Source of the DNA: Saprospiraceae bacterium
Lineage (GTDB): Bacteria > Bacteroidota > Bacteroidia > Chitinophagales > Saprospiraceae
DNA: 64,000 bases
Assembly (NCBI GenBank): GCA_022841745.1
Contig: JALHQW010000004.1
Span: forward strand, 1-64,000
Direction: 5' to 3'
Positions 1 to 64,000 of the stretch are shown here, piece after piece; positions within the stretch are counted from its first letter, which is position 1, and each line of letters opens with the position of its first letter. A model generated the notes under the pieces. It was not told the DNA's origin, searched no databases, and saw nothing but the letters and a program-made list of their open reading frames with translations. Position numbers and translations under genes: made by a program.

Positions 1-177
1 GCTTTTTCCGTTGTTTTGAGTTGCCATCGGGTATTGCTCGTTTTTTGTTTCGCAACTCAAACATCGCAAGATTCGATGGCTTTCTTTTTTCCGTCACTAC
101 AATCCGTTATAGTCAGCAAAATTGAAATATTATGGTGCACTTTTCCCTTGGATACCAGCTTAACCTATATGCTGCAA

Positions 178-209
178 TGAACGGTAGTTTTTGCAAAAAC
201 AACCGTTCA
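178..209. repeat. Hairpin-forming inverted repeat upstream of the S4 gene
   Basis: Two 15-base arms, TGAACGGTAGTTTTT and AAAAACAACCGTTCA, match with one mismatch around a 2-base centre. The repeat lies about 55 bases before the start codon at 263. It could be an operator or the terminator of a gene beyond the left edge; the sequence does not decide. Confidence 0.45.
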
Positions 210-262
210 CTGCAAAACTTCCCAATTTTCCCTTATCCTTGCCCAAAACTCAATCATAGCTT

Positions 263-478
263 ATGACCACCTTCCCACTCAACGGCCACGAATTCATCGA
301 ACTGAACAAACTGCTGAAACTACTGAGCCTCGTCGGCTCCGGCGGGGAGGCCAAGGTGCGCATACGGGAAGAGGGCGAGGCCACCGTGAACGGCGAGGTG
401 GAGACCCAGGTGCGCAAGAAACTGCGGGCTGGCGACCGGGTACGGTTTGGGGGGGAAGAGGTTTTGATTGAAGCCTGA
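263..478 (+). CDS. ybcJ: Small S4-domain RNA-binding protein (YbcJ-like)
   Basis: This 71-residue protein is almost entirely one S4 RNA-binding fold. The pattern FIELNKLLKLLSLVGSGGEA followed by a short loop and KKLRAGDRVRFGG is that of the YbcJ/S4_2 family, whose members are about 70 residues long. Such proteins bind structured RNA and are thought to act around the ribosome or in RNA processing; the exact substrate is not known from the sequence. The ATG at 263 is the only sensible start, and the family motif begins ten residues in. The gene stands alone, facing away from the left edge, with the divergent acyloxyacyl hydrolase gene downstream on the other strand. Confidence 0.85.
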   Translation: MTTFPLNGHEFIELNKLLKLLSLVGSGGEAKVRIREEGEATVNGEVETQVRKKLRAGDRVRFGGEEVLIEA

Positions 479-597
479 ACCTTAGCAAATTTGAAAAAAT
501 TGAGACAGCAATAGTTTGCAAACGCCTGTCAACCAATACCTTGCAAATTCATTCCCGGCAAGCCAGGACAGGCTATTCATCATTTGGGATGTTCAGG

Positions 598-722
598 AAA
601 TGTAAAGCTGAAAAGGTTTTATGTTCCAGCGATAAGCCCATTCCACCGAAGGTGGAAAAACATAAAAAATCATAAAAAATCTGCGTCCCTCAGCGTCAAA
701 AAAAATTGTGTCAAACTTTTCT
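598..722. repeat. Dispersed repeat, copy 1
   Basis: About 80 bases (643-722) match 38669-38748 in opposite orientation at close to 90 percent identity by eye, with weaker similarity continuing to about 598. The shared sequence contains a small palindrome (CCACCGAAGGTGG) and poly-A stretches around CTGCGTC/AGCGTC words. It lies in the spacer downstream of the S4 gene and at the 3' end of the acyloxyacyl hydrolase gene. Confidence 0.7.
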
Positions 723-741
723 TACCCCCCTAAATCATCAT

Positions 742-1950
742 TCAACGTATAAACTTCCGCACCCCCACATGAAACTCCATCGCCTCGGCAGCACGGAAGC
801 GGTAGGCACGTACGTTCACGCCCGCAAAGACATTGCGGTAGAAATGGTACTTAAAACCCAGGCGCTGCTCGAAGGCGGGCGTTGAGGAATCGAACCGTTT
901 TTGCACCACCATATAGCCCAAGGTGGCCACAATGGAAAGTCGGTCAATCACCCGCTCCCCACCGACGAAGACGGACACGCCGAACTTGTCGGCGAAGGGC
1001 ACACCAGCTTTGCTGGGTGTCAAGCCATTGGCAACAAGGTCCCGCTGGCCGTTGCTCCCATCATAGACGAAATCCACCCCGCCGCCGAGCTTCATGCCCC
1101 TGCTGATTTCATAATTGTAGCCCAGGTGAAGGTTGGTCATCAGGAAGTTCATGCCATAAGTTTCGTGGTAGAGGTCGTTGTTGTCGCTGAAGTCCAACTG
1201 GCGGGTTGACACGGCCCAGAACGCCAACAACTCATGGCGGTGCTGGTATTCGCTCAGCGGAAGTTTCACTTGCTCAGCGACTGGTTTCTCCAATAAACTG
1301 CGCAGGCTGACGGCATAGGACACCACGTTCAGGCCTTTTTGCGGCTCCTTCAGGTTGCCATTCGAGAAGTGCGTGAATCGGAAGGCTGGCTCAAAATAGA
1401 GATAGTCGTTCAAGCGGAAGGCAAGGCCCAGGCCCATTTCCACAAAGGCATTCAGACGGGTGCTGGTGATGTCGTTGGGCAGGTAGTCGGAGGGGGCAAA
1501 CGGCCTGAACCCCCCACCAAGGCCCAAGGAAAGGCGGCTAGTGACCTCGAAGTTTTTTGAGCTGAAAAAATTGCCATCGTAAAAACCATAAAGCGAAAAG
1601 GGATGCCCCATCTCATCACGGTGCATGAAGCGCATGTACTGTGCCCCAATGCCAAAGCGGGGGTATTTGCTCACCTGCTGCCACTCCTGACCGCCGAGCA
1701 TCTGCCAGCCATATTCCATCGAGAATGCCTTTATGTTTTTGAATGAATGACCATTCTCGTCAATATGGGTCAACAAAACACGATTCTGTTTCAGAATGCT
1801 TCCGTTCTGCATCGAAACCCGGAGCACAGGGGCAGAAGTGGCAATTGAATCATCCGTTTGGGCATAGCAATTTTGGAGCATAAATAGAGCAGACAGCGTA
1901 CACGCCAAAATGTACAAAGGGTGGATTTGCGCAGCTTTTTTCATAAACAA
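742..1950 (-). CDS. Acyloxyacyl hydrolase / PagL-like outer-membrane protein
   Basis: A 402-residue protein with an N-terminal signal peptide (hydrophobic residues about 10-30, ending near CYAQ). The body is rich in alternating aromatic and glycine-containing beta strands, as in an outer-membrane barrel. Residues about 190-205 carry FTHFSNGNLKEPQKGLN, which fits the PagL/lipid A 3-O-deacylase active-site signature (His-x-Ser-Asn followed by a downstream acidic residue). PagL removes the 3-O acyl chain of lipid A at the outer membrane. This protein is roughly twice the length of classical PagL, as is usual for Bacteroidota homologues, so the extra C-terminal strands may form a larger barrel. 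The function is inferred from the motif; substrate activity is not shown. Confidence 0.75.
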   Translation of the reverse strand: MFMKKAAQIHPLYILACTLSALFMLQNCYAQTDDSIATSAPVLRVSMQNGSILKQNRVLLTHIDENGHSFKNIKAFSMEYGWQMLGGQEWQQVSKYPRFGIGAQYMRFMHRDEMGHPFSLYGFYDGNFFSSKNFEVTSRLSLGLGGGFRPFAPSDYLPNDITSTRLNAFVEMGLGLAFRLNDYLYFEPAFRFTHFSNGNLKEPQKGLNVVSYAVSLRSLLEKPVAEQVKLPLSEYQHRHELLAFWAVSTRQLDFSDNNDLYHETYGMNFLMTNLHLGYNYEISRGMKLGGGVDFVYDGSNGQRDLVANGLTPSKAGVPFADKFGVSVFVGGERVIDRLSIVATLGYMVVQKRFDSSTPAFEQRLGFKYHFYRNVFAGVNVRAYRFRAAEAMEFHVGVRKFIR

Positions 1951-2035
1951 GGTTTTGAAACTCCAAGCGCAATGAATGTTACCGTTTTATAGATAGTCGC
2001 CTTTGAATTAGATATAGGGGTTGAGCAAGTTTGCA

Positions 2036-2115
2036 GCATCCTTTGAGAGGAGGGGTTATCAAACCCCGGAGTTCCGGAACTCCGGGGTTTGATAACCCCT
2101 CCTCTCAAAGGATGC
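2036..2115. repeat. 80-bp perfect palindrome without spacer
   Basis: The arms 2036-2075 and 2076-2115 are exact reverse complements with no loop; the centre is GTTCC/GGAAC. The palindrome sits in the 555-base divergent spacer between the acyloxyacyl hydrolase gene and the giant secreted protein, so it is not a terminator between convergent genes. The rest of the spacer (1951-2505) holds one more inverted repeat (2202-2253) and no convincing gene. Confidence 0.9.
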
Positions 2116-2201
2116 CTACCATCAATTTTAAATGCGAGTACCTATAATGCTTTCCTCCTTGAAAACGATGCGCCACGATTTATGCCCAAATTGGAAAAAT
2201 C

Positions 2202-2253
2202 GGAGGGGCGTATTGGCTTTAAAGCAAGCTTCACCTTAAACTTACGCCCCTCC
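2202..2253. repeat. Inverted repeat in divergent spacer
   Basis: The arms GGAGGGGCGTA (2202-2212) and TACGCCCCTCC (2243-2253) are perfect complements around a 30-base spacer. The element lies 250 bases before the giant gene and may be a regulatory hairpin or a leftover mobile palindrome. Confidence 0.6.
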
Positions 2254-2505
2254 AAACCTCTCACTTTCGCCCCATAATAAGGGGGTTTCAAAGAAAAAAG
2301 GGCTGGGAAAAGTCAACAAGCATCATGAGATTGCTCAACCCATGAGGCTGCTTCGGCCATTTTAGGTTTTATCAAAATCAAATGCCGTCCAAAAACCTTT
2401 GCGTAAAATAAAAATATCATCATTTGATAAAAAAGAGCAAAACAAAAGGAATGATTTCATTAGCTTTCGCCCGCTGAATTTATTGCAAAACAAAACCCTC
2501 CACCT

Positions 2506-5500
2506 ATGATACCGATTCATCTACCCACAAACTTTTACAAGCCGCTCTTGCTCCTTGCTGCGTTCTTTTTCCTTCCTTTTTTGATGGGCAAAACCAATGC
2601 TCAGTGCAACCTGAATGTGACCATGACCTACCAGCCAAACCCCTATTGCCTTGGGGATATTGTGACTTTTACAGCACACGTCACTGGGGGAACCGCACCG
2701 TATGACTATACCTGGGGGCCTTGGCCAACTGGAACGCCTGTCTGGAGCAAAGACAGCTTTTTGGTGCTCACCATGGACACCATATATTGGTTCGACGTAT
2801 ATGTGACGGATGATAACGGCTGTACAGACAACGCCCATATAAAAGTCACCCCACCATTGCTCAATGCGGACGTAGATATAGATTTTAATTGCGACCCCAT
2901 GCTGCCTTATACGCTCACGGTGACTGGTGGGAGCAATATTACAAGCTATGACTGGTCAACTGGAGAGACCACCTCAAGCATTAACGGGCAACCCGGCACC
3001 CCTTATTCGGTGACTGTGACAAATGGGAATGGCTGCACCAAAGAGATAACTGTGCCACCGCTTGACCCAGTCGTCCCAACCGAAGCAGAAATTTCCGGGC
3101 CAACACAGCTCTGCCCCAATGTTGGGGATGAACTTTCGACATTACCCGAAATCTATTATTCCTACAATTGGTCGAACGGCGGAAATGGGGCCATCAATGG
3201 CGTCACTGGCCCCGGCGAATATATGGTAACCGTTACCAACGAATTAAACGGTTGTACAGCTGTTGACACCATCAATATTGCGCAAACTCCTGCCATTCCG
3301 CCCCAATTCCAGGCGCCCCCTATGGCCTGCCTAAATGGCAATTCGACCATCAATTTACAGAACGCAGGGAACTATGCGCAAATCCTTTGGAGTACGGGCG
3401 CCACCACGCCCCAAATTGACATACTTCCATATACCACCTACACCGTCACCCTCACGGAGTCCAACGGTTGCACCTCGGTCGGCGAGTTCCTCCTGTCCGA
3501 ATACCCGATGATACCGCCCATCATTGCCACGCTGACCGACATCTGCGAAGGGCAGGAAACGCTATCGCTCCAATCGGCGCCACCTTTTGCTAGTTACCTC
3601 TGGAACAACGGGGCCACCACCCCGCAAATCACGGCCACCGAGGTAGGCACCTACAGCCTCACCGTCACCGACGTGCACGGCTGCACCGCCACCGTGGAAC
3701 AGGTCATCGAGCCAGCGCCCATGCCAGCGCCGAGCATCCCCCCCGTCGCACCGTTCTGCAACGGCAGCAGCCAGACCATCAACGTGCAGGGTGGGCCGTT
3801 TTACAGCTACCAATGGTCAACGGGGGCCACGACACCGACCATACAAGCCAATGCGGCGGGCACCTACACCGTCACCGTCACCAACCAGCGGCAATGCAAG
3901 GCCACGGCCTCCGTCACCGTCATCACGGGCACAGCACCCAATGCATCCGTGGCTGTTTCACCAGCCAATTGCAGCGGCACGGCCACCCTGGTCGCATCGG
4001 GCGGCGGCACTTATTTATGGTCAACGGGCGAAACCACGCCCAGCATTACCACCACGGCCAGTGGAAGCTACGCCGTCACCGTCACGGCCAGCAATGGTTG
4101 CACCGCAACGGCCAACAGCACGGCCAATGTTGCCACAGCCCCTGCAGTTCAAATTGGCGGCCCAACTGGGCTTTGCCAAGGCAACACGGCCAACCTTACA
4201 GCCACCAGCGGCTTTGCCAATTATTTATGGTCAAATGGGTCAACAGCAGCTACTATCTCCGTCACCCAAGCCGACAACTACACCGTCACCGTCACCAATG
4301 CGCAGGGCTGTACGGCTACGGCCAATTTCCCTGTCAATTTTGCTCCGCAACCAACGGCCAATATCACGGGGCCATCGTCGCTCTGCATCGGCTCTGCCGC
4401 TAGTTTGGTGGTGGTCGGCAACTTCGAGGTCTGCCTTTGGACGACAGGTGCGACCGTGCCGGCCATTCCCGTCATCCAGCCTGGCCTTTATGTCGTCACC
4501 GTCACCAACGCACAGGGCTGCACTGCCACCGCCCAGCAAATAGTGACCTTTGGCAGCAGCCTCAGCTTTGACATCGTGCCCACCCAAGCAGGCTGCAACG
4601 GCTCGGCCACCCTCTCGGCAGGCTTTGGCTTCAACAGCTATCTTTGGTCAAATGGGGCCACTACGCCCAGCATCACCGTGACCCAAGCGGGGCCTTACGC
4701 CATTACCGTCACCGATGCCAGCGGTTGTTCGGGTGCTGCCACCGAAAGCGTCACCTTCCCCACCCCACCCACCGTGGCCATCAGCGGGCCGACAGCGGCC
4801 TGTGAAGGAAGCACAGCCAGCATAGCTGCAAATGGTGCCAATATCGTAAGCTACCTTTGGAGCACCCCCACTGGGGTAAGTGGCCAAACCACGGCCAGCA
4901 TAGTTGCCTCACAACCAGGCATTTATTCTGTTACCGCCACCGATGCCAATGGTTGCTCCGCAACGGCCAGTCAGCCATTTACCGTTTTGGCTCCGCCAAC
5001 GGTTGACATCAATGGGCCAAGCTCCGTTTGCATAGGCAATTCAGCCACGCTTGCCCTGTCGGGCAATTTTGCGCAAGCAACTTGGATTACTCCTGTGGGC
5101 ACTTCCAATTCGACCACCATCGCCGCTTCACTACCCGGCACCTACGCCGTCACCGTCACCGATGCCAATGGCTGCTCCGCAACGGACGCCCAAACCTTGA
5201 CCGTCAGTGCCTCGCTCAGCCCAGCCATTGCAAGTGACCTGCAGCCTTGCGCTCCCGCTGGCACCTTGCATGCAGGTGCTGGTTACGCCACTTATTTATG
5301 GTCAAACGGGGCGACTACCCCGAGCATCAACGTATCGCAAGTAGGCAACTACAGTGTGACGGTGAGCGATGCCACTGGCTGCTCTGGCACGGCCTCCGAG
5401 TCGGTTTCGATGCCAACCCTGCCACAGGTGGCCATCCAAGGCTCGCCGAGCATTTGCGCAGGGGGTAGCACGGTGTTTTCCATTTCTGGGAACTTCCCAC

Positions 5501-7935
5501 AAGTCGCTTGGAGCAGTGGCCAAACCACGCCGAGCATCAACGCATCGCAACCTGGCATTTACACCGTTACAGCCACTGATGCCAATGGCTGCTCGGCCAT
5601 TGCCTCGCAAAGCCTCACGGTCGGCACTTCTTTGTCGCCCACGATAGCCAGCAATATGCAGCCTTGCATTCCCGCTGGCAGTTTGCACGCAGGGGCGGGC
5701 TACGCCAATTATCTATGGTCAAATGGAGCGACTACGCCGAGCATCAACGTGTCGCAAGTCGGCAGCTACAGTGTGACGGTGAGCGATATGGGCGGCTGCA
5801 CGGGCACCGCCTCCGAGTCCGTTGGGATGCCAACCTTGCCACAAGTAACCATCCAAGGCTCGCCAAGCATCTGCACGGGCGGCAGCACGGTCTTTTCGGT
5901 TTCGGGCAACTTCCCACAGGTCGCTTGGAGCAACGGCCAGACCACGCCGACCATCACCGCCTCGCAACCCGGCACCTACGCCGTAACTGCTACCGATGCC
6001 AACGGCTGCACGGCCACTGCTTCGCAAAGCCTTGCGATTGGCAGCTCGCTCACACCGGATATTGCGGCAGCAATGCAGCCCTGCCTTGGCACGGCCAATT
6101 TGAACGCCGGGGCAGGCTACGTCAATTACCTTTGGTCGAATGGAGCGACAACGCCCACTATCGCTGTTGCGCAAGTCGCAATAGGGCAAGCGGCAACCTA
6201 TGCCGTCACCGTGAGCGATGCGAGCGGCTGCACGGGCACGGCCATTGAAAGTGTCAGCTTCCCAGCCTTGCCGCAAGTGCAGGTGAATGGGCCATTGGCA
6301 ATTTGTGCTGGCGGCATGGCGACATTGTCGGTTACAGGAAACTACTCGGTCATTTCATGGAGCAACCCCATAGGGGCAAGCGGCCAAAGCATCAATGTGT
6401 CGCAAGCAGGCACCTACTCCGTCACCGTAACGGATGCCAATGGCTGCACCGCCACCGATAGCCAGCCGCTGGTGGTGAACCCTGCCCCCTCGCCCGATAT
6501 TTCGCCAAGCAACTTGGGCTGCGACGGCACGGGCACGCTCACGGCAGGGAATGGTTTTACGGGGTATCTATGGTCAAATGGAGCGACGACATCCAGCATC
6601 AACATCAATCAGGCGGGCAGTTATAGCCTGACCGTCACCAACACCAGCGGCTGTACGGGACAAGACCAGATCACGGTCTCCTTCCCAGCATCCCCAACGG
6701 CAAGCGTGGCCGGTTCATCGCAGCTTTGCGAAGGCTATTCAGCAACCCTTGCCGTGCAGGGCAGTTTCACGGATTACCTATGGAGCACGGGGGAAACAAC
6801 GCCAACCATCGTCATTTCCACAGGCGGCAATTACAGCGTAACCGTGACCGCCGCCAATGGCTGCACGGACGAAGCCGAATGGCTCGTAACTGAACTGCCC
6901 ACACAGTACAGCTATGCTGAGCACTATTCGTGCGACGTCGCAAACGTGGGCACGGAGGTAGTCACCCTCACCAGCCAGTCGGGCTGCGACAGCATCGTGA
7001 CAACGGCCACCCTCCTGAATCCCGCCTTCGTGGGCAACCTTGTGCTATCGGCTTGTCCAGGTGAAACGGCCAGCTACAACGGCACCCAGATTTTGGCTGG
7101 CACTACCCAAGAATTTTTGTTCACCAGCACTTCAGGCTGCGACTCCATCTTGAGCGTAACGGTGGCCGAGTATCCCGCTGTCCACCTTGAGTGGCAAGCC
7201 ACGCCAAGTTGCTGGAACGGCAGCAACGGCACGGTGTCGCTTACGGGCAATGCAGGTGCACCGCCGTATCGCTATGCCTTGGACAATGGCAGCCTGAAAT
7301 CAAGCCCTTACTTCGTTGGCCTTTCAGCAGGCGAATATGCTGTGATGGTGCAGGACGGGAATGGCTGTAAAATGGCAATGGAAGTGCAGGTGCCAGCCAC
7401 GCAGCCAATGGTCGTAGTGCTGCAAGATGCGGCGCTCCACTGCGGGGAAGAGGGCGTGATGCTGGAGCCAACGGTATTCAGCGGCGAGGAGGCGTCCATC
7501 GAATGGCACTGGTCGAACGGGATGACCACCAAGCAAGTGCATGCAACCCAGCCTGGCATGTACCACCTCACCGCTGACGACGGCTGTGAAGAAAAAGAAT
7601 ACAAGGCGATGGTATTGCCGGATGCGGATTGGAACCGGGGTTATTTCTATGTGCCAAACAGCTTTTCGCCGGATGGCAACGCCATCAACGACCATTTCAT
7701 GGCCAAGGTAGCCGCCGATGTGGTGGTCAAAAAATTTGAGTTTATGGTCTTTGACCGCTGGGGCGAAGGCATGTACAGCACCTTTGAGCCGACCAGTATC
7801 GGCTGGGACGGCCTGCACAAGGAAGAGAATATGCGACCTGCCGTCTTTGTCTGGTTCCTGAAGGCCATCGTCGTTGATTGCAAGGGCGAGGACAAGGAGA
7901 TTTTCATGGAGGGAGGGGTGACGGTGATGCGGTAG
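2506..7935 (+). CDS. Giant secreted repeat protein with gliding-motility-type C-terminal domain
   Basis: A 1809-residue protein. Residues 1-33 form a signal peptide (hydrophobic core, then KTNAQ). About twenty Ig/PKD-like repeats of 70-95 residues follow; each carries a YLWSNGATTP-type strand and ends in YSVTVTDANGCTA. Near residues 1480-1620 the repeat type changes to cysteine-containing segments with SGCDSI. From about residue 1710 to the end is a gliding motility-associated C-terminal domain (YVPNSFSPDGNAIND, then FMVFDRWGE, GWDG and the terminal strand). That domain is a type IX secretion signal in Bacteroidota, so the protein is expected on the surface or released. It is adhesin-like by architecture, but the ligand is unknown. 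Adjacent repeats are nearly identical at DNA level (for example around 5290 and 5710), so copy number may vary. Confidence 0.9.
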   Translation: MIPIHLPTNFYKPLLLLAAFFFLPFLMGKTNAQCNLNVTMTYQPNPYCLGDIVTFTAHVTGGTAPYDYTWGPWPTGTPVWSKDSFLVLTMDTIYWFDVYVTDDNGCTDNAHIKVTPPLLNADVDIDFNCDPMLPYTLTVTGGSNITSYDWSTGETTSSINGQPGTPYSVTVTNGNGCTKEITVPPLDPVVPTEAEISGPTQLCPNVGDELSTLPEIYYSYNWSNGGNGAINGVTGPGEYMVTVTNELNGCTAVDTINIAQTPAIPPQFQAPPMACLNGNSTINLQNAGNYAQILWSTGATTPQIDILPYTTYTVTLTESNGCTSVGEFLLSEYPMIPPIIATLTDICEGQETLSLQSAPPFASYLWNNGATTPQITATEVGTYSLTVTDVHGCTATVEQVIEPAPMPAPSIPPVAPFCNGSSQTINVQGGPFYSYQWSTGATTPTIQANAAGTYTVTVTNQRQCKATASVTVITGTAPNASVAVSPANCSGTATLVASGGGTYLWSTGETTPSITTTASGSYAVTVTASNGCTATANSTANVATAPAVQIGGPTGLCQGNTANLTATSGFANYLWSNGSTAATISVTQADNYTVTVTNAQGCTATANFPVNFAPQPTANITGPSSLCIGSAASLVVVGNFEVCLWTTGATVPAIPVIQPGLYVVTVTNAQGCTATAQQIVTFGSSLSFDIVPTQAGCNGSATLSAGFGFNSYLWSNGATTPSITVTQAGPYAITVTDASGCSGAATESVTFPTPPTVAISGPTAACEGSTASIAANGANIVSYLWSTPTGVSGQTTASIVASQPGIYSVTATDANGCSATASQPFTVLAPPTVDINGPSSVCIGNSATLALSGNFAQATWITPVGTSNSTTIAASLPGTYAVTVTDANGCSATDAQTLTVSASLSPAIASDLQPCAPAGTLHAGAGYATYLWSNGATTPSINVSQVGNYSVTVSDATGCSGTASESVSMPTLPQVAIQGSPSICAGGSTVFSISGNFPQVAWSSGQTTPSINASQPGIYTVTATDANGCSAIASQSLTVGTSLSPTIASNMQPCIPAGSLHAGAGYANYLWSNGATTPSINVSQVGSYSVTVSDMGGCTGTASESVGMPTLPQVTIQGSPSICTGGSTVFSVSGNFPQVAWSNGQTTPTITASQPGTYAVTATDANGCTATASQSLAIGSSLTPDIAAAMQPCLGTANLNAGAGYVNYLWSNGATTPTIAVAQVAIGQAATYAVTVSDASGCTGTAIESVSFPALPQVQVNGPLAICAGGMATLSVTGNYSVISWSNPIGASGQSINVSQAGTYSVTVTDANGCTATDSQPLVVNPAPSPDISPSNLGCDGTGTLTAGNGFTGYLWSNGATTSSININQAGSYSLTVTNTSGCTGQDQITVSFPASPTASVAGSSQLCEGYSATLAVQGSFTDYLWSTGETTPTIVISTGGNYSVTVTAANGCTDEAEWLVTELPTQYSYAEHYSCDVANVGTEVVTLTSQSGCDSIVTTATLLNPAFVGNLVLSACPGETASYNGTQILAGTTQEFLFTSTSGCDSILSVTVAEYPAVHLEWQATPSCWNGSNGTVSLTGNAGAPPYRYALDNGSLKSSPYFVGLSAGEYAVMVQDGNGCKMAMEVQVPATQPMVVVLQDAALHCGEEGVMLEPTVFSGEEASIEWHWSNGMTTKQVHATQPGMYHLTADDGCEEKEYKAMVLPDADWNRGYFYVPNSFSPDGNAINDHFMAKVAADVVVKKFEFMVFDRWGEGMYSTFEPTSIGWDGLHKEENMRPAVFVWFLKAIVVDCKGEDKEIFMEGGVTVMR

Positions 7936-7990
7936 TTTTTTGGCGTAAAACCGCCAAAAACTATATAACCAAGGTTAGGAACCCTGTTGA

Positions 7991-8298
7991 TTACCCACAG
8001 AATAACAAGTTGATAATGAACGAATTACATCTATCATTCCCGAAAAATCGGGACAGGCTTTGTAACCCCCGGTTTACTTGCGTGAATCTTCGATTTCAAC
8101 CGGAGGCTTTGAGTCAACGATACTCTTCATCTATCTTCTTTACAGAACATCACATAAAGCCATGATGCGGATGTTTTGTAAAGAAGATAGATGGATGTTG
8201 AGCATTTTGCCCATCCGCTCGTTAAAACGAGCGGTTACAAAGCCTGTCCCGATTTTTCGGAAATGATAGATGTAGGGCATGTTTTATTCTGTGGGTAA
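7991..8298. repeat. 308-bp imperfect inverted repeat, MITE-like
   Basis: The outer arms 7991-8067 and 8233-8298 share a perfect 15-bp end (TTACCCACAGAATAA) and a 34-base inner block reading GTTACAAAGCCTGTCCCGAT onward. The nested arms 8128-8151 and 8170-8193 match at 23 of 24 positions. The inner block itself contains a small CCCGAAAAATCGGG hairpin. The element encodes no convincing protein and fills most of the 635-base spacer 7936-8569 together with the hairpins listed next. No clear target-site duplication is seen. Confidence 0.7.
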
Positions 8299-8321
8299 TG
8301 GAAAGGCTTAGGAACCACATG

Positions 8322-8372
8322 AAAACAAAGACGGCGGCGGCATCTTCCATGCCACCGCCGTCTTTGTTTTTT
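8322..8372. terminator. Bidirectional intrinsic terminator
   Basis: The arms AAAACAAAGACGGCGGCGG and CCACCGCCGTCTTTGTTTT pair with one mismatch, with A-run and T-run flanks on both sides. It lies between the convergent giant-protein gene and the zinc-ribbon lipoprotein gene and can serve both. Confidence 0.8.
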
Positions 8373-8448
8373 GGTTGCAACCGGGTGTTTTTCTTCGCAA
8401 AAAATCCGACAGCACCATGCCTTTAGGGCAGTACGCAACTGCTTAGCA

Positions 8449-8542
8449 GGGGTGTTTTATGGGGAAAAATTTTCAATTTTCCCCACAAAACGCCCCATAA
8501 TGTGGGAGGTGAGTAAAATGAAATTTTTCTCTCACCTCCCAC
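8449..8542. repeat. Two back-to-back long hairpins
   Basis: The first hairpin spans 8449-8496 (GGGGTGTTTTATGGGGAAAA against its near-perfect complement). The second has arms GTGGGAGGTGAG (8502-8513) and CTCACCTCCCAC (8531-8542). They directly follow the 3' end of the minus-strand lipoprotein gene and may protect or terminate its transcript. Confidence 0.6.
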
Positions 8543-8569
8543 ACCCTCCTACATCGCTACGTCAATCTT

Positions 8570-9148
8570 TTAAAGGTGATAAGACTGGTTATGCGCCAAA
8601 GTCTTGCCGCATTTTGCGCAAGCTACCGCAGAACCCGCTCCTCCAGCACACCCAGCAGAGCAGGTATAATGCCAGACGCCCTTGGCATTTTGTGCTGGTT
8701 CGGGAGTCTTAATCGGGCTATCAACGGGCACTACGCCCGGCGGCAATGACGTGGCATTGGTTTCCTTGCCAGATGCTACGGGCAGGGTGGTTTGTGGCTG
8801 TGTAGGCGTAGTAGATGAAGGCCCATGATAGGCCGCATTGTGGGCCAGGGTTGTTCCGCATTTAGCGCAGGCAACAGCAGAAGCACCGCCCCCAGCGCAG
8901 CCTTTCGGACAGGTGTAATGCCAAACCCCAGACGCATTTTGGGCAGGTTCGGGCGTAGCAGGTGTGGCTGGATTGGCTGGATCGGGTAAAGGTACAGAAG
9001 GGGTTGCAGCAGCATCGCCTGCGGGCTGTGTGCCTTCCACGCCTTGCACGGCGGCATCACGGGCTGCATCGCCATCGTTTTTGCAAGCAGCAAAAACAGT
9101 AACAAAAGCGATGACGGCCAAAATTGTAAAATGGTGGAAATGTCTCAT
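8570..9148 (-). CDS. Lipoprotein with two tandem zinc-ribbon-like repeats
   Basis: A 192-residue protein. Residues 1-22 are a lipoprotein signal with lipobox VFAAC (Cys22). A Pro/Ala/Thr-rich linker leads to two near-identical 37-residue repeats (about 72-108 and 156-192), each GVWHYTC-x3-C-x9-C-x2-CG-x-TLAHN-x2-YH. The four cysteines per repeat (80, 84, 94, 97 and 163, 167, 177, 180) plus conserved histidines suggest metal binding. The pattern recalls the short heavy-metal-binding ribbons fused to some copper exporters, but I do not recognise an exact family. It is expected to be anchored in the periplasm or outer membrane. The second linker is again Pro/Thr-rich, so the protein is two beads on a flexible string. 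No metal-transport genes lie nearby. Confidence 0.75.
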   Translation of the reverse strand: MRHFHHFTILAVIAFVTVFAACKNDGDAARDAAVQGVEGTQPAGDAAATPSVPLPDPANPATPATPEPAQNASGVWHYTCPKGCAGGGASAVACAKCGTTLAHNAAYHGPSSTTPTQPQTTLPVASGKETNATSLPPGVVPVDSPIKTPEPAQNAKGVWHYTCSAGCAGGAGSAVACAKCGKTLAHNQSYHL

Positions 9149-9877
9149 TAATTTATTTTGATAAGTGAAAAAACGGCATGCCTCTACGGCAATTTGACGG
9201 CATCAAAGGTAAGAGAAATATATGTGATGTGCCCAAGTAAGCGGTTTTGAGCCTATTTTTTGCGTAACTATTTCGGACACGTTCCTTAGAAAGGGATTGG
9301 TCTGGGAAGAAACAATGTTTTTTTCCTACACTAGGCTTGGGCGAAAAACGGGGGCCGCAGTTCTACAAAGGGGTGATGGACAGCTATCAGGAAGCGCTCA
9401 AGGTCTTCACAGGGGAAGCGATGCGTCTGAGGCTTTCGCCCAAATCCACCGCCACCTCGGTGTCATCTATTCCAAGATTCCCGACGGGGTGGGAAGAAGA
9501 GCATTTGGGCGTTGGTCTTGGTGGCGTCGTTCAATGGAGCGTAGGGCTATTTTACGAAGGCGACCCATCACGCTGGTTCATGTCTTGAAATTATGGCAAG
9601 TTTGCAACTTGCCAGGCTCGGCATTGATGGAAAAGCAGTCTTATTCTTGCGATGGATTTGGGCATTTGCTGAAAAGAAGGTCTGCAAATGTGCTCGTGTG
9701 TAGGCTGGCAAGTTGCAAACTTCTAAGAACTTGATTCACAAATAGGTCATTTTCAGTATTTTACGAATCAAGTTGTTTCTCGCACGACGGCAAATTTGCT
9801 GTCCTTTACTTGCCAGAACTAAGTGGGTTGGGGTAGACTTGAAACAACTGGTGTGCCAGCGGGGATACTTGGAACAA

Positions 9878-9913
9878 CTGGTTCATCCTCGATAGCTATC
9901 GAGGATGAACCAG
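9878..9913. repeat. 36-bp perfect palindrome
   Basis: The arms CTGGTTCATCCTCGATAG and CTATCGAGGATGAACCAG are exact reverse complements with no spacer. The palindrome lies between two of the AACAACTG direct repeats. Confidence 0.85.
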
Positions 9914-9962
9914 CGTAAGGCGGGAAGACTTAGGCCAGTGGGGTAAACTTGAAACAACTGAA

Positions 9963-10103
9963 TTGGACGAGAGCCTACAACCCATCCTACAAAATATCAA
10001 AGCCGAGCAGTTGTCAAGCACCGACAAAAAAGCAATCCTATCCAAATTGGAACAATTGGAAGAACTCGCCCTTCAAGTCAAAAAAGAACTGCTGAAATCG
10101 TGA
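9963..10103 (+). pseudogene. Short coiled-coil reading frame, possible gene tail
   Basis: An open frame from a TTG at 9963 (open back to 9909) to TGA at 10103 encodes about 46 residues. It is charged and leucine-rich (AILSKLEQLEELALQVKKEL), so probably a coiled coil. It has no ATG and no clear ribosome site, so it is more likely the 3' tail of a lost gene than a real small protein. It could also be a TTG-started small ORF. Confidence 0.3.
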
Positions 10104-10216
10104 AGCTATTATAACGTAGATGGTTGGTACTAGTCCGCATAAAACCCTCCCCCATTTGCCCAAATCTCCGTTATTTCGTGCACCCATTTTCCATCCACCA
10201 TCAATACAGCGCCACC

Positions 10217-10330
10217 ATGCACGAAACATCCCTCGTCCGCAATAGCTTTCGCAGCTTGGAGCAGCCCTTTCCCGCCGATGAGCTGGCCCTTGTCGAGGAA
10301 CAAAAAACCAAAATCGCCGCCCTCGCATGA
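10217..10330 (+). pseudogene. hypA: Truncated hypA (N-terminal stump)
   Basis: The ATG at 10217 opens a 37-residue frame beginning MHETSLVRNSFRSLEQPFPA. This matches the start of HypA, the nickel and zinc carrier for NiFe-hydrogenase maturation (family start MHE-S-v-nif-tle). HypA is normally about 115 residues with a CxxC...CxxC zinc ribbon; here everything after the first helix is missing. Its stop codon overlaps the hypF start as ATGA (10327-10330), so translation of the stump could still couple to hypF. The His2 nickel ligand is kept, but the zinc site is not. It is therefore a remnant or a translational leader rather than a working HypA. Confidence 0.5.
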
Positions 10331-13095
10331 CCCAGCGCACCTACCGCATCCACCTGCAAGGACAGGTACAGGGCGTGGGTTTCCGCCCCTTCGTCTGGCG
10401 CTTGGCGCAGGAAATGGGCTTGCATGGCTGGGTCAACAACGCCGCAGATGGCGTGCATGTCGAGTTCAACGCAAGCCCGCACGAGGCGCAGGTTTTCTTT
10501 GAAAAAATGCAGGCCGAAGCCCCGCCGCTCGCCCGCATCCGGCGCAGTGAAATGGTGGAGGCTCCGCCACGGTTCTTTGAAAAATTCGTAATTGTCGAAA
10601 GCAGTGCCAGTAGCGAACCCGACCTGCCGCTCACGCCGGATTTCGCCCTTTGCGAAGCTTGTACCGCAGACCTCCAGCAGCCCGGCAATCGCCGCCACCG
10701 CTACGCCTTCACCACTTGCACGACTTGCGGGCCTCGCTATTCCATCATCCATCGGCTGCCCTATGATCGGGCGGAGACGGCCATGCAGCCGTTTGCAATG
10801 TGCCCCGACTGCCAGCGGGAATACGATGACGTGACCGACAGGCGGTATTTTTCGCAGACGAATTCTTGTCCAGCATGCGGGGTGAAGATGGTGCTCGTGG
10901 CAAGTCAGGCGGTGACTGTGCCAAGTCAGGCGGTGACTTCAAGTCAAGCAACGACTCCAAGTCAAAGTCAGGCGGTGACTTCAAGTCACCGCCTGACTAC
11001 TGCCACCGACGACACCCCAAGTCAGGCAATGGCTTCAAGTCAAAGTCAGGCGGTGACTTCAAGTCACCGCCTGACTACAGCCGCCGACGACACCCCAAGT
11101 CAAGCAGAGACTTCAAGCCAAAGTCAGGCGGTGACTTCAAGTCACCGACTGACTACAGCCGACGACGACACCCCAAGTCAAGCAGAGACTTCAAGCCAAA
11201 GTCAGGCGGTGACTTCAAGTCACCGACTGACTACAGCCGACGACGACACCCCAAGTCAAGCAGAGACTTCAAGCCAAAGTCAGGCGGTGACTTCAAGTCA
11301 CCGCCTGACTACAGCCGACGACACCACTCCAAGTCAAACAGTGACTTCAAGTCAAAGTCAGGCGGTGACTTCGAGTCGCCGCCTGACTGACACGGTCGAA
11401 GCCCTCCGCCAAGGCAGCATCGTCGCTGCAAAAGGCATCGGCGGCTACCTGCTGCTCTGCGATGCCAGCAACCGCACCGCATTGAAAGCATTGCGCCAGC
11501 GAAAGCACCGACCGAGCAAGCCATTCGCCCTACTCTACCCCAGCCTCGAAGTTTTGGCGAAGGATGCCGAACTCACCGAAGCCGCCATGCAGGAACTCAC
11601 CAGCCCCGTAGCGCCCATCGTGCTGCTGCCTTTGGGTGAAAAACCTGCCTCCGGTGTCGCCTTCGACCTCGTGGCACCCGACTTGGACAAGGTCGGGGCA
11701 ATGCTGCCCTACTCGCCATTGCTACGGCTCTTGGCAGATGATTTTGGTGGGGTGCTGGTCGCAACGAGTGGGAATTTGAGCGGCTCGCCCATCGTGTTTG
11801 AGGATAAAATGGCCTTGGAGCAACTGACTGCCGTCGCTGACTACTTGCTGACCAACAACCGGGAAATCGTCACGCCACAAGACGATAGCGTGCTGACGTT
11901 CAGCCAATTTCACCAGCAAAAAATCATCCTACGCCGCTCACGGGGGCTGGCGCCATCACTGTTCGTGGAGGGTCTGGATTTGCCTTCCAGCAACGTGCTG
12001 GCAATGGGTGCTTCGCTAAAAAGCACCTTCTGCCGACGGCACCGCCGAAACGTTTACGTCAGCCAATACCTCGGCGACCTCGAAAGCTACGATACCCAGC
12101 AGAGCTTCCGCCACGCCCTTGACCACCTGACCGCCGTGCTGCAAACCCCGCCCGACACCGTGCTGCTCGATGCTCATCCTGACTATTTCTCCACCCAACT
12201 TGGCGAGGAATTGGCGGCAAGCTGGGGCGCAAAAACCGCCCGCATCCAGCACCACGAGGCGCATTTCGCAGCGGTCTTGGCGGAAAACGACCTGCTCCGC
12301 TCCCCCGACCCCGTGCTTGGCGTCATCTGGGACGGCACGGGCCTCGGCACGGACGGCCATATCTGGGGCGGCGAATTTTTCCTGAAGGCAAAATCAGGCG
12401 GTGACTTGAAGTCATCGCCCGACTTATCACTAAAACGGGTCGCACACCTCGACAATTTCGACTTCTTGCTCGGCGACAAGATGCCAAGGGAACCCCGTAT
12501 CTCCGCCCTCTCGCTGTGCAAAAGCATAGCAGAAGCGGAGTCATTTTTGGTGACGAAATTCACCCCCAACGAGTGGTTTTTGTACAACCGTTTGCTCCGC
12601 AATGGCAGCAACTTGCAGACCAGTAGTATGGGCCGCTTTTTTGATGGGGTAGCCAGCTTGCTCGGCCTCGGCGATGTTCAGACTTTCGAAGGAGAAGCCG
12701 CCATGCGATTGGAACAAGCAGCGACACGGTTTTTCAAAAAATATGGCTTGTGTTCTGCCGAAAGCTGGTTGGAACAACTTGACAATCAAGGGAATATGCC
12801 GTTTTCGGTTTTATTAACTGGTTTGATGAATGGGCTAAAAAAAGGCGATTCCATCGAAAAGCTTGCTGCGCAATTTCATGTCTCGTTGGTCAATGGCATC
12901 CGGCTCGTTGCACAGCATTGCAACGCCCAAAAGCTCGCCTTCAGTGGCGGCGTCTGGCAAAATGGTCTGTTGGTTGACTTGTGCATCGAGCTGCTCGGCG
13001 GCGATTTCGAGCTGTTTTTTCACCGACAAATTTCACCGAATGACGAATGTGTTTCTTTTGGGCAATTGATTCATCATTTTGAAATCAACAAATGA
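10327..13095 (+). CDS. hypF: Carbamoyltransferase HypF with repeat insertions
   Basis: HypF turns carbamoyl phosphate and ATP into a carbamoyl adenylate and passes it to the C-terminal Cys of HypE, supplying the cyanide ligands of NiFe-hydrogenase. Domains in order: acylphosphatase (about 5-92, VQGVGFRPF), two zinc fingers (about 106-185, CEAC, CTTC, CPDC, CPAC), YrdC-like (from about 355, GSIVAAKGIGGYLL) and a Kae1-like C-terminal half (VIWDGTGLGTDGHIWGGEFF, later LAFSGGVWQNG). The usual length is about 750-780 residues; this one has 922. The excess is a Ser/Gln/Thr-rich tandem-repeat insert (about 192-354) between zinc fingers and YrdC, plus a short insert of related DNA at about 688-699. 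Catalytic regions appear intact. It is first in the hypFCDE run. Confidence 0.93.
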   Translation: MTQRTYRIHLQGQVQGVGFRPFVWRLAQEMGLHGWVNNAADGVHVEFNASPHEAQVFFEKMQAEAPPLARIRRSEMVEAPPRFFEKFVIVESSASSEPDLPLTPDFALCEACTADLQQPGNRRHRYAFTTCTTCGPRYSIIHRLPYDRAETAMQPFAMCPDCQREYDDVTDRRYFSQTNSCPACGVKMVLVASQAVTVPSQAVTSSQATTPSQSQAVTSSHRLTTATDDTPSQAMASSQSQAVTSSHRLTTAADDTPSQAETSSQSQAVTSSHRLTTADDDTPSQAETSSQSQAVTSSHRLTTADDDTPSQAETSSQSQAVTSSHRLTTADDTTPSQTVTSSQSQAVTSSRRLTDTVEALRQGSIVAAKGIGGYLLLCDASNRTALKALRQRKHRPSKPFALLYPSLEVLAKDAELTEAAMQELTSPVAPIVLLPLGEKPASGVAFDLVAPDLDKVGAMLPYSPLLRLLADDFGGVLVATSGNLSGSPIVFEDKMALEQLTAVADYLLTNNREIVTPQDDSVLTFSQFHQQKIILRRSRGLAPSLFVEGLDLPSSNVLAMGASLKSTFCRRHRRNVYVSQYLGDLESYDTQQSFRHALDHLTAVLQTPPDTVLLDAHPDYFSTQLGEELAASWGAKTARIQHHEAHFAAVLAENDLLRSPDPVLGVIWDGTGLGTDGHIWGGEFFLKAKSGGDLKSSPDLSLKRVAHLDNFDFLLGDKMPREPRISALSLCKSIAEAESFLVTKFTPNEWFLYNRLLRNGSNLQTSSMGRFFDGVASLLGLGDVQTFEGEAAMRLEQAATRFFKKYGLCSAESWLEQLDNQGNMPFSVLLTGLMNGLKKGDSIEKLAAQFHVSLVNGIRLVAQHCNAQKLAFSGGVWQNGLLVDLCIELLGGDFELFFHRQISPNDECVSFGQLIHHFEINK
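10903..11390 (+). repeat. 78-bp tandem repeat inside hypF
   Basis: Six copies of a palindromic core beginning GTCAGGCGGTGACTTCAAGT start at 10967, 11045, 11123, 11201, 11279 and 11357, exactly 78 bases (26 codons) apart. Partial units precede them from 10903. The core is a hairpin: a GTCAGGCGGTGACT arm, loop TCA, and an AGTCACCGCCTGAC arm, with an occasional base change in the second arm. In the hypF frame each unit reads SQSQAVTSSHRLTTADDDTP-like. The period keeps the reading frame open in all copies. Confidence 0.95.
12389..12421 (+). repeat. Second, divergent copy of the hypF palindrome, in another frame
   Basis: The sequence AAATCAGGCGGTGACTTGAA and its continuation to CCCGACTT is the same hairpin core as in the 10903-11390 array. 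Here it is read in another frame, as KSGGDLKSSPDLS. It falls between GGEFFL and KRVAHL, which are nearly adjacent in ordinary HypF, so it is an insertion of roughly 12-16 residues. Confidence 0.8.
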
Positions 13096-13203
13096 TATTT
13101 TATAAAACACATAGTCACATAGGGCACATAGCCGCAATTCGTCAAAGGCGAATTGTTGCAAACTATAAGAACTATGTGTCTATGTGTTTAAAAACAAACA
13201 GAA

Positions 13204-13458
13204 ATGTGCCTTGCAATTCCCGGTAAAATCAAGTCCATCGAAAGCCAATACGACGGCCTGGTTCGGATGGCAAAAGTCCAGTTCGGCGGCATCGTGAAAG
13301 AGGCCAGCCTCGAAATGTTGCCAGCGGCAAAAGAAGGCGATTACGTGCTCGTGCATGTGGGCGTTGCCATCAGCGTCGTCAACGAAGAGGAGGCGCAAAA
13401 GACGTTGGAGTACCTGCGGGAGATTGGGGAGTTGGAGGAGCTTATTCCGCAAGGGTGA
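13204..13458 (+). CDS. hypC: Hydrogenase assembly chaperone HypC
   Basis: An 84-residue HypC/HupF protein. It starts MCLAIPGKI, where Cys2 (after Met removal) is the residue that holds iron together with HypD. The rest fits the small beta-barrel chaperone (VQFGGIVKEASLEMLP, YVLVHVGVAISVV). HypC carries the Fe(CN)2CO unit with HypD and delivers it to the large hydrogenase subunit. The length is normal. It lies 108 bases after hypF and 131 before hypD, in the same direction. No hydrogenase structural gene is in view. Confidence 0.95.
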   Translation: MCLAIPGKIKSIESQYDGLVRMAKVQFGGIVKEASLEMLPAAKEGDYVLVHVGVAISVVNEEEAQKTLEYLREIGELEELIPQG

Positions 13459-13589
13459 TTTGATTTCAGATATAAGATAGACGATTTCAGATATAAGATT
13501 TCGCTAAAGCACAGTCCAAAAATCTAAAATCTTATATTGTGTAACTTAAATCTAAGATCAATTAAAAAGCTGACGATCAGCCATTTACA
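13459..13589. repeat. Reiterated-word spacer between hypC and hypD
   Basis: The spacer repeats GATTTCAGATATAAGAT twice and then carries complementary words (AAAATCTTATATTG, AAATCTAAGATC), so it can fold back on itself. The same words occur in the spacer before hypE (14711-14821). Confidence 0.6.
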
Positions 13590-14702
13590 ATGAAGTATAT
13601 TTCAGAGTACCGTGATCCGCACCTCGTCGAGCGCTACCTCAACGAACTGCACCGCATCACCACCCGACCGTGGGCCATCATGGAGGTCTGTGGTGGGCAG
13701 ACGCATAGTTTGGTGAAAAACGGCATCCTGCAACTGCTGCCTTCGAACATCACGATGGTGCATGGCCCCGGCTGTCCGGTCTGCGTCACCCCGCTCCACT
13801 TGATTGACCAGGCGGTGCATTTGGCCCTCGAAAAAGGCGTCATCCTCTGCTCCTTCGGCGACATGCTGCGGGTGCCCGGCTCGAAGATGAGCCTGCTCGA
13901 AGCCAAGGCAAAAGGGGCAGATGTGCACATCCTTTACTCGCCGCTGGAGGCCGTGAAAATCGCCGCCGAGCACCCCGACCGGGAGGTGGTTTTCTTCGCT
14001 GTCGGCTTTGAAACGACGGCCCCGGCCAATGCACTTTCCGTGGTTCATGCGCACCGGGCAGGGGTGAAAAACTATTCCATCCTCGCTTCACATGTGCTCG
14101 TGCCTCCCGCTATCGAGGCAGTGATGGACGACGAAGAGGCTATTATCCAGGGCTTTTTGGCGGCGGGCCACGTCTGCACCATCATGGGCATGGACGAATA
14201 TTACCCCATCGTGGAGAAATACAAAATCCCCATCGTCGTCACGGGTTTCGAGCCGGTGGACTTGGTGCAGGGTATTCTGATGGTGGTGGAGCAACTCGAA
14301 AAAGGAGAATATCGCTTGGAAAACCAATACAGCCGGGTCGTACACCCGAACGGCAATCCCGAGGCCCGCAAAGTGGTCGAGCAGATTTTTGAAACGACCG
14401 ACCGAGAGTGGCGGGGCATCGGCAATATCCCCAACAGCGGCTGGGAAGTGCGGCCTGAAATGGCGGCTTTTGATGCCAACCTCAAGTTCCATGTATCCAT
14501 CGAAAAAGCCGAAGAGAACAAGGACTGCATCGCCGGACAAGTGCTCAAGGGGCTGAAAAAACCGCACGAATGCCCCATGTTCGGCAAGGGCTGCAATCCG
14601 CAAAACCCACTGGGTGCACCGATGGTGTCGTCGGAAGGGGCGTGTGCGGCGTATTACCATTTTTCGAGGGTGGCGGAGGAATTGGAAGTTGCAAGTGCCT
14701 GA
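13590..14702 (+). CDS. hypD: Hydrogenase maturation protein HypD
   Basis: A 370-residue HypD, the iron-sulfur scaffold on which the Fe(CN)2CO group is built together with HypC and HypE. Visible motifs are EVCGGQTHS near residue 34, HGPGCPVCVTP near 56, SFGDMLRVPGSKMS near 91, GMDEYYPIVEKY near 205, and a C-terminal cluster with ECPMFGKGCNPQNPLGAPMV followed by SSEGACAAYY, which holds the cysteines of the 4Fe-4S cluster. The length is as expected and no residue looks lost. It lies between hypC and hypE in one transcriptional direction. Confidence 0.96.
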   Translation: MKYISEYRDPHLVERYLNELHRITTRPWAIMEVCGGQTHSLVKNGILQLLPSNITMVHGPGCPVCVTPLHLIDQAVHLALEKGVILCSFGDMLRVPGSKMSLLEAKAKGADVHILYSPLEAVKIAAEHPDREVVFFAVGFETTAPANALSVVHAHRAGVKNYSILASHVLVPPAIEAVMDDEEAIIQGFLAAGHVCTIMGMDEYYPIVEKYKIPIVVTGFEPVDLVQGILMVVEQLEKGEYRLENQYSRVVHPNGNPEARKVVEQIFETTDREWRGIGNIPNSGWEVRPEMAAFDANLKFHVSIEKAEENKDCIAGQVLKGLKKPHECPMFGKGCNPQNPLGAPMVSSEGACAAYYHFSRVAEELEVASA

Positions 14703-14710
14703 TTTTCAAT

Positions 14711-14821
14711 TGATTTGATTTCAGATATAAGATAGACGATATTAGATTTTAGATTGCTCCGCACATGGCATACGGGCGAAAAATCTTATATCTAATATCG
14801 TCTATCTGAAATCTGAAATCA
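14711..14821. repeat. Long fold-back spacer between hypD and hypE
   Basis: The left arm starts GATTTCAGATATAAGATAGA and the right arm ends CTATCTGAAATCTGAAATC. The two can pair over about 40 bases with a few mismatches around a GC-rich loop. The words are shared with the hypC-hypD spacer. Confidence 0.7.
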
Positions 14822-14851
14822 AAAACCAGACAAGAACGATTAACATTCTTC

Positions 14852-15925
14852 ATGGACAAAATCTCCATTCTCCGTGCCTCCTGTCCCATGCCGACGCTCG
14901 ACTTCGACGTCATCACCCTCGGTCATGGCAGTGGCGGCTTGCTGATGAACAAGCTGCTCGACAGTGGCGTGTTCGACGTGCTGAAAAACGACCTGCTGGA
15001 CGAGCGGCACGATGGGGCGATTTTCGAGATGCCAGCAGGCAAAATGGCTTTCTCCACGGACAGCTACGTGGTATCGCCCGTGTTTTTCCCCGGCGGCAAT
15101 ATCGGCGAACTGGCCGTGAACGGCACAGTGAACGACCTCGCCATGTGCGGAGCAGCGGCCAAGTACCTATCGCTTGGTTTCATCCTAGAAGAGGGGCTGA
15201 CCATGCGGGCGTTCTGGGATATTTTGATTTCGATAAAACACGCCGCCGACCAAGCAGGCGTGAAAATCGTGACCGGCGATACCAAAGTGGTGGAACGGGG
15301 CAAGGGCGACCAAATCTTTATCAATACTAGCGGCATCGGGCCAGTGCACCCACGGGCGGACATTGCCATGCGGCGGGTAAGGCCGGGCGATAAAATCATC
15401 GTAAGCGGCAATATTGCAACGCATGGCATCGCCATCATGTCGGTACGGGAGGGGCTGGAATTCGAAACGAGCATTGAGAGCGATACCTGCAACCTGAACC
15501 ATACCGTGCTGGGGCTTTTGGACGAATTTGGCGAGCAAGTCCATCTGCTGCGTGACCCGACGAGGGGCGGCGTGGCTTCCGTCCTGAACGAAGTGGCTCG
15601 TGACACCCGGCTCGGTGTGGAGATTCACCAAAAGGCAATCCCCATCATCGAAGAAGTATATGGCGCTTGCGAACTGCTGGGGCTTGACCCGCTTTATGTG
15701 GCCAATGAGGGCGTTTTCATCGCCATTGTAGAAGCTGCCATTGCCCCCGATTTTTTGAAAAAACTAAGAACCTTGGAACATGCCAAAGGCACAAGCGGGG
15801 AAGCCGCTGCCATCATCGGCGAAGTGGTGGAGGCGCACCCTCGGCAGGTCATCATGCACAGCAATATCGGTGGACGGCGGGTGGTGAGCATGCTGGTGGG
15901 AGAGCAGTTGCCGAGGATTTGCTGA
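14852..15925 (+). CDS. hypE: Hydrogenase maturation protein HypE
   Basis: A 357-residue HypE of the AIRS/PurM fold. It accepts the carbamoyl group from HypF on its C-terminal cysteine, dehydrates it to thiocyanate with ATP, and passes cyanide to HypCD. The ATP-binding glycine motif GHGSGG lies near residue 25, DSYVVSP and NGTVNDLAMCGA follow, and the protein ends exactly in the diagnostic PRIC with the reactive Cys last. The length is normal. The ATG at 14852 gives about 20 residues before the conserved core; an in-frame ATG a few codons on (MPTLDF) is also possible. Confidence 0.95.
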   Translation: MDKISILRASCPMPTLDFDVITLGHGSGGLLMNKLLDSGVFDVLKNDLLDERHDGAIFEMPAGKMAFSTDSYVVSPVFFPGGNIGELAVNGTVNDLAMCGAAAKYLSLGFILEEGLTMRAFWDILISIKHAADQAGVKIVTGDTKVVERGKGDQIFINTSGIGPVHPRADIAMRRVRPGDKIIVSGNIATHGIAIMSVREGLEFETSIESDTCNLNHTVLGLLDEFGEQVHLLRDPTRGGVASVLNEVARDTRLGVEIHQKAIPIIEEVYGACELLGLDPLYVANEGVFIAIVEAAIAPDFLKKLRTLEHAKGTSGEAAAIIGEVVEAHPRQVIMHSNIGGRRVVSMLVGEQLPRIC

Positions 15926-15956
15926 TTTTGGCTTTGATTGACGACTGTTGATAGGT

Positions 15957-16841
15957 TTAGTCCTTTTTCACCTCGCTCGCCATCCTGCGCACCTCATCCA
16001 CCCTTGGCTGAAAGACGATTTCGATTCGGCGGTTCTGCGAGCGGCCCTCCTCTGTTTCGTTGCTGGCCCTTGGCTCAAAATCGGAGCGGCCTGCTGTGGT
16101 GATTTGGCTACCGTTCACGTAAAAATCACGGGTCAGCACATCGGCGACAGCGACGGCACGGCTTGTGCTAAAATCGAGGCGGCTTTGAAAACCCTTGTAG
16201 CCGGACTGGCTGTCGGAATGCCCGATGACCTGCACTTGAAGCTCGGGGTGGTTGTTGAGCACCCTCGCAACTTTCTCTAAAACGGCATTGGCGCTCCGAG
16301 CCAACTGGTCGGTGCCAGGTCGGAAAAGCTGTTTTTCAGAGATGCCCAAAAAGCCCTTGTATTCCTTGTGGTCGAAGTAAAAATCTACTGCGGGCAAATT
16401 GGCAAAAGCCTCCCTAAACTCGCCCAATACGGCATCAATGCTATTTTCTTGTTTTTGCAAGGCAGTGCCAAAATTTTGGATAACCTGTTCTTTATCAGCT
16501 AATTGTGAGTCCCGCTTTCGCACCTCCTCGTTTAGCGACTGTTGCGTACTGGAGGATTGGCTGTTCAGCCGTTCGATTTCCTTTTCCAATTTTTTTATTT
16601 CCAATACCTGCTTGTCGTAAATAGTGGTCAACCCATTGGCCTCGCCCGTTTTTTCGGCGAGGTTCAGCTTGAGCTGCCCTATTTCACGGTTCAATTCCAA
16701 GTTCCGTACGCTGAGGAAATGGCTGATGCTGTCACGATTGGCCAGTTCGGTCCTGAATTTTTTCTTGCCAACGCAGGCGGTGTTTGTTACAGCAATCGCA
16801 AAAAGGATGGGGAGTAAAAGCAGGTAGATATGCTTGCTCAT
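15957..16841 (-). CDS. OmpA-family lipoprotein with coiled coil
   Basis: A 294-residue protein. The signal ends in lipobox TNTAC (Cys23). A coiled coil follows (about residues 45-125, heptads of Leu/Glu/Lys), then a C-terminal OmpA-like peptidoglycan-binding domain (about 165-285, with QVIGHSDSQSGYKGFQ, RAVAVADVL and NRRIEIVF). It should tie the outer membrane to peptidoglycan. Its 3' end is 32 bases from the end of hypE (convergent). It is followed upstream on the same strand by another coiled-coil envelope protein, so the two may be co-transcribed. Confidence 0.85.
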   Translation of the reverse strand: MSKHIYLLLLPILFAIAVTNTACVGKKKFRTELANRDSISHFLSVRNLELNREIGQLKLNLAEKTGEANGLTTIYDKQVLEIKKLEKEIERLNSQSSSTQQSLNEEVRKRDSQLADKEQVIQNFGTALQKQENSIDAVLGEFREAFANLPAVDFYFDHKEYKGFLGISEKQLFRPGTDQLARSANAVLEKVARVLNNHPELQVQVIGHSDSQSGYKGFQSRLDFSTSRAVAVADVLTRDFYVNGSQITTAGRSDFEPRASNETEEGRSQNRRIEIVFQPRVDEVRRMASEVKKD

Positions 16842-16920
16842 ATTCTATGGTTTGTCTTTAAAAAAAACAAACCTGCCAGCGTTGTTATCGGTGGCAGGGT
16901 TTTGAAAACGCTTTAGAAAA

Positions 16921-16949
16921 ACGCTGGCAGGGTTTCGAACCCTGCCAGC
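16921..16949. repeat. GC-rich palindrome, probable terminator
   Basis: The arms CGCTGGCAGGGTT and AACCCTGCCAGCG flank loop TCG. Partial copies of the same word (CCTGCCAGCG, GGCAGGG) occur at 16871-16900. It lies just after the 3' end of the minus-strand gene at 16970-17881. Confidence 0.7.
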
Positions 16950-16969
16950 GTTAGCGTTGGATGCGAGAC

Positions 16970-17881
16970 TTATTGCAGCCTGAAACTTGCCGCTCCCAAT
17001 AGACCAATATCGGTGTAAACCGCCACCCGGTAGAAGCCGGACTTCAGCTTATCCTCTAGTTCATAATTGAACGTAAGGCGCTGATTTTCAACGATGTCCG
17101 TATCTTTTTGCTGTAGGGCGATGATGTCTTGTACTTGCCCGTTCACCGTTACTTGGGCTTGGATGGGCTTGTTGTTCTTGATGGGCGTCCCCTTGTCGTC
17201 GGTGATGACGAGGTAGAGCGGTCGGAGTCCTTGGAACTGTTTTTTTACTTCCATCAAATCAAAGCTGACCAAAACACGGCGGGCACGGCCAGCCTTTGCG
17301 GTAGCTTTCGGCTTTCTGCGCTCCACTTCTACCCGGAAGGCACTTGCCTTGAAGTTGGCCAAGGTGAGTTTTTTCATCTCATCCTGAATCGTCTGGTTCA
17401 GGGCGGCAAGTGCTTGGTTCTCCGACTTGGCGCTGGCAAGGTCGGTGGTAAGCTGACCTGTAACGGCACGCAGGCTGTCGTTCTGTGCTTGAAGCCCTAC
17501 GATATTGCCTTCGAGCCGGAGTTTTGCTTTGAGCAGTTCTTCGATTTGTGCCTTAAGGCTGGCATTTTCGTTAGCGCTTTGTTTTTTGATTTTGGTGATG
17601 GCGGCGCTCTGTGAAGCGATGGTCGTCTCGGCATTGTCCACTTGTCCTTGCAGCGTTTTGTTCTCTTCGGAAAGGGCGGTATATGCCTGTTCGAGGCTAT
17701 CCACTTCTTGCTGCAAGTCATCCCGCAGCGTAGTTAGGTCTCCGACCTGATTGGTCAGCGATTCCTTTTCCGAGGTCAATGCCTTGTTTGCAGTGCTCAG
17801 GTTGTAGCCCCAATAGCCAAGGCCCAACAGGCCCAATAGCAATAAGATGACGAGAATGATTAAGCCTTTCTTAGCGTCCAT
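16970..17881 (-). CDS. Membrane-anchored long coiled-coil protein
   Basis: A 303-residue protein with an N-terminal transmembrane helix (about 7-27, IILVILLLLGLLGLGYWGY). A continuous coiled coil covers about residues 30-180 (many Leu-Glu-Lys heptads), and a globular C-terminal domain about 185-303 is predicted mainly beta (VLVSFDLMEVKKQF, PLYLVITDDKGTPI, GFYRVAVYTDIGLLG). The coil should project into the periplasm. No characterised family is recognised. Its neighbour is an OmpA-like coiled-coil lipoprotein, so an envelope structural role is likely, but this is inference. Confidence 0.75.
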   Translation of the reverse strand: MDAKKGLIILVILLLLGLLGLGYWGYNLSTANKALTSEKESLTNQVGDLTTLRDDLQQEVDSLEQAYTALSEENKTLQGQVDNAETTIASQSAAITKIKKQSANENASLKAQIEELLKAKLRLEGNIVGLQAQNDSLRAVTGQLTTDLASAKSENQALAALNQTIQDEMKKLTLANFKASAFRVEVERRKPKATAKAGRARRVLVSFDLMEVKKQFQGLRPLYLVITDDKGTPIKNNKPIQAQVTVNGQVQDIIALQQKDTDIVENQRLTFNYELEDKLKSGFYRVAVYTDIGLLGAASFRLQ

Positions 17882-18031
17882 TTTTTGAAGGATTGAAGGG
17901 ATGAATGGTTGAAGGATTGAAGGGGAGGCACTTCAAAACCTGCTGATTTTCAATTATTTAACAGCAAATTTAATTCAGTTGTTTGGCTGAACAAGATTAG
18001 AGGAAGGTTTTTTACCAATTTCTAAAAAAAA

Positions 18032-18574
18032 TCAAAATGCCAGGAAAGCATCCACCTGTTTTTCGATAACGATTAGTGTGCCTGCGTCGGTAATGTTGCC
18101 GTCGTCGTCCATCAGTCTTTCGATGCTGGAAATGGGCAGGATTTGTGGCAGCACCAAAGTGCCGACATGGTGGAGGATGCCCGTGAGGTGGTCAATGCCA
18201 CGGAGGTTACCTGCCCGGCCTGTTGCGACACCGACAAGGGCAGCTTTTTTGCCAGCAAACGTAGGCTTGTATTCCCGGATGGAACAGCCATCAATAAAGA
18301 GTTTCAAAGCACCGGGGAAGCCACCGTTGTATTCGGGAATGACGTAAACGAACTTGGTGGCAGGCAGCATGTACTCGTCTTGAAGCGCAGAAAGGCTGGT
18401 CGTTTGCTGGCCTTTCTCGTACATGTCAGGATGGAACCAGTCGTGAGCGATTTCTTCGAGCGCCAACAATTTAACAGGCTCATTGGCCTTAGCAGTCAAT
18501 AGGTTGAAGTAGTGCTTCGCAAAATGGAGTGCCTCGCTGTTCTTGCGGTTAGTGCCGGAAATGATGGTAATCAT
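18032..18574 (-). CDS. NAD(P)H-dependent FMN reductase family protein
   Basis: A 180-residue flavodoxin-fold protein. The N-terminal phosphate-binding loop is ITIISGTNRKNSEALHFAKH; the central PEYNGGFPGALKLFIDGCS and ALVGVATGRAGNLRGIDHL are typical of the NADPH-dependent FMN reductase / azoreductase-like family. The start is placed at 18574, because the nine codons upstream would precede the fold and lack a signal. It lies downstream of paaC on the same strand but 170 bases away, across a reiterated-word spacer. It is not the PaaE reductase, which is a larger FAD / 2Fe-2S protein. Confidence 0.85.
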   Translation of the reverse strand: MITIISGTNRKNSEALHFAKHYFNLLTAKANEPVKLLALEEIAHDWFHPDMYEKGQQTTSLSALQDEYMLPATKFVYVIPEYNGGFPGALKLFIDGCSIREYKPTFAGKKAALVGVATGRAGNLRGIDHLTGILHHVGTLVLPQILPISSIERLMDDDGNITDAGTLIVIEKQVDAFLAF

Positions 18575-18744
18575 GCTTGAAGGAGAAAGTAAAAAGGACA
18601 AAGTGAAAAGGACAAAGTAAAAAGTAGGGGGGCCAGCCTTTGCCTTGTCTTCTCACGGGTTTGCAGCACAAACAATGAATTGGAACAATGGTTTTGCTAC
18701 GCACCTCAAACAAATCTAACTCATCAAATCCAATCCAACAATCA

Positions 18745-19485
18745 TCACCACTCCTGACCGGGATAGGCCCTTTGCAGAAACTGCATTTCAGCGAGGATGA
18801 AGCCGAGGTACTCGCTATGGCGGCCATCCTTTCCACCCGTTTGCATAAAAATGCCAGCTGGCATGCTTAGGTTAGCACCAGCGAAAATTTCCGACATTTT
18901 GCCCTCGATAGCGGGTTTCAGCAGGTTCAAATCAGGGATGATGCCTTGTTGGGCAAGGTCTTTCTCGACTTCGTTGGGTATGGTAAGCTCACCAGAATAG
19001 GTCCAAAGGTCTTCAATTGCCGCTTGCAGCTTGGCGTGGCTGACCTCAGTGCCATCGCCGAGGCGTAGTATCCATTCGGAGCTAAAGCGGAGGTGGTAAG
19101 TGATTTCCTTCAAGGATTTTGCGGCGAAGCCCGCCAGCCATTCGTCCTTGCTTTGGGCGAGGGCTTGGTACAAATAATAATTGTATGCATCAAACACGAA
19201 CTGCCGTAGGATGGTATGCGCAAAATCGCCGTTGGGCTGCTCCAAGAGCAGGGCATTGCGGAATTCCCTTACGTCACGCAGGTAGGCGTAGTCGTCTTCG
19301 TCTTTCCCAATTCCTTCCAGTTCAGCGACCCGCTGGTAAAGGCTTCTAGCTTGCCCTGTGAGGTCGAGTGCAATATTGGTAAGGGCAATGTCCAGTTCCA
19401 TTTCTGGGGCATGGCCGCACCATTCGCCCAGGCGGTGACCGAGGATGAGGGCATTATCGGCGAGTTGTAGAAGGTATTGATTCAT
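18745..19485 (-). CDS. paaC: 1,2-phenylacetyl-CoA epoxidase subunit PaaC
   Basis: A 246-residue PaaC, the ferritin-like structural partner of PaaA in ring-1,2-epoxidation of phenylacetyl-CoA. It has the typical opening (LADNALILGHRLGEWCGHAP, then LDLTGQARSLYQRVAELEG) and the helical core (EFRNALLLEQPNGDFAHTI, SLKEITYHLRFSSEWILRLG). Third in the paaABC run on the minus strand, 104 bases after paaB. The length is normal. Confidence 0.95.
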   Translation of the reverse strand: MNQYLLQLADNALILGHRLGEWCGHAPEMELDIALTNIALDLTGQARSLYQRVAELEGIGKDEDDYAYLRDVREFRNALLLEQPNGDFAHTILRQFVFDAYNYYLYQALAQSKDEWLAGFAAKSLKEITYHLRFSSEWILRLGDGTEVSHAKLQAAIEDLWTYSGELTIPNEVEKDLAQQGIIPDLNLLKPAIEGKMSEIFAGANLSMPAGIFMQTGGKDGRHSEYLGFILAEMQFLQRAYPGQEW

Positions 19486-19486
19486 G

Positions 19487-19589
19487 GCTTCACGGTTTCA
19501 TGGTTTCATGGATTCACGGTTTCATGGATTGATGGATTCAGGGCTTGAATGGCAATGGCAACAATGAAGCCATGAACCAATGAAGCCAT
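19487..19589. repeat. Reiterated-word spacer between paaB and paaC
   Basis: The spacer consists of repeats of a TTCATGGATT / TTCACGG word followed by complementary AATGAAGCCATG words, so it can fold into a stem. Its word differs from those of the other spacers. Confidence 0.6.
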
Positions 19590-19874
19590 TTACATGTGCG
19601 ATATTTCATCGGGCACAGTGTAGAACGTCGGGTGGCGATAGACCTTGTCCCGTGCTGGTTCGAAGAGTGGGTCGGAGTCGTCAGGGTCGGAAGCGGTGAT
19701 ATGCTTGGACTCGACTACCCAGATGCTGACGCCTTCGTTGCGGCGGGTGTAGAGGTCACGGGCGTTTTCGAGCGCCATTTCCGCATCGGAGGCATGGAGG
19801 CTGCCGACGTGCTTGTGGTTGAGGCCACTTTTACTGCGGATGAATATTTCCCAGAGGGGCCATTCCTTTTTCAT
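19590..19874 (-). CDS. paaB: 1,2-phenylacetyl-CoA epoxidase subunit PaaB
   Basis: A 94-residue PaaB, the small bridging subunit that holds PaaAC heterodimers together. It shows the family pattern WPLWEIFIRSKSGLNHKHVG, SLHASDAEMALENARDLYTR and EGVSIWVVESKHITASDP. The length is normal. It lies between paaA and paaC, all on the minus strand. Confidence 0.95.
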   Translation of the reverse strand: MKKEWPLWEIFIRSKSGLNHKHVGSLHASDAEMALENARDLYTRRNEGVSIWVVESKHITASDPDDSDPLFEPARDKVYRHPTFYTVPDEISHM

Positions 19875-19958
19875 GGAGTTGATTGTTTGATTGCTGGCAT
19901 TGTTTGATTGTTGTTAGAGGCCGAAAACAATTTAACCATCAAACAATTCAACAATTAC

Positions 19959-20921
19959 CTAGGCAGCTTTTACGGCAGCTTCTGGCTGGAGTTTGCGTTG
20001 CTCTTTTTTCTCGGCATGGGCCATAGCGGCTTCCCGTACCCAAGCGCCATCTTCGTAAGCTTTAATGCGGGCTTGGATGCGCTGGCGGTTGCAGGGGCCA
20101 TTGCCTTTTACGACCTTCCAGAACTCGTCCCAATCGATTTTGCCAAAATCATAGTGGCCACGCTCCTCGTTCCAGTGGAGGTCGGGGTCGGGCAAGGTGA
20201 GGCCGAGGTACTCGGCCTGCGGCACGGTCACGTCCACGAAGCTCTGGCGAAGCTCGTCGTTCGATTTCCGCTTGATTTTCCACTTGATGGCTTGGTCGGA
20301 GTGGGTGGACTCGGCGTCGTGCGGGCCGAACATCATCAGGGCGGGCCACCACCAGCGGTTGAGGGCGTCCTGTGCCATGGCTTTTTGTTCGGACGAGCCA
20401 AAGGCCATGGCCATCATCAGCTCGTAGCCTTGGCGCTGATGGAAACTTTCTTCCTTGCAGATGCGCACCATCGCACGGGCGTATGGGCCATAGGAAGTGC
20501 GGGTGAGCATGACCTGGTTCATAATGGCCGCCCCGTCCACCAGCCAACCTATGGCGCCGATGTCGGCCCAGTTGAGCGTGGGGTAGTTGAAGATGGAAGA
20601 GTATTTGGCCTTTCCAGTCAGTAGCTGTTGTACGAGGTCGTCCCGGTCAGCGCCGAGGGTCTCGGCGGCGGAGTAGAGGTAGAGGCCGTGGCCGGCTTCG
20701 TCTTGTACTTTGGCTAGGAGGATGAGCTTCCGGCGGAGGGATGGTGCCCTGGTAATCCAGTTACCTTCGGGCAGCATCCCCACGATCTCGGAATGGGCGT
20801 GTTGGGAAATTTGGCGGATTAGGGTCTTCCGGTAGGCATCCGGCATCCAGTCCTTTGGTTCTATTTTTACTTCATCGTCAATTTTGGACTGGAAAATTGC
20901 TTCAAAATTCAAGCTAGTCAT
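19959..20921 (-). CDS. paaA: 1,2-phenylacetyl-CoA epoxidase catalytic subunit PaaA
   Basis: A 320-residue PaaA, the di-iron catalytic subunit of the phenylacetyl-CoA epoxidase, which starts aerobic phenylacetate degradation through ring epoxides. The ferritin-like ligands are visible in [17 protein letters not shown] (Glu and His of one ExxH) and [15 protein letters not shown] (second ExxH). [16 protein letters not shown] and [20 protein letters not shown] are family hallmarks. First in the operon, directly behind a promoter with an operator-like palindrome. paaD and paaE, needed for activity in known systems, are not in the window. Confidence 0.96.
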
Positions 20922-20962
20922 AATTTGGTAAGGCTGAAGTAGAAAAACAACAAATTCTGCGA

Positions 20963-21010
20963 CAAATGTAATGGTATTTTGGTTAGAAATACGAACAGGT
21001 GTTCGTATTT
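20963..21010 (-). promoter_or_regulatory. paaA promoter with operator palindrome
   Basis: On the minus strand TACATTTG (20970-20963) matches the Bacteroidota -7 box TAnnTTTG, 42 bases before paaA. Overlapping the expected -33 position is a palindrome at 20987-21010: AAATACGAACA, GG, TGTTCGTATTT (11-bp perfect arms). A repressor there would block sigma binding. The symmetric form fits a TetR- or MarR-type dimer, and TetR-family PaaR regulators control paa genes elsewhere. No regulator gene is in the window. Confidence 0.6.
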
Positions 21011-21411
21011 TTTTTTGAAAACCCGGCTTGGCCAGTCCGTTGCATCACTGTAACAGCTGAATGCGCCGTTGATCCACGGGGATATAGGCTAATCGCAAAA
21101 TAAAAATCCAAAAAATAAAATAAAATATTAAGCTTAAGTGTTATGTTCGCACTTACAATCATTGTTGACTGGATTTTTCAAGACCCAGTCCAACAAAATG
21201 GCGACGTGTTCAAAGTAGCAAATTAAAGTCATTGGTTGCCATGTAAGATCCAAGGCCTATTCCAAATTTCAAGGCACAATTTTTACTGATTTCCATTTTT
21301 GTATTTGTTTGAAATAGCACAACAACATCCTACTGTCACCTGAGCACAGTACCCAAACCATTTGAGACACGGTTAACACATTTCGTAACTACTTAAAAAT
21401 CTAAAACACGT
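21011..21411. other. Long leader region before the oxoamine synthase
   Basis: No gene is seen in these 400 bases. A hairpin-forming inverted repeat lies at 21162-21196 (TTGTTGACTGG against CCAGTCCAACAA, one bulge). No convincing TAnnTTTG box could be placed. The region is long enough to carry regulated promoter elements for the downstream gene pair. Confidence 0.5.
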
Positions 21412-22698
21412 ATGGAACAAAACAACGGTCAGGTTGATGCGCTCAACGTAATGGTCAATGGTCTGCGAGACTTGGGGATTGTACATTTGAATTTGGATGA
21501 CACCCCGATGCCAGACAGGAGGATTATTCACTTAGATGGGCAGCCTTTACTTAATTTTTCTTCTTGCAACTATGTCGGATTGGAAGCAGACGAAAGGTTG
21601 AAAACGGCGGCAATAGAAGCCATCCAGAAATATGGCACCCAATACTATTGCGTCAGGGCATATACTTCGCTTTACCCCTACCAAGAACTTGAAGCGTTGA
21701 TGCAAGCTATTTTTGGATTTCCAGCAATCGTTATGCCCACCACCATGCTGGGGCACCTGTCGTGTCTTCCCTCTTTAGTAGGCCCAGATGATGCGGTCAT
21801 TATGGACCACCAAGTCCATACCAGTGTGCAGATGAGCGTGAAAATACTAAAAACAAATGGTACCCACGCAGAAATGATCCGGCACAACCGCATGGATTAT
21901 TTGGAATCCCGCATACAGAAACTAAGCACTCAGCACAAAAAAGTTTGGTACTTGGCCGACGGTGTTTATTCCATGTACGGAAATATTGCTCCGATGAAAC
22001 AACTGTACGAACTCATGCAAAACTATGAGCAGTTCCGGTTGTACATTGACGACTCTCATGGGATGAGTTGGATGGGAAAGAACGGTTCCGGCTCCGTGTT
22101 GGCTGGCATGCCTTTCCATCCCCAATTAGTGCTTATGACCTCTTTGGGCAAGGCATTTGGAGCGTCAGGTGGGGCAGCTGTTTTCCACGACCAAAAAACA
22201 AAAGAACTTGTCATAAATACGGGCAAGCCACTCATCTTCACAGGCCCACTCCAGCCCGCAACCCTTGGTGCAGCTGTAGCTTCAGCCAAAATACACCTCA
22301 GCGATGAAATCTATGCTCTTCAAAATAAGCTCAAGTCCAATATCAAGTACTTCGCCGAAAAAGCCAAAATGTTGGACTTGCCGTTCATAAGCAAGGATGG
22401 TACGCCCATCTTTTTCCTTGGCGTCAGCAAGTTGAATGTCGCAACAAAACTCATTAAAGCATTGATGGGTGAAGGATTTTACGCTGGTATCGCCTGCTAC
22501 CCAAGTGTACCACAGAACAACACGGGGGTCAGGTTTATGATTACCTTGAACCATACAGAAGAAGATATTGACATCTTGCTTGAGAAAATCGCAAGCCTGC
22601 TTCCCAATATATTAGCTTCGGAAAAACTGAGTGTAGAAAAAATCTGGAAAGCATTCAATAAGGATGTTGCCATCGGTGATACAATGGGTGGAAGATAA
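21412..22698 (+). CDS. Alpha-oxoamine synthase family PLP enzyme (CqsA/BioF/SPT-like)
   Basis: A 428-residue fold-type I PLP enzyme of the alpha-oxoamine synthase group, which condenses an amino acid with an acyl-CoA and releases CO2. Motifs are LNFSSCNYVGLEADERLKTA, YIDDSHGMSWMGKNGSG (Asp/His contacting PLP) and MTSLGKAFGASGGA, whose Lys247 forms the internal aldimine. The protein has about 40 residues before the core and a C-terminal extension of similar size, longer than BioF (about 385) and close to CqsA and serine palmitoyltransferase. No biotin or sphingolipid gene is adjacent. The next gene, 49 bases on, is a multi-pass histidine kinase. The product (amino ketone signal, sphingoid base or other) cannot be read from sequence. 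Confidence 0.85.
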   Translation: MEQNNGQVDALNVMVNGLRDLGIVHLNLDDTPMPDRRIIHLDGQPLLNFSSCNYVGLEADERLKTAAIEAIQKYGTQYYCVRAYTSLYPYQELEALMQAIFGFPAIVMPTTMLGHLSCLPSLVGPDDAVIMDHQVHTSVQMSVKILKTNGTHAEMIRHNRMDYLESRIQKLSTQHKKVWYLADGVYSMYGNIAPMKQLYELMQNYEQFRLYIDDSHGMSWMGKNGSGSVLAGMPFHPQLVLMTSLGKAFGASGGAAVFHDQKTKELVINTGKPLIFTGPLQPATLGAAVASAKIHLSDEIYALQNKLKSNIKYFAEKAKMLDLPFISKDGTPIFFLGVSKLNVATKLIKALMGEGFYAGIACYPSVPQNNTGVRFMITLNHTEEDIDILLEKIASLLPNILASEKLSVEKIWKAFNKDVAIGDTMGGR

Positions 22699-22747
22699 CT
22701 TGGCAGAAATATTGCTTCGTTGGTATTTTGGTTAATCCCTCTTTACA

Positions 22748-24142
22748 ATGTCAGTAGTTTCCGTCAAAAAAAATTTCAGTATTTTAGCCCGTAAATACGA
22801 TGAGTATTTTATAAACGCAAAGCTGGAGGAATCCTCCTTGGATTTGCGCAAGGCAAGGATATTGGTATTCATCCATCTCTTTATCATATTTGTTGGATTG
22901 TCGTACGAGATTGCTAACAGGCTATGGCCTGGCGTTGATAGTCCCTCTACCATTGTTGGGATTCTACTTTTTTGTGGACTAACGTACATATTCAAGCGTT
23001 ATGGAAATTTCTTTGTCTCAGGTAACCTGGTAGCCTTTATCTTGTTTGTCGTCCTATTGGAGTCTGTTTTCGCCACAGGCGGCCTCTACTCCGACAACCT
23101 GCTTTGGATAATGGCCACTCCCCTCACGGCGCTTTTGTTCGCAAGCCCTCGTTCTGGTATCGTTTGGTTGTCGGTCCTTGTAGGGGTCACTTTTTACTTA
23201 TTCGTACTCGACTTGCAGAACCCTGGGTACTACAGGAAACAAACCGAAGACCTTGATGGGCTGTATTACCTTATCACCTACAACGGCTTGTTTGTCATGC
23301 TTATCGGCATCGTACTGATCTTCGCCACGGGCCAGTCCATGATAATCAAGGCATTAGATGCCAAACAAATGGAGCTTGAGGAGCAAAAAGCAGAGCTTAC
23401 CCGACAAAAGGAGGCCCTTGTCGTTGCAGAAGAAAAGCTCAAATCCATCAACCATGAACTCGAAAGGTTCGCATACTCCGCCTCGCACGACCTCAAGGAG
23501 CCATTACGGATGATAGGAAGCTATGTTATGCTGGTCAAGCGCAGGATTGGAACCGACCTCGACCCCGATACGAAAGAGTACATAGGGTTCATCACGGACG
23601 GCGTATCAAGGATGGAAAAAATGCTAAATGACCTACTTCAATACTCTAGGCTGGGCAGGAACAAAGAACAACTGAAAGACCAAGACCTGAACGATACATT
23701 GCTGGTCGTCATGCAGAACCTAATGGCCGCCATGGAAAACACAAACACGGCTATTTACGCCAACCAACTGCCCGTCATTCGTTCTATTTCGGTTGAAATG
23801 TTGCAGCTTTTTCAAAACCTGATATCCAATTCCATCAAGTTCAGGCGAAAAGACCTCAGCCCGGTCATAGGCATTACCTACCAAGATGAGCAGGACCAGC
23901 ACCGTTTCATGTTTATGGACAATGGCATCGGCATACCGGAAAAGAACAAGCAGTCCGTGTTCGACATCTTCGAGCGCCTTCACTCCATCCAAGAATACGA
24001 AGGAAGCGGCATCGGGCTGGCCACCTGCAAGAAAATCGTGAACAACATGGGTGGTAAGATTTGGATCGAGCCAAACAAAGCTGTCGGCACTACTTTTACG
24101 TTCACTTTACCAAAAGAACGCAAGAACCTGCCTGTAATCTAA
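22748..24142 (+). CDS. Multi-pass membrane sensor histidine kinase
   Basis: A 464-residue kinase. The N-terminal half (about 35-200) holds five or six transmembrane helices with very short loops and no extracellular domain, suited to sensing a hydrophobic ligand in the membrane. A coiled coil (about 203-238) leads to HisKA with phospho-acceptor His247 in SASHDLKEPLRMIG. HATPase follows with N box FQNLISNSIKFRR, G1 FMDNGIGIPEKNK and G2 GSGIGLATCKKIV. Unlike CqsS it has no receiver domain, and no response regulator lies next to it. It is 49 bases downstream of the oxoamine synthase in the same direction, so co-transcription is likely. Confidence 0.9.
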   Translation: MSVVSVKKNFSILARKYDEYFINAKLEESSLDLRKARILVFIHLFIIFVGLSYEIANRLWPGVDSPSTIVGILLFCGLTYIFKRYGNFFVSGNLVAFILFVVLLESVFATGGLYSDNLLWIMATPLTALLFASPRSGIVWLSVLVGVTFYLFVLDLQNPGYYRKQTEDLDGLYYLITYNGLFVMLIGIVLIFATGQSMIIKALDAKQMELEEQKAELTRQKEALVVAEEKLKSINHELERFAYSASHDLKEPLRMIGSYVMLVKRRIGTDLDPDTKEYIGFITDGVSRMEKMLNDLLQYSRLGRNKEQLKDQDLNDTLLVVMQNLMAAMENTNTAIYANQLPVIRSISVEMLQLFQNLISNSIKFRRKDLSPVIGITYQDEQDQHRFMFMDNGIGIPEKNKQSVFDIFERLHSIQEYEGSGIGLATCKKIVNNMGGKIWIEPNKAVGTTFTFTLPKERKNLPVI

Positions 24143-24660
24143 TAACCCTTTCCCTTGCCAACTACATCAAGGTTGATGCCGCTATAATAGGCCGTATTTA
24201 TGTTTTTCCGCCACTTCACATAATAGGTAATCTGCCCCGTATGGTAGGAGAAATGCTCCACTACATGCACCAGCACACTTACGCCATTTTCCTTAAAATT
24301 TTGGACTTCGACGGGCTGCAACAGCTGCTCAAATGTTATTCTGGAAAGGACCTTCTCCACTTCCTCCGCCAGTTCGTCAAGGTGGCGCACCAATGCAGTT
24401 GTAGGGAATGGCCCACGTTCGTCGAACTCTGCCTGTCGCCTGCGGTTGTCCGTATAGCCGCCCATCCCGCCCAGCAGCCACTGCCGCACGTTGCCGCAGA
24501 GGTGCAGCACAAGGTTGCCAACGCTGTTGCTGTTCTCGTTGGGCCGATACCAAATCTCTTCGGTCGTCAATTCGGCAAGGCATTGCTTAATTCTCGATAT
24601 GCTTTCGCCTATCAACCTGCGGCGCACTTCATTTATCAGCAAATCACGATACTCGTTCAT
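24139..24660 (-). CDS. DinB-like / DUF1572 family protein
   Basis: A 173-residue four-helix-bundle protein of the DinB/YfiT-like superfamily (DUF1572 type). Motifs are IWYRPNENSNSVGNLVLHLC with a probable metal-ligand His, and VVEHFSYHTGQITYYVKWRK with the HxxxH pair. Such proteins bind a divalent metal and some act as thiol-dependent transferases; the substrate here is unknown. The start was placed at the second in-frame ATG (24660), where the family begins. Its stop overlaps the 3' end of the histidine kinase gene by four bases on the opposite strand, so the two transcripts converge. Confidence 0.8.
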   Translation of the reverse strand: MNEYRDLLINEVRRRLIGESISRIKQCLAELTTEEIWYRPNENSNSVGNLVLHLCGNVRQWLLGGMGGYTDNRRRQAEFDERGPFPTTALVRHLDELAEEVEKVLSRITFEQLLQPVEVQNFKENGVSVLVHVVEHFSYHTGQITYYVKWRKNINTAYYSGINLDVVGKGKGY

Positions 24661-24829
24661 AAGCTCACTCCTGTTTTCTGGGCGCAATGTTCAAAAAACC
24701 TTAGCTAACACCAGCATTTTATTTATAAAAATAGCCATGTTACTCCGCAATGATTGACACATTGCCAAAAACTCCTTTCATTTGCCAAAGCTTAACCTCT
24801 TGGTTTTCAGCCAATAAATAATTCCATTT

Positions 24830-25270
24830 ATGAAAAAAGCCATTTATTTCCTTTCCTTTGCATTGCTGCTGACCGCTTGCAACCCTTACCATTTTGATGG
24901 GACAACCGCCATCCAGCTAAAAAAAGACCCCTGCTTCGGCGTCTGCCCTGTTTATACTTTCACATTGGATGGTACTGGTAAAGCCAGCTTTAACGGCGTC
25001 AGGAACGTTTCAAAACTAGGAAGCTGGAAGCGGCAGCTCACGCCAGAAGCCACGAATTCCTTGTTCGAGGCATTCGAGCGCAGCAATTTCCAGCAGTTTC
25101 AGGATGAATACACTTCCCAGGTCACCGACTTGCCCACCACTTGGGTCACCTATAAAACCGCCAGCTTTGAAAAAACCATAAAGGACTATTTCGGCGCACC
25201 CGAAGCGCTGAAAAACCTCGAAAAAATGGTAGAGACCATCGCCGAGGAGGACAAAGACTGGATACAGTAA
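24830..25270 (+). CDS. DUF6438-type lipoprotein
   Basis: A 146-residue protein with a lipoprotein signal (lipobox LLTAC, Cys17). The mature part opens with the pattern TAIQLKKDPCFGVCPVYTFT, which is the DUF6438 signature (paired cysteines in CFGVCP). The rest is a small alpha/beta domain. Function is unknown; it should be attached to the cell envelope. It is separated by 13 bases from the next membrane-protein gene, so co-transcription is likely. Confidence 0.75.
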   Translation: MKKAIYFLSFALLLTACNPYHFDGTTAIQLKKDPCFGVCPVYTFTLDGTGKASFNGVRNVSKLGSWKRQLTPEATNSLFEAFERSNFQQFQDEYTSQVTDLPTTWVTYKTASFEKTIKDYFGAPEALKNLEKMVETIAEEDKDWIQ

Positions 25271-25283
25271 AGGAAGGACAGCC

Positions 25284-26159
25284 ATGCAAACGACAAGCAA
25301 TGAAGAAGAAAGGATGAGCTTGCTGGATAAGATTTTAGGATTTATCCACCAATTTGTTGCCAGTTTACTCATGCACCGTACTGCGGTTGATTTCATACGG
25401 GAGCACAAGCCTTGGCGGGGCATGGATCGCCTTGGTTGGGTCGTTTGGGCGATGTTCATTGCAGGGGCAATGCTCAGCTATCAATATTTCCAGGATTTTT
25501 ATGGATTTATAAACGAAGCCCGCAACAGCCAAGAACCATTTTCTGCCAACTTGGCCGGGGCGATTTCAGGTGAGCGCTTCAAATGGGCCTTGGAAGGTGG
25601 CCGCAAGTACCTCGTGATGATTGTGATGGAATTGGTAGTGTTCTATTTCATCCAAAAAACCCTCGAAATACGCATTGGGCGTACCCCAGAACTCACCACG
25701 AAATCATTCATCAACGCCGAGGTGCGCATCTTCCAGGTAACCCTCTTGGCATGGGTACTTGAAACCATTGCCCGGGTTATTTTCGTGGACGTGGCCCTCG
25801 GTATCGTTGGCTTCGATTGGATGAAAAAACCAGTCGGCTTTCTCATACAGTGCTATTTCCTCGGCTATTCCATGATAGACAACTACCATGAATGCTTTGA
25901 TTTGAAAGTGAAAAACAGCGAGCGGCGCACCCGCAGCGTTGCCGTGGGAGTGGCAGTTGCTACGGGCCTCGTTGCGCAAGCATTGATGGTCATACCCGGT
26001 CTTGGGGCCGTCATTGCCACCATGCTCGGCGCAGTCACCGCCACCTTGGCCATGGAGCGGTTCGCCCCCGTCAGTGAAACAGAACACTTGGCCATCGTTG
26101 CTGAAAACGAGTCGAAGCACCGCAAGAAAAAGCAACCAACGCCCCCATTGCAAAGCTGA
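25284..26159 (+). CDS. Multi-pass membrane protein, EI24/CysZ-like
   Basis: A 291-residue protein with about five transmembrane segments (near 50-70, 108-128, 150-168, 180-200 and 220-255). The central FLGYSMIDNYHECFDLKVKN followed by a basic patch and a long Gly/Ala-rich hydrophobic stretch (IPGLGAVIATMLGAVTATLA) resembles the EI24/CysZ membrane family. The basic, hydrophilic tail is cytoplasmic. CysZ-type proteins handle sulfate, but no sulfur gene is nearby, so substrate assignment is not justified. An internal ATG (25314, MSLLDK) is an alternative start. Confidence 0.6.
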   Translation: MQTTSNEEERMSLLDKILGFIHQFVASLLMHRTAVDFIREHKPWRGMDRLGWVVWAMFIAGAMLSYQYFQDFYGFINEARNSQEPFSANLAGAISGERFKWALEGGRKYLVMIVMELVVFYFIQKTLEIRIGRTPELTTKSFINAEVRIFQVTLLAWVLETIARVIFVDVALGIVGFDWMKKPVGFLIQCYFLGYSMIDNYHECFDLKVKNSERRTRSVAVGVAVATGLVAQALMVIPGLGAVIATMLGAVTATLAMERFAPVSETEHLAIVAENESKHRKKKQPTPPLQS

Positions 26160-26245
26160 ACTCGTTCAAAAGTCGGCAAACGCCCCATCCTCGTCGAAGA
26201 AAAAGCAGCCGGGGCGAGAACTGGGCTTAGACTTGGGGAGTTTTT

Positions 26246-26366
26246 TAATGGTTTTCGGGTTTTCGGGTTTTCGGGTTTTCGGGTTTTAGGGTTTTAGGGT
26301 TTTGGAGTTGAGCACCTACCCCGAAAACCCCAAAACCCGAAAACCATTAAACCCCAAAACCATCAA
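26246..26366. repeat. Reiterated GGGTTTTCG spacer
   Basis: Five or more copies of GGTTTTCGG / GGTTTTAGG are followed by the complementary CCCGAAAACCCCAAAACC words, ending just before the next gene. The block can fold into a long stem and may terminate the upstream transcript. Confidence 0.65.
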
Positions 26367-26378
26367 TTCTACCAAACC

Positions 26379-27104
26379 ATGGAAGATTTCATAAAATCAG
26401 CAGCCGAAGGGCTAAAAAACAAAGTAATGAGCGACTTCAAAGACGTGAAACAAGAGCGTGAAAAACATGCCGAAACCATCGTGCGCAACCACGTGCTGTT
26501 CAGCATGGGTGCTGGCGCAATACCTGTGCCCGTGGCCGATGTGCTGGCCGTGAGTGCTTCGCAATTGGACATGATACGCCAGCTTTGCAAGGTGTATGAC
26601 ATAGACTTCAGCGAGACGCAGGGCAAAGCCATTGTTTCTGCCCTTACCGCCTCCACGCTCGCAAGGATAGGTGCGGCTAGCTTGGGTAAGTTGATACCTG
26701 TGGTCGGCACCTTTGTGAGTGGAGTTGCTAATGCCATCATGGCCGGGGCAAGCACCTATGCATTGGGACAGGTTTTCAAATCCCATTTCGACACGGGTGG
26801 CACCATCCTCGACTTCGACCCGGACAGGCTCAAGAAGCTCTACAAGGAGCAGTTCGAGAAGGGCAAGAAGGTAGCCGATGAGCTTAGGAAGCAGCAACAG
26901 GCCAAGCAAAAAGCCGAGGAAGCTGCTGCCCCGCCCACTGATTCAGAACTCGTGCCGGATGCCCCACCCGTTGCAGCCACACCTCCCAAAGATGCCAACG
27001 ACGCCGACATCATCACCCGCCTGAAAGAACTGGGCGAGCTGAAGGCCAACGGGATCATCACCGAAGAGGAATTTGAGAAGATGAAAAAAAGGTTGCTGAA
27101 ATAG
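26379..27104 (+). CDS. DUF697-family protein with C-terminal SHOCT motif
   Basis: A 241-residue protein. Residues about 25-150 match DUF697, a glycine- and alanine-rich membrane-associated helical domain often linked to small GTPases (HVLFSMGAGAIPVPVADVLA, ASLGKLIPVVGTFVSG). A charged linker follows with many Lys/Gln and Pro. The end (about 210-241, ITRLKELGELKANGIITEEE) is a SHOCT oligomerisation motif. It is probably peripheral or integral in the inner membrane. The same C-terminal motif occurs in the TM2 protein at 31374. No GTPase gene is adjacent. Confidence 0.75.
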   Translation: MEDFIKSAAEGLKNKVMSDFKDVKQEREKHAETIVRNHVLFSMGAGAIPVPVADVLAVSASQLDMIRQLCKVYDIDFSETQGKAIVSALTASTLARIGAASLGKLIPVVGTFVSGVANAIMAGASTYALGQVFKSHFDTGGTILDFDPDRLKKLYKEQFEKGKKVADELRKQQQAKQKAEEAAAPPTDSELVPDAPPVAATPPKDANDADIITRLKELGELKANGIITEEEFEKMKKRLLK

Positions 27105-27206
27105 GTATGAAGGTATGAGGTATGGAGGTATGCTTGGCTCCCAAGCCATACCTCATACCTCCATACTTCATACCTCCATACCTTCATACCTCCATACCTT
27201 CATACC
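27105..27206. terminator. Reiterated GGTATGA fold-back between convergent genes
   Basis: The left arm is AGGTATGAAGGTATGAGGTA onward, the apex is CTTGGCTCCCAAG, and the right arm repeats CATACCTCCATACCTT. The stem spans roughly 70 bases and lies between the convergent DUF697 gene and tsaD, so it can end both transcripts. Confidence 0.65.
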
Positions 27207-28202
27207 TCAAAACCTTGCTACGGGGGTAGCGTCCTGGCCGACGAATTCGCCGTTCAGGTATTTGTAGTAAGCCGTTACGGCAATCATCGCCGCATTGTCC
27301 GTGCAGAATTCGAAACGGGGAATGTAGGTGTTCCACCCTTCCTTCCTGCCCATTGCCTCCAGGCCAGCCCTTAGCCCGCTGTTGGCAGATACGCCACCTG
27401 CAATGGCAATTTCCCTGATGCCCGTCTGTTGCGCCGCTTTGCGGAATTTTTTCAATAAAATAGATACAATACGGGCCTGCACCGAGGAGCAAATGTCGGG
27501 TAAGTTCTCTTGGATGAAATTGGGGTTTGCCTTCGTTTTTTCTTTGATGAAATAAAGGATGGAGGTTTTCAGGCCACTGAAACTGAAATTGAGGCCGGCC
27601 ACCTGCGGTTCCGGGAAGTCAAAGACCGGTCGCCCTTGTTGTGCCAATTGGTCAATGACGGGGCCAGCGGGGTATTCGAGGCCAAGCATCTTGCCGGTCT
27701 TGTCAAAGGCTTCGCCAGCGGCATCGTCAATCGTTTCGCCGAGCAGTTCCATTTCGAGGTGTTTTTTCACCAGAACGATTTGAGTGTGGCCGCCACTTAC
27801 GGTCAGGCATAGGAACGGCAAGGCGGGCTTGGGGTCTTCGGCGAAATGCGCTAGCACGTGCGCCTGCATGTGGTGAACCTCAATAAGTGGCAAACCGAGA
27901 CTCAAGGCCATTGCCTTAGCAAACGACGCCCCCACGATGAGCGAGCCGATGAGGCCCGGCCCCTTGGTGAAGGCAATGGCGCTCAGCTCGTGCTTTTCCA
28001 CACCCGCATTGCGGAGCGCAAGGTCAACTACTGGCAAGATGTTCTCTTGATGCGCACGGGAAGCCACCTCCGGTACTACCCCGCCGTATTGCCGGTGTAC
28101 TGCCTGGCTGGCCACGATATTGCTCAGCACTGCCCCATCTCGCAGCACTGCAGCAGCGGTATCATCGCAAGAAGATTCGATGGCCAAAATAATTATGCTC
28201 AC
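27207..28202 (-). CDS. tsaD: tRNA N6-threonylcarbamoyladenosine transferase TsaD
   Basis: A 331-residue TsaD (Kae1/Gcp). With TsaB and TsaE it moves the threonylcarbamoyl group from its adenylate to A37 of ANN-reading tRNAs in the cytoplasm. Motifs are LAIESSCDDTAAAVL at the N-terminus, the metal pair His111/His115 in EVHHMQAHVLAHF, FLCLTVSGGHTQIVLV, and near the C-terminus EIAIAGGVSANSGLR and FCTDNAAMIAVTAYY. Length and motifs are normal. It is transcribed away from the bactofilin gene. Confidence 0.97.
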   Translation of the reverse strand: MSIIILAIESSCDDTAAAVLRDGAVLSNIVASQAVHRQYGGVVPEVASRAHQENILPVVDLALRNAGVEKHELSAIAFTKGPGLIGSLIVGASFAKAMALSLGLPLIEVHHMQAHVLAHFAEDPKPALPFLCLTVSGGHTQIVLVKKHLEMELLGETIDDAAGEAFDKTGKMLGLEYPAGPVIDQLAQQGRPVFDFPEPQVAGLNFSFSGLKTSILYFIKEKTKANPNFIQENLPDICSSVQARIVSILLKKFRKAAQQTGIREIAIAGGVSANSGLRAGLEAMGRKEGWNTYIPRFEFCTDNAAMIAVTAYYKYLNGEFVGQDATPVARF

Positions 28203-28440
28203 GCTGTAATTTCTTTTATTCGTTTTATTCTACTTTTATGCCCGAAATACAGCCAGAAAGGCAGCATGGACATTTGCTGCAAAATTACCTAACCACACAG
28301 AGGAACAAAAAAATAAAGAAGCCGCTAAAACTTGCTCCATGTTTGCGGAAGCGCAAATGATTGATTATCAATTTCTTGCCACAACATACCGGACAAAATT
28401 AGCGGCAAACCATTCAATAACTTTTCCAAAACGACACAAC

Positions 28441-28824
28441 ATGCTTGGTGCAAAATCGAAACAACCTGCCGAAAAGACCCTTACTGTGGTGGCAAATACT
28501 GCAAAAGACTCCCAAGACACCTGCGTTGTAGCAACTGGCACTTCTATCGAAGGCAAGTTTGCTGCCTCTGAAAACGTCAGGCTGGATGGCTTCCTAAAGG
28601 GTGAAGTCAAATGCTCCCAGCGCCTTGTGATGGGCGAGACCGGGCGGATAGAAGGCAGTATCCGCACAAAAGATGCCATCATTATGGGTAATATCGAAGG
28701 AGAGATAGTTGCTGAAGGCACACTTCACCTCAAAGGCACCGGCTTCATCAAGGGCAGCATCACCGCCAAGTACATGGTGGTGGACGAAGGCGCAAGGTAT
28801 GTGGGTGACTGCAAGATTGGGTAA
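28441..28824 (+). CDS. Bactofilin-type polymer-forming protein
   Basis: A 127-residue bactofilin. The beta-helix core spans about residues 28-125, with the repeating hydrophobic/Gly rungs IEGKFAASENVRLDGFLKGE, RIEGSIRTKDAIIMGNIEGE and HLKGTGFIKGSITAKYMVV. Bactofilins polymerise without nucleotide and scaffold cell shape or envelope machines. The start at 28441 is chosen because the frame upstream (from 28339) encodes no family sequence and is separated by a plausible leader. The short disordered N-terminus is usual for the family. Confidence 0.9.
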   Translation: MLGAKSKQPAEKTLTVVANTAKDSQDTCVVATGTSIEGKFAASENVRLDGFLKGEVKCSQRLVMGETGRIEGSIRTKDAIIMGNIEGEIVAEGTLHLKGTGFIKGSITAKYMVVDEGARYVGDCKIG

Positions 28825-29064
28825 GTGCTGAAGGTTTATGGGGTATTTTGCCCTTGTTTCCAAAAAAAAATCATTTTGTTGCACCAAAACCCAGCTGCTT
28901 CGCATCTAACGCAAGGCGTCAGCCTTGCGACCTATAATGGTGGGCAGTTGCTTTCGCAGAAATTTCATTTATCGCCTTGTGAAACCGGATGATTCCTTAA
29001 AATTGCACTCTCAAAAGCCATACAGTTAAAAAAAACTTCTAACATTGCATCAAAACAGACCGGA

Positions 29065-29649
29065 ATGAAAAAGAGAACGATTTTCAACGCATTGATGTTC
29101 CTGCTAATCCTTGGCCTTGGCTATGTCCTATACACCCAGATTCAGGAACCGATTGCCTTCCAGAACATGAAGGATGAGCGGGAAAAGGCCGTAATTGACA
29201 AACTCGTAAAAATCCGCAAGGCTCAGGAAGCCTACCGTGGCGTTACGGGCAAGTTCGCTGGCTCCTTTGAAGAACTCACCAATACGCTCAAAACGGGAAG
29301 GTTCGTCATCGTGAACATCAAAGGTGATGCCGACGACATCAACAACCAAATAATCACCTACGATACTTCTTATGTCAATGCCATTGACTCTATTAGGACG
29401 ATGGGCATTGAATTGGAGGGCATTGATGCTGTTCCGTTTGGCGACGGTGCCAAGTTTGACATAAAGGCAGATACCGCTACTTACCAGCAAGCTTTGGTGG
29501 ACGTGGTTGAAGTGGGCACGACCTATGGCACTTTCATGGCGCAGTTCAGCGACCCAAAATACAAGAAGTATGATGAAAAATATGACCCCAAAAAGAAGAT
29601 CAAGTTTGGCGACTTGAGCAGACCACTTTTAACAGGTACCTGGGAGTGA
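29065..29649 (+). CDS. Single-pass membrane protein of unknown function
   Basis: A 194-residue protein with an N-terminal transmembrane helix (about 8-26, NALMFLLILGLGYVLYTQI). A helix follows with VIDKLVKIRKAQEAYRGVTG, which recalls the region after the membrane helix in type IV pilin-like proteins, where a helical stem is followed by sheet. No prepilin cleavage site (GFTLIE) is seen. The gene overlaps the next one by four bases, so the two are translationally coupled; that partner is an actin-fold, PilM-like protein. A membrane scaffold role is inferred only from this pairing. Confidence 0.65.
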   Translation: MKKRTIFNALMFLLILGLGYVLYTQIQEPIAFQNMKDEREKAVIDKLVKIRKAQEAYRGVTGKFAGSFEELTNTLKTGRFVIVNIKGDADDINNQIITYDTSYVNAIDSIRTMGIELEGIDAVPFGDGAKFDIKADTATYQQALVDVVEVGTTYGTFMAQFSDPKYKKYDEKYDPKKKIKFGDLSRPLLTGTWE

Positions 29650-30500
29650 ACTACGATATCCTTGAATCTGGTTTCAACAAGAAATTATCAACTGCCTACC
29701 AGCTGTCCATCCTGATCGGGATGGACAGCTTGGTTTATTTCGCATTTGATACCAATAACAACGAAGCCCTGTTGTTGCGGTCGGTACCGTATGTTCAAGT
29801 GCCGGGCACGGCCAATTTCAACCTTACCGAAGAGCTAAAGAAGATTTTTTCGAGGGAAGACCTGCTCACCTACCTTTTCCGCAGGGTAAAAATCACCATG
29901 CCCGACATTCAGCCAGTGTTGGTACCTGCCCGGCTCTACAACGAGTATGAAAAAACGACCTATTTCAATGAGTTGATGGCCGATGGCAAGGGCGAAGGCA
30001 TCCATAACGATGAAGTGGAGGAGCTTGCACTCCAAATCCTATACCCCACCGACCCCACATTAATGTCCGTGCTGAAAAAACAGTTCCCGACCGCCAAGTT
30101 TTACAACAACGCCACGCCCTACCTCCTTGGTTGCCGCAAAGTTGCCGATGAGGAGCGGGCAAAGAACCTTTTCATCCATTTCACCCAGAACAATATCTAC
30201 ATCGCCCTCTTCGAGAAAAAGAACCTTCAGTTCTTCAATACTTTTAGCTACCAAACGGCTGGCGACGTACTTTACTACGTGTTGTTGACCTACAACCAGC
30301 ACAATCTCGACCCAGCACAACAGCCCCTGAACATCTCCGGACAATTGCTGAACAATGCCGAGATCTACAGGACCTTGTTCCGCTATATCGGCGAACTGAA
30401 GTTCGTAGAGTTCCCAAGTTTCATGCAGTTTAGTCGAAAATTCAGCGACGTGCCACAGCACTTCTTTTTTGACCTCTACTCCTTTGCACTTTGCAAATGA
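29646..30500 (+). CDS. DUF3822 family, actin-fold PilM-like protein
   Basis: A 284-residue protein of the Bacteroidota family DUF3822. It starts at a GTG that overlaps the previous stop (GTGA at 29646-29649). Family marks are QLSILIGMDSLVYFAFD near the start and an RNase H/actin-like second half (NIYIALFEKKNLQFFNTFSY, DVLYYVLLTYNQHNLDP). The fold resembles PilM/FtsA, but no clear ATP-binding glycine signature is visible, so nucleotide binding is uncertain. It sits upstream of rsmD, a common neighbour in this phylum. Confidence 0.8.
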   Translation: MNYDILESGFNKKLSTAYQLSILIGMDSLVYFAFDTNNNEALLLRSVPYVQVPGTANFNLTEELKKIFSREDLLTYLFRRVKITMPDIQPVLVPARLYNEYEKTTYFNELMADGKGEGIHNDEVEELALQILYPTDPTLMSVLKKQFPTAKFYNNATPYLLGCRKVADEERAKNLFIHFTQNNIYIALFEKKNLQFFNTFSYQTAGDVLYYVLLTYNQHNLDPAQQPLNISGQLLNNAEIYRTLFRYIGELKFVEFPSFMQFSRKFSDVPQHFFFDLYSFALCK

Positions 30501-30560
30501 TTCGATTTCAGATTGGCCGCCGCTAATCCGCTAATCCGCAATCCCAAATCCGCAATTCGT

Positions 30561-31118
30561 ATGCGTATCATCTCCGGCAAGTTCAAAGGCCGCCGCTTCA
30601 ACCCACCCGCCGACAAGTGGCCCACCCGACCTACGACCGACATGGCCAAGGAAGGGCTGTTCAACATCCTGCAACATGCATTGGACTTTGAATCACTGAA
30701 AGTGCTCGACCTTTTCGGCGGCACGGGCAGCCACAGCTACGAGTTCATTAGCCGGGGCTGCGAGGACGTGACCTATGTGGACAAGTTCCCTGCTTGCGCA
30801 AAATTTGTGGAACAGGTTGCGAAGCAGCTTGATATCCAACAATTTTTAAAAATAGTGAATGCCGACGTGTTCCGTTTCATTGAGCGGTCGGTGGTTCAGT
30901 ACGACTTCATCTTTGCCGACCCGCCCTTTCAGATGCCAGCCATTGACACGCTGCCCAACCTTGTTTTTGAAAAAAACATGCTAAGCCCCGGCGGTTGGTT
31001 CGTGCTGGAGCACAATGGGCTGCACGACTTCGAGACTCATCCACGCTTCACGCAACAGCGGCATTATGGAAGCACTTATTTCAGTTTCTTTGAAATGCCA
31101 GCGGTGGAAGGAGCCTAA
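30561..31118 (+). CDS. rsmD: 16S rRNA (guanine966-N2)-methyltransferase RsmD
   Basis: A 185-residue SAM-dependent methyltransferase. The start at 30561 is set by the family opening MRIISGKFKGRRF; frames further upstream only add spacer words. Motif I is LDLFGGTGSHSYEFISRG and the catalytic motif is FIFADPPFQM (DPPF). The substrate-loop residues RPTTDMAKEGLFNIL are typical of RsmD. It modifies G966 of 16S rRNA during 30S assembly. Length and motifs are normal. Confidence 0.95.
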   Translation: MRIISGKFKGRRFNPPADKWPTRPTTDMAKEGLFNILQHALDFESLKVLDLFGGTGSHSYEFISRGCEDVTYVDKFPACAKFVEQVAKQLDIQQFLKIVNADVFRFIERSVVQYDFIFADPPFQMPAIDTLPNLVFEKNMLSPGGWFVLEHNGLHDFETHPRFTQQRHYGSTYFSFFEMPAVEGA

Positions 31119-31373
31119 TCATGGACGTAGCCCGTGATATTTTGGACAAACTCGATTTATCGTCAACGCAGAAACCACTAACTTGCTGGTCAATTGACAA
31201 TGGTTCGGGAAGTTTTAAGGTTCTATGGTTTTCGGGATTTGGGGCAAAACCTAACCGTAAATCATTTTTGACAAGGTTGGAAAAGCAACCTATCTTTTCA
31301 AAAACGGCTACTGTGCCGCAACCTTAGAACCCGAAAACCCGAAAAATTCACGAACCATTGATTGAATAAGTCT

Positions 31374-32162
31374 ATGAAAAACAAGACCACTGCCGGAATC
31401 TTTGCCCTGCTATTTGGCCCGTTTGGGTTGCACCGCTTTTACCTTGGTGACCAAAAAATGGGTAAGCTTTATGCCATTGCCACTGCATTTTTGTTCTTCG
31501 CTTCTTTTAAGATAAACGCTCCTATTGTCTTCATCATGGGCATAGTGTCATTCATTGATGCCATGCTGCTTTTCTCGATGGACAGGGAAGAGTTCAACGA
31601 AAAATACAACCAACGATTCCTGAATCGCCCTAAATATACCACAGAACCAGCACCCCGGCAGCAGCCTAAACAAGTGCCCGTGACCGCTGATGCCCCAAAC
31701 CCTTGGAAGGCCACTGGCATCCAAAAGTTCAAGGACTACGATTATGATGCAGCGTTGGAAGATTTTAAAAAATCGCTTACCGTCAAGTTCGATGACCCCG
31801 CCGTGCACTTCAACCTCGCCTGCTGCTATTCCCTGAATGAGCGACCCGATCCGGCATTTTTTCACCTCACCAAGGCGGTGCATTTCGGCTTTGTTGACTT
31901 CGATAAAATCGAAAAGCACGAATCACTGGCATACCTGCGCACCCTACCTGAGTTCAAGGAGTTTGTGAAAAAAGGCTACCAACTGCATAGCTCCGCCCCA
32001 GCCAAACAGGATAAAGAACTGGTCTTATCTGCGCAAAAAACTGCCAAAGAAGAACAGCCATCACTGCTCGAACAAATCAAGCGGCTGAGCGAACTGCGGG
32101 AGCAAGGTCTATTGACCGAAGAAGAATTCAATGGGATGCGATCGGAGGTGCTTAGAGGGTGA
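31374..32162 (+). CDS. TM2-domain protein with TPR-like and SHOCT segments
   Basis: A 262-residue protein. The N-terminal TM2 domain (about 1-70) has LLFGPFGLHRFYLGDQKMGK and two membrane helices. A basic/Pro-rich linker follows. A TPR-like part covers about 110-190 (KDYDYDAALEDFKKSLTVKF, VHFNLACCYSLNERPDPAFF), and a C-terminal SHOCT motif about 235-262 (LSELREQGLLTEEEFNGMRS). The ATG at 31374 is used, since a TTG four codons upstream only adds NKS. The function is unknown; architecture suggests an inner-membrane protein that oligomerises in the cytoplasm. Confidence 0.8.
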   Translation: MKNKTTAGIFALLFGPFGLHRFYLGDQKMGKLYAIATAFLFFASFKINAPIVFIMGIVSFIDAMLLFSMDREEFNEKYNQRFLNRPKYTTEPAPRQQPKQVPVTADAPNPWKATGIQKFKDYDYDAALEDFKKSLTVKFDDPAVHFNLACCYSLNERPDPAFFHLTKAVHFGFVDFDKIEKHESLAYLRTLPEFKEFVKKGYQLHSSAPAKQDKELVLSAQKTAKEEQPSLLEQIKRLSELREQGLLTEEEFNGMRSEVLRG

Positions 32163-32279
32163 GAAGAGAGAGGGTGAGCGGGTGAGAGGGTGAGAGGAGA
32201 GAGTGGGAAAAGTGAGAGGGTGAGAGGACGCATTGGTTCTCTCACCCTCTCACTTTTCTAACCCTCTCACTCTCTATTT
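32163..32279. terminator. Reiterated GGGTGAGAG fold-back between convergent genes
   Basis: Repeated GGGTGAGAGG words on the left and CTCTCACCCTCTCAC words on the right meet at GGACGCATTGG. The block fills the whole spacer between the convergent TM2 and nucleotidyltransferase-flippase genes. Confidence 0.65.
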
Positions 32280-34070
32280 TCAAACTCGGCTCAATGACAG
32301 CTTCTTTGCCACCATGACAGTGGCATGAAGGGCAACGCCTAACAGCGCCCAGAAGATGACGCTGGCACGGCGCACGATGCTGAACGAAATGATAAGGGCG
32401 GCTGGATAGCCCAGGATGGTCAATGCAGAGGCAATGCCCAATTCGTTGACACCGAGGCCAGCAGGCATAAAGAATACGGAAGCACTGACCGCTATTGCGC
32501 CAGCGATGGTAATGATATCCGCCATGCTGGGGTCGAATCCAAGGATAACAAAAATGGCGTACATCTCCACAAGGCTAAAGATGCGGCTGACAAACTTCCA
32601 GCCTGTGGCAGCAAAGAAACGGCCTGTCGGGATGGGTTCGTTGCGGTACTCTTCCAGCATCTTGAATTTCTTCAGCACAAAGCCCACCGCCTTGGAAGGA
32701 GCATGGGAGAGTGCCAGCCAAATAATGCCAAAACTCGCAGCATAATGCACTGCTGCCAAAACGGCCACAGTGGTGAACACTGCACTTTTCATTTCCACCA
32801 AAACTAACGTGAACGTTAGGCAAACAGCGGCAAACAACATCCCAGTGATGGCCCGGATGAGCCGCTCAACCACCACTGCACGGCTGGCCGTGTGCAGGTC
32901 TAGCCAGTTGGTCATGTGCTGGATGCGGTAAGGCTCCCCGCCAACCGATGCCAAAGGCAGTATCGTATTGTAGGCCTCCCCGGTGATGTTGTTGTAAAGC
33001 AAATCAACGAAAGGCACTTTGTTTCGGATCAAGGTGCTGGTGCAAAGCGTATTGGTAACAATCCAGAGGATGGCCACAGAGAACACGAGGAACACTTTGC
33101 CGCCAATCAGCGACAACGATTCGGTCACCAAGTCAATCGGCACATAAAACAGGAGGGCAGCGATGATGCCCAAGCCCAACAGGTAAGGAATGGCCTTTTT
33201 TGTTTTCTTCGAAAACAGCTTTTTGGGTTTCACGGCCTTAACGATGGTTGCCTCCGGCAAAAGGGCAGCTGCTTCGGGCGTTGGAAACATCAGCTTCAAC
33301 CGGCGCTCGGCTTCGTCCCGCATATTGGGGTCGTCCACGTCCTGCCACTGGGCGTTGTCTAGGACCACGGCACGCACGCCGTCGCCATCAATGAAGTGCT
33401 GAATGATGCCACTTACGGAGTGCGCCCCTTGTTCGGCTTTTTCGGCAATGATGCTTCCATAGCCTTTGGGGAAGTAGAAAAGCCCTGTGTCCACGAGGTC
33501 GTACTCCTTGATCTCCTTGCCAATGTTGTGAATGAAACCGTTCCGGCTGGCAACTTTGGTAGCATCGTCCATGTCGAAGACATTCTCGAGGTCGGCATCG
33601 CAGGCAAGTGCTGGCAGTTCGGGGGCTTGTTTTGTTTTTTGGATAAAATCCCGCACGGTGTCCGGCGAGAAGATATGGTCGGACATGGTGAGCAGGAAAG
33701 CCTCGCTGAACCCAGCAGCACCAGCAGCGAAAGTGACGCCATTGCCAAGCTCGTAGTTTTCGCACTCAACGTACTCAATATCAATGCTTTGCAGCCGCTC
33801 GATGCTTTTCATTTCAGGCACCACTTGGTCTTTGTAGGCCCCCACGACGATGCGGAAATGGCGGACGCCCGTTTCATGGAGCGTCAGGATGGCCCTTTCG
33901 AGGAGGCGGAGCCCACCGAGGTTCATCAACACCTTGGGCTTCAAAACGCCCTTCTCCCGAAAACGGGAACTCTTCCCTGCGGCCAAAATGACGGCGTGGC
34001 GAATTGGCTTTTGGTTATCGGCCGAATTTTTCTTTGGAGAATCAATGACTGATTGTAAGGCAGAATTCAT
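32280..34070 (-). CDS. Nucleotidyltransferase fused to flippase-like membrane domain
   Basis: A 596-residue fusion. The N-terminal half (about 22-260) is a sugar/inositol-phosphate nucleotidyltransferase with AVILAAGKSSRF (P-loop), GVLKPKVLMNLGG and TMSDHIF (metal Asp), close to CTP:inositol-1-phosphate cytidylyltransferases. The C-terminal half (about 300-590) has about eight membrane helices and the UPF0104/lysylphosphatidylglycerol-synthase-TM motifs ILPLASVGGEPYRI and FFMPAGLGVNELGIASALTI. In the known DIPP/inositol enzymes the nucleotidyltransferase is instead fused to a CDP-alcohol phosphatidyltransferase. This combination suggests synthesis and transbilayer movement of a nucleotide-activated polar lipid head group. 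That role is inference. Confidence 0.8.
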   Translation of the reverse strand: MNSALQSVIDSPKKNSADNQKPIRHAVILAAGKSSRFREKGVLKPKVLMNLGGLRLLERAILTLHETGVRHFRIVVGAYKDQVVPEMKSIERLQSIDIEYVECENYELGNGVTFAAGAAGFSEAFLLTMSDHIFSPDTVRDFIQKTKQAPELPALACDADLENVFDMDDATKVASRNGFIHNIGKEIKEYDLVDTGLFYFPKGYGSIIAEKAEQGAHSVSGIIQHFIDGDGVRAVVLDNAQWQDVDDPNMRDEAERRLKLMFPTPEAAALLPEATIVKAVKPKKLFSKKTKKAIPYLLGLGIIAALLFYVPIDLVTESLSLIGGKVFLVFSVAILWIVTNTLCTSTLIRNKVPFVDLLYNNITGEAYNTILPLASVGGEPYRIQHMTNWLDLHTASRAVVVERLIRAITGMLFAAVCLTFTLVLVEMKSAVFTTVAVLAAVHYAASFGIIWLALSHAPSKAVGFVLKKFKMLEEYRNEPIPTGRFFAATGWKFVSRIFSLVEMYAIFVILGFDPSMADIITIAGAIAVSASVFFMPAGLGVNELGIASALTILGYPAALIISFSIVRRASVIFWALLGVALHATVMVAKKLSLSRV

Positions 34071-34577
34071 TCAATATGGCTTGGTCGGTGTCAGGTGTGA
34101 TTGTTTTTTGTTGCAATGTTGCTGTAAAGTGTGTGGTTACGCTAACAAAACGAAAAGGAATCAACGACCCAAAGTCCGTAATTATTATTTTCTGTTGCGC
34201 ATAGGTAAACAGGCGCAACTTGGTTTTTATTTTGAAAAAGCGGCCTCCATTAATTTCACGAAGTGGGAAATAGTTCACGATAATTGAACAATTTTTCCTT
34301 TTTTCTTCACCTACGATGATTTTAAGGATTGGGATCACCCACTTAACTGGTAATTCTTTTTCAACGCTGCGTGAAGGCTCATTTTTTTTCGAAGCAAAAC
34401 TAAGGAAGTGCTTAGGCTGGAAATACTTTCAATTGCGTGAGGTGGCAAGGAAATAGATGAGTTGTTGTTTTCGGGGCATGAAGTGTAGGACACTAATTGA
34501 TGGAACAAGGAACGGCTGCGGCAAAAATTAGCCGCAGCCGTTCCCAAAACTGATGGTCGAATGGGGGATTCGGTATA

Positions 34578-37553
34578 TCAATTCCTATAGTTCTGGTCAA
34601 AGAAGACCCGGTAATCGTCAATATTCTTTGACTTCAGGAGTTCCTTGTAGTTGTCCTGTGAGATTGGTAGCAGTTCGAACGTGTACTTAGCAGGGTCAAG
34701 GAAGTCCTTGCTGTTCTTTTGCACCACATCAAGGTATTCCATGGCTTCTTTCTTGTCGTTGTAACGCCTGATGGCGATGACGGCGTTCTTGCTCTCCCCT
34801 TCTCCGATGAAGATATTGTTCATCCGCAGTTTTTGCGGCTTATGGTATTTTTCGTTGTAGTCCGAAATGATGATTTTGGCATCGTTCATCACCACTTCGC
34901 CCTTGAATACGACTATCACATAGTGCAGTTGGTCATTCGTGACCTTGTACTCCCCTACTTGGCCTTCGCCGGGGGGCAAGTCTCGCTGCTGGCCAGGCCC
35001 AGTGCCCAAGTTTTCGCCCAAAAGGCGAAGTATCTCCTTGGCACGTGTGCTTTCGGGGTCGTTGGGGTATTTGGCCACCACTTCCTTTAGGGCTTCCACA
35101 TAAGCTTCCTTCCCTTGCAGGCTGCCGACGCACATGGCCCCCAACAGTGCAAATCGGGGCATCAGCTTATTCTGGCCTCCGAACATCTCCCCTACTTTCC
35201 CGATGCGCTCGTAGGCTTCCTGGAAGTTGCGCTGCTCGAAGCGCTGGAGTGTTTCATCATAATAGTCGGTCAAATTGTCCTCTTTGGCCTTGATGCTCTC
35301 GGCAAAATTGGGGTCTTTCAACATGCGGGCATAGTTCGAGGTAGCGTAGCCGTTCACGATCATATCGAAATAGCGCTGCGCATTCACTGCATCGCCCATG
35401 TCCCTGTAAGACAGATACAGGTAGTACAGGGCATCCAATTTGTATTGCGTCTCGGGATAGCGCACGATCAAGGCTTCGAGCGATTCAACCGATTTTTTGT
35501 AATTTTCCAAGCGGTCACGGTAAAGCACACCGAGCTGGAACATGGCCGCTTCAATCTGGCGGTTGGCGGCACCGACTTTTTCCGGGGAGTCCGGTACGTC
35601 CTTCAAGAGTTCTTTTACTTCTTCCTCCGTGAGCTGCGAAGACTCGTTGGCCGCCAGGATGTCATTTTGGTCATCGGCCACGCTCGATTGGTCGGAGCGG
35701 CGCCAATTGTCCTGTAGGGTTCGGCTGCCCCATTTCCGTTCGAAGTCACGCTTCCCGTCCTTCTTGCTCCTGTCATTGTAAGCCCAAAACTTGGAATTGT
35801 TGAGTGCTGGAGGTGGTGCGCCTCCTTTGGGCAGCGCGGCGGATGCCGGGTTGTTTTGCGCAGCAGCAGCTTTCTTTTTTGCGGCATTGATGCGCTCTTC
35901 GTCGTTTTTCTTTTTGATGGCGGTGGCCAATGCCAATTTTTCTTCCTCTGTCATGTTGCTGACCGCAATCAAGCTGTCCTGCATTTGAATGGTGAGCAGG
36001 TTCGCCGCAATTTCATCAAGGTTTTTTGAAAGACCACTCACCCGACGGTGGCGCTCATCGGCTATGTTCATCACCATCAAGGTGCTATCGTAGTAGAGTT
36101 TGGCCTTCACATAGCTCTCGTCCTCGAAGTAGAGGTCAGCCAACATAAGGTAGGACTCCGCTTTTTGCGAAATATTGGCCGTGCTCTTCGCAAGCGAAAG
36201 CTCCAAGTTTTTGATGCCCTCTTTTTTGTCGCCCTTTTCAAGTGAAATGGTAGCAAGTGCGAAATAAATCTGGTCTTGGAACTCTTTGTTCTTCTCATCC
36301 TTCATCATTCGTTCCAACTGGCTGACGGCAGACTCCCTTGAGGAGTTGGAAAGTGCCGAGTTCAGCCTCGCTGCAAAGTCCATTTCATAGGATGGCTTTG
36401 TCTTCAGCACCACGGCATAAGCATCATAGGCTTGCTGGCTGCGCTTGGCCTGCTGGTGCAGTTGGCCAAGAATGAATGCCAGACGGGCCTTCATCACGTT
36501 GTCTTCCACGAGGCCAATGGCCGTGTTCAGCGGCTCAACGGCCAGGTCGTATTTTTTTTGCTCTAAGAAAAAATGCGCTTTGGCAATGGCCACATCCCTG
36601 CGCACATCTTCGAAGGTGGCAGGGCTGCGCTCCAGCTCATTCAGCAGCCGTTCTGCCTGGGTGAAATTATCCCGCTCGATATAGGTTCGTGCAAGCCACA
36701 AAACACCTTCCTGATAAGCTGGGCGGTGTTTCATGAAATAATTTTCAGGATTGGACTGTACCACCTCTGGCTCAAGGTTGCCGAGCGTGATGGAGCCGGG
36801 TGCTGGAATGGCGGGCTCCTCTGGTTCCTCCTCGGTAACTTCTTCGGTTTTGGGCACTTTGTTTTTGTCCTTTGTCTCTTCGCCCTTCTTTTTTGGAGGG
36901 CTTTTCTTGCCTTTCTTCTTGTTCTTCTTGGCTTCCTTCATTTTGCGCTTGCGCTCTTTTTCACGCTCCTTGCGCTTAGCATCCGCCAATTTTTTCTTTT
37001 CCTTACTAGAAAGTTCGATTTTTTCCTCCCCATCAGTACCATCATTTTTCACCTTGCCTTTCATCACCGCCTTCTTCCGCTTCTTGCTCACTTTCGACTT
37101 GGAGTCCCGCTTGGCCATTTCCTTCGGGTTGTACTCTGCCACCATAAATTCCAGCGATTCCTCAGCCGACTCATAGTCTTGCTTCATGAATTGTGACTGC
37201 CCAAGCACGAGGTAGCAGTCGTCCGTCCAGTGGCTGGGGCGGTGCATGTTCACCACCACGGAAACCTTGGCGGCTGCCTTGTCCATTTTTTCCGCAACGG
37301 CTTTTGGGTTCTCAGCCGCCATATATTTGTAGATTGGCAGTACCTTGCGGTAATTGTCCCGAACCTGGTCGTCAAGTTCGGTCTGCGCTTCGGCCAACAA
37401 AACGGTGGCATTGTAGTAGCCGTTGTAATGGGCCGTCATATTGTGGTAGCCCTTTTTGAGCGGACCGACGTCGTTCTTTTTCTTTTGGGTGACGCAGCCT
37501 GAGGCTACCCAAAAGGCAATGGCAAGCAACAGTGGAATGGTAAACTTTTTCAA
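34578..37553 (-). CDS. TPR lipoprotein, PorW/SprE-like T9SS component
   Basis: A 991-residue lipoprotein (lipobox VASGC, Cys20). The opening MTAHYNGYYNATVLLAEAQ, followed by DDQVRDNYRKVLPIYKY, resembles PorW/SprE-type proteins of the type IX secretion and gliding machinery. At least ten TPR units follow, interrupted by a strongly Lys/Glu-rich, low-complexity block (about 145-245, KKKGKKSPPKKKGEETKDKN). The C-terminus is predicted globular (VVFKGEVVMNDAKIIISDYN, SKNAVIAIRRYNDKKEAMEY). T9SS cargo is present in the window (2506, 45540, 53763), which fits. PorW assignment rests on opening motif and architecture; a generic TPR lipoprotein remains possible. Confidence 0.7.
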   Translation of the reverse strand: MKKFTIPLLLAIAFWVASGCVTQKKKNDVGPLKKGYHNMTAHYNGYYNATVLLAEAQTELDDQVRDNYRKVLPIYKYMAAENPKAVAEKMDKAAAKVSVVVNMHRPSHWTDDCYLVLGQSQFMKQDYESAEESLEFMVAEYNPKEMAKRDSKSKVSKKRKKAVMKGKVKNDGTDGEEKIELSSKEKKKLADAKRKEREKERKRKMKEAKKNKKKGKKSPPKKKGEETKDKNKVPKTEEVTEEEPEEPAIPAPGSITLGNLEPEVVQSNPENYFMKHRPAYQEGVLWLARTYIERDNFTQAERLLNELERSPATFEDVRRDVAIAKAHFFLEQKKYDLAVEPLNTAIGLVEDNVMKARLAFILGQLHQQAKRSQQAYDAYAVVLKTKPSYEMDFAARLNSALSNSSRESAVSQLERMMKDEKNKEFQDQIYFALATISLEKGDKKEGIKNLELSLAKSTANISQKAESYLMLADLYFEDESYVKAKLYYDSTLMVMNIADERHRRVSGLSKNLDEIAANLLTIQMQDSLIAVSNMTEEEKLALATAIKKKNDEERINAAKKKAAAAQNNPASAALPKGGAPPPALNNSKFWAYNDRSKKDGKRDFERKWGSRTLQDNWRRSDQSSVADDQNDILAANESSQLTEEEVKELLKDVPDSPEKVGAANRQIEAAMFQLGVLYRDRLENYKKSVESLEALIVRYPETQYKLDALYYLYLSYRDMGDAVNAQRYFDMIVNGYATSNYARMLKDPNFAESIKAKEDNLTDYYDETLQRFEQRNFQEAYERIGKVGEMFGGQNKLMPRFALLGAMCVGSLQGKEAYVEALKEVVAKYPNDPESTRAKEILRLLGENLGTGPGQQRDLPPGEGQVGEYKVTNDQLHYVIVVFKGEVVMNDAKIIISDYNEKYHKPQKLRMNNIFIGEGESKNAVIAIRRYNDKKEAMEYLDVVQKNSKDFLDPAKYTFELLPISQDNYKELLKSKNIDDYRVFFDQNYRN

Positions 37554-37739
37554 GACACAGTTTATTTATGAAGCAAACGAAGGTGCAAAATTAGGGGTTT
37601 GCCTCATCCCTATTTTTGTTATTGTGAAAATTGCGAATTTTACGGGTCTTTTCGGACGGGGTTTCAGTAAAGACCCACACGCAGTTCACCAAACTTGCTA
37701 AACGGCAAATTTATTTCATTCCAAACAACGGTTAACGAC

Positions 37740-38636
37740 ATGTCGGAAGAAAACAAGAAAGTGCATCGCAGGTGGGAGCGGATGAAGGATACTTACCGCT
37801 TGGTCATTTACAACAATGAGACCTTTGAGGAGGTTCGGTCTTTCAACCTCTCTCCCCTCAATGTCTATGTCATGTTGAGCACACTGGTGGTGCTGGTATC
37901 TGCATTGGCCATCGCAGCCATCGTGTTCACCCCAATCAAGCGATTGATACCGGGCTACGGAACTGCCAACTCTCATCCTGAAATGGTCAAGATTTACCGG
38001 GACATAGACTCGCTCGAACAGCTTGTGAAAGCACAAGATCGCTACAACGAGGGCATGAAAAAACTGCTCACGGCAGATGTGGAGTACGCTCCTGATGCTC
38101 TTCCTACAAAAAAGCCCGTTGAAGGCAACAGCCACGACCCCGTGCCCCGCAACGAAGCAGATGCCAACCTCCGGAACGAGGTGGAAATGGCCGACATACG
38201 GGCAGTCACGGGCCAGGCAGTCACCAATCCGGTCAATATTTCACCTAGGGAGGTGCCCCTCGAGCAGATGCACTTCTCTACGCCCATCGGCGGCACCATT
38301 ATGGCCGCTTTCGACCCAGAGAAAAAACACCTTGGCGTTGACATCGTTGCGCCAAAGAACACGCCGATCAAGGCTGCCCTGGACGGTTGGGTCATTTCCT
38401 CGGACTGGACGCTCGAAACCGGCAACACCATCGCCATCCAGCATGCGAACAATATCGTTACCTTTTACAAGCACAATTCCGTCTTGTTGAAGAAGACTGG
38501 GAACTACGTGCGGGGAGGCGAGGCCATTGCCATCATTGGCAATACAGGTGAGCTAACCGATGGGCCGCACCTCCATTTTGAACTTTGGCATCAAGGCAAG
38601 CCGGTGAACCCGACGGATTTTGTGGACTTTAAGTAG
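37740..38636 (+). CDS. M23 family peptidase (LytM-type), membrane anchored
   Basis: A 298-residue protein. A short cytoplasmic N-terminus is followed by one membrane helix (about 42-66, YVMLSTLVVLVSALAIAAIV), a linker, and a C-terminal LytM/M23 domain with HLGVDIVAPKNTPIKAALDG (metal His and Asp), FYKHNSVLLKKTGNYVRGGE and GPHLHFELWHQG (HxH). The zinc ligands look complete, so an active peptidoglycan endopeptidase is plausible. The start at 37740 (MSEENKK) is preferred over an upstream frame extension that lacks family sequence. It is divergent from the PorW-like gene. Confidence 0.88.
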   Translation: MSEENKKVHRRWERMKDTYRLVIYNNETFEEVRSFNLSPLNVYVMLSTLVVLVSALAIAAIVFTPIKRLIPGYGTANSHPEMVKIYRDIDSLEQLVKAQDRYNEGMKKLLTADVEYAPDALPTKKPVEGNSHDPVPRNEADANLRNEVEMADIRAVTGQAVTNPVNISPREVPLEQMHFSTPIGGTIMAAFDPEKKHLGVDIVAPKNTPIKAALDGWVISSDWTLETGNTIAIQHANNIVTFYKHNSVLLKKTGNYVRGGEAIAIIGNTGELTDGPHLHFELWHQGKPVNPTDFVDFK

Positions 38637-38668
38637 GGGTGATTCGTGATTCGTGATTAGGTGCGTTG

Positions 38669-38793
38669 AGAAAAGTTTGACGTAGTTTTTTTTGACGCAG
38701 ATAGACGCAGATTTTTCATGATTTTTATGTTTTTTCCACCTTCGGTGAAAAGGGCATATCGCAAGAATATAGAAATCTTTACATCTGTGCATT
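38669..38793. repeat. Dispersed repeat, copy 2
   Basis: This is the inverted counterpart of 598-722: AGAAAAGTTTGACGTAG onward to CCACCTTCGGTG matches the reverse complement of the first copy at about 88 percent by eye. It lies between the M23 peptidase and pyrC, again beside gene ends. Confidence 0.7.
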
Positions 38794-38869
38794 TACTAAA
38801 CACCCTAATTGGTGATTTGTGATTGGCCGTTAGGGAGGATTCCAAAACTGGTACCTATATTACCTCCCA

Positions 38870-40204
38870 TCAAACTTTGAAAAGAACCCGTTCCCCTTTC
38901 TTCTCCTCGTTGAATTGGCCATTGTGCCAGGCGAGATGACCGCTCACAATGGTACTTTCCACTTTTCCCTTGAAGGTATGCCCCTCGAAGGGCGACCAGC
39001 CACACTTATAGTATATATTGTCTTTTGCGACCGTCCACTCCCGATTAAGGTCAACGAGCGCTAAGTCGGCCCAATTCCCTTCGTCCAAGAAGCCACGGCC
39101 ATCCACCTTGAAACAAATGGCTGGGGCATGGCACATTTTCTCCACGATTTTTTCCAATGAAATAAGGCCCTTTTGGTAAAATTCCAACATCACGTTCAGG
39201 GAGTGCTGCACCAGCGGCACACCTGATGGGGCATTGAAATGGTTGCCCTGCTTCTCCTGCCAGGTATGGGGGGCGTGGTCGGTGGCGATGATGTCCAGGC
39301 GGTCGTCCAGCAGGGCGGGAAGCAGGGCCGCTTGATGTTCGGGACCTTTCACGGCGGGGTTGCACTTGATTTGCGTGCCGAGCCGCTTGTAATCGTTGCT
39401 GTTAAAATATAGGTGGTGAACGCAGACCTCAGCCGTGATCCGCTTCTGGGCCAGTGGCGCATCGTTTTGGAACAGTGAAAGTTCGTCCTTTGTGGAGATG
39501 TGCAGAATGTGCAGCCTCGTATTGTGCCGCTTTGCCAATTCAACAGCGAGGCTGCTGGATTTGAGGCAGCCCTCAACGCTGCGTATTTCTGGATAAAACT
39601 CGACGGGGATGTCTTCGCCATACCGTTCCCGGTAAACGGCCTCGTTGCGGCGAATGGTGGCCTCGTCCTCGCAATGCGTTGCTATAAGCATGGGGCATTG
39701 GGAGAAAACAGCCTCCAATGTTTGCTTATCGTCCACCAGCATATTGCCCGTACTGGACCCCATGAAGATTTTGACGCCGCAGACGTTGCGGGGGTTGGTG
39801 CGCAGCACTTCCTCCAAATTATCGTTGGCAGCCCCCATGAAAAAAGAATAGTTCGCCAGCGATTTTACGGCAGCCGTTTGGTATTTTTCCTCCAAAAGCA
39901 CCTGGGTGGTAGCCGTAGGCTTGGTATTGGGCATTTCCATGAAGGTGGTTGTGCCACCAGCAACGGCCGCACGAGGCTCGGTATAGAGGTCGGCTTTGTG
40001 CGTAAGGCCGGGTTCACGAAAATGCACTTGGTCGTCAATGATGCCAGGAATGGCATGCAGGCCCGACCCATCCAACTCAATGTCGGCCTTTTGATCTATA
40101 ATGCCCCCTACCCTTTCGAGTAGGCCTTGCCGGATTAAGATGTCGCCCAAAGTGATTTTGCCACGGTTGACGATATGCACGTTCTTGATTAGGATGGACT
40201 TCAT
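38870..40204 (-). CDS. pyrC: Dihydroorotase
   Basis: A 444-residue class I type dihydroorotase, which closes carbamoyl aspartate to dihydroorotate in pyrimidine synthesis. Motifs are DDQVHFREPGLTHKADLYTE, GGTTTFMEMPNTKPTATTQ, GVKIFMGSSTGNML (metal-bridging Lys), ATHCEDEATIRRNE, LHILHIST and IIATDHAPHTWQEK (catalytic Asp). The first His of the usual HxH is Gln (DQVH), as I recall for other Bacteroidota homologues, so it is not taken as loss of function. Length is normal. The gene faces away from the long non-coding region to its right. Confidence 0.93.
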   Translation of the reverse strand: MKSILIKNVHIVNRGKITLGDILIRQGLLERVGGIIDQKADIELDGSGLHAIPGIIDDQVHFREPGLTHKADLYTEPRAAVAGGTTTFMEMPNTKPTATTQVLLEEKYQTAAVKSLANYSFFMGAANDNLEEVLRTNPRNVCGVKIFMGSSTGNMLVDDKQTLEAVFSQCPMLIATHCEDEATIRRNEAVYRERYGEDIPVEFYPEIRSVEGCLKSSSLAVELAKRHNTRLHILHISTKDELSLFQNDAPLAQKRITAEVCVHHLYFNSNDYKRLGTQIKCNPAVKGPEHQAALLPALLDDRLDIIATDHAPHTWQEKQGNHFNAPSGVPLVQHSLNVMLEFYQKGLISLEKIVEKMCHAPAICFKVDGRGFLDEGNWADLALVDLNREWTVAKDNIYYKCGWSPFEGHTFKGKVESTIVSGHLAWHNGQFNEEKKGERVLFKV

Positions 40205-40695
40205 ACGCTGTTAGGTTATAGTTCGCTGCAAATATCGAAGAACAGTAGTTATGGTGGTAGTTTAGAGGGTGAGAGGGTGAGAGGCCTCGTCTTAAGAGCA
40301 TGTCAAAACCATAAGAACTGCTTATCTTATTGGGTTGAAATACGGATTGCAGGAAATACGTCACAGATTATCGGTTAAAAATGCAATAAATAAAGCATTT
40401 AAATTGAACATCAATGCATTTTCAACGTCACAACTTGGACATTTTCCGTATTTTTTGCACGAAACAGGCATGAAAATCATAAAAACTGGAATCGTGACAT
40501 GATTTTTAGGGTAAACAGAAAAAAATTCTGAAAAATCGGAAAAAATATCATTTCAAAATAGCAATACAACATGTATCATAAAGCGCTGATTATTAGCTTA
40601 AAAATGCTTTAACAATTATTACATATAATTGACTATCAGTTAGTTGCAATTAATTGTAATTTGAAAATAAATTGAAAAATAAATTGCCTAAACCC
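40205..40695. other. AT-rich upstream region of pyrC, no gene seen
   Basis: 490 bases without a supported gene. A short GAGGGTGAGAGG word run lies at 40264-40282, and the rest is AT-rich. It probably contains the pyrC promoter on the minus strand, but I could not place it with confidence. Confidence 0.5.
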
Positions 40696-40726
40696 TTGAC
40701 AAGCGTTCGATATGCCCGTAGATTTG
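40696..40726 (+). promoter_or_regulatory. Strong Bacteroidota-type promoter
   Basis: TTGACA at 40696-40701 and TAGATTTG at 40719-40726 match the -33 TTG and -7 TAnnTTTG boxes with 20 bases between the TTG and the -7 box. Transcription should start near 40733. The nearest plus-strand protein gene is 1 kb further on, with a terminator in between. Confidence 0.65.
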
Positions 40727-41010
40727 TGTCGTCTTTTCAACTAAACCTCCTCCAGAAAAGAAATTCCCTTCAATTTTCCCCTTTTTCGAGATTCCCACAT
40801 CGTTGAAAGCATTAAAGGCGATTTGACAATTACTTCAGATTCCTCCACCAAAACAGAAAGAAGGCAAAATCAAACAATAAAGCATTGCAAGAGCATTTAT
40901 AGCTCGTATTGAACAGACCGGAACAACACTAATAAGACCCACTATTGGGAGACTACTGAATTAATAAAAACAAAGACTTGGACAAATCAAACGACAAAAC
41001 ACTGAACAAC

Positions 41011-41270
41011 AAACACTCACACAGGAACTTGAACAAAACGCACAGAAAACAAAGACTTAGCAGCAAGCACTCACACAGGAACTTGAACAAAACGCACAGA
41101 AACAAAAACTAAGGAACAAGAATTCACACAGGAACTTGAACAAAACGCACAGAAACAAAAACTAAGGAACAAGAATTCACACAGGAACTTGAACAAAACG
41201 CACAGAAACAAAAACTAAGGAACAAGAATTCACACAAAAGCTTGAACAAAACGCACAGAAAGCAAAGACT
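41011..41270 (+). repeat. 53-bp tandem repeat, about five copies
   Basis: The word GGAACTTGAACAAAACGCAC recurs at 41024, 41078, 41131 and 41184, with a variant copy near 41237; spacings are 54, 53, 53 and 53. The repeats are A/C-rich on the plus strand. Copies 3 and 4 are identical; the first and last are diverged. A period of 53 is not a multiple of three. Confidence 0.9.
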
Positions 41271-41610
41271 TGGACAAACAAAAAACAATACTTGAGCAAA
41301 TTCTTCGATCATTTTGTACAAAGCACAAAAAATTCAACAAAGCAGGCAGACAAGATGCCATTACACTAAAGAGTTAAATTAATGGCCTTGCTCATAAGGA
41401 GCAAAAGTTATTGACTTACACCACCTTATTTTATTTTCTATTACGAACACCCACTTTTAACAACCAATGAACGCACGCCCTTAAGACCAAAATTATTGAA
41501 CACCACCTTATTTTTTTTAATTGCATAGACAACAAAAACTTTGAACACTTTTTAATTCAACCCTATTTTTTAAGCCCCAAAACCAAGTTACTATGAATTT
41601 ATCCAAAAAA

Positions 41611-41642
41611 CAAAAAGCCCTGAAATACTGGGCTTTTATTTA
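41611..41642 (+). terminator. Intrinsic terminator overlapping a 16-codon leader ORF
   Basis: AAAAAGCCC and GGGCTTTTATTT flank loop TGAAATACT. The short frame ATG 41593 to TAA 41643 encodes MNLSKKQKALKYWAFI and runs straight through the hairpin. That layout resembles a leader peptide with attenuator, though it could be chance. Confidence 0.6.
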
Positions 41643-41741
41643 ACCAACAATCAACCAAAAAATATGACACCCTTCTTCGGAAACACCTTAGTGCTTCCCC
41701 AGCACATTGAACTAACAACCATTTTCTAAAGAACTCATGCT

Positions 41742-42737
41742 ATGGGACATCGCTTTTTAGCCAGTATGGTATTTGTTTTTGCCATGCTCCAACTTAATGC
41801 CGCTACATACTTCGTAAAACAAGGGGGAACAGGCGCAGGTAGCTCTTGGAGCGATGCGTCGGGCGACCTTACCGCTGTGCTCTTCATGGCACAAACTGGC
41901 GACCAAGTTTTCGTAGCAAAGGGTACTTATTACCCAACTACCCAAAAAGACCGTAGAATTTCCTTTGCCATACCATCTGGCGTGCAGGTATATGGCGGCT
42001 TAAACGGCACTGAAACCTCAGTCGGGCAGCGTGATGCCAAGGCTCAGAAATCCATTTTGAGCGGCAATATCGGGTCAAAGACCGACCATTCCGATAATTC
42101 CTATACAGTTGTACTCATTAAAAATGCAGACCAAAGCACATTGCTTGACGGCTTCATCATTGCAGATGGCAATGCGGATGGCGCAGGCCCAAGCGCCGAT
42201 AAAGAGCGCTGCGGTGGTGGGATATATATTGACGGCTCAGGCGTTGGTGCCGAATCCAGCCCAACCATCCAAAACTGCGTTTTCCAAAACAATTTTGGAC
42301 GTGACGGCGGAGCTGCTTATGTGAATGGACGTGGTGGCATCTGCAACCCAACCTTCACCAACTGTGAATTCCAAAACAACAAGGTGGATCTTGATGGCGG
42401 AGCCATGTTCAACGATGGTCGCCACCGTGGCACCGCTAACCCAGTGCTACAAAACTGTACCTTCACCAGCAACCATGCAAATTATGGCGGTGCACTATGC
42501 AACTACGGCGGCAAGGGCCAATGCAACCCGACCATAAAGGGTTGTATATTTCGCAACAACGAAGCTTTGTTGCGTGGAGGGGCCATCTTCAATATGGATG
42601 TTGAGGGCGAAGCAAAACCTGTGATAAACGATTGTCAATTCGTTGACAACCAAGCAGTCGCAGGGGAAGGCATCTACACCTTCAGCAAACCTGAACCAAG
42701 GACCAAGACAGAACAGGTGAAATTAAAAACGAATTAA
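41742..42737 (+). CDS. Secreted right-handed beta-helix protein
   Basis: A 331-residue protein with a signal peptide (about 1-21, MVFVFAMLQLNAATYF). The N-terminal ATYFVKQGGTGAGSSWSDAS, followed by QTGDQVFVAKGTYYP, is typical of parallel beta-helix (pectate-lyase-like / DUF1565) proteins. From about residue 155 the rungs PTIQNCVFQNN, PTFTNCEFQNN, PVLQNCTFTSN, PTIKGCIFRNN and PVINDCQFVDN repeat every 35 residues or so. The end is short and lacks a T9SS sorting domain, unlike many larger homologues, so it may be a trimmed relative or use another export fate. No catalytic residues can be assigned. Confidence 0.8.
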   Translation: MGHRFLASMVFVFAMLQLNAATYFVKQGGTGAGSSWSDASGDLTAVLFMAQTGDQVFVAKGTYYPTTQKDRRISFAIPSGVQVYGGLNGTETSVGQRDAKAQKSILSGNIGSKTDHSDNSYTVVLIKNADQSTLLDGFIIADGNADGAGPSADKERCGGGIYIDGSGVGAESSPTIQNCVFQNNFGRDGGAAYVNGRGGICNPTFTNCEFQNNKVDLDGGAMFNDGRHRGTANPVLQNCTFTSNHANYGGALCNYGGKGQCNPTIKGCIFRNNEALLRGGAIFNMDVEGEAKPVINDCQFVDNQAVAGEGIYTFSKPEPRTKTEQVKLKTN

Positions 42738-43401
42738 TCCAATTAAATATATGGATTTAATCCTGATAGCATCACCACATTAATTGAGAGAGAGCGTGTG
42801 TCTATTATACAGGAGTTGGTGGCTGATTCTTGACGCCACCAGCTTGCTTTCTTAACAAATGACAACTCCGGGTTATGCAATTTAAGTTAAAGAACTTAAA
42901 AACAACATCCATTTAAGGAAGGAGACCAATCCCAACACCGAAAGATTTTATAGCCATGGGAAATAGTTTGGAACTGGGCTGGGGATATTGACCAGCAATA
43001 CTGGCAATATCCCCTAGACCAGATTCACTTCCGAATTGGCTACAATTAACTGACAACCAAACGTTTGAATAAACTATAGTTACTCCTCTGCTTGAAACAC
43101 TATTGCAGTTGCAGTAAATAGTTGCGCTGAATGACTCCTACTATATCCTTCGCAGCTTATTGCAAAAACAGGGTAAATTAGACTTAAACAAACTACTAAA
43201 GAACGGACCGCTCTACCCCCTTTTTTTAAAAAGAGAGAGCTTTATGATACGGGTTTTTTCATGCTGATTTTTTTATGATGACACACATCACGAAATACTA
43301 ATCGTAGGAAGATACGTGATGTTTGATTCTCGCAGGTCTTTGTTCCGGGTAACTGGAACTGAGACCTTTTTTATTTAATCAGCTTCATATCCAATATGCT
43401 T
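42738..43401. other. Non-coding stretch with terminator-like hairpins
   Basis: No gene is seen. A GGTGGC/GCCACC hairpin followed by a T-rich run (42819-42852) can end the beta-helix transcript. Another stem pairs GGGGATATTG with CAATATCCCC (about 42979-43015). A strong intrinsic terminator lies at 43334-43374, too far from any plus-strand gene to be its usual terminator. Confidence 0.5.
43334..43374 (+). terminator. Intrinsic terminator of unknown transcript
   Basis: AGGTCT-TT-GTTCC, loop, GGAAC-TG-AGACCT followed by TTTTTTATTT. The orientation is plus strand. The next gene is on the minus strand, so an unannotated plus-strand RNA within 42850-43334 is possible. Confidence 0.7.
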
Positions 43402-43881
43402 TTAACCCAGCCCACCTGCTGCCGTCATGCCAAATGCCATCATTCCTATTATCAGAAAAACGTACAACACCATCAAGGCAATCATCATGATGCCCAAGTA
43501 CTTATAGTGCTTGCCGAGGTTCACGCAGGATTCGGTCAAGGATTGCTGCTCATTGAAAAGAAGTGCACGCTTCATCTTGCTTGAAAACTGGTAGAGGTAG
43601 AGCAACGGGAAAAAATAAAGCCCAGCTACCACAAGGTAGAAAAGCGACAAAATCCAAAACGGAAAGGGGAAGGCACCAGACATGGAATCGCCCATGAAAG
43701 AGGAGGCTCCCAGCATGGCAAGGCCCGCCAATACCATGAAGCCAACGCCAATAAATCCAAGAATGGCAAGGCCCATGCTCCAGTTTGCTGCCGTTTTCAA
43801 GCCTTCACGGGCCTGGCTGTTCAGGTGAAGCTCGCCCTGCTGCTGGCCCATGTCAATGATTTGTTCTTCGTTCATATTCAA
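43402..43881 (-). CDS. DUF5362-like membrane protein
   Basis: A 159-residue protein with four likely transmembrane helices (about 35-60, 72-95, 98-112 and 130-153). The N-terminal soluble part has REGLKTAANWSMGLAILGFI, and a cytoplasmic loop KMKRALLFNEQQSLTESCVN precedes helix 4. This fits the DUF5362 family of Bacteroidota. Function is unknown. The mature C-terminus is Gly/Ala-rich. Confidence 0.7.
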   Translation of the reverse strand: MNMNEEQIIDMGQQQGELHLNSQAREGLKTAANWSMGLAILGFIGVGFMVLAGLAMLGASSFMGDSMSGAFPFPFWILSLFYLVVAGLYFFPLLYLYQFSSKMKRALLFNEQQSLTESCVNLGKHYKYLGIMMIALMVLYVFLIIGMMAFGMTAAGGLG

Positions 43882-43951
43882 TTATTTTTTGGTGAAACAA
43901 TGTCGCAAGATAACCCAGATTTTCAGCCAAAAGCATTTCCTTTGAAGAAAA

Positions 43952-44824
43952 ATGCCGCCCATGCTACCGCTATCCATCACAACGTCCTGCCAAGAAATCA
44001 TTAAGGAAAGCATCACCGCTGCCCGACCTGTTGCTGGCGGGGACATCAACAAGGCATACCGATTGGAAACGGCAGGTGGCAGCTATTTCGTCAAAACCAA
44101 CACAGCACCCTTGGCAAGGAAAATGTTTGAAGCTGAGGCAAAGGGTCTGGCGGCATTGAACAGCCCATGCATCCTGCGCACACCCGAAGTGTTGGGCTTT
44201 GGCAGCACCAGCGAGGGAAGCTTCCTCCTGCTCGACTTCATCGAAACAAGCTACAGGCCCGATGGCTTTTGGGAGGAATTCGGGGCATCTTTGGCCAAAC
44301 TGCACCGCAGTAGCTCCCCCAGTTTTGGCTTTGACCACGACAACTTCATCGGCAGCCTGCCACAACGCAACCACTACCACGATGACTGGCCCAAATTCTA
44401 CACGGAAGAGCGCCTATTGCCGCAACTGACCATTGCGAAGCAACTTGGCCTACTACAATCGCCTGATTTTCAACGCTTTGACCTCCTCTTCAAAAAATTG
44501 CCAGACCTCTGCCCCAAGGAGCCACCCGCCCTCACCCACGGCGACCTTTGGAGCGGCAACTTCCTCTGCGATGCCAAAGGCCATCCCGTGCTGATTGACC
44601 CGGCGGCCAGCTTCTCGCACCGGGAAATGGACCTGGCCATGAGCAGGCTATTTGGTGGCTTCGAGCGCCCGTTTTACCGCAGCTACGAAGAGGAATGGCC
44701 CTTGGAGCGGGGCTTCGAGCAACGGCTGCCGGTTTACCAATTGTACTTCTTGTTGGTGCATGTGAACCTGTTTGGGGAAAGCTATGTACGCCGGGTACGG
44801 GAAGTATTGGCAGGGTATGCTTGA
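43952..44824 (+). CDS. Fructosamine kinase family protein
   Basis: A 290-residue kinase of the fructosamine/ketosamine-3-kinase family, an aminoglycoside-phosphotransferase-like fold. Motifs are GGDINKAYRLETAGGSYFVK (ATP-binding Lys), LTHGDLWSGNFLCDAKGHPV (catalytic HGDxxxxN) and LIDPAASFSHREMDLAMSRL (DPA metal site). The family phosphorylates ketosamines on glycated amines, which then fall off, so it repairs glycated proteins or handles free fructosamines. Length is normal. It stands alone. Confidence 0.92.
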   Translation: MPPMLPLSITTSCQEIIKESITAARPVAGGDINKAYRLETAGGSYFVKTNTAPLARKMFEAEAKGLAALNSPCILRTPEVLGFGSTSEGSFLLLDFIETSYRPDGFWEEFGASLAKLHRSSSPSFGFDHDNFIGSLPQRNHYHDDWPKFYTEERLLPQLTIAKQLGLLQSPDFQRFDLLFKKLPDLCPKEPPALTHGDLWSGNFLCDAKGHPVLIDPAASFSHREMDLAMSRLFGGFERPFYRSYEEEWPLERGFEQRLPVYQLYFLLVHVNLFGESYVRRVREVLAGYA

Positions 44825-45005
44825 ATGGCCCGTTGCCGTGGGCAACAATCCCCCAAAAATGGATGCTTTTGTCCATAATTCTGGAATATAAAGATTTTTT
44901 CAAAAAAACCGCCCACCCCATGCCGCCTTTTTTACCGCTCAAGCGTTAGGATGATGTCCTTTTGGCGCAGTTTTTTCCAAATAGGATCAAATTGAATCGC
45001 ATTGC

Positions 45006-45416
45006 ATGGCAATCCACTGGAATACAGAAAAGCTAAACCGGCACCTTTCCCGCATTGACGGGGCCATCATGGTTGGCCGCTACAACCTGGCACTCAAGCT
45101 CGCCCACCGCAGCTTGAAGCAGTACTATGGCACCCATATCGCTGCCAACAACATCAGCATGGAGCAGATGAGCCCGGACAATATCCGCATCATGGCCATT
45201 TATATCTGCCGCCACCTGATGGCCCACTTCCGTAAGTACGAAATCCCCTACAACGAACGCCGCCTGATGTTCATCACCCTCGTCAGCAATGTCATCTTCC
45301 TGACCACCATGAGTATCTACTCCGAGGACGACTACCTCGCCGACAAGGCCACGGCCACCTACGCCCGTGAAAACGTGAACAGCATCATTTCTTACCTGAT
45401 GCGCTACATGGCCTGA
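45006..45416 (+). CDS. Small conserved-looking protein of unknown function
   Basis: A 136-residue soluble, helical protein. It contains two similar helical stretches and several Tyr/Arg/His residues (VGRYNLALKLAHRSLKQYYG, IRIMAIYICRHLMAHFRKYE). No signal peptide or membrane helix. Codon use and length are gene-like, with an ATG at 45006 and a clean stop. The arrangement recalls a TPR-like pair of helices, but I do not recognise a family. Confidence 0.6.
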   Translation: MAIHWNTEKLNRHLSRIDGAIMVGRYNLALKLAHRSLKQYYGTHIAANNISMEQMSPDNIRIMAIYICRHLMAHFRKYEIPYNERRLMFITLVSNVIFLTTMSIYSEDDYLADKATATYARENVNSIISYLMRYMA

Positions 45417-45539
45417 GCTTTTGCCAGTTCTATTCTAAATATTCTTCGAATTTAGCCCGAATTGTCTTCCAAAGACAATCTAATGCCAATCCATTTACTC
45501 AAATTGCGCCCCAATTCTCAACTTTGTAAATCACCTCGC

Positions 45540-47492
45540 ATGAAAAAAACATTACCTATTATTTACCTATTAATATTGCCGCTTGCGCAATGCTTTGGCC
45601 AAGCAGTCCAGGCCACCCTGCTCGATAACTGGCACGACGCTGCCATCGTACCGACCACGGCCTACAATAACCGCTACAATGAGTGCTGGGGCTTTGCCAT
45701 GAACGGCCATGAGTACGGCGTTATCGGCTCCACGGCTGGCATGCATTTCATTGATGTCACAGACCCCAGCAACATCTTTGAAGCGTTCAAAGTGGCCGGA
45801 GCATCTACGGGCACCAACCTCATCCACCGCGACATGAAAGACCACAATGGCTACCTCTATTGCGTAGCGGACGAAGGTCCTTCGAAATTGCAAATCATTG
45901 ATGTTCAAGACCTTCCGAACAGCGTCACCCAGGTTTACAGCTCAAACGAGTTTGTCACCACCTCGCACAACCTCTATATTGACGAGTCAAAGGACAGGCT
46001 CTACCTGCTTGGTGCGGGCAGTTCCACCAAGGTGCTCGACATCTCCAACCCCACTCAGCCTGTGTTGTTGGCAAGCTACCCCAACCCCAGTTTTTACATG
46101 CCCTATACCCACGATGGCTTTATCAAGGACCATATTGGCATCTTCAACTGTGGCGGGTCCGGCCTTTGGATAATTGACTTCACTAACCCACTGGCACCTC
46201 AAGTGCTGAGCACCATGACCAACTACACTGACGCTGGTTACAATCACTCTGGCTGGATGTCGGAAGACGGCAACTATTATTTTCTTTGCGACGAAACGCA
46301 CGGCGCAAGGATAAAGGTGGTGGATCTCTCCGACCTCACAGAGCCAGTCGTAGTGGCCACCATCGAGCCGGGCATTTGGGAAAACGAAATCCCGCACAAC
46401 TGCCTCGTGAAGGACAATTTCCTTTATATCTCCTATTATTACGACGGCCTCGAAGTTTGGGACATCAGCGACCCCGAACAACCAGTTCGATCTCATTTCT
46501 ACGACACTTATGCTTTCAACAACATGCCATCCTACGCTGGCGCCTGGGGCGTGAACCCGTTTTTGCCTTCGGGCAATATCCTGCTCTCCGACATGCAGAG
46601 CGGGCTTTTCATTTTTGAAAACATAGTAGGTGGCTTCGTCAATACGGCTTTCAATGCCAGCGAATCATTGTTTGAAATTTGCACGGGCGAAACGGTGGCG
46701 TTCGATTTGACCCTCGGCGGCGGTTGGTCACCTGCCGGGGTGAACCTAAGCGTATTGCCCGGCAATTTGGTCGGCAACGTTCAGTTTAGCCAGAACCCTG
46801 CTATGCCAGGCAGCATGGTGCAGGTGACGGTCACCAACTTGTCTTCCACCGATGGCATCACCGAGAGCCTCATCCTCCAAGCTACGGATGGCACCACCGA
46901 AAAAACCGAGGAAGTATTCATTACCGTAAGTGAATTGCCCATTGCATCAACACAAAGCCAACCAGCGGAAAATGCAACGGGCGTTGCACTGCAAGCCAAT
47001 TTCGAATGGGCAGCTGTGCCCGGCGCCACCAGTTATAAACTGCAATTAGCCGATGAACTGGCCGCTTTTGACGCCAATATCATCTATAGCGCCAACACCC
47101 CGGCTACAACGTTCACGCTTGCTAACAACCTGCTGCCCGCTGCCACCTATTATTGGCGGGTTACTGCCAAGAACGATTGCGGCAGCACACCTTCCGCTAT
47201 CCGAACTTTTACTACGGAAGGCGTAAGCGGCTCCGACCAAATCGGGGACAACGGGTTTGCCATCTTCCCCAACCCAGCCAGTGAGCAAATCATATTACAA
47301 GCCCAAGCCGCATTTGCCAGCGACTTGTTTATTTCGCTGGCTTCGCCAAATGGCCAAAAGGTCGTGGAAAAGCAATTCGAAGCAGGAGCAACCAGCCTCT
47401 CGCTCCCGGTTGTTGGGCTACCATCCGGCATCTATACCTTAAAAATCAGCACAGCCAAAGAAGTCATCTTGAAGCGAGTCGTGATTGAATAG
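45540..47492 (+). CDS. LVIVD-repeat secreted protein with T9SS sorting domain
   Basis: A 650-residue protein. The signal peptide spans about 1-20 (IIYLLILPLAQCFGQ). A choice-of-anchor-B/LVIVD beta-propeller follows (about 30-370, GVIGSTAGMHFIDVTDPSNI, KLQIIDVQDLPNSVTQVY, LEVWDISDPEQPVRSHFYD). An Ig-like segment lies near 390-475, a fibronectin type III domain near 480-570 (NFEWAAVPGATSYKLQLADE), and a type A T9SS sorting domain at the end (FAIFPNPASEQIILQAQ, then GIYTLKISTAKEVILKRVV). It should be exported by T9SS and anchored or released. The start at 45540 (MKKTLPII) gives a proper signal peptide; upstream frame is leader. Confidence 0.9.
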   Translation: MKKTLPIIYLLILPLAQCFGQAVQATLLDNWHDAAIVPTTAYNNRYNECWGFAMNGHEYGVIGSTAGMHFIDVTDPSNIFEAFKVAGASTGTNLIHRDMKDHNGYLYCVADEGPSKLQIIDVQDLPNSVTQVYSSNEFVTTSHNLYIDESKDRLYLLGAGSSTKVLDISNPTQPVLLASYPNPSFYMPYTHDGFIKDHIGIFNCGGSGLWIIDFTNPLAPQVLSTMTNYTDAGYNHSGWMSEDGNYYFLCDETHGARIKVVDLSDLTEPVVVATIEPGIWENEIPHNCLVKDNFLYISYYYDGLEVWDISDPEQPVRSHFYDTYAFNNMPSYAGAWGVNPFLPSGNILLSDMQSGLFIFENIVGGFVNTAFNASESLFEICTGETVAFDLTLGGGWSPAGVNLSVLPGNLVGNVQFSQNPAMPGSMVQVTVTNLSSTDGITESLILQATDGTTEKTEEVFITVSELPIASTQSQPAENATGVALQANFEWAAVPGATSYKLQLADELAAFDANIIYSANTPATTFTLANNLLPAATYYWRVTAKNDCGSTPSAIRTFTTEGVSGSDQIGDNGFAIFPNPASEQIILQAQAAFASDLFISLASPNGQKVVEKQFEAGATSLSLPVVGLPSGIYTLKISTAKEVILKRVVIE

Positions 47493-47510
47493 TACAGCCC
47501 CGAAAATGAA

Positions 47511-47552
47511 AAATGGGTTGCTGACGAACCCAGTCAGCAACCCATTTTTCTT
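47511..47552 (+). terminator. Intrinsic terminator of the LVIVD-protein gene
   Basis: AAATGGGTTGCTGAC and GTCAGCAACCCATTTTTCTT pair perfectly around a 7-base loop, 20 bases after the stop codon. Confidence 0.9.
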
Positions 47553-47701
47553 GATAAAAAATTCCTTTACAAAAAGGGGCTTTTTTCAAACTTTCGGGCG
47601 TTCCCGTACATTATTCTTTGGTTCAAAAAACGAATCAATCAGTTTGGCCTAATTTTGCGGGCAATCAACCTATCCAAATCACCAAGGCAACCAAAACTGG
47701 C

Positions 47702-49369
47702 ATGAATCACGAAGAGAATACGCCGACACCAACGAAGAAGCTGAATACCTGGCTCCCATTGCTTTTTTCACTGATCTTGGTGGCTGGCATGCTCATTGGC
47801 ACGCAGATGCAGTCGAACCCGCCCACTGCCGTGGCCATTGAAGCGCCCAAGGGCGAACAGAAGCTGCCACCGAGCAGCATTGGCCAGGGCAAATTGGAGG
47901 AGCTTATCCGCTACATCGAATCCCGTTACGTGGACGACGTGAACAAGGACGAACTCGTCAAGGAGGCCATTGACAATATCCTCTACCAGCTCGACCCCCA
48001 CTCCAGCTACATCTCCGCCGAACAGCTAAAAGAAGTGAACGAACAACTCGAAGGCAGCTTCGACGGCATCGGCATCGAGTTCGTGGTGGTGGACGACACG
48101 GTGACGGTCGTGGCAGCCCTTTCCGGTGGCCCTGCCGAAGGCGCCGGCATCCTCTCAGGCGACAAAATCGTGCAACTGGAGGACACGCTGACCCTTGGCA
48201 AGAACGTTGACTTCGAAGGCATCCTGTCGAAACTGAAAGGCGAAAAAGGCTCGAAAATCAAGCTCGGCGTGCTGCGAGGCATGGAGAAAACCTTGCGTCA
48301 GTTCACGCTGACCCGTGACAAGATTTCCGTCAACAGCGTCGAAGTGGCCTATATGCTCGACGATATCACCGGCTATGTCAAAATCAACCGCTTCAGCCTC
48401 AACACCTATGAGGAGTTCATGAAGTCGCTGGAAAAAATGGTGGACGAGCAGGGCATGAAACACCTCGTGATAGACCTGCGCCAGAACCCCGGCGGCTATA
48501 TGAATGAGGCAACAAACATCCTCAGCCAGCTTTTCAAGGAAAAGGAACAGCTGTTGGTATTTACCGAAGGGAAAAACGTGCCCCGCACCGACTACAAGAC
48601 CACGGGCCGCAATTTCTACGACGTGGAAAACATCGCCGTGCTGACCGACGAAGGCTCGGCCAGCGCCAGCGAAATCCTTGCTGGGGCCGTACAGGACTGG
48701 GACCGTGGCGTCATCATCGGTCGGCGCACCTTTGGCAAGGGGCTGGTGCAGGAGCAGTACCGCCTGCGTGACGGTTCCGCCATCCGCCTCACGGTGGCCC
48801 GCTACTATACGCCATCGGGCCGGTGCATCCAAAAACCCTACGAAGGCCGGGAAGACTACGAAGATGACGTTGCGGAGCGCATGGAAAACGGCGAACTCTA
48901 CAACGGCCAAAGCGAACACGAAGACACCACGAAATACTACACCAATGCAGGCCGGGTGGTCTATAGCGGCGGCGGCATTGACCCCGACCTGTTCGTGCCC
49001 CTCGATTCTGCCCTGCTCAACCCTTATTATATCCGCCTTAACCAGCACGTGCCGTCATTTGCCTTCCGCTACTTGGCAGCCCATCGGCCCGAATTGGAAA
49101 AACTGAAGCTGGAGGACTTCGCAGCCAATTTCACGGTGACGGAGAGCATGGCCGCCGAGTTTGTCAACTTCGCAGTGTCCAAGGGCGAAAGGCGTAGCGA
49201 CCGCCACTGGCCAAGGGTGAAGAACAACGTCAAATTGATCATCAAAGCCGGCATTGCCCGCCACCTCTGGTCGGAGCTCGGCTACCACTATGTGCTGAAC
49301 GACAACGACCCCTACCTCAAAAAAGCCAAACAGGTGGTGCGGCAGGAGAACCCGCTGTCGCTGAAGTGA
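47702..49369 (+). CDS. S41 family C-terminal processing peptidase
   Basis: A 555-residue Ctp/Prc-like protease. An N-terminal signal/membrane helix (about 15-36, WLPLLFSLILVAGMLIGTQM) precedes a helical region, a PDZ domain (about 120-205, FDGIGIEFVVVDDTVTVVAA) and the S41 catalytic core. The nucleophile is in TDEGSASASEILAG (Ser about 320) and the base in RRTFGKGLVQ (Lys about 346). The substrate-binding region LRQNPGGYMNEATNIL is kept. It acts in the periplasm on C-terminal tails. The start at 47702 fits the signal; the extra 28 codons upstream do not. A possible -7 box TAATTTTG is at 47650-47657. Confidence 0.92.
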   Translation: MNHEENTPTPTKKLNTWLPLLFSLILVAGMLIGTQMQSNPPTAVAIEAPKGEQKLPPSSIGQGKLEELIRYIESRYVDDVNKDELVKEAIDNILYQLDPHSSYISAEQLKEVNEQLEGSFDGIGIEFVVVDDTVTVVAALSGGPAEGAGILSGDKIVQLEDTLTLGKNVDFEGILSKLKGEKGSKIKLGVLRGMEKTLRQFTLTRDKISVNSVEVAYMLDDITGYVKINRFSLNTYEEFMKSLEKMVDEQGMKHLVIDLRQNPGGYMNEATNILSQLFKEKEQLLVFTEGKNVPRTDYKTTGRNFYDVENIAVLTDEGSASASEILAGAVQDWDRGVIIGRRTFGKGLVQEQYRLRDGSAIRLTVARYYTPSGRCIQKPYEGREDYEDDVAERMENGELYNGQSEHEDTTKYYTNAGRVVYSGGGIDPDLFVPLDSALLNPYYIRLNQHVPSFAFRYLAAHRPELEKLKLEDFAANFTVTESMAAEFVNFAVSKGERRSDRHWPRVKNNVKLIIKAGIARHLWSELGYHYVLNDNDPYLKKAKQVVRQENPLSLK

Positions 49370-49438
49370 GTTGCGAGTTGCGAATCACGAGTTACGAGTT
49401 GTGAGTCACTTATATTTTCTAATTGCATCCTTACAAGG

Positions 49439-49468
49439 TTTGCAAATTCGGATAAACCCTTAAATTTG
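49439..49468 (+). promoter_or_regulatory. Promoter of tRNA-Arg
   Basis: TTTG at 49439-49442 and TAAATTTG at 49461-49468 match the Bacteroidota -33 and -7 boxes with an 18-base spacer. Transcription would begin near 49475, about 60 bases before the tRNA. The stretch before it (49370-49410) is a reiterated GAGTTGCGAGTTGCGAATCA-type word run. Confidence 0.6.
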
Positions 49469-49535
49469 CGCCCCAATTGAGGATTTGTTGGTTTTCCGTG
49501 TGCGCCAATCCGCAATCCGCAATCCGAAATCGCAT

Positions 49536-49607
49536 GGTCCCGTAGTTCAACGGATAGAATGGAAGTTTCCTAAACTTTAGATATGGGTTCGATTCCCGTC
49601 GGGACTA
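49536..49607 (+). tRNA. tRNA-Arg (anticodon CCU)
   Basis: A cloverleaf can be drawn: acceptor GGTCCCG pairs with CGGGACT (one G-T), anticodon stem GAAGT/ACTTT, loop TTCCTAA with anticodon CCT, and T arm GGGTTCGATTCCC. The discriminator base is A and the CCA end is not encoded. It reads AGG codons. An island-like accessory region follows. Confidence 0.92.
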
Positions 49608-49621
49608 CACTTATACATTTT

Positions 49622-49656
49622 AAAGCCTTGTAAATCAATGATTTATGAGGCTTTTT
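49622..49656 (+). terminator. Intrinsic terminator after tRNA-Arg
   Basis: AAAGCCT-TGTAAATCA and TGATTTATGAGGCTTTTTTATT form a long stem with a T-run, 15 bases past the tRNA. Confidence 0.85.
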
Positions 49657-49835
49657 TATTTTTTGGTTAAACATAGGTTAAACATTTTGAAAACTTCCTC
49701 CCACTACAGCGTCTTTCTTCAATTTGCTGGAATAACTTGTTTGTCCACACCTTAGAATCTTATTTTTATGTTCCGCTGTCTTATCCCTGAATCATTTCTG
49801 ATGTGCTTTTTACCGCTTCCTGCGGCATTATGAGT

Positions 49836-49866
49836 TTGACACAACTCCTATCCCTGCCGACCTTTG
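49836..49866 (+). promoter_or_regulatory. Possible promoter of the 49908 gene
   Basis: TTTGAC (49835-49840) and GACCTTTG (49859-49866, matching the TTTG half of the -7 box) are spaced 20 bases apart, ending 41 bases before the start codon. Confidence 0.35.
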
Positions 49867-49907
49867 CAATTGATTTCCAGTTTTTTTCTAACCAAAAATG
49901 TAAAGCT

Positions 49908-50708
49908 ATGGCAAGGCAAAAAGGTCTAATCAAGTATGTCGGTACCATCGGTGATGTCCGGCATTTCAAAATCAAGGGCGAGAAGGGCTACTTCGCCGGG
50001 CTGGTCGGTGGACCGACTGCAGAGCAAGTGCTCACCGGCGACGAATTCAAGCGGACAAGGGAGAACATGGCGGAGTTTGCTGGCTGTGCGAGTGTCGGCA
50101 AGGCCATCCGCACTGCGTTCAGCCCGTTGAAGCACATGTTCAGCAGGCGGCTCACCGGGACGCTCATGGCGGTCGTCAAGAAAATCAACTTGGAGGATGG
50201 CTCTGAGGCACGTGGCCAGCGGGCCATCCTCATCACTCAGGTTCCACAGTACCTCGAAGGCCTGGATTTCGACCCCAGGTTGTCGCTATCTTCCGTTCTG
50301 CGGATTCCGTTCACCTTGACACCGCTGGCGGCGAGAATCGGTTCGACACTCGCTATTCCGGTTTTCCAGCCGCAAAACTTCTTGAACGTGCCAAATGGTG
50401 CGACCCATTTCAGGTTGTTCAATGCGGTATCGGCCATATCCGACTATGTGTTCAACGCAGAGGCCGCAGTTTATGAGCCGAAGGTGGCTGACCAGAACGG
50501 TGTTTCGGGAATGGCCTACACGGATTACCTCGATGTGAAGGTGGCAACGGAAGCCATCAGCCTTGAGGCGAAGCTCCTGAACGACCTGGAGCCGTCCGCC
50601 GATGTGGCCGTGCTGAACGCCGTCGGCGTCGAATTCTTCCAGAAGGTCGGCGACAACTACTACCTGTTCGCCTCCGGCAATGCGATGCAGCTGGTGGACG
50701 TGTTCTGA
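49908..50708 (+). CDS. Bacteroidota conserved protein of unknown function
   Basis: A 266-residue protein that opens MARQKGLIKYVGTIGDVRHF, then GEKGYFAGLVGG and RTRENMAEFAGCASVGKAIR. I recognise this opening from unknown proteins in many Bacteroidota genomes, usually of this length. There is no signal peptide or membrane helix; the second half is beta-rich. The region 120-150 is basic. The start at 49908 matches the family start; the 35 codons upstream in frame are leader. It is followed by a small membrane protein, a pairing that may be conserved. Confidence 0.75.
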   Translation: MARQKGLIKYVGTIGDVRHFKIKGEKGYFAGLVGGPTAEQVLTGDEFKRTRENMAEFAGCASVGKAIRTAFSPLKHMFSRRLTGTLMAVVKKINLEDGSEARGQRAILITQVPQYLEGLDFDPRLSLSSVLRIPFTLTPLAARIGSTLAIPVFQPQNFLNVPNGATHFRLFNAVSAISDYVFNAEAAVYEPKVADQNGVSGMAYTDYLDVKVATEAISLEAKLLNDLEPSADVAVLNAVGVEFFQKVGDNYYLFASGNAMQLVDVF

Positions 50709-50809
50709 TTCTACTACCCGCTTGGGTACGGTTTGCTAAATTGTTTTATCCGGGGCATGGGGCGGCAAGGCCCATGCCCTTTTTCATCCATATCAAAATT
50801 CATCGGCTT

Positions 50810-51037
50810 ATGAAAACTGAAAAAATGTCCGTGCTGGAGCGTGCGGTCGCACCCACTCCAAAATTCTTCAAAACCATCCGCAACTGGGCCCTTGTTCTTG
50901 GAGCACTCGGAGGCACTTTGGTCGCTGCGCCTGTCGCACTGCCCGCTTGGTTGCTTGCGGCCGCAAAAGCTTTGATTGTGGCTGGCTCGGTAGCTGCGGG
51001 TGTCAGCCAAACTGCAGTGAAAGGTGGCGACGAGTAA
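50810..51037 (+). CDS. Small hydrophobic protein paired with the 49908 gene
   Basis: A 75-residue protein. A basic N-terminus (VLERAVAPTPKFFKTIRNWA) is followed by a long Gly/Ala/Leu hydrophobic stretch (about 28-68) that could form two short membrane helices, and an acidic end (KGGDE). Holin-like in shape, but so are many small membrane proteins. It lies 101 bases after the previous gene in the same direction. Confidence 0.6.
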   Translation: MKTEKMSVLERAVAPTPKFFKTIRNWALVLGALGGTLVAAPVALPAWLLAAAKALIVAGSVAAGVSQTAVKGGDE

Positions 51038-51398
51038 AGCGTGTTTTTGGATATGTTCATGGGATTATTTTTGAAGCCTGGGTAGTATGCCTGGGCTTTT
51101 TTGTTGCGCAGCCTGCAAAGTGCAATCAAGTATGCCTTATGTTGCGGTCAAATAGGAGTCAACTATGCCTACCGAAACCTCTAAAAAACCAGTTGTCCTT
51201 CCGCATTTCCTACCATTATCCGCTTTGGGCGGAGTTTCCGGTTTAGCCTTTTGGAGGCATTCTATGTCAACGCTATGAAAATCCCAACTTTTTTTGAGCG
51301 GAAAAATGAAGATAGAAATAGTTGAAAATCAACGTGTTATGATTAAATCACCAGGCTCTTATAGGTTTCTATGTCAAAAACAGCGGTTATTTACCCCA
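51038..51398. other. Non-coding stretch with terminator
   Basis: A hairpin at 51074-51103 (AAGCC...GGCTTTTTT) ends the 49908/50810 transcript. The remainder shows no gene and no clear promoter for the minus-strand gene that ends at 51399. Confidence 0.5.
51074..51103 (+). terminator. Intrinsic terminator of the small gene pair
   Basis: AAGCC-loop-GGCTT followed by TTTTTGTTG, 37 bases past the stop of the small hydrophobic protein gene. Confidence 0.7.
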
Positions 51399-53039
51399 CT
51401 ATTTTAACATAGAATATCTCCTCCATCGCTGTTTTCCAATATAGGTAATCTCGCCCGTCTCGTTTAGGAATTCAAGTTCTTTCCTGATGATGTGCAACGA
51501 AATTTCCTTGCCGACCCTGTCCCGAATATCCGAAATGGAGCAATCACCGTAATTGGTGAGAATCTGCCGGATGAGTTCCCGCAATCGGATGGGTTCGATG
51601 TTTTTCAGGTTCATCAGACCCCGGAAATCCAGTTTTTTCAATAAAACGGGATTGACGAAATAGACAGTACCCTTTGTTTTCCCCCTCGTTTTCACCAAGC
51701 CCAAATCGGTCAGTTTACCCAACCAGTCCTTGAGGTTGTCGCTCTCCCGTAAGCCCAACAGGACGGACAACTCGATGGCGGTAAGTGCTTGATGTTGGGC
51801 AAGCAGCCCCAACGTAATCAGTTCCTTCGATTTTAGAATGTTGACCTCCTGCCTAACCTTGTCCATAAAATTGATGATTTCCCTTCGGACAATGCGCTTT
51901 TCAACCACCACTTTTACACGGTCGTTGCCTTCATGTGCCTGGGGCAATGGCTTTCCAGCGGAAAGGAGTATCTCGTACATCCGGTCGTAGCCGCTGCCTT
52001 CCCGCTCCATCAAGCCAAGGTCGTAAAAGACTCTCGCAAGGTGCGGGTTGCGCATGACGGACTTGTGCAGGATGTTTTGAGGGGTAACACCCAATGGCAG
52101 CAATCCAGGGTTGTGAACTTCCATCCGGTCATTATAGAGGTTGATGAAAAGGTCGCCACGGATGGTGTACGGGCGGTGGACAAGGGCATTTGCCAGCAAC
52201 TCACGCACCACCACTTCATCGTAGTTGGCAACGGTTTTCCTAAAAATCCCATCTGGGATTTCGATTCCGTCCTGCCACTCTGGGATTTCGTTCCATACAG
52301 ACTGAATGAGTTCCTTCGGGTTCAGCTCGTAATCGTCCCACATCCTTTTGCGGACTTTCTGCTCGTTTTCATCGTACTTGATAAACTGAATGATTGGCGC
52401 ATAAAGCAGGTTAGCCCGATGCTCCCGTTTGCCAATCCAAAGAGCGCCAAGGTTGGTCAGGTACTCCCCGGAAACGAAAAAGTAATATTCCAGCAGCTCG
52501 TCAGCCGTTTTGTCCCTGACAAAGGCGCTGACCCTATTGGAGTATCGAACGTCATTGATGAAATCAGATAGTTTCTTTGGGTCGGCATCCTCTTTTCTGA
52601 CCCTGCGAAAGGGCTGGGTTTCCCAGGTGAAGGCGTTTTTGTCCACCAACAAGCGGCTCAATTCGTCCGGCAAAAGCGGCTTGCATTCATCGCTTACCCT
52701 GACATAGTACCTACCATTGGAAGTGCCAGCAATAGAAGTGGCGCTCCGTTGCACCAACAGTTCGATGAATTCACCACCATTATCAGCCGTTTTAATTTGA
52801 GGGACGACGCTGACATTGAGCGTGCGTTGCTGCACTTCTTTTGCCAAACGAGCTGGCAACAAGGCTGGAATTCGCTGCGTTGGTTCGGGCTGATTGGCTT
52901 TGTCCTCAATGCCAAAGAAGATGCGACCACCTTGTGCATTGGCGAAGCAAACGCAGTCCTTGGCCAGTTCGTCCCAATCGGGGCTGGCTTTCGTCAATAC
53001 AAGGAGTGATTTCTTTTCAATTTGCTCGTTTTCAAGCAT
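51399..53039 (-). CDS. AlbA_2 / Schlafen-like regulator with HATPase-type domain
   Basis: A 546-residue protein. The N-terminal AlbA_2 domain (about 5-130, CVCFANAQGGRIFFGIEDKA, NGRYYVRVSDECKPL) is found in RecG-like transcriptional regulators. The middle (about 250-390) holds an HATPase_c_4-type segment, with REVNNA-like VVRELLANALVHRPYTIRGD, MEVHNPGLLPLGVTPQN and LGLMEREGSGYDRMYEIL. The C-terminal part carries two winged-helix-like pieces (TAIELSVLLGLRESDNLKDW, SISDIRDRVGKEISLHIIRK). The start is placed at 53039, where the family begins. Such proteins often accompany mobile or defence genes. DNA or nucleic-acid binding is likely; the target is unknown. Confidence 0.85.
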   Translation of the reverse strand: MLENEQIEKKSLLVLTKASPDWDELAKDCVCFANAQGGRIFFGIEDKANQPEPTQRIPALLPARLAKEVQQRTLNVSVVPQIKTADNGGEFIELLVQRSATSIAGTSNGRYYVRVSDECKPLLPDELSRLLVDKNAFTWETQPFRRVRKEDADPKKLSDFINDVRYSNRVSAFVRDKTADELLEYYFFVSGEYLTNLGALWIGKREHRANLLYAPIIQFIKYDENEQKVRKRMWDDYELNPKELIQSVWNEIPEWQDGIEIPDGIFRKTVANYDEVVVRELLANALVHRPYTIRGDLFINLYNDRMEVHNPGLLPLGVTPQNILHKSVMRNPHLARVFYDLGLMEREGSGYDRMYEILLSAGKPLPQAHEGNDRVKVVVEKRIVRREIINFMDKVRQEVNILKSKELITLGLLAQHQALTAIELSVLLGLRESDNLKDWLGKLTDLGLVKTRGKTKGTVYFVNPVLLKKLDFRGLMNLKNIEPIRLRELIRQILTNYGDCSISDIRDRVGKEISLHIIRKELEFLNETGEITYIGKQRWRRYSMLK

Positions 53040-53075
53040 TTGTGAGTTATTTTTTTTGAAAAAATGGTGTTTCAA

Positions 53076-53370
53076 AATGCTAAGATAGCACTGTTTTTCG
53101 GGATTTTATTGTGGGTTGATGGGGGCAAACTACGTCGTGAAAAACAGCCTGCCTTTGCCGTGTTTGGCATTAAAGCAGGGGTAGCCGCCGCCATGAGCGC
53201 AGCCGTGCGAAGTGAAATGACTGCGGCTACTCCTGCTGCGGGGCGCCGGATGCTGGCTGATGCTTACCTGTGAAGCAGTAAGCATCAGCTTGCATCGTCG
53301 CTTTGGCTGTCGGCTTTGGGGCTGTTTTTCACACCGCTGAAATGGGTGGGTGGGGCTGTGGAGGCATTCT
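53076..53370. other. Non-coding stretch with degenerate repeat and hairpin
   Basis: Bases 53145-53270 look like a worn copy of the GC-rich repeat (AAAGCAGGGGTAGCCG, then ACTCCTGCTGCGGGGC). A hairpin GCTGATGCTTAC / GTAAGCATCAGC lies at 53258-53291. No coherent gene is seen. Confidence 0.45.
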
Positions 53371-53601
53371 TCAAACGGGTGGGACAAACCGGGTCGTGGA
53401 AAACGGTTACATTGGCGGAAGCAGGGCAGAAAAGCAGGGGCAGCGTCAAAGTGAAACGGCGGCGCTGCGCCTGCTGCGGGGCGGCTACGGCTGCCTGTGC
53501 TGCAAGGCAAGAGAGGCACGAGCAGGCTTGCAGGACTGGCTGCGGCAGCCGCTTGGGGTTGTGTTGAGCCTCCGTTTTCCACACCGCTGCACTGGGAGGG
53601 A
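53371..53601 (+). repeat. GC-rich structured repeat, copy 1
   Basis: About 231 bases, similar to 54665-54916 and 55083-55332. Shared blocks are AAACGGGTGGGACAA, AGCAGGGGCAGCG, GTGAAACGG, CTGCTGCGGGGC, CTGCAAGGC and CACACCGCTGC. Internal stems pair GCAGGGGCAGCG with CGCTGCGCCTGCTGC and CTGCAAGG with CTTGCAG. It is much more GC-rich than the flanking genes. Confidence 0.8.
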
Positions 53602-53762
53602 TTCTATAAGGACTTGATGTGATGGCATGGCAAAGCGTTTCATTGGGTCTCAAATCTTTCACTTGGCAATAGGGTGAGCATAGCTTCATAGACTTGGTGA
53701 ATGGTTGCCCAAATTCAGCTTGTTTGTTGAGTACGCTCGATTAGCAGGATTCTGCCCCGTTT

Positions 53763-54482
53763 TTAGTTACCCACCACTAATACCTTCCCGCTCCAAGCAG
53801 CGCCATGCCTGTCCAGCACTACTGCCAAATAAGCCCCAGATGGTAGCCCTTCCAAATTAAGCCGTTCAGGCACTTTTTCCGTGTGCAAAACCCGGACTCC
53901 TTGCAAGTTAAACACGCTCAGGGTTTTCGCATTCGCATAGCCCTTGACAATCAATTGCTGCTGAGAAATATCAAATCCAATCTCAATTTTCCCTTCAGTC
54001 TGGGTCTCCTTGGTAGCTATGGGCAGGTCGTCAATGATGACGATATTGGAAGAATCAGACTCCCCTGGTGGGTTTTCGTACAGTGCGGTCACATAGAATT
54101 TTCCAATCTGGGGACCAGTCACTTCCAGTATCGTGTCGGATAAAGTATGAAAAATGGTGTCCTCTTTGTAAAGCCTGTACCCAGCTAAAATGGCGCTGAC
54201 TCCGCTCGTATCCGGTGTGTTCCAACTAAAAATAATGCAGTAGGTTGGCCCGAAGACAATCTCGTTCTCGCAATAGTCCCACTGGTCTGTCAGGATATAA
54301 TTAATGGAAATCCCAAAGTTGGAAGGGGCTGGGAACTGGGCGACGGCTGCCAGTGGGAGGAGCATCAAGAAGGATAAAAACAAAAAACTAGGTAAAAAGA
54401 ACTTGGTGATAGCGTTTCTCAACAACCCGAATACGACGATTTTTAACTTGCAATTTCGATATTCATAGCCTAGGAGGGTCAT
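53763..54482 (-). CDS. Secreted protein with T9SS-type C-terminal sorting domain
   Basis: A protein of about 239 residues. After a basic start comes a hydrophobic signal (about 27-49, FLPSFLFLSFLMLLPLAAVA, then Q). The body is one fibronectin-type or jelly-roll-like beta domain (FGPTYCIIFSWNTPDTSGVS, LAGYRLYKEDTIFHTLSDTI). The C-terminus is a type A sorting domain (LSVFNLQGVRVLHTEK, then SGAYLAVVLDRHGAAWSGKV). The start at 54482 is an estimate: the signal peptide is long, and a later start within it is possible. It is the only gene between copies 1 and 2 of the GC-rich repeat. Confidence 0.7.
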   Translation of the reverse strand: MTLLGYEYRNCKLKIVVFGLLRNAITKFFLPSFLFLSFLMLLPLAAVAQFPAPSNFGISINYILTDQWDYCENEIVFGPTYCIIFSWNTPDTSGVSAILAGYRLYKEDTIFHTLSDTILEVTGPQIGKFYVTALYENPPGESDSSNIVIIDDLPIATKETQTEGKIEIGFDISQQQLIVKGYANAKTLSVFNLQGVRVLHTEKVPERLNLEGLPSGAYLAVVLDRHGAAWSGKVLVVGN

Positions 54483-54664
54483 GACTGCTTTGTTTGAGTG
54501 AAAAATGGAACGCCTTTGTTCACAAATTACTTCTATTCCACACAGCAAATATCAGCCAGCACTTTTCTAGGTGTGGTGACATTGTCAGTATTTATTACTG
54601 ATTTTTATCAGGTGGAATTGAGGCTTTCTCGAACAGCATGGGGTCAAATTCATTTTACTTTTTT

Positions 54665-54916
54665 TCAAACGGGTGGGACAACACGGGTCCTGGAAAACGG
54701 TTGCGTTGGCGGAAGCAAGGCAGAAAAGCAGGGGCAGCGCCAAAGTGAAACGGAACCATGTGCAGTGAAACGGTGGCACTGCTCCTGCTGCGGGGCGGCT
54801 GCGGCTGCCTGGGCTGCAAGGCAAGAGAGGCACGAGCTGACTTGCAGGACAGGCTGCGGCAGCCGATTGGGATTGCGTTGGGCGTCCGTTTTCCACTCCG
54901 CTGCTCTGGGTGGGGT
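54665..54916 (+). repeat. GC-rich structured repeat, copy 2
   Basis: About 252 bases, closest to copy 1, with an extra ACCATGTGCAGTGAAACGG segment shared with copy 3. The same internal stems are kept. Confidence 0.8.
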
Positions 54917-55082
54917 TTCTTTGGCGGGTTGAGCGGGTTGGCAAAAAGCAGTGGCAGCGTCGCCGGAGGCACGGAGGTGACGCTGCTACTGCTGCGGGGC
55001 CAGCAGCGCTGCCGGGAGTGATGGTAGGCGGGATTGGCCCTAAAGGCTGCGGCGCTGGCTTGGCTGTGCGGTTGGCAAGTTT

Positions 55083-55332
55083 CCGGGTGGGACAAACTGG
55101 TGCGTGGCAAACGGATTGGGTTGGCGGCGGGTGGCTGGAAAGCAGGGACAGCGGCGAAGTGAAACGGAACCATGTGCAGTGGAACGGCGGCGCTGTGCCT
55201 GCTGCGGGGGCGCTGCGGCTGCCTGGGCTGCAAGGCTGGGAGGGAACGAGCTGGCTTGCAGAACTGGCTGCGGCAGTGCCTTGGTGAAGCGTTTGGTGGT
55301 TTCCGATTGCCACACCGCTGCGCTGGGTGGGA
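55083..55332 (+). repeat. GC-rich structured repeat, copy 3
   Basis: About 250 bases, in the same orientation as copies 1 and 2. It keeps GGGTGGGACAAACTGG, AAGCAGGGACAGCG, CTGCTGCGGGGG and CACACCGCTGCGCTGGG, with more substitutions in the middle. Confidence 0.8.
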
Positions 55333-55408
55333 GAAAGGTCCTCTGTGCGAGGATGACAAGACGCTGTGAAGACAGCCGGGAAACTGGCTGCCTTCACCCC
55401 TTTGGTGT

Positions 55409-56293
55409 TCATGCGGCTTGCCGCATTTCTTCGGTAATTTCGACCTCCTTTGTCTCGGTTTTGAGGAGGAAATTGGCGGCTTTCTCGGCAGCACTGGCCG
55501 CCGTCATCAACAGACGGGCGTCACCGTGCAGGGCGTTTATCCAGGATTGGAGGTAGGCGGCGGTGTTCTCCACCAAGTCCTCGACGACGATGCCGCAATG
55601 GGCTGCGAGGAACGAGGCGGACATTTCGGCAACGAGTTCTTCCCGGCTGTACTTTTCATCCCCGAAACGGTTTTTGATGTCACGATTTAGGCGGGAGGAA
55701 TGCCCTGTCCAATGGCTCAACTCGTGGAAATAGGTATGATAGTATTTCTCCGGGCTTTCAAATTCGGCGAGGTCGGGCATGAACAGTTTGTCGAACAGGG
55801 GCGAATAGGCGGGTTCGCCCTTGGCGACCTCGTGCGGGTTGCCGGAAAGGATGGCTTCACATTCGCCAATCCGGGCGGGGATGGCTTCGGGTTTTTCCTC
55901 CTTGAACATTTCGGCGGTGAAACCCTCGATGTCGAGGACGTTGAAAACCCGGTACTCGGAGACGAAGGGCACGACTTTTTCAGCCTCCTTTTTCGTTTCG
56001 ACCCGCTTGCCGTCGGCGTCGAAAAAGAGCATTTTCCAGAAATAGATGGGGAGGGATTTTGCCCCTTTTTTGACACGGTGACCTGCTCCGCTGATTTGAT
56101 GAAAGGTGGCGAAGCGTGGCACCTCGAAGCCGTCCAACATGAAACGGTTGATGCCCCGGTAGATGTAGCCAGTGAAATGGTTGCGGGCTGCGCCCATCAC
56201 AATTTGGTTCCAGGTGCGACGCCACGGCACGACGCCTTTTTCGAGCTGTGAAACGATGCGGGCAGTCATTTCTTCAAATTTATCGCTTTTCAT
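55409..56293 (-). CDS. ArdC-like antirestriction protein
   Basis: A 294-residue protein. The N-terminal ArdC single-stranded-DNA-binding domain (about 3-125) has EKGVVPWRRTWNQIVMGAAR, NHFTGYIYRGINRFML and KKGAKSLPIYFWKM. The C-terminal zincin-like domain contains HELSHWTGH (His190, Glu191, His194) and a following helix (EELVAEMSASFLAAHCGI) with the third ligand candidate. ArdC protects incoming DNA from restriction during plasmid or island transfer; its zinc site is kept here. Its presence marks this segment as conjugative or mobile in origin. Confidence 0.92.
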   Translation of the reverse strand: MKSDKFEEMTARIVSQLEKGVVPWRRTWNQIVMGAARNHFTGYIYRGINRFMLDGFEVPRFATFHQISGAGHRVKKGAKSLPIYFWKMLFFDADGKRVETKKEAEKVVPFVSEYRVFNVLDIEGFTAEMFKEEKPEAIPARIGECEAILSGNPHEVAKGEPAYSPLFDKLFMPDLAEFESPEKYYHTYFHELSHWTGHSSRLNRDIKNRFGDEKYSREELVAEMSASFLAAHCGIVVEDLVENTAAYLQSWINALHGDARLLMTAASAAEKAANFLLKTETKEVEITEEMRQAA

Positions 56294-56442
56294 GGCTGTT
56301 TGATTTTTGGTAAAGCAGCCTCTGTCCTTCGGTAGGTCAGAAGGCTGTTTTTGATTTGAAATTTGATGTTGGAAAAGTCCCCCGACCTTTCAGCGGGAGA
56401 AAGTGTCCCGGTCAGGAGACCGGGACGAGCGACAACTTATTT

Positions 56443-57090
56443 TCAGGCTGCCTTTCTTTCCTCCTTGGGTGTGAACTCCGTCAGCAGGGCGGTTTGCCGT
56501 TCTTTTTCGGCTTCGATTTCTGCCCTCGTCGGCTCCAGGTGGGTGCTGTAATTCTCGGCAAAAAGCGTTTTGGCTTCCATCGTATCGGAGCGGTAAATGT
56601 GGAAATGGGTGGCTTCGATGTCCTGAACGAGGTGGCGGTGCTTTTCCAAGTCCTTTTTTGGGAGCGGCGTGAAATCGAAGAACGCCATGAAGTAGGCAGC
56701 GCCCTCTTTGTTGGTTTTCTTCTCCAGCTTCACCGTCCAAAGCACCTCGCACAAGCCCCGTTTTTCGTAGAAAAGGTCACGGGCTGCCTCGCTCAGGTTC
56801 TGGACGCTGAACCCGTGGAACATGAACACGCCAACGTGTCCTTCCTCGTTCACAAAGTACACTTCGCACCATTTCTTGACGGGCTGACCGAAAAGCCCAT
56901 CCTCCAGGCAACGAAAGGCAACAGGGATGACCTTGAAAGTCTCACCGGGCTTGGTGACCTGTTGCCTTCCTTCGAGGTTCAGGACGCCTTTTCCGAGGTC
57001 GAGGCGGTAGGAGCGGGGATTGCCGGGCATGTAGCGGGTTTCAAGGGTTTCGAGTTTCTTGATGTCTGAAATCGGGAGCAGATTTTTCAT
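56443..57090 (-). CDS. Mobile-element protein of unknown function
   Basis: A 215-residue soluble protein, mixed alpha/beta, with a charged helical tail (about 185-215, EPTRAEIEAEKERQTALLTE). The core LEGRQQVTKPGETFKVIPVA and CEVYFVNEEGHVGVFMFHGF suggests a beta-barrel-like region, as in OB-fold or single-strand DNA-associated proteins, but no family is recognised. It lies upstream of ardC on the same strand, 149 bases away, in a run of minus-strand accessory genes. The GTCCCGGTC/GACCGGGAC hairpin near 56406-56427 follows its stop codon. Confidence 0.6.
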   Translation of the reverse strand: MKNLLPISDIKKLETLETRYMPGNPRSYRLDLGKGVLNLEGRQQVTKPGETFKVIPVAFRCLEDGLFGQPVKKWCEVYFVNEEGHVGVFMFHGFSVQNLSEAARDLFYEKRGLCEVLWTVKLEKKTNKEGAAYFMAFFDFTPLPKKDLEKHRHLVQDIEATHFHIYRSDTMEAKTLFAENYSTHLEPTRAEIEAEKERQTALLTEFTPKEERKAA

Positions 57091-57285
57091 AGTAAAATAA
57101 AGTTAAATTGTTTTTAAAAAGCGTGCAGTGTTTGACCGGGATGCTGCACCCCCTGCCCAACCTGTTGCCGCACAGGGAGGGAAAAGCGGTTTCTCTTTCA
57201 GATTTATCCCCAACGGGAAAGGCTATTTCTCAAAGGAATTTCTACCGAAAACTAAGCCTGAACTAACTGCGCAGTAGGGAAAAAA

Positions 57286-57600
57286 CTAAAACGGAAGCAT
57301 CCAGCCTTCCAATTCTTCGGAGACCTGTTCCGCACTGGCCCACGGGGCGGCATGAACGGAATAATGCCCCTTGCCATAAGGCACTACCAAGCGGATGAAC
57401 CTCATGCCCTCCTCTTTCGCCTTGCCGGGGCAGGCGATTTCGGGAAAGAAATAGGGTGGCGGAAGGAAGACCTTGAACTGCCTGAAAATAGGCTCGATGT
57501 CAAAAGGGAACTCGATGGAAGGTGGCGGCTCCATCTGCCGCTCGGCTGAGGCTATACGGGCAGCCTCAACGCTTTGTGCGAGGTAAGTTGTGCTTGTCAT
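57286..57600 (-). CDS. Small accessory protein of unknown function
   Basis: A 104-residue soluble protein, proline-rich in the middle (PPPSIEFPFDIEPIFRQFKV, FLPPPYFFPEIACPG) with an acidic C-terminus. An upstream ATG (57607) is out of frame. The leader TTGTTAATCGCAAAATAAAT precedes it and resembles that of the next gene. No family is recognised. Confidence 0.55.
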   Translation of the reverse strand: MTSTTYLAQSVEAARIASAERQMEPPPSIEFPFDIEPIFRQFKVFLPPPYFFPEIACPGKAKEEGMRFIRLVVPYGKGHYSVHAAPWASAEQVSEELEGWMLPF

Positions 57601-57703
57601 TTGTCATTTATTTTGCGATTAACAATACCTAAAGATAAACAGAATGTTTGAATTAAACAACTGATTGTCAAGTATTTAGATACATTTTTTTATCTTCAAA
57701 TTA

Positions 57704-58264
57704 TCAAAAAAGACGGCCACTAAAAGCAGGCAAAAAACACCAACCACCACCCAAAAAAGCACCCAACGAGGACCAACCACCCCACCCGGAAGGAGGCACC
57801 ACACCTACTGGAAGGAACACCAGCACCGGGATACCCAACCCAGCAGCAAGGGCACACTCGGACCAAGAACCAGAGCCGCAAGAAACCCAGGAACGGCGGG
57901 GAACAACACCAGCCGGGCAAGCCCCACCCGGAAAGCAGACCCACAACGGGGAAGGCGAAGCCGCCAAAGCCCGAACCAGCGAAGCGGCACGGGCTGCAAA
58001 AGCCCGGCTGCCCAAGCCAGCAAAAGCTGGGGCGGCAGCACTGAAAAACTGACAACCGGGAAAGGCAGCCGCCACCTGAGAAGGCGCACCCACACCACAA
58101 GAAGCAAAAACCGAGGAAGCCGGAACGCCTGTACCCCGCAGCGAAGCGATAAAAGCAGCGGCGGCGGCGCTGGAACAAGGGGAAGGGCGGCGACTGCCAC
58201 CCACCCCAAAGGAAGAAAAAGAAGAAAGCGCCAACGATGGGCAGGATACTGGATGTGGTGTCAT
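57704..58264 (-). CDS. SLOG-like accessory protein from an adenine-poor gene
   Basis: A 186-residue protein with no Lys, Asn, Asp or Tyr and a single Glu. Ser, Ala, Gly, Phe, Val, Pro, Cys and Trp dominate. Despite this the sequence looks ordered: FSSFGVGGSRRPSPCSSAAA, then GVPASSVFASCGVGAPSQVA, LWVCFPGGACPAGVVPRRSW and SCGSGSWSECALAAGLGIPV form a Rossmann-like, glycine-rich series that recalls SLOG/DprA-type nucleotide-binding proteins. I believe related proteins occur on mobile elements in other phyla. Only about 3 percent of the coding-strand bases are adenine between 57721 and 58200. Enzymatic role unknown. Its start sits in the leader shared with its neighbours. Confidence 0.65.
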   Translation of the reverse strand: MTPHPVSCPSLALSSFSSFGVGGSRRPSPCSSAAAAAFIASLRGTGVPASSVFASCGVGAPSQVAAAFPGCQFFSAAAPAFAGLGSRAFAARAASLVRALAASPSPLWVCFPGGACPAGVVPRRSWVSCGSGSWSECALAAGLGIPVLVFLPVGVVPPSGWGGWSSLGAFLGGGWCFLPAFSGRLF

Positions 58265-59142
58265 TTATTTTGATTAACTCCTACAAGATAAGTCAATAAA
58301 ATGACATAAACAACTGAATATCAAATGATTGTAAAAATATTTTTAAAACTAAACTGACCTAAGACAAGCAAAACCGAAGGCGAACGAGCCGCCGCAAATA
58401 CCCCCTAAATGCCAAAGAAAAACAAACAGCAAATACCGCTGAATGCCACGCTGCGGAGCTTCATCGAACTGCAAATCCAGCTTTGATAGTAGAGCGCCAG
58501 CGGAACTTGGTAATGCGCAAGTGGGCTGAACGGCGCAAATAAAAGCCCCGTGCGGCGGGGCGGGAATGCGATAGTGTGGGTAGAGCGCAGCGGAGCCTCA
58601 TTGAAGGCAATTCCGCTATCATCGCCAGAACGGGGTGGCGGCCAAACCATAAAGCTGCGGCGGGGAATTGCGGAACGAAGCTGCGCCCGCCCTACTCAGC
58701 GAAGGCGCAAGCGAAGTGTAGCACGATATTCTTGCCAGAATGGAATAATGGAGGCTTTACTGAAAAGGGAGCGGGCGGAGCGACCGGAAAATGCCGTTTT
58801 TAGTGCGTGGAATGGCGAGGTTTTGCTATCTTTGGAACGTCATTTATTTGATTAACAATGTTATTCAAATCAGGGCTGCTCCTTGGGGTGGCCCTTTTTT
58901 GTGGTCGTTATTCTCCTTTGAAATAATATCTGAACAACATTTTGGCTTCATTCAACTGCCGTATTAAGTCTTTGAACGATTGTACAGGTGTTACTGGAAT
59001 GGACTTTAGGCGTGACAAATAACTTCGGGGGTTGATACGGAAAATCAGGAATTGCACTGAGATTTTTGTGGAGGGTATAAATAATGGATTCCCTACATTT
59101 GCCAACTTTTATGTCAAATCACATTTTGATTAACCATCATCC
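58265..59142. other. Non-coding stretch with repeated leader motif and hairpins
   Basis: The motif TCATTTATTTTGATTAAC (57605, with an extra GC, and 58261) recurs at 58840 as TCATTTATTTGATTAAC. At 58840 it precedes, on the minus strand, a frame that stops after five codons, so a third gene may have decayed here. A GCCCCG/CGGGGC hairpin lies at 58545-58561, and a GGGC...GCCC hairpin with T-run at 58872-58901. No convincing gene. Confidence 0.5.
58872..58901 (+). terminator. Possible intrinsic terminator
   Basis: AGGGCTGCTCC and GGGGTGGCCCTTTTTTG pair imperfectly and are followed by a T-run. No plus-strand gene ends nearby. Confidence 0.4.
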
Positions 59143-62100
59143 GTGCCTGATTCACTCAAAGACATGCTGGCATCCCTCCTGCCAGACACCTTGGTTCAGG
59201 GTAGTTTATTCCCGGAGCCGCTTCAGATAATTTCTGCCAACATTTTTGGCAAAGGCATCCGATTGTCTGGTGTGGGTGAAAGTTCCAAACTTTACAAGTT
59301 AGACATCCCGGAAGACAGACTTAGCGAGATAAAAATCATCGAACAGGGTACTTTTTCCGGGAATGCCCAAAAATTCCGGCTTGCTGTCGAGGCGCTTCGC
59401 TTGGGTCTGGCTTACGAATACGACCCCTATTTTTCCCTTTCCATTGCAAAGGTTGACCCCTTGCCCCACCAATTGGAAGCGGTTTATGACTACTTCCTGA
59501 AAGCTCCACGCATTCGATTTTTGTTGGCAGACGACCCTGGCGCAGGCAAAACCATCATGGCGGGGCTGTTGATTAAGGAACTAAAAGCAAGGGGTTTGAT
59601 ACGCCGCATTCTGATAGTTACTCCTGCCAACCTGACTTTCCAATGGCAGCGTGAAATGAAAGATAAGTTCCGGGAAGATTTCAAAATCATCCGAGGCGAT
59701 GTGCTGCGGGCAAATTATGGCTCCAACCCCTGGCAGGAGCAGAACCAGGTTATTACGTCGGTTGCATGGGCTTCCTTGCAAGAGGATGCCAACCAAAGCC
59801 TGCTCCGCACGACCTGGGATTTGGTCATCGTGGATGAAGCACACAAAATGAGCGCACAAGATGATGAGCACAAAACCTATGCTTATCAACTGGGAGAAGA
59901 ACTTTCGGAACGAACCGACCACTTTCTATTAATGACAGCAACGCCACACAAAGGCGACCAGGAACAGTTCCGATTGTTTTTGCGGCTGCTGGACAAAGAT
60001 GTTTATGCTGACATCAAAAGCCTAGAAGAAGCGGTAAAGCGACAAGAAGCACCATTTTACCTCCGACGGGTAAAGGAAGCATTGGTGACTTTCCCCTCTG
60101 AAACTGGTGTTGTAAAATCCCTTTTCACGAAACGGGTTGTAAATACCATTGAATTTCAAATAGACCGGGAGGAGTCAGATTTTTACCAGGCACTTACAAA
60201 ATACGTTGAGGACCAATCCATTCGGGCAGCAATTGATAACTCCCCCAGGGGAAGGGCAGTTGGCTTTACAATGGCGATGCTTCAACGCAGGTTTGCTTCC
60301 AGCCTTTATGCCGTCAGAAAAAGCCTGGAAAGGATGCGCACTCGTCGTGAACAAATCCTGAGAGACCCTGACGCCTGGCGTCAACAACAGATTGAGAAGC
60401 GTTTGCCAGACAACTATGACGACTTACCGGAGGAAGAACAACAGGAAATTCTGGAAGAGTTGGAGGCTGCTGTTATCACGCATAACCCGGAAGACTTACG
60501 AAGGGATATTGGCGAGCTAACCCGGTTGATTGACCAAGCTCGTGAATTGGAAAACCAAGAAGTGGAGTCCAAAATAGTTCGATTGAAAAAGGTGCTATCT
60601 GACCACCAAATCTTCTCGGACTCAAAGGTCAAGCTGTTGATTTTCACAGAGCATAAAGAAACACTTGACTATTTGGCGGCTGATGGCAGAGATGGCAAGC
60701 CCATTGGTAAGTTGCGGGAATGGGGGTTGTCAGTGACTCAAATTTACGGTGGCATGAAGGTCGGCGACCGCAATATGCCTGGCACCCGGATTTGTGCAGA
60801 ACGAGAGTTTAAAGAGGAGGCTCAAATAATGGTTGCTACGGAAGCCGCAGGCGAAGGCATCAATCTTCAGTTCTGCTGGCTGATGATAAATTACGACATT
60901 CCCTGGAACCCCATCCGGTTGGAGCAACGCATGGGGCGTATCCACCGATATGGACAGGAACGGGATTGCCTGATATTGAATTTCGTGAGTACCAACACAC
61001 GGGAAGGCCGGGTGATGCAGAAACTGTTCGAACGGATTACCAGCATCGAAAAAGAGCTTGACCCAGGTAAAACAGGAAAAATTTTCAATGTGCTTGGCGA
61101 CGTGTTCCCCTCCAACTTGTTGGAAAAAATGCTCCGGGATATGTATGCCCGAAACTACGACAGCGAAGCCCCTATCCTCGACCGAATTCAGCACCAAGTT
61201 GACGTTGAAAGGTTTCGGCAAATCACAAACTCCACTTTGGAAGGGCTTGCTAAAAAAGAACTCAATCTTTCCGCCATCGTTGGTAAATCAGCTGAAGCAA
61301 GGGAACGGCGATTGGTGCCAGAGGTCATCGAGTCTTTTTTCATGGAAGCCGCCCCAATGCATGGAATTCAGCCCAAACTGACACGGAAAGAGTCCGGCAT
61401 TTATTCCATCGGAAAAATCCCTCGCAACCTGTGGAGTGTAAGTGAAAAATTAGAGCCTCGTTTTGGCATGTTGGGAAGGGAATACAAGCAGATAGCATTT
61501 TCAAAAGAGGTCGTTAATCAACACCCTGCACTCGATTGGGTGACACCGGGACATCCTCTTTTTGAAACAATACGGGAAGAAACATTCGAAAAATTCAGGG
61601 AAGACCTGCGCAAAGGGGCTGTTTTTTACAGCCTCAAAATTGACTTCTCGATAAAGCTCGACTTGTTCTCGTCTGACATTGTGGACGGAAGAGGAAAGGT
61701 GCTTCACCGTCGGCTTTTCGTCACCGAAAGCCTTCCTGATGGAAAAATCCTACTGCGGCAACCAACGCTTTTTCTTGATATTATTCCTGTCGAAGAGCAG
61801 GTTTCAATACCAAGCGTGTCTTTGCCTGAACGGCATGAGCTGGAAGAATTTTTAGTGACGACTGCCCTCCATTCCTATTTGGAAGAAATTCAGCAGGAAC
61901 GGCTACGGGAAACTCAAGTAGTTGAAAAGCATTTGAAATTGAGCCTGGAGGAAGTTCTGCGTAAGCAAAACATGAAGTTGGGGGAGATGCTCGATACATT
62001 GAACAGCGGCGACGAAGCTCCTAACCTCCACGCAAATATCAAACTGGCTGAAAACCGCATCCTGGAACTGAACCATCGGCTGGACACCCGTTTGAAGGAA

Positions 62101-62604
62101 CTTGCCAAAGAGCGGCAATGCACCATCGCCAATACCCAGCACCTCGGAGTCGCATGGGTGCTCCCGCACCCGGAGCGAGAGCGACCGGAATACAAGGGAA
62201 TGCACCCCGACGAAGAAATCGAGCGGCTGGCAGTCGAAGTTGCCATCAAGTACGAACACGACAGGGGTTTTGTCGTAGAAAGTGTGGAAACGGAGAACAA
62301 GGGCTTTGACCTGATTTCCCGACGAGCGCACCCGGAAGACCCGAAAACAGCCATCGAAGTCCGCTTCATCGAGGTGAAGGGCAGGGCTGCCGAAGGCGAA
62401 GTCTGGTTGTCCAAAAATGAATATGAAACGGCGCTCCGTCTGCGGAAAGAGTATTTTCTCTACGTCGTGTACAATTGCGCTACACAACCCCGACTCCATA
62501 TTATTCAAGACCCAGCGACCCATATTGCTTGGGAACCTGTCGTCAAAATCGAACATTACCGGACACGCTCCTCGGAAATATATCATCATGCACACAAACA
62601 GTAG
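59143..62604 (+). CDS. SNF2-family helicase with C-terminal DUF3883 domain
   Basis: A 1153-residue ATPase. An N-terminal region (1-100) precedes the helicase core: Walker A ADDPGAGKTIMAGLLIKEL (about 129-147), TPANLTFQWQREM, DEAH in VIVDEAHKMS, LLMTATPHKGDQEQF, and motifs V-VI in MVATEAAGEGINLQFCW and QRMGRIHRYGQ. A long spacer rich in coiled-coil helices follows. The end (about 1025-1140) matches DUF3883, with GFDLIS and RFIEVKGRAAEG, resembling a PD-(D/E)xK nuclease fold. It starts at GTG 59143 (stop codon just upstream); ATG 59164 is an alternative. This helicase type accompanies DUF1156 methylases in defence islands. It is six bases upstream of one here. Confidence 0.88.
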   Translation: MPDSLKDMLASLLPDTLVQGSLFPEPLQIISANIFGKGIRLSGVGESSKLYKLDIPEDRLSEIKIIEQGTFSGNAQKFRLAVEALRLGLAYEYDPYFSLSIAKVDPLPHQLEAVYDYFLKAPRIRFLLADDPGAGKTIMAGLLIKELKARGLIRRILIVTPANLTFQWQREMKDKFREDFKIIRGDVLRANYGSNPWQEQNQVITSVAWASLQEDANQSLLRTTWDLVIVDEAHKMSAQDDEHKTYAYQLGEELSERTDHFLLMTATPHKGDQEQFRLFLRLLDKDVYADIKSLEEAVKRQEAPFYLRRVKEALVTFPSETGVVKSLFTKRVVNTIEFQIDREESDFYQALTKYVEDQSIRAAIDNSPRGRAVGFTMAMLQRRFASSLYAVRKSLERMRTRREQILRDPDAWRQQQIEKRLPDNYDDLPEEEQQEILEELEAAVITHNPEDLRRDIGELTRLIDQARELENQEVESKIVRLKKVLSDHQIFSDSKVKLLIFTEHKETLDYLAADGRDGKPIGKLREWGLSVTQIYGGMKVGDRNMPGTRICAEREFKEEAQIMVATEAAGEGINLQFCWLMINYDIPWNPIRLEQRMGRIHRYGQERDCLILNFVSTNTREGRVMQKLFERITSIEKELDPGKTGKIFNVLGDVFPSNLLEKMLRDMYARNYDSEAPILDRIQHQVDVERFRQITNSTLEGLAKKELNLSAIVGKSAEARERRLVPEVIESFFMEAAPMHGIQPKLTRKESGIYSIGKIPRNLWSVSEKLEPRFGMLGREYKQIAFSKEVVNQHPALDWVTPGHPLFETIREETFEKFREDLRKGAVFYSLKIDFSIKLDLFSSDIVDGRGKVLHRRLFVTESLPDGKILLRQPTLFLDIIPVEEQVSIPSVSLPERHELEEFLVTTALHSYLEEIQQERLRETQVVEKHLKLSLEEVLRKQNMKLGEMLDTLNSGDEAPNLHANIKLAENRILELNHRLDTRLKELAKERQCTIANTQHLGVAWVLPHPERERPEYKGMHPDEEIERLAVEVAIKYEHDRGFVVESVETENKGFDLISRRAHPEDPKTAIEVRFIEVKGRAAEGEVWLSKNEYETALRLRKEYFLYVVYNCATQPRLHIIQDPATHIAWEPVVKIEHYRTRSSEIYHHAHKQ

Positions 62605-62610
62605 CACCCT

Positions 62611-64000
62611 ATGCCCTACCCCAAGCGCATTATAGAAGTGGATTTGCCCATTCGCCGGATTTCCACCCATGCCCGAAGGGAGAAGTCTATCCGGCACGGT
62701 CATATTTCCACCTTGCACATCTGGTGGGCAAGGCGTCCGCTGGCTGCCTGTCGTGCGGTGTTGTGTGCTGCCTTGTACCCTGACCCAGCCGACCCGCTTT
62801 GCCCTGCTGATTTCATCGAAACCGCCCAAAAGGAAATGCAAGCGTGGGCAAATGACAGGCTCAAAAAACTCTCGCTCGAAAGCCGCCAGCACTTCAACCG
62901 CTATCGCAACGACCCATCCCTGCTTTCCAGTCTTGTCGAATTGCGCCATGCTCTGCTTGACTTCATTGCCGATTTTGCCAATTGGGACAACAGCACGGAT
63001 GAAGACTACCTGAACACTGCCCGCACACTTACCCAGGCAGCCCACGAAGCCCTCGGTGGAGAGGCTGGCAGCCGACCACTTGTGGTGGACCCGTTTGCGG
63101 GGGGAGGCTCGATACCATTGGAAGCGTTGAGGGTGGGCGCAGATGCTTTCGCCAGTGACCTGAACCCTATTCCTGTGCTTATCAATAAAGTGCAACTTGA
63201 ATACATACCCAGGTACGGAAAGAAACTCGCCGGAGAGGTGCGCAAATGGGGAAAGTGGATAAAAGGCAAGGCAGAAGATGAACTAATGGAATTTTATCCA
63301 GAAGACAAACATTCTGGACGACCGATAGCCTACTTGTGGGCAAGGACAGTGAGATGTGAAGGTCCAAATTGTGCTGCTGAAATTCCTTTGCTTCGCTCTT
63401 TAGTCTTGATAAAAAAAGGAGAAAAATCTGTAATACTTGACATTGTACCCAACTTAAATAACAAAGATATTGATTGGGAAATCCTTGAAAACATTGATTG
63501 GCAGAAAGCAAAGCAAGGAACTGTTAACGGTGGTGCTGCGTGTTGTCCTTTCTGTGAATTCGTAACCAACCCTAAAAGAGTAAAATCTCAATTACAGAAA
63601 CAAAGAGGTGGAGCCAACCATTCTAAACTAATCTGTATCTATGTCGAGAAAGAAAATGGAAGAAAATTTAGGTTGCCGAATGCAAAAGACTTTTCTGCGA
63701 TAGAATTGGCGTCCAAAAAATTCGAGAGCTTGTTAGCAAAAAACTCTGACTTAGTTCCAGATGAACTAATTAATCCAATTCGACCCTACAAAAATTCAAG
63801 AGGTATTAGTGCAGTCAGTCGAATAGGATGTGAAACCTTCGGTGACTTATTCAATACTCGCCAATTACTTTCTATTTCTACAATTTTTAACATCATTCAA
63901 AAACTTGAGAATGAACTAAAAGAACATGAACCCGGATTAGCCACCGCACTCAAAACAGTATTTGCTTTGATAGCGAATAGAGGTGTTTATCAAAATAATT
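62611..64000 (+). CDS. DUF1156 DNA methyltransferase, 5' part
   Basis: An open frame from ATG 62611 to the right edge without a stop (463 codons so far). The opening IRRISTHARREKSIRHGHIS leads into TLHIWWARRPLAACRAVLCA, the DUF1156 signature. SAM-binding motif I is VVDPFAGGGSIPLEALRVGA with ASDLNPIPV (acidic ribose contact). A cysteine-rich ribbon follows near residues 250-315 (RCEGPNCAAE, CCPFCEF). The catalytic NPPY-type motif would lie beyond the window. It should methylate bases in DNA and acts with the helicase just upstream, 6 bases away. Beyond about 63230 base composition turns markedly AT-rich and codon use changes. Confidence 0.9.
   Translation, partial: MPYPKRIIEVDLPIRRISTHARREKSIRHGHISTLHIWWARRPLAACRAVLCAALYPDPADPLCPADFIETAQKEMQAWANDRLKKLSLESRQHFNRYRNDPSLLSSLVELRHALLDFIADFANWDNSTDEDYLNTARTLTQAAHEALGGEAGSRPLVVDPFAGGGSIPLEALRVGADAFASDLNPIPVLINKVQLEYIPRYGKKLAGEVRKWGKWIKGKAEDELMEFYPEDKHSGRPIAYLWARTVRCEGPNCAAEIPLLRSLVLIKKGEKSVILDIVPNLNNKDIDWEILENIDWQKAKQGTVNGGAACCPFCEFVTNPKRVKSQLQKQRGGANHSKLICIYVEKENGRKFRLPNAKDFSAIELASKKFESLLAKNSDLVPDELINPIRPYKNSRGISAVSRIGCETFGDLFNTRQLLSISTIFNIIQKLENELKEHEPGLATALKTVFALIANRGVYQNN

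Follow-up and report, generated by a model that had tools for sequence, protein, structure and literature searches.

The described systems closest to the gene pair analysed here are the alpha-hydroxyketone quorum-sensing pairs CqsA/CqsS and LqsA/LqsS of Vibrio and Legionella, in which a single alpha-oxoamine synthase (AOS) is encoded beside a histidine kinase with a sensor made of membrane helices only. At several true CqsA/LqsA loci inspected by eye, LqsS-like kinases and LqsR-like proteins lie beside the enzyme, and the LqsS-type kinases found there (428–470 aa), judged by length and by eye, have no receiver domain. Production of alpha-hydroxyketones (AHK) is said to be restricted to gamma-proteobacteria, with homologues of lqsA and lqsS also present in some other environmental proteobacteria (PMC3376566).

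The window, i.e., the whole stretch of 64,000 nucleotides analysed, belongs to a genome of 8.43 Mb in 178 contigs and carries a pair of similar layout in Bacteroidota, not in gamma-proteobacteria. On its + strand, a complete ORF for a PLP-dependent AOS of 428 aa (21412..22698) is followed, after an intergenic gap of 49 bases (22699..22747; 55–70 bases in the related loci L129, L046 and L132), by a complete ORF for a sensor histidine kinase of 464 aa (22748..24142). Coordinates, Pfam matches and alignment to known AOS enzymes bear out what an earlier note had read from the letters: a PLP alpha-oxoamine synthase with Lys247 in SLGKAFGASGG and, on the same strand, a kinase sensing through membrane helices only, with neither a receiver domain of its own nor a response regulator beside it. 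It had also remarked on the lack of adjacent biotin and sphingolipid genes, and indeed no bio, sphingolipid or response-regulator gene adjoins the pair. Annotation by eye gives paaC/paaB/paaA on the opposite strand upstream of the synthase and a convergent DinB-like gene downstream of the kinase. Scans for sigma-70-type promoters and terminators returned matches no better than chance.

The Pfam domain Aminotran_1_2 covers residues 47–393 of the synthase (E 3.5e-24). The PLP-binding Lys247 (codon 22150..22152) does not vary among 20 family members, and its counterparts in the alignment are BioF K236, Kbl K244 and CqsA K249. The AOS catalytic set as a whole is intact, since K247, H136, D213, H216 and R374 align with their counterparts in BioF, Kbl, SPT and CqsA. 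With a fold type I domain, the PLP lysine and the catalytic His/Asp/His/Arg, the protein is an alpha-oxoamine synthase. Its best NCBIfam model is NF005697 (PRK07505), at 262.1 bits and below the cut-off of 342. The CqsA/LqsA model NF005526 gives it 87.8 bits (cut-off 428), less than the same model gives the SPT (217) and Kbl (179) of the same genome. Scores are likewise low with the serine palmitoyltransferase model NF047600 (136.5 bits, cut-off 640), the bioF model (193, cut-off 426) and two Kbl models (166, cut-off 460; 142, cut-off 493). Separate SPT (contig C23, 665.5 bits) and Kbl genes exist in the window genome, each above its own cut-off.

A tree of 52 enzymes built with IQ-TREE places the 32 members of the window family in one group (95/92), sister to PRK07505 (100/100), and a 100/100 branch parts these two from CqsA/LqsA, BioF, Kbl, SPT and CFAT-like enzymes. 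Six true CqsA/LqsA proteins, all scoring above cut-off, were included; they came from sampling the class to which a MAG labelled Pseudomonadales belongs, and they group apart from the window synthase in a 100/100 clade of their own. Model scores and tree together exclude an SPT, Kbl, BioF or CFAT identity, and the tree, which the earlier note had proposed as a check, keeps the synthase out of the SPT and Kbl clades. It places the enzyme in a large uncharacterised AOS clade of its own, sister to PRK07505. That clade carries a marker before the YLG motif, where Cys (Thr in 8) replaces the Asn of BioF, Kbl, SPT and CqsA, as counted over 97 members, 13 of which were unmatched by the search pattern. 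In the window synthase the change is Cys52 (codon 21565..21567), at the column of BioF N47, Kbl N50, SPT N74 and CqsA N60. In Kbl the Asn at this column makes contact with the carboxylate of the substrate, so the window clade may handle its substrate in another way.

PRK07505 shares the Cys-for-Asn change, and yet the window enzyme falls below its cut-off and the two true PRK07505 members inspected by eye sit in MaoC-like/CoA-lyase-like metabolic neighbourhoods with no recognisable kinase beside them. The best solved relative by sequence is the AOS Alb29 of Streptomyces albogriseolus (8xha, E 9e-37), for which we know of no kinase partner. Alb29 differs in being a natural-product pathway enzyme, reported to join L-glutamate and acyl-CoAs into aminoketones (PMC11906848).

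The kinase consists of HisKA (238–303) and HATPase_c (351–457), with no other Pfam domain and no named sensor domain. Its H-box SHDLKEP and ATP-binding motifs are largely invariant across 16 kinases of the window type, and the phospho-acceptor His247 (codon 23486..23488) is invariant in all of them. The membrane sensor spans approximately residues 30–195 (22835..23332); 4–6 membrane helices are predicted, the number varying by ortholog, and the AlphaFold2 model (mean pLDDT 86.7) shows a predicted 6-helix membrane bundle that continues into a long helix of coiled-coil type. Within the sensor lies the motif GGLYSDN (residues 111–117; 23078..23098), a candidate ligand site in which G111, G112, S115, D116 and N117 are invariant in an alignment of 15 sensors. 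A Foldseek search with the sensor model found nothing below E 0.001. The top VIA-align match was 7yzk_A (Rv1625c, Z 12.7 over 196 residues), followed by three AC9 entries (Z 10.0–10.6) and then a row at Z 6.7; these values lie just under the trusted level, as a Z below ~13 may reflect mere helical-bundle similarity, and all of the top four are 6TM anchors of adenylyl cyclases. CqsS has been used to replace the Rv1625c anchor, making the cyclase respond to CAI-1 (PMC4821796, Beltz et al.). The match to the Rv1625c/AC9 anchor may thus offer an indirect structural bridge from the window sensor to CqsS, as a likeness to an anchor with which CqsS is interchangeable. By profile comparison (hhalign), the window sensor type joins a 586-aa kinase type (E 3.5e-6) and unlinked relatives (E 2e-38). 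No relation to sensor types C, D, E and F was found by the same method, and these are therefore counted as dissimilar. Against CqsS/LqsS sensors, hhalign gave a probability of 0.11 and E 0.51, the level of unrelated controls.

The arrangement of a predicted multi-helix sensor followed by HisKA/HATPase agrees with the layout of CqsS/LqsS, and in its length and the lack of a receiver the window kinase resembles the LqsS type. There are also differences: the synthase sits in another AOS clade than CqsA/LqsA, with Cys for the conserved Asn; the sensor has no detectable sequence relation to CqsS/LqsS; the C-terminal receiver of CqsS is absent; and there is no LqsR at the window locus. The description of the locus as a CqsA/CqsS-like pair therefore survives as a functional analogy and fails as homology (88 bits against 428, the tree, an unrelated sensor profile); strict CqsA/CqsS homology is excluded on these grounds. 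Our verdict is that the window pair may well work like CqsA/CqsS, by analogy, and that it falls outside that family when judged by sequence.

We followed the pair through a set of 61 relatives, 14 of which, the window genome included, make up the genus. Synthase and kinase are adjacent in 8 of the 14, again counting the window genome, and identity to the seven other adjacent pairs is 50–78% for the synthase and 52–76% for the kinase. The kinase is present in all 14 genomes and synthase orthologs are found genus-wide, as a fragment at a contig end in G006 and only in a 47% form in G011. Contig ends split the pair in G006 and probably in G002; the two genes lie apart in G012, G003 and G005. The paaC/paaB/paaA-like genes (18745–20921), divergent to the synthase, remain in place in about ten genomes of the genus, including some in which the kinase lies at another site. 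Because these divergent genes stay by the synthase without the kinase, genus-level synteny is given little weight, and adjacency inside the genus alone was rejected as proof; the weight rests on G096, L157, G058 and the family survey. In G096, a second genus of the family, the same pair is adjacent with 45% (synthase) and 42% (kinase) identity, and it is adjacent also in the MAG L157. In G058, from another family, a related kinase is convergent to a fusion-type synthase at 20 bp; its catalytic half is 43% identical and a run of N lies within its sensor. The pair is thus conserved in related genomes, the lack of which the earlier note had named as grounds against its proposal.

Co-occurrence points the same way. 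Both genes are found in 17 of the 61 relatives, the synthase only in 1, the kinase only in 1 and neither in 42; outside the genus the corresponding counts are 3, 1, 1 and 42 (Fisher p 0.001). Across a sample of 395 genomes of the phylum, 9 of which carry any family member, close sensors (E < 1e-79) are confined to the window genome (G000) and G096, which are also the two that carry a synthase of the standalone form. Weaker sensor relatives do occur in genomes without the synthase, namely G030 among the 61 relatives and G206, G237, G253, G257, G333, G341 and G399 in the phylum sample. The window genome also holds a second synthase of the same clade (contig C15, L059, 47%) and a second kinase of the window sensor type (contig C13, L096, 38%), which are not next to one another.

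A genome scan for relatives of the synthase gave at least 583, and the best 80, nearly all from Bacteroidota, were retained; joined with the whole-genome loci they make 97 distinct synthases. These loci were picked as most like the window synthase, and the neighbour rates therefore hold for that part of the family. A histidine kinase lies within 1.5 kb at 51 of the 97 loci versus 0 of 16 other AOS loci, a small control that is mostly Kbl-like by eye, and this is the outcome in Bacteroidota of the neighbourhood survey proposed at the outset. As an immediate neighbour, a kinase is found at 47/97 synthase loci versus 0/90 background genes. The window genome has 67 HATPase_c matches above cut-off, ~1% of its genes, from which a kinase adjacency of ~2% would be expected by chance; the background counts exclude chance adjacency of synthase and kinase. 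Of 57 standalone synthases, 35 have signalling genes within three genes, as do 34 of the 40 fusions; for about a third of the family no signalling gene is recognised that close, and some ten of these loci lie at contig ends.

Beside the standalone synthases (~425 aa) lie kinases that carry a multi-helix domain at the N-terminus and often PAS domains as well, or else LytS/LytTR-like pairs (by eye). The fusion synthases (~810–840 aa) have a C-terminal domain with a model (pLDDT 89.8) that matches FemX and N-myristoyltransferase (NMT) folds and, in most members, an Acetyltransf_6 or FemAB_like match. Their usual divergent neighbours are a DUF7793 protein, a NarL-type regulator and a kinase of PAS-HisKA_3 type; for the fusions of one family in the same class, the neighbours are DUF7793 and a PAS-AraC regulator, next to conjugative-element-type proteins (RteC and HTH_17). 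Among the named isolates with fusion members are Crocinitomix catalasitica, Ginsengibacter hankyongi and Parachryseolinea silvisoli. Recurrent in the family are at least five sensor types unlike one another, along with PAS kinase/regulator sets and mobile-element versions. Mapped on the synthase tree, partner type needs 22 changes over 13 classes, with at least five (gains or losses) for the window sensor class, which indicates that kinases of different make repeatedly came beside the synthase. No other biosynthetic gene forming a pathway with the synthase was found in the neighbourhoods surveyed.

The earlier suggestion of a signal synthase with its own receptor kinase finds strong support in the neighbourhood survey and the phylogenetic profile. 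We lean towards the reading that the synthase makes a lipophilic amino-ketone signal, that the adjacent kinase senses it and that phosphate goes to an unlinked regulator. Judging by family chemistry, the enzyme would condense an amino acid with an acyl thioester into a lipophilic alpha-aminoketone. This product would move in or across the membrane and bind within the 6TM sensor, possibly near GGLYSDN; binding would alter the autophosphorylation of His247, from which the phosphate would pass to an unlinked response regulator. The ligand, its sensing and a role between cells are what we infer for the pair. The AOS clade related to the window synthase and its neighbouring signalling genes are probably a hitherto undescribed chemical signalling system; a literature search, mostly without subscription papers, found no paper linking the window synthase group or PRK07505 to kinases. 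More tentatively, and with slightly less than even confidence, we picture a small-molecule signalling family extending over Bacteroidota, in which the AOS clade would make amino-ketone lipids, often modified by a fused FemX/NMT-like acyltransferase, and the receptors that read them would be interchangeable: multi-TM kinases of several dissimilar kinds, PAS-AraC regulators, or soluble PAS kinases with DUF7793. The family would take in the versions that lie beside conjugative-element regulators, and the window would hold its simplest, two-gene form.

The main rival reading is that the kinase acts as a local homeostatic controller: the synthase would make a membrane amino-ketone lipid or precursor, and the kinase would read the membrane or the product level and adjust synthesis within one cell. 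The FemX/NMT-like acyltransferase of the fusions does recall sphingolipid synthesis, in which an acyltransferase acylates the SPT product (PMC11087976), and local control is commonly laid out in the manner of the divergent sets of DUF7793, PAS kinase and NarL regulator. The standalone types, however, mostly have a kinase with no response regulator beside it, and direct local transcriptional control is therefore not evident; furthermore, neither a reductase nor an ACP nor any other lipid gene is a repeated neighbour of the synthase, and the family is patchy (the 9/395 sampled genomes above). The likeness to bacterial SPT and bCerS stops at the AOS-plus-acyltransferase logic of the fusions, as SPT belongs to another clade, the genes around the fusions are regulatory ones and not lipid genes, and the window gene has no acyltransferase. 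Neighbourhoods cannot separate local control from communication, and we regard local control as unlikely on balance.

A connection of the synthase with the divergent paaA–C genes, in which it would use aryl-CoA and the kinase would be a bystander or sense an aromatic ketone, appears improbable. It would account for a synthase–paa neighbourhood that persists where the kinase is elsewhere, and AOS enzymes forming aryl ketones are known (PMC12278337), but the pairs in G009 (L052) and G096 (L116) lack paa neighbours, and no paa-like gene recurs family-wide. We give even less credence to ordinary AOS metabolism (SPT, Kbl, BioF or CFAT) beside an unrelated kinase, which in its sphingoid-base form was the main alternative named in the earlier note. 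In its favour are the shared enzyme superfamily and the conserved catalytic residues; against it, the tree excludes the four clades at 100/100, the genome has its SPT and Kbl genes at other sites, each above its own cut-off, and kinases accompany the synthase far more often than they do background genes.

Little is known of the signals, cell–cell or lipid, that are native to Bacteroidota. If signalling by the window pair is real, it would supply an enzyme and a receptor that are both defined, with at least 583 related loci to study, would suggest that AOS enzymes and membrane kinases became paired outside the CqsA lineage as well, and would provide candidate natural ligands for receptors of the 6TM cyclase-anchor type.

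Some further observations were made along the way. The fusions L117–L124, beside conjugative-element regulators, are possibly signal genes carried on mobile elements. A MAG labelled Pseudomonadales (L193/L232) has two AOS–acyltransferase fusion genes ~1.6 kb apart, and at L231 (G546) a fusion synthase lies upstream of, and divergent from, an ORF resembling an acyl-adenylating enzyme (by eye), which hints at a natural-product setting. Elsewhere in the window, a HypF-like ORF (10327–13095) followed by hypD- and hypE-like genes contains, within the protein, an in-frame tandem repeat of 78 bp (26 aa) at 10940–11388, with 5.8 copies and a 94% match.
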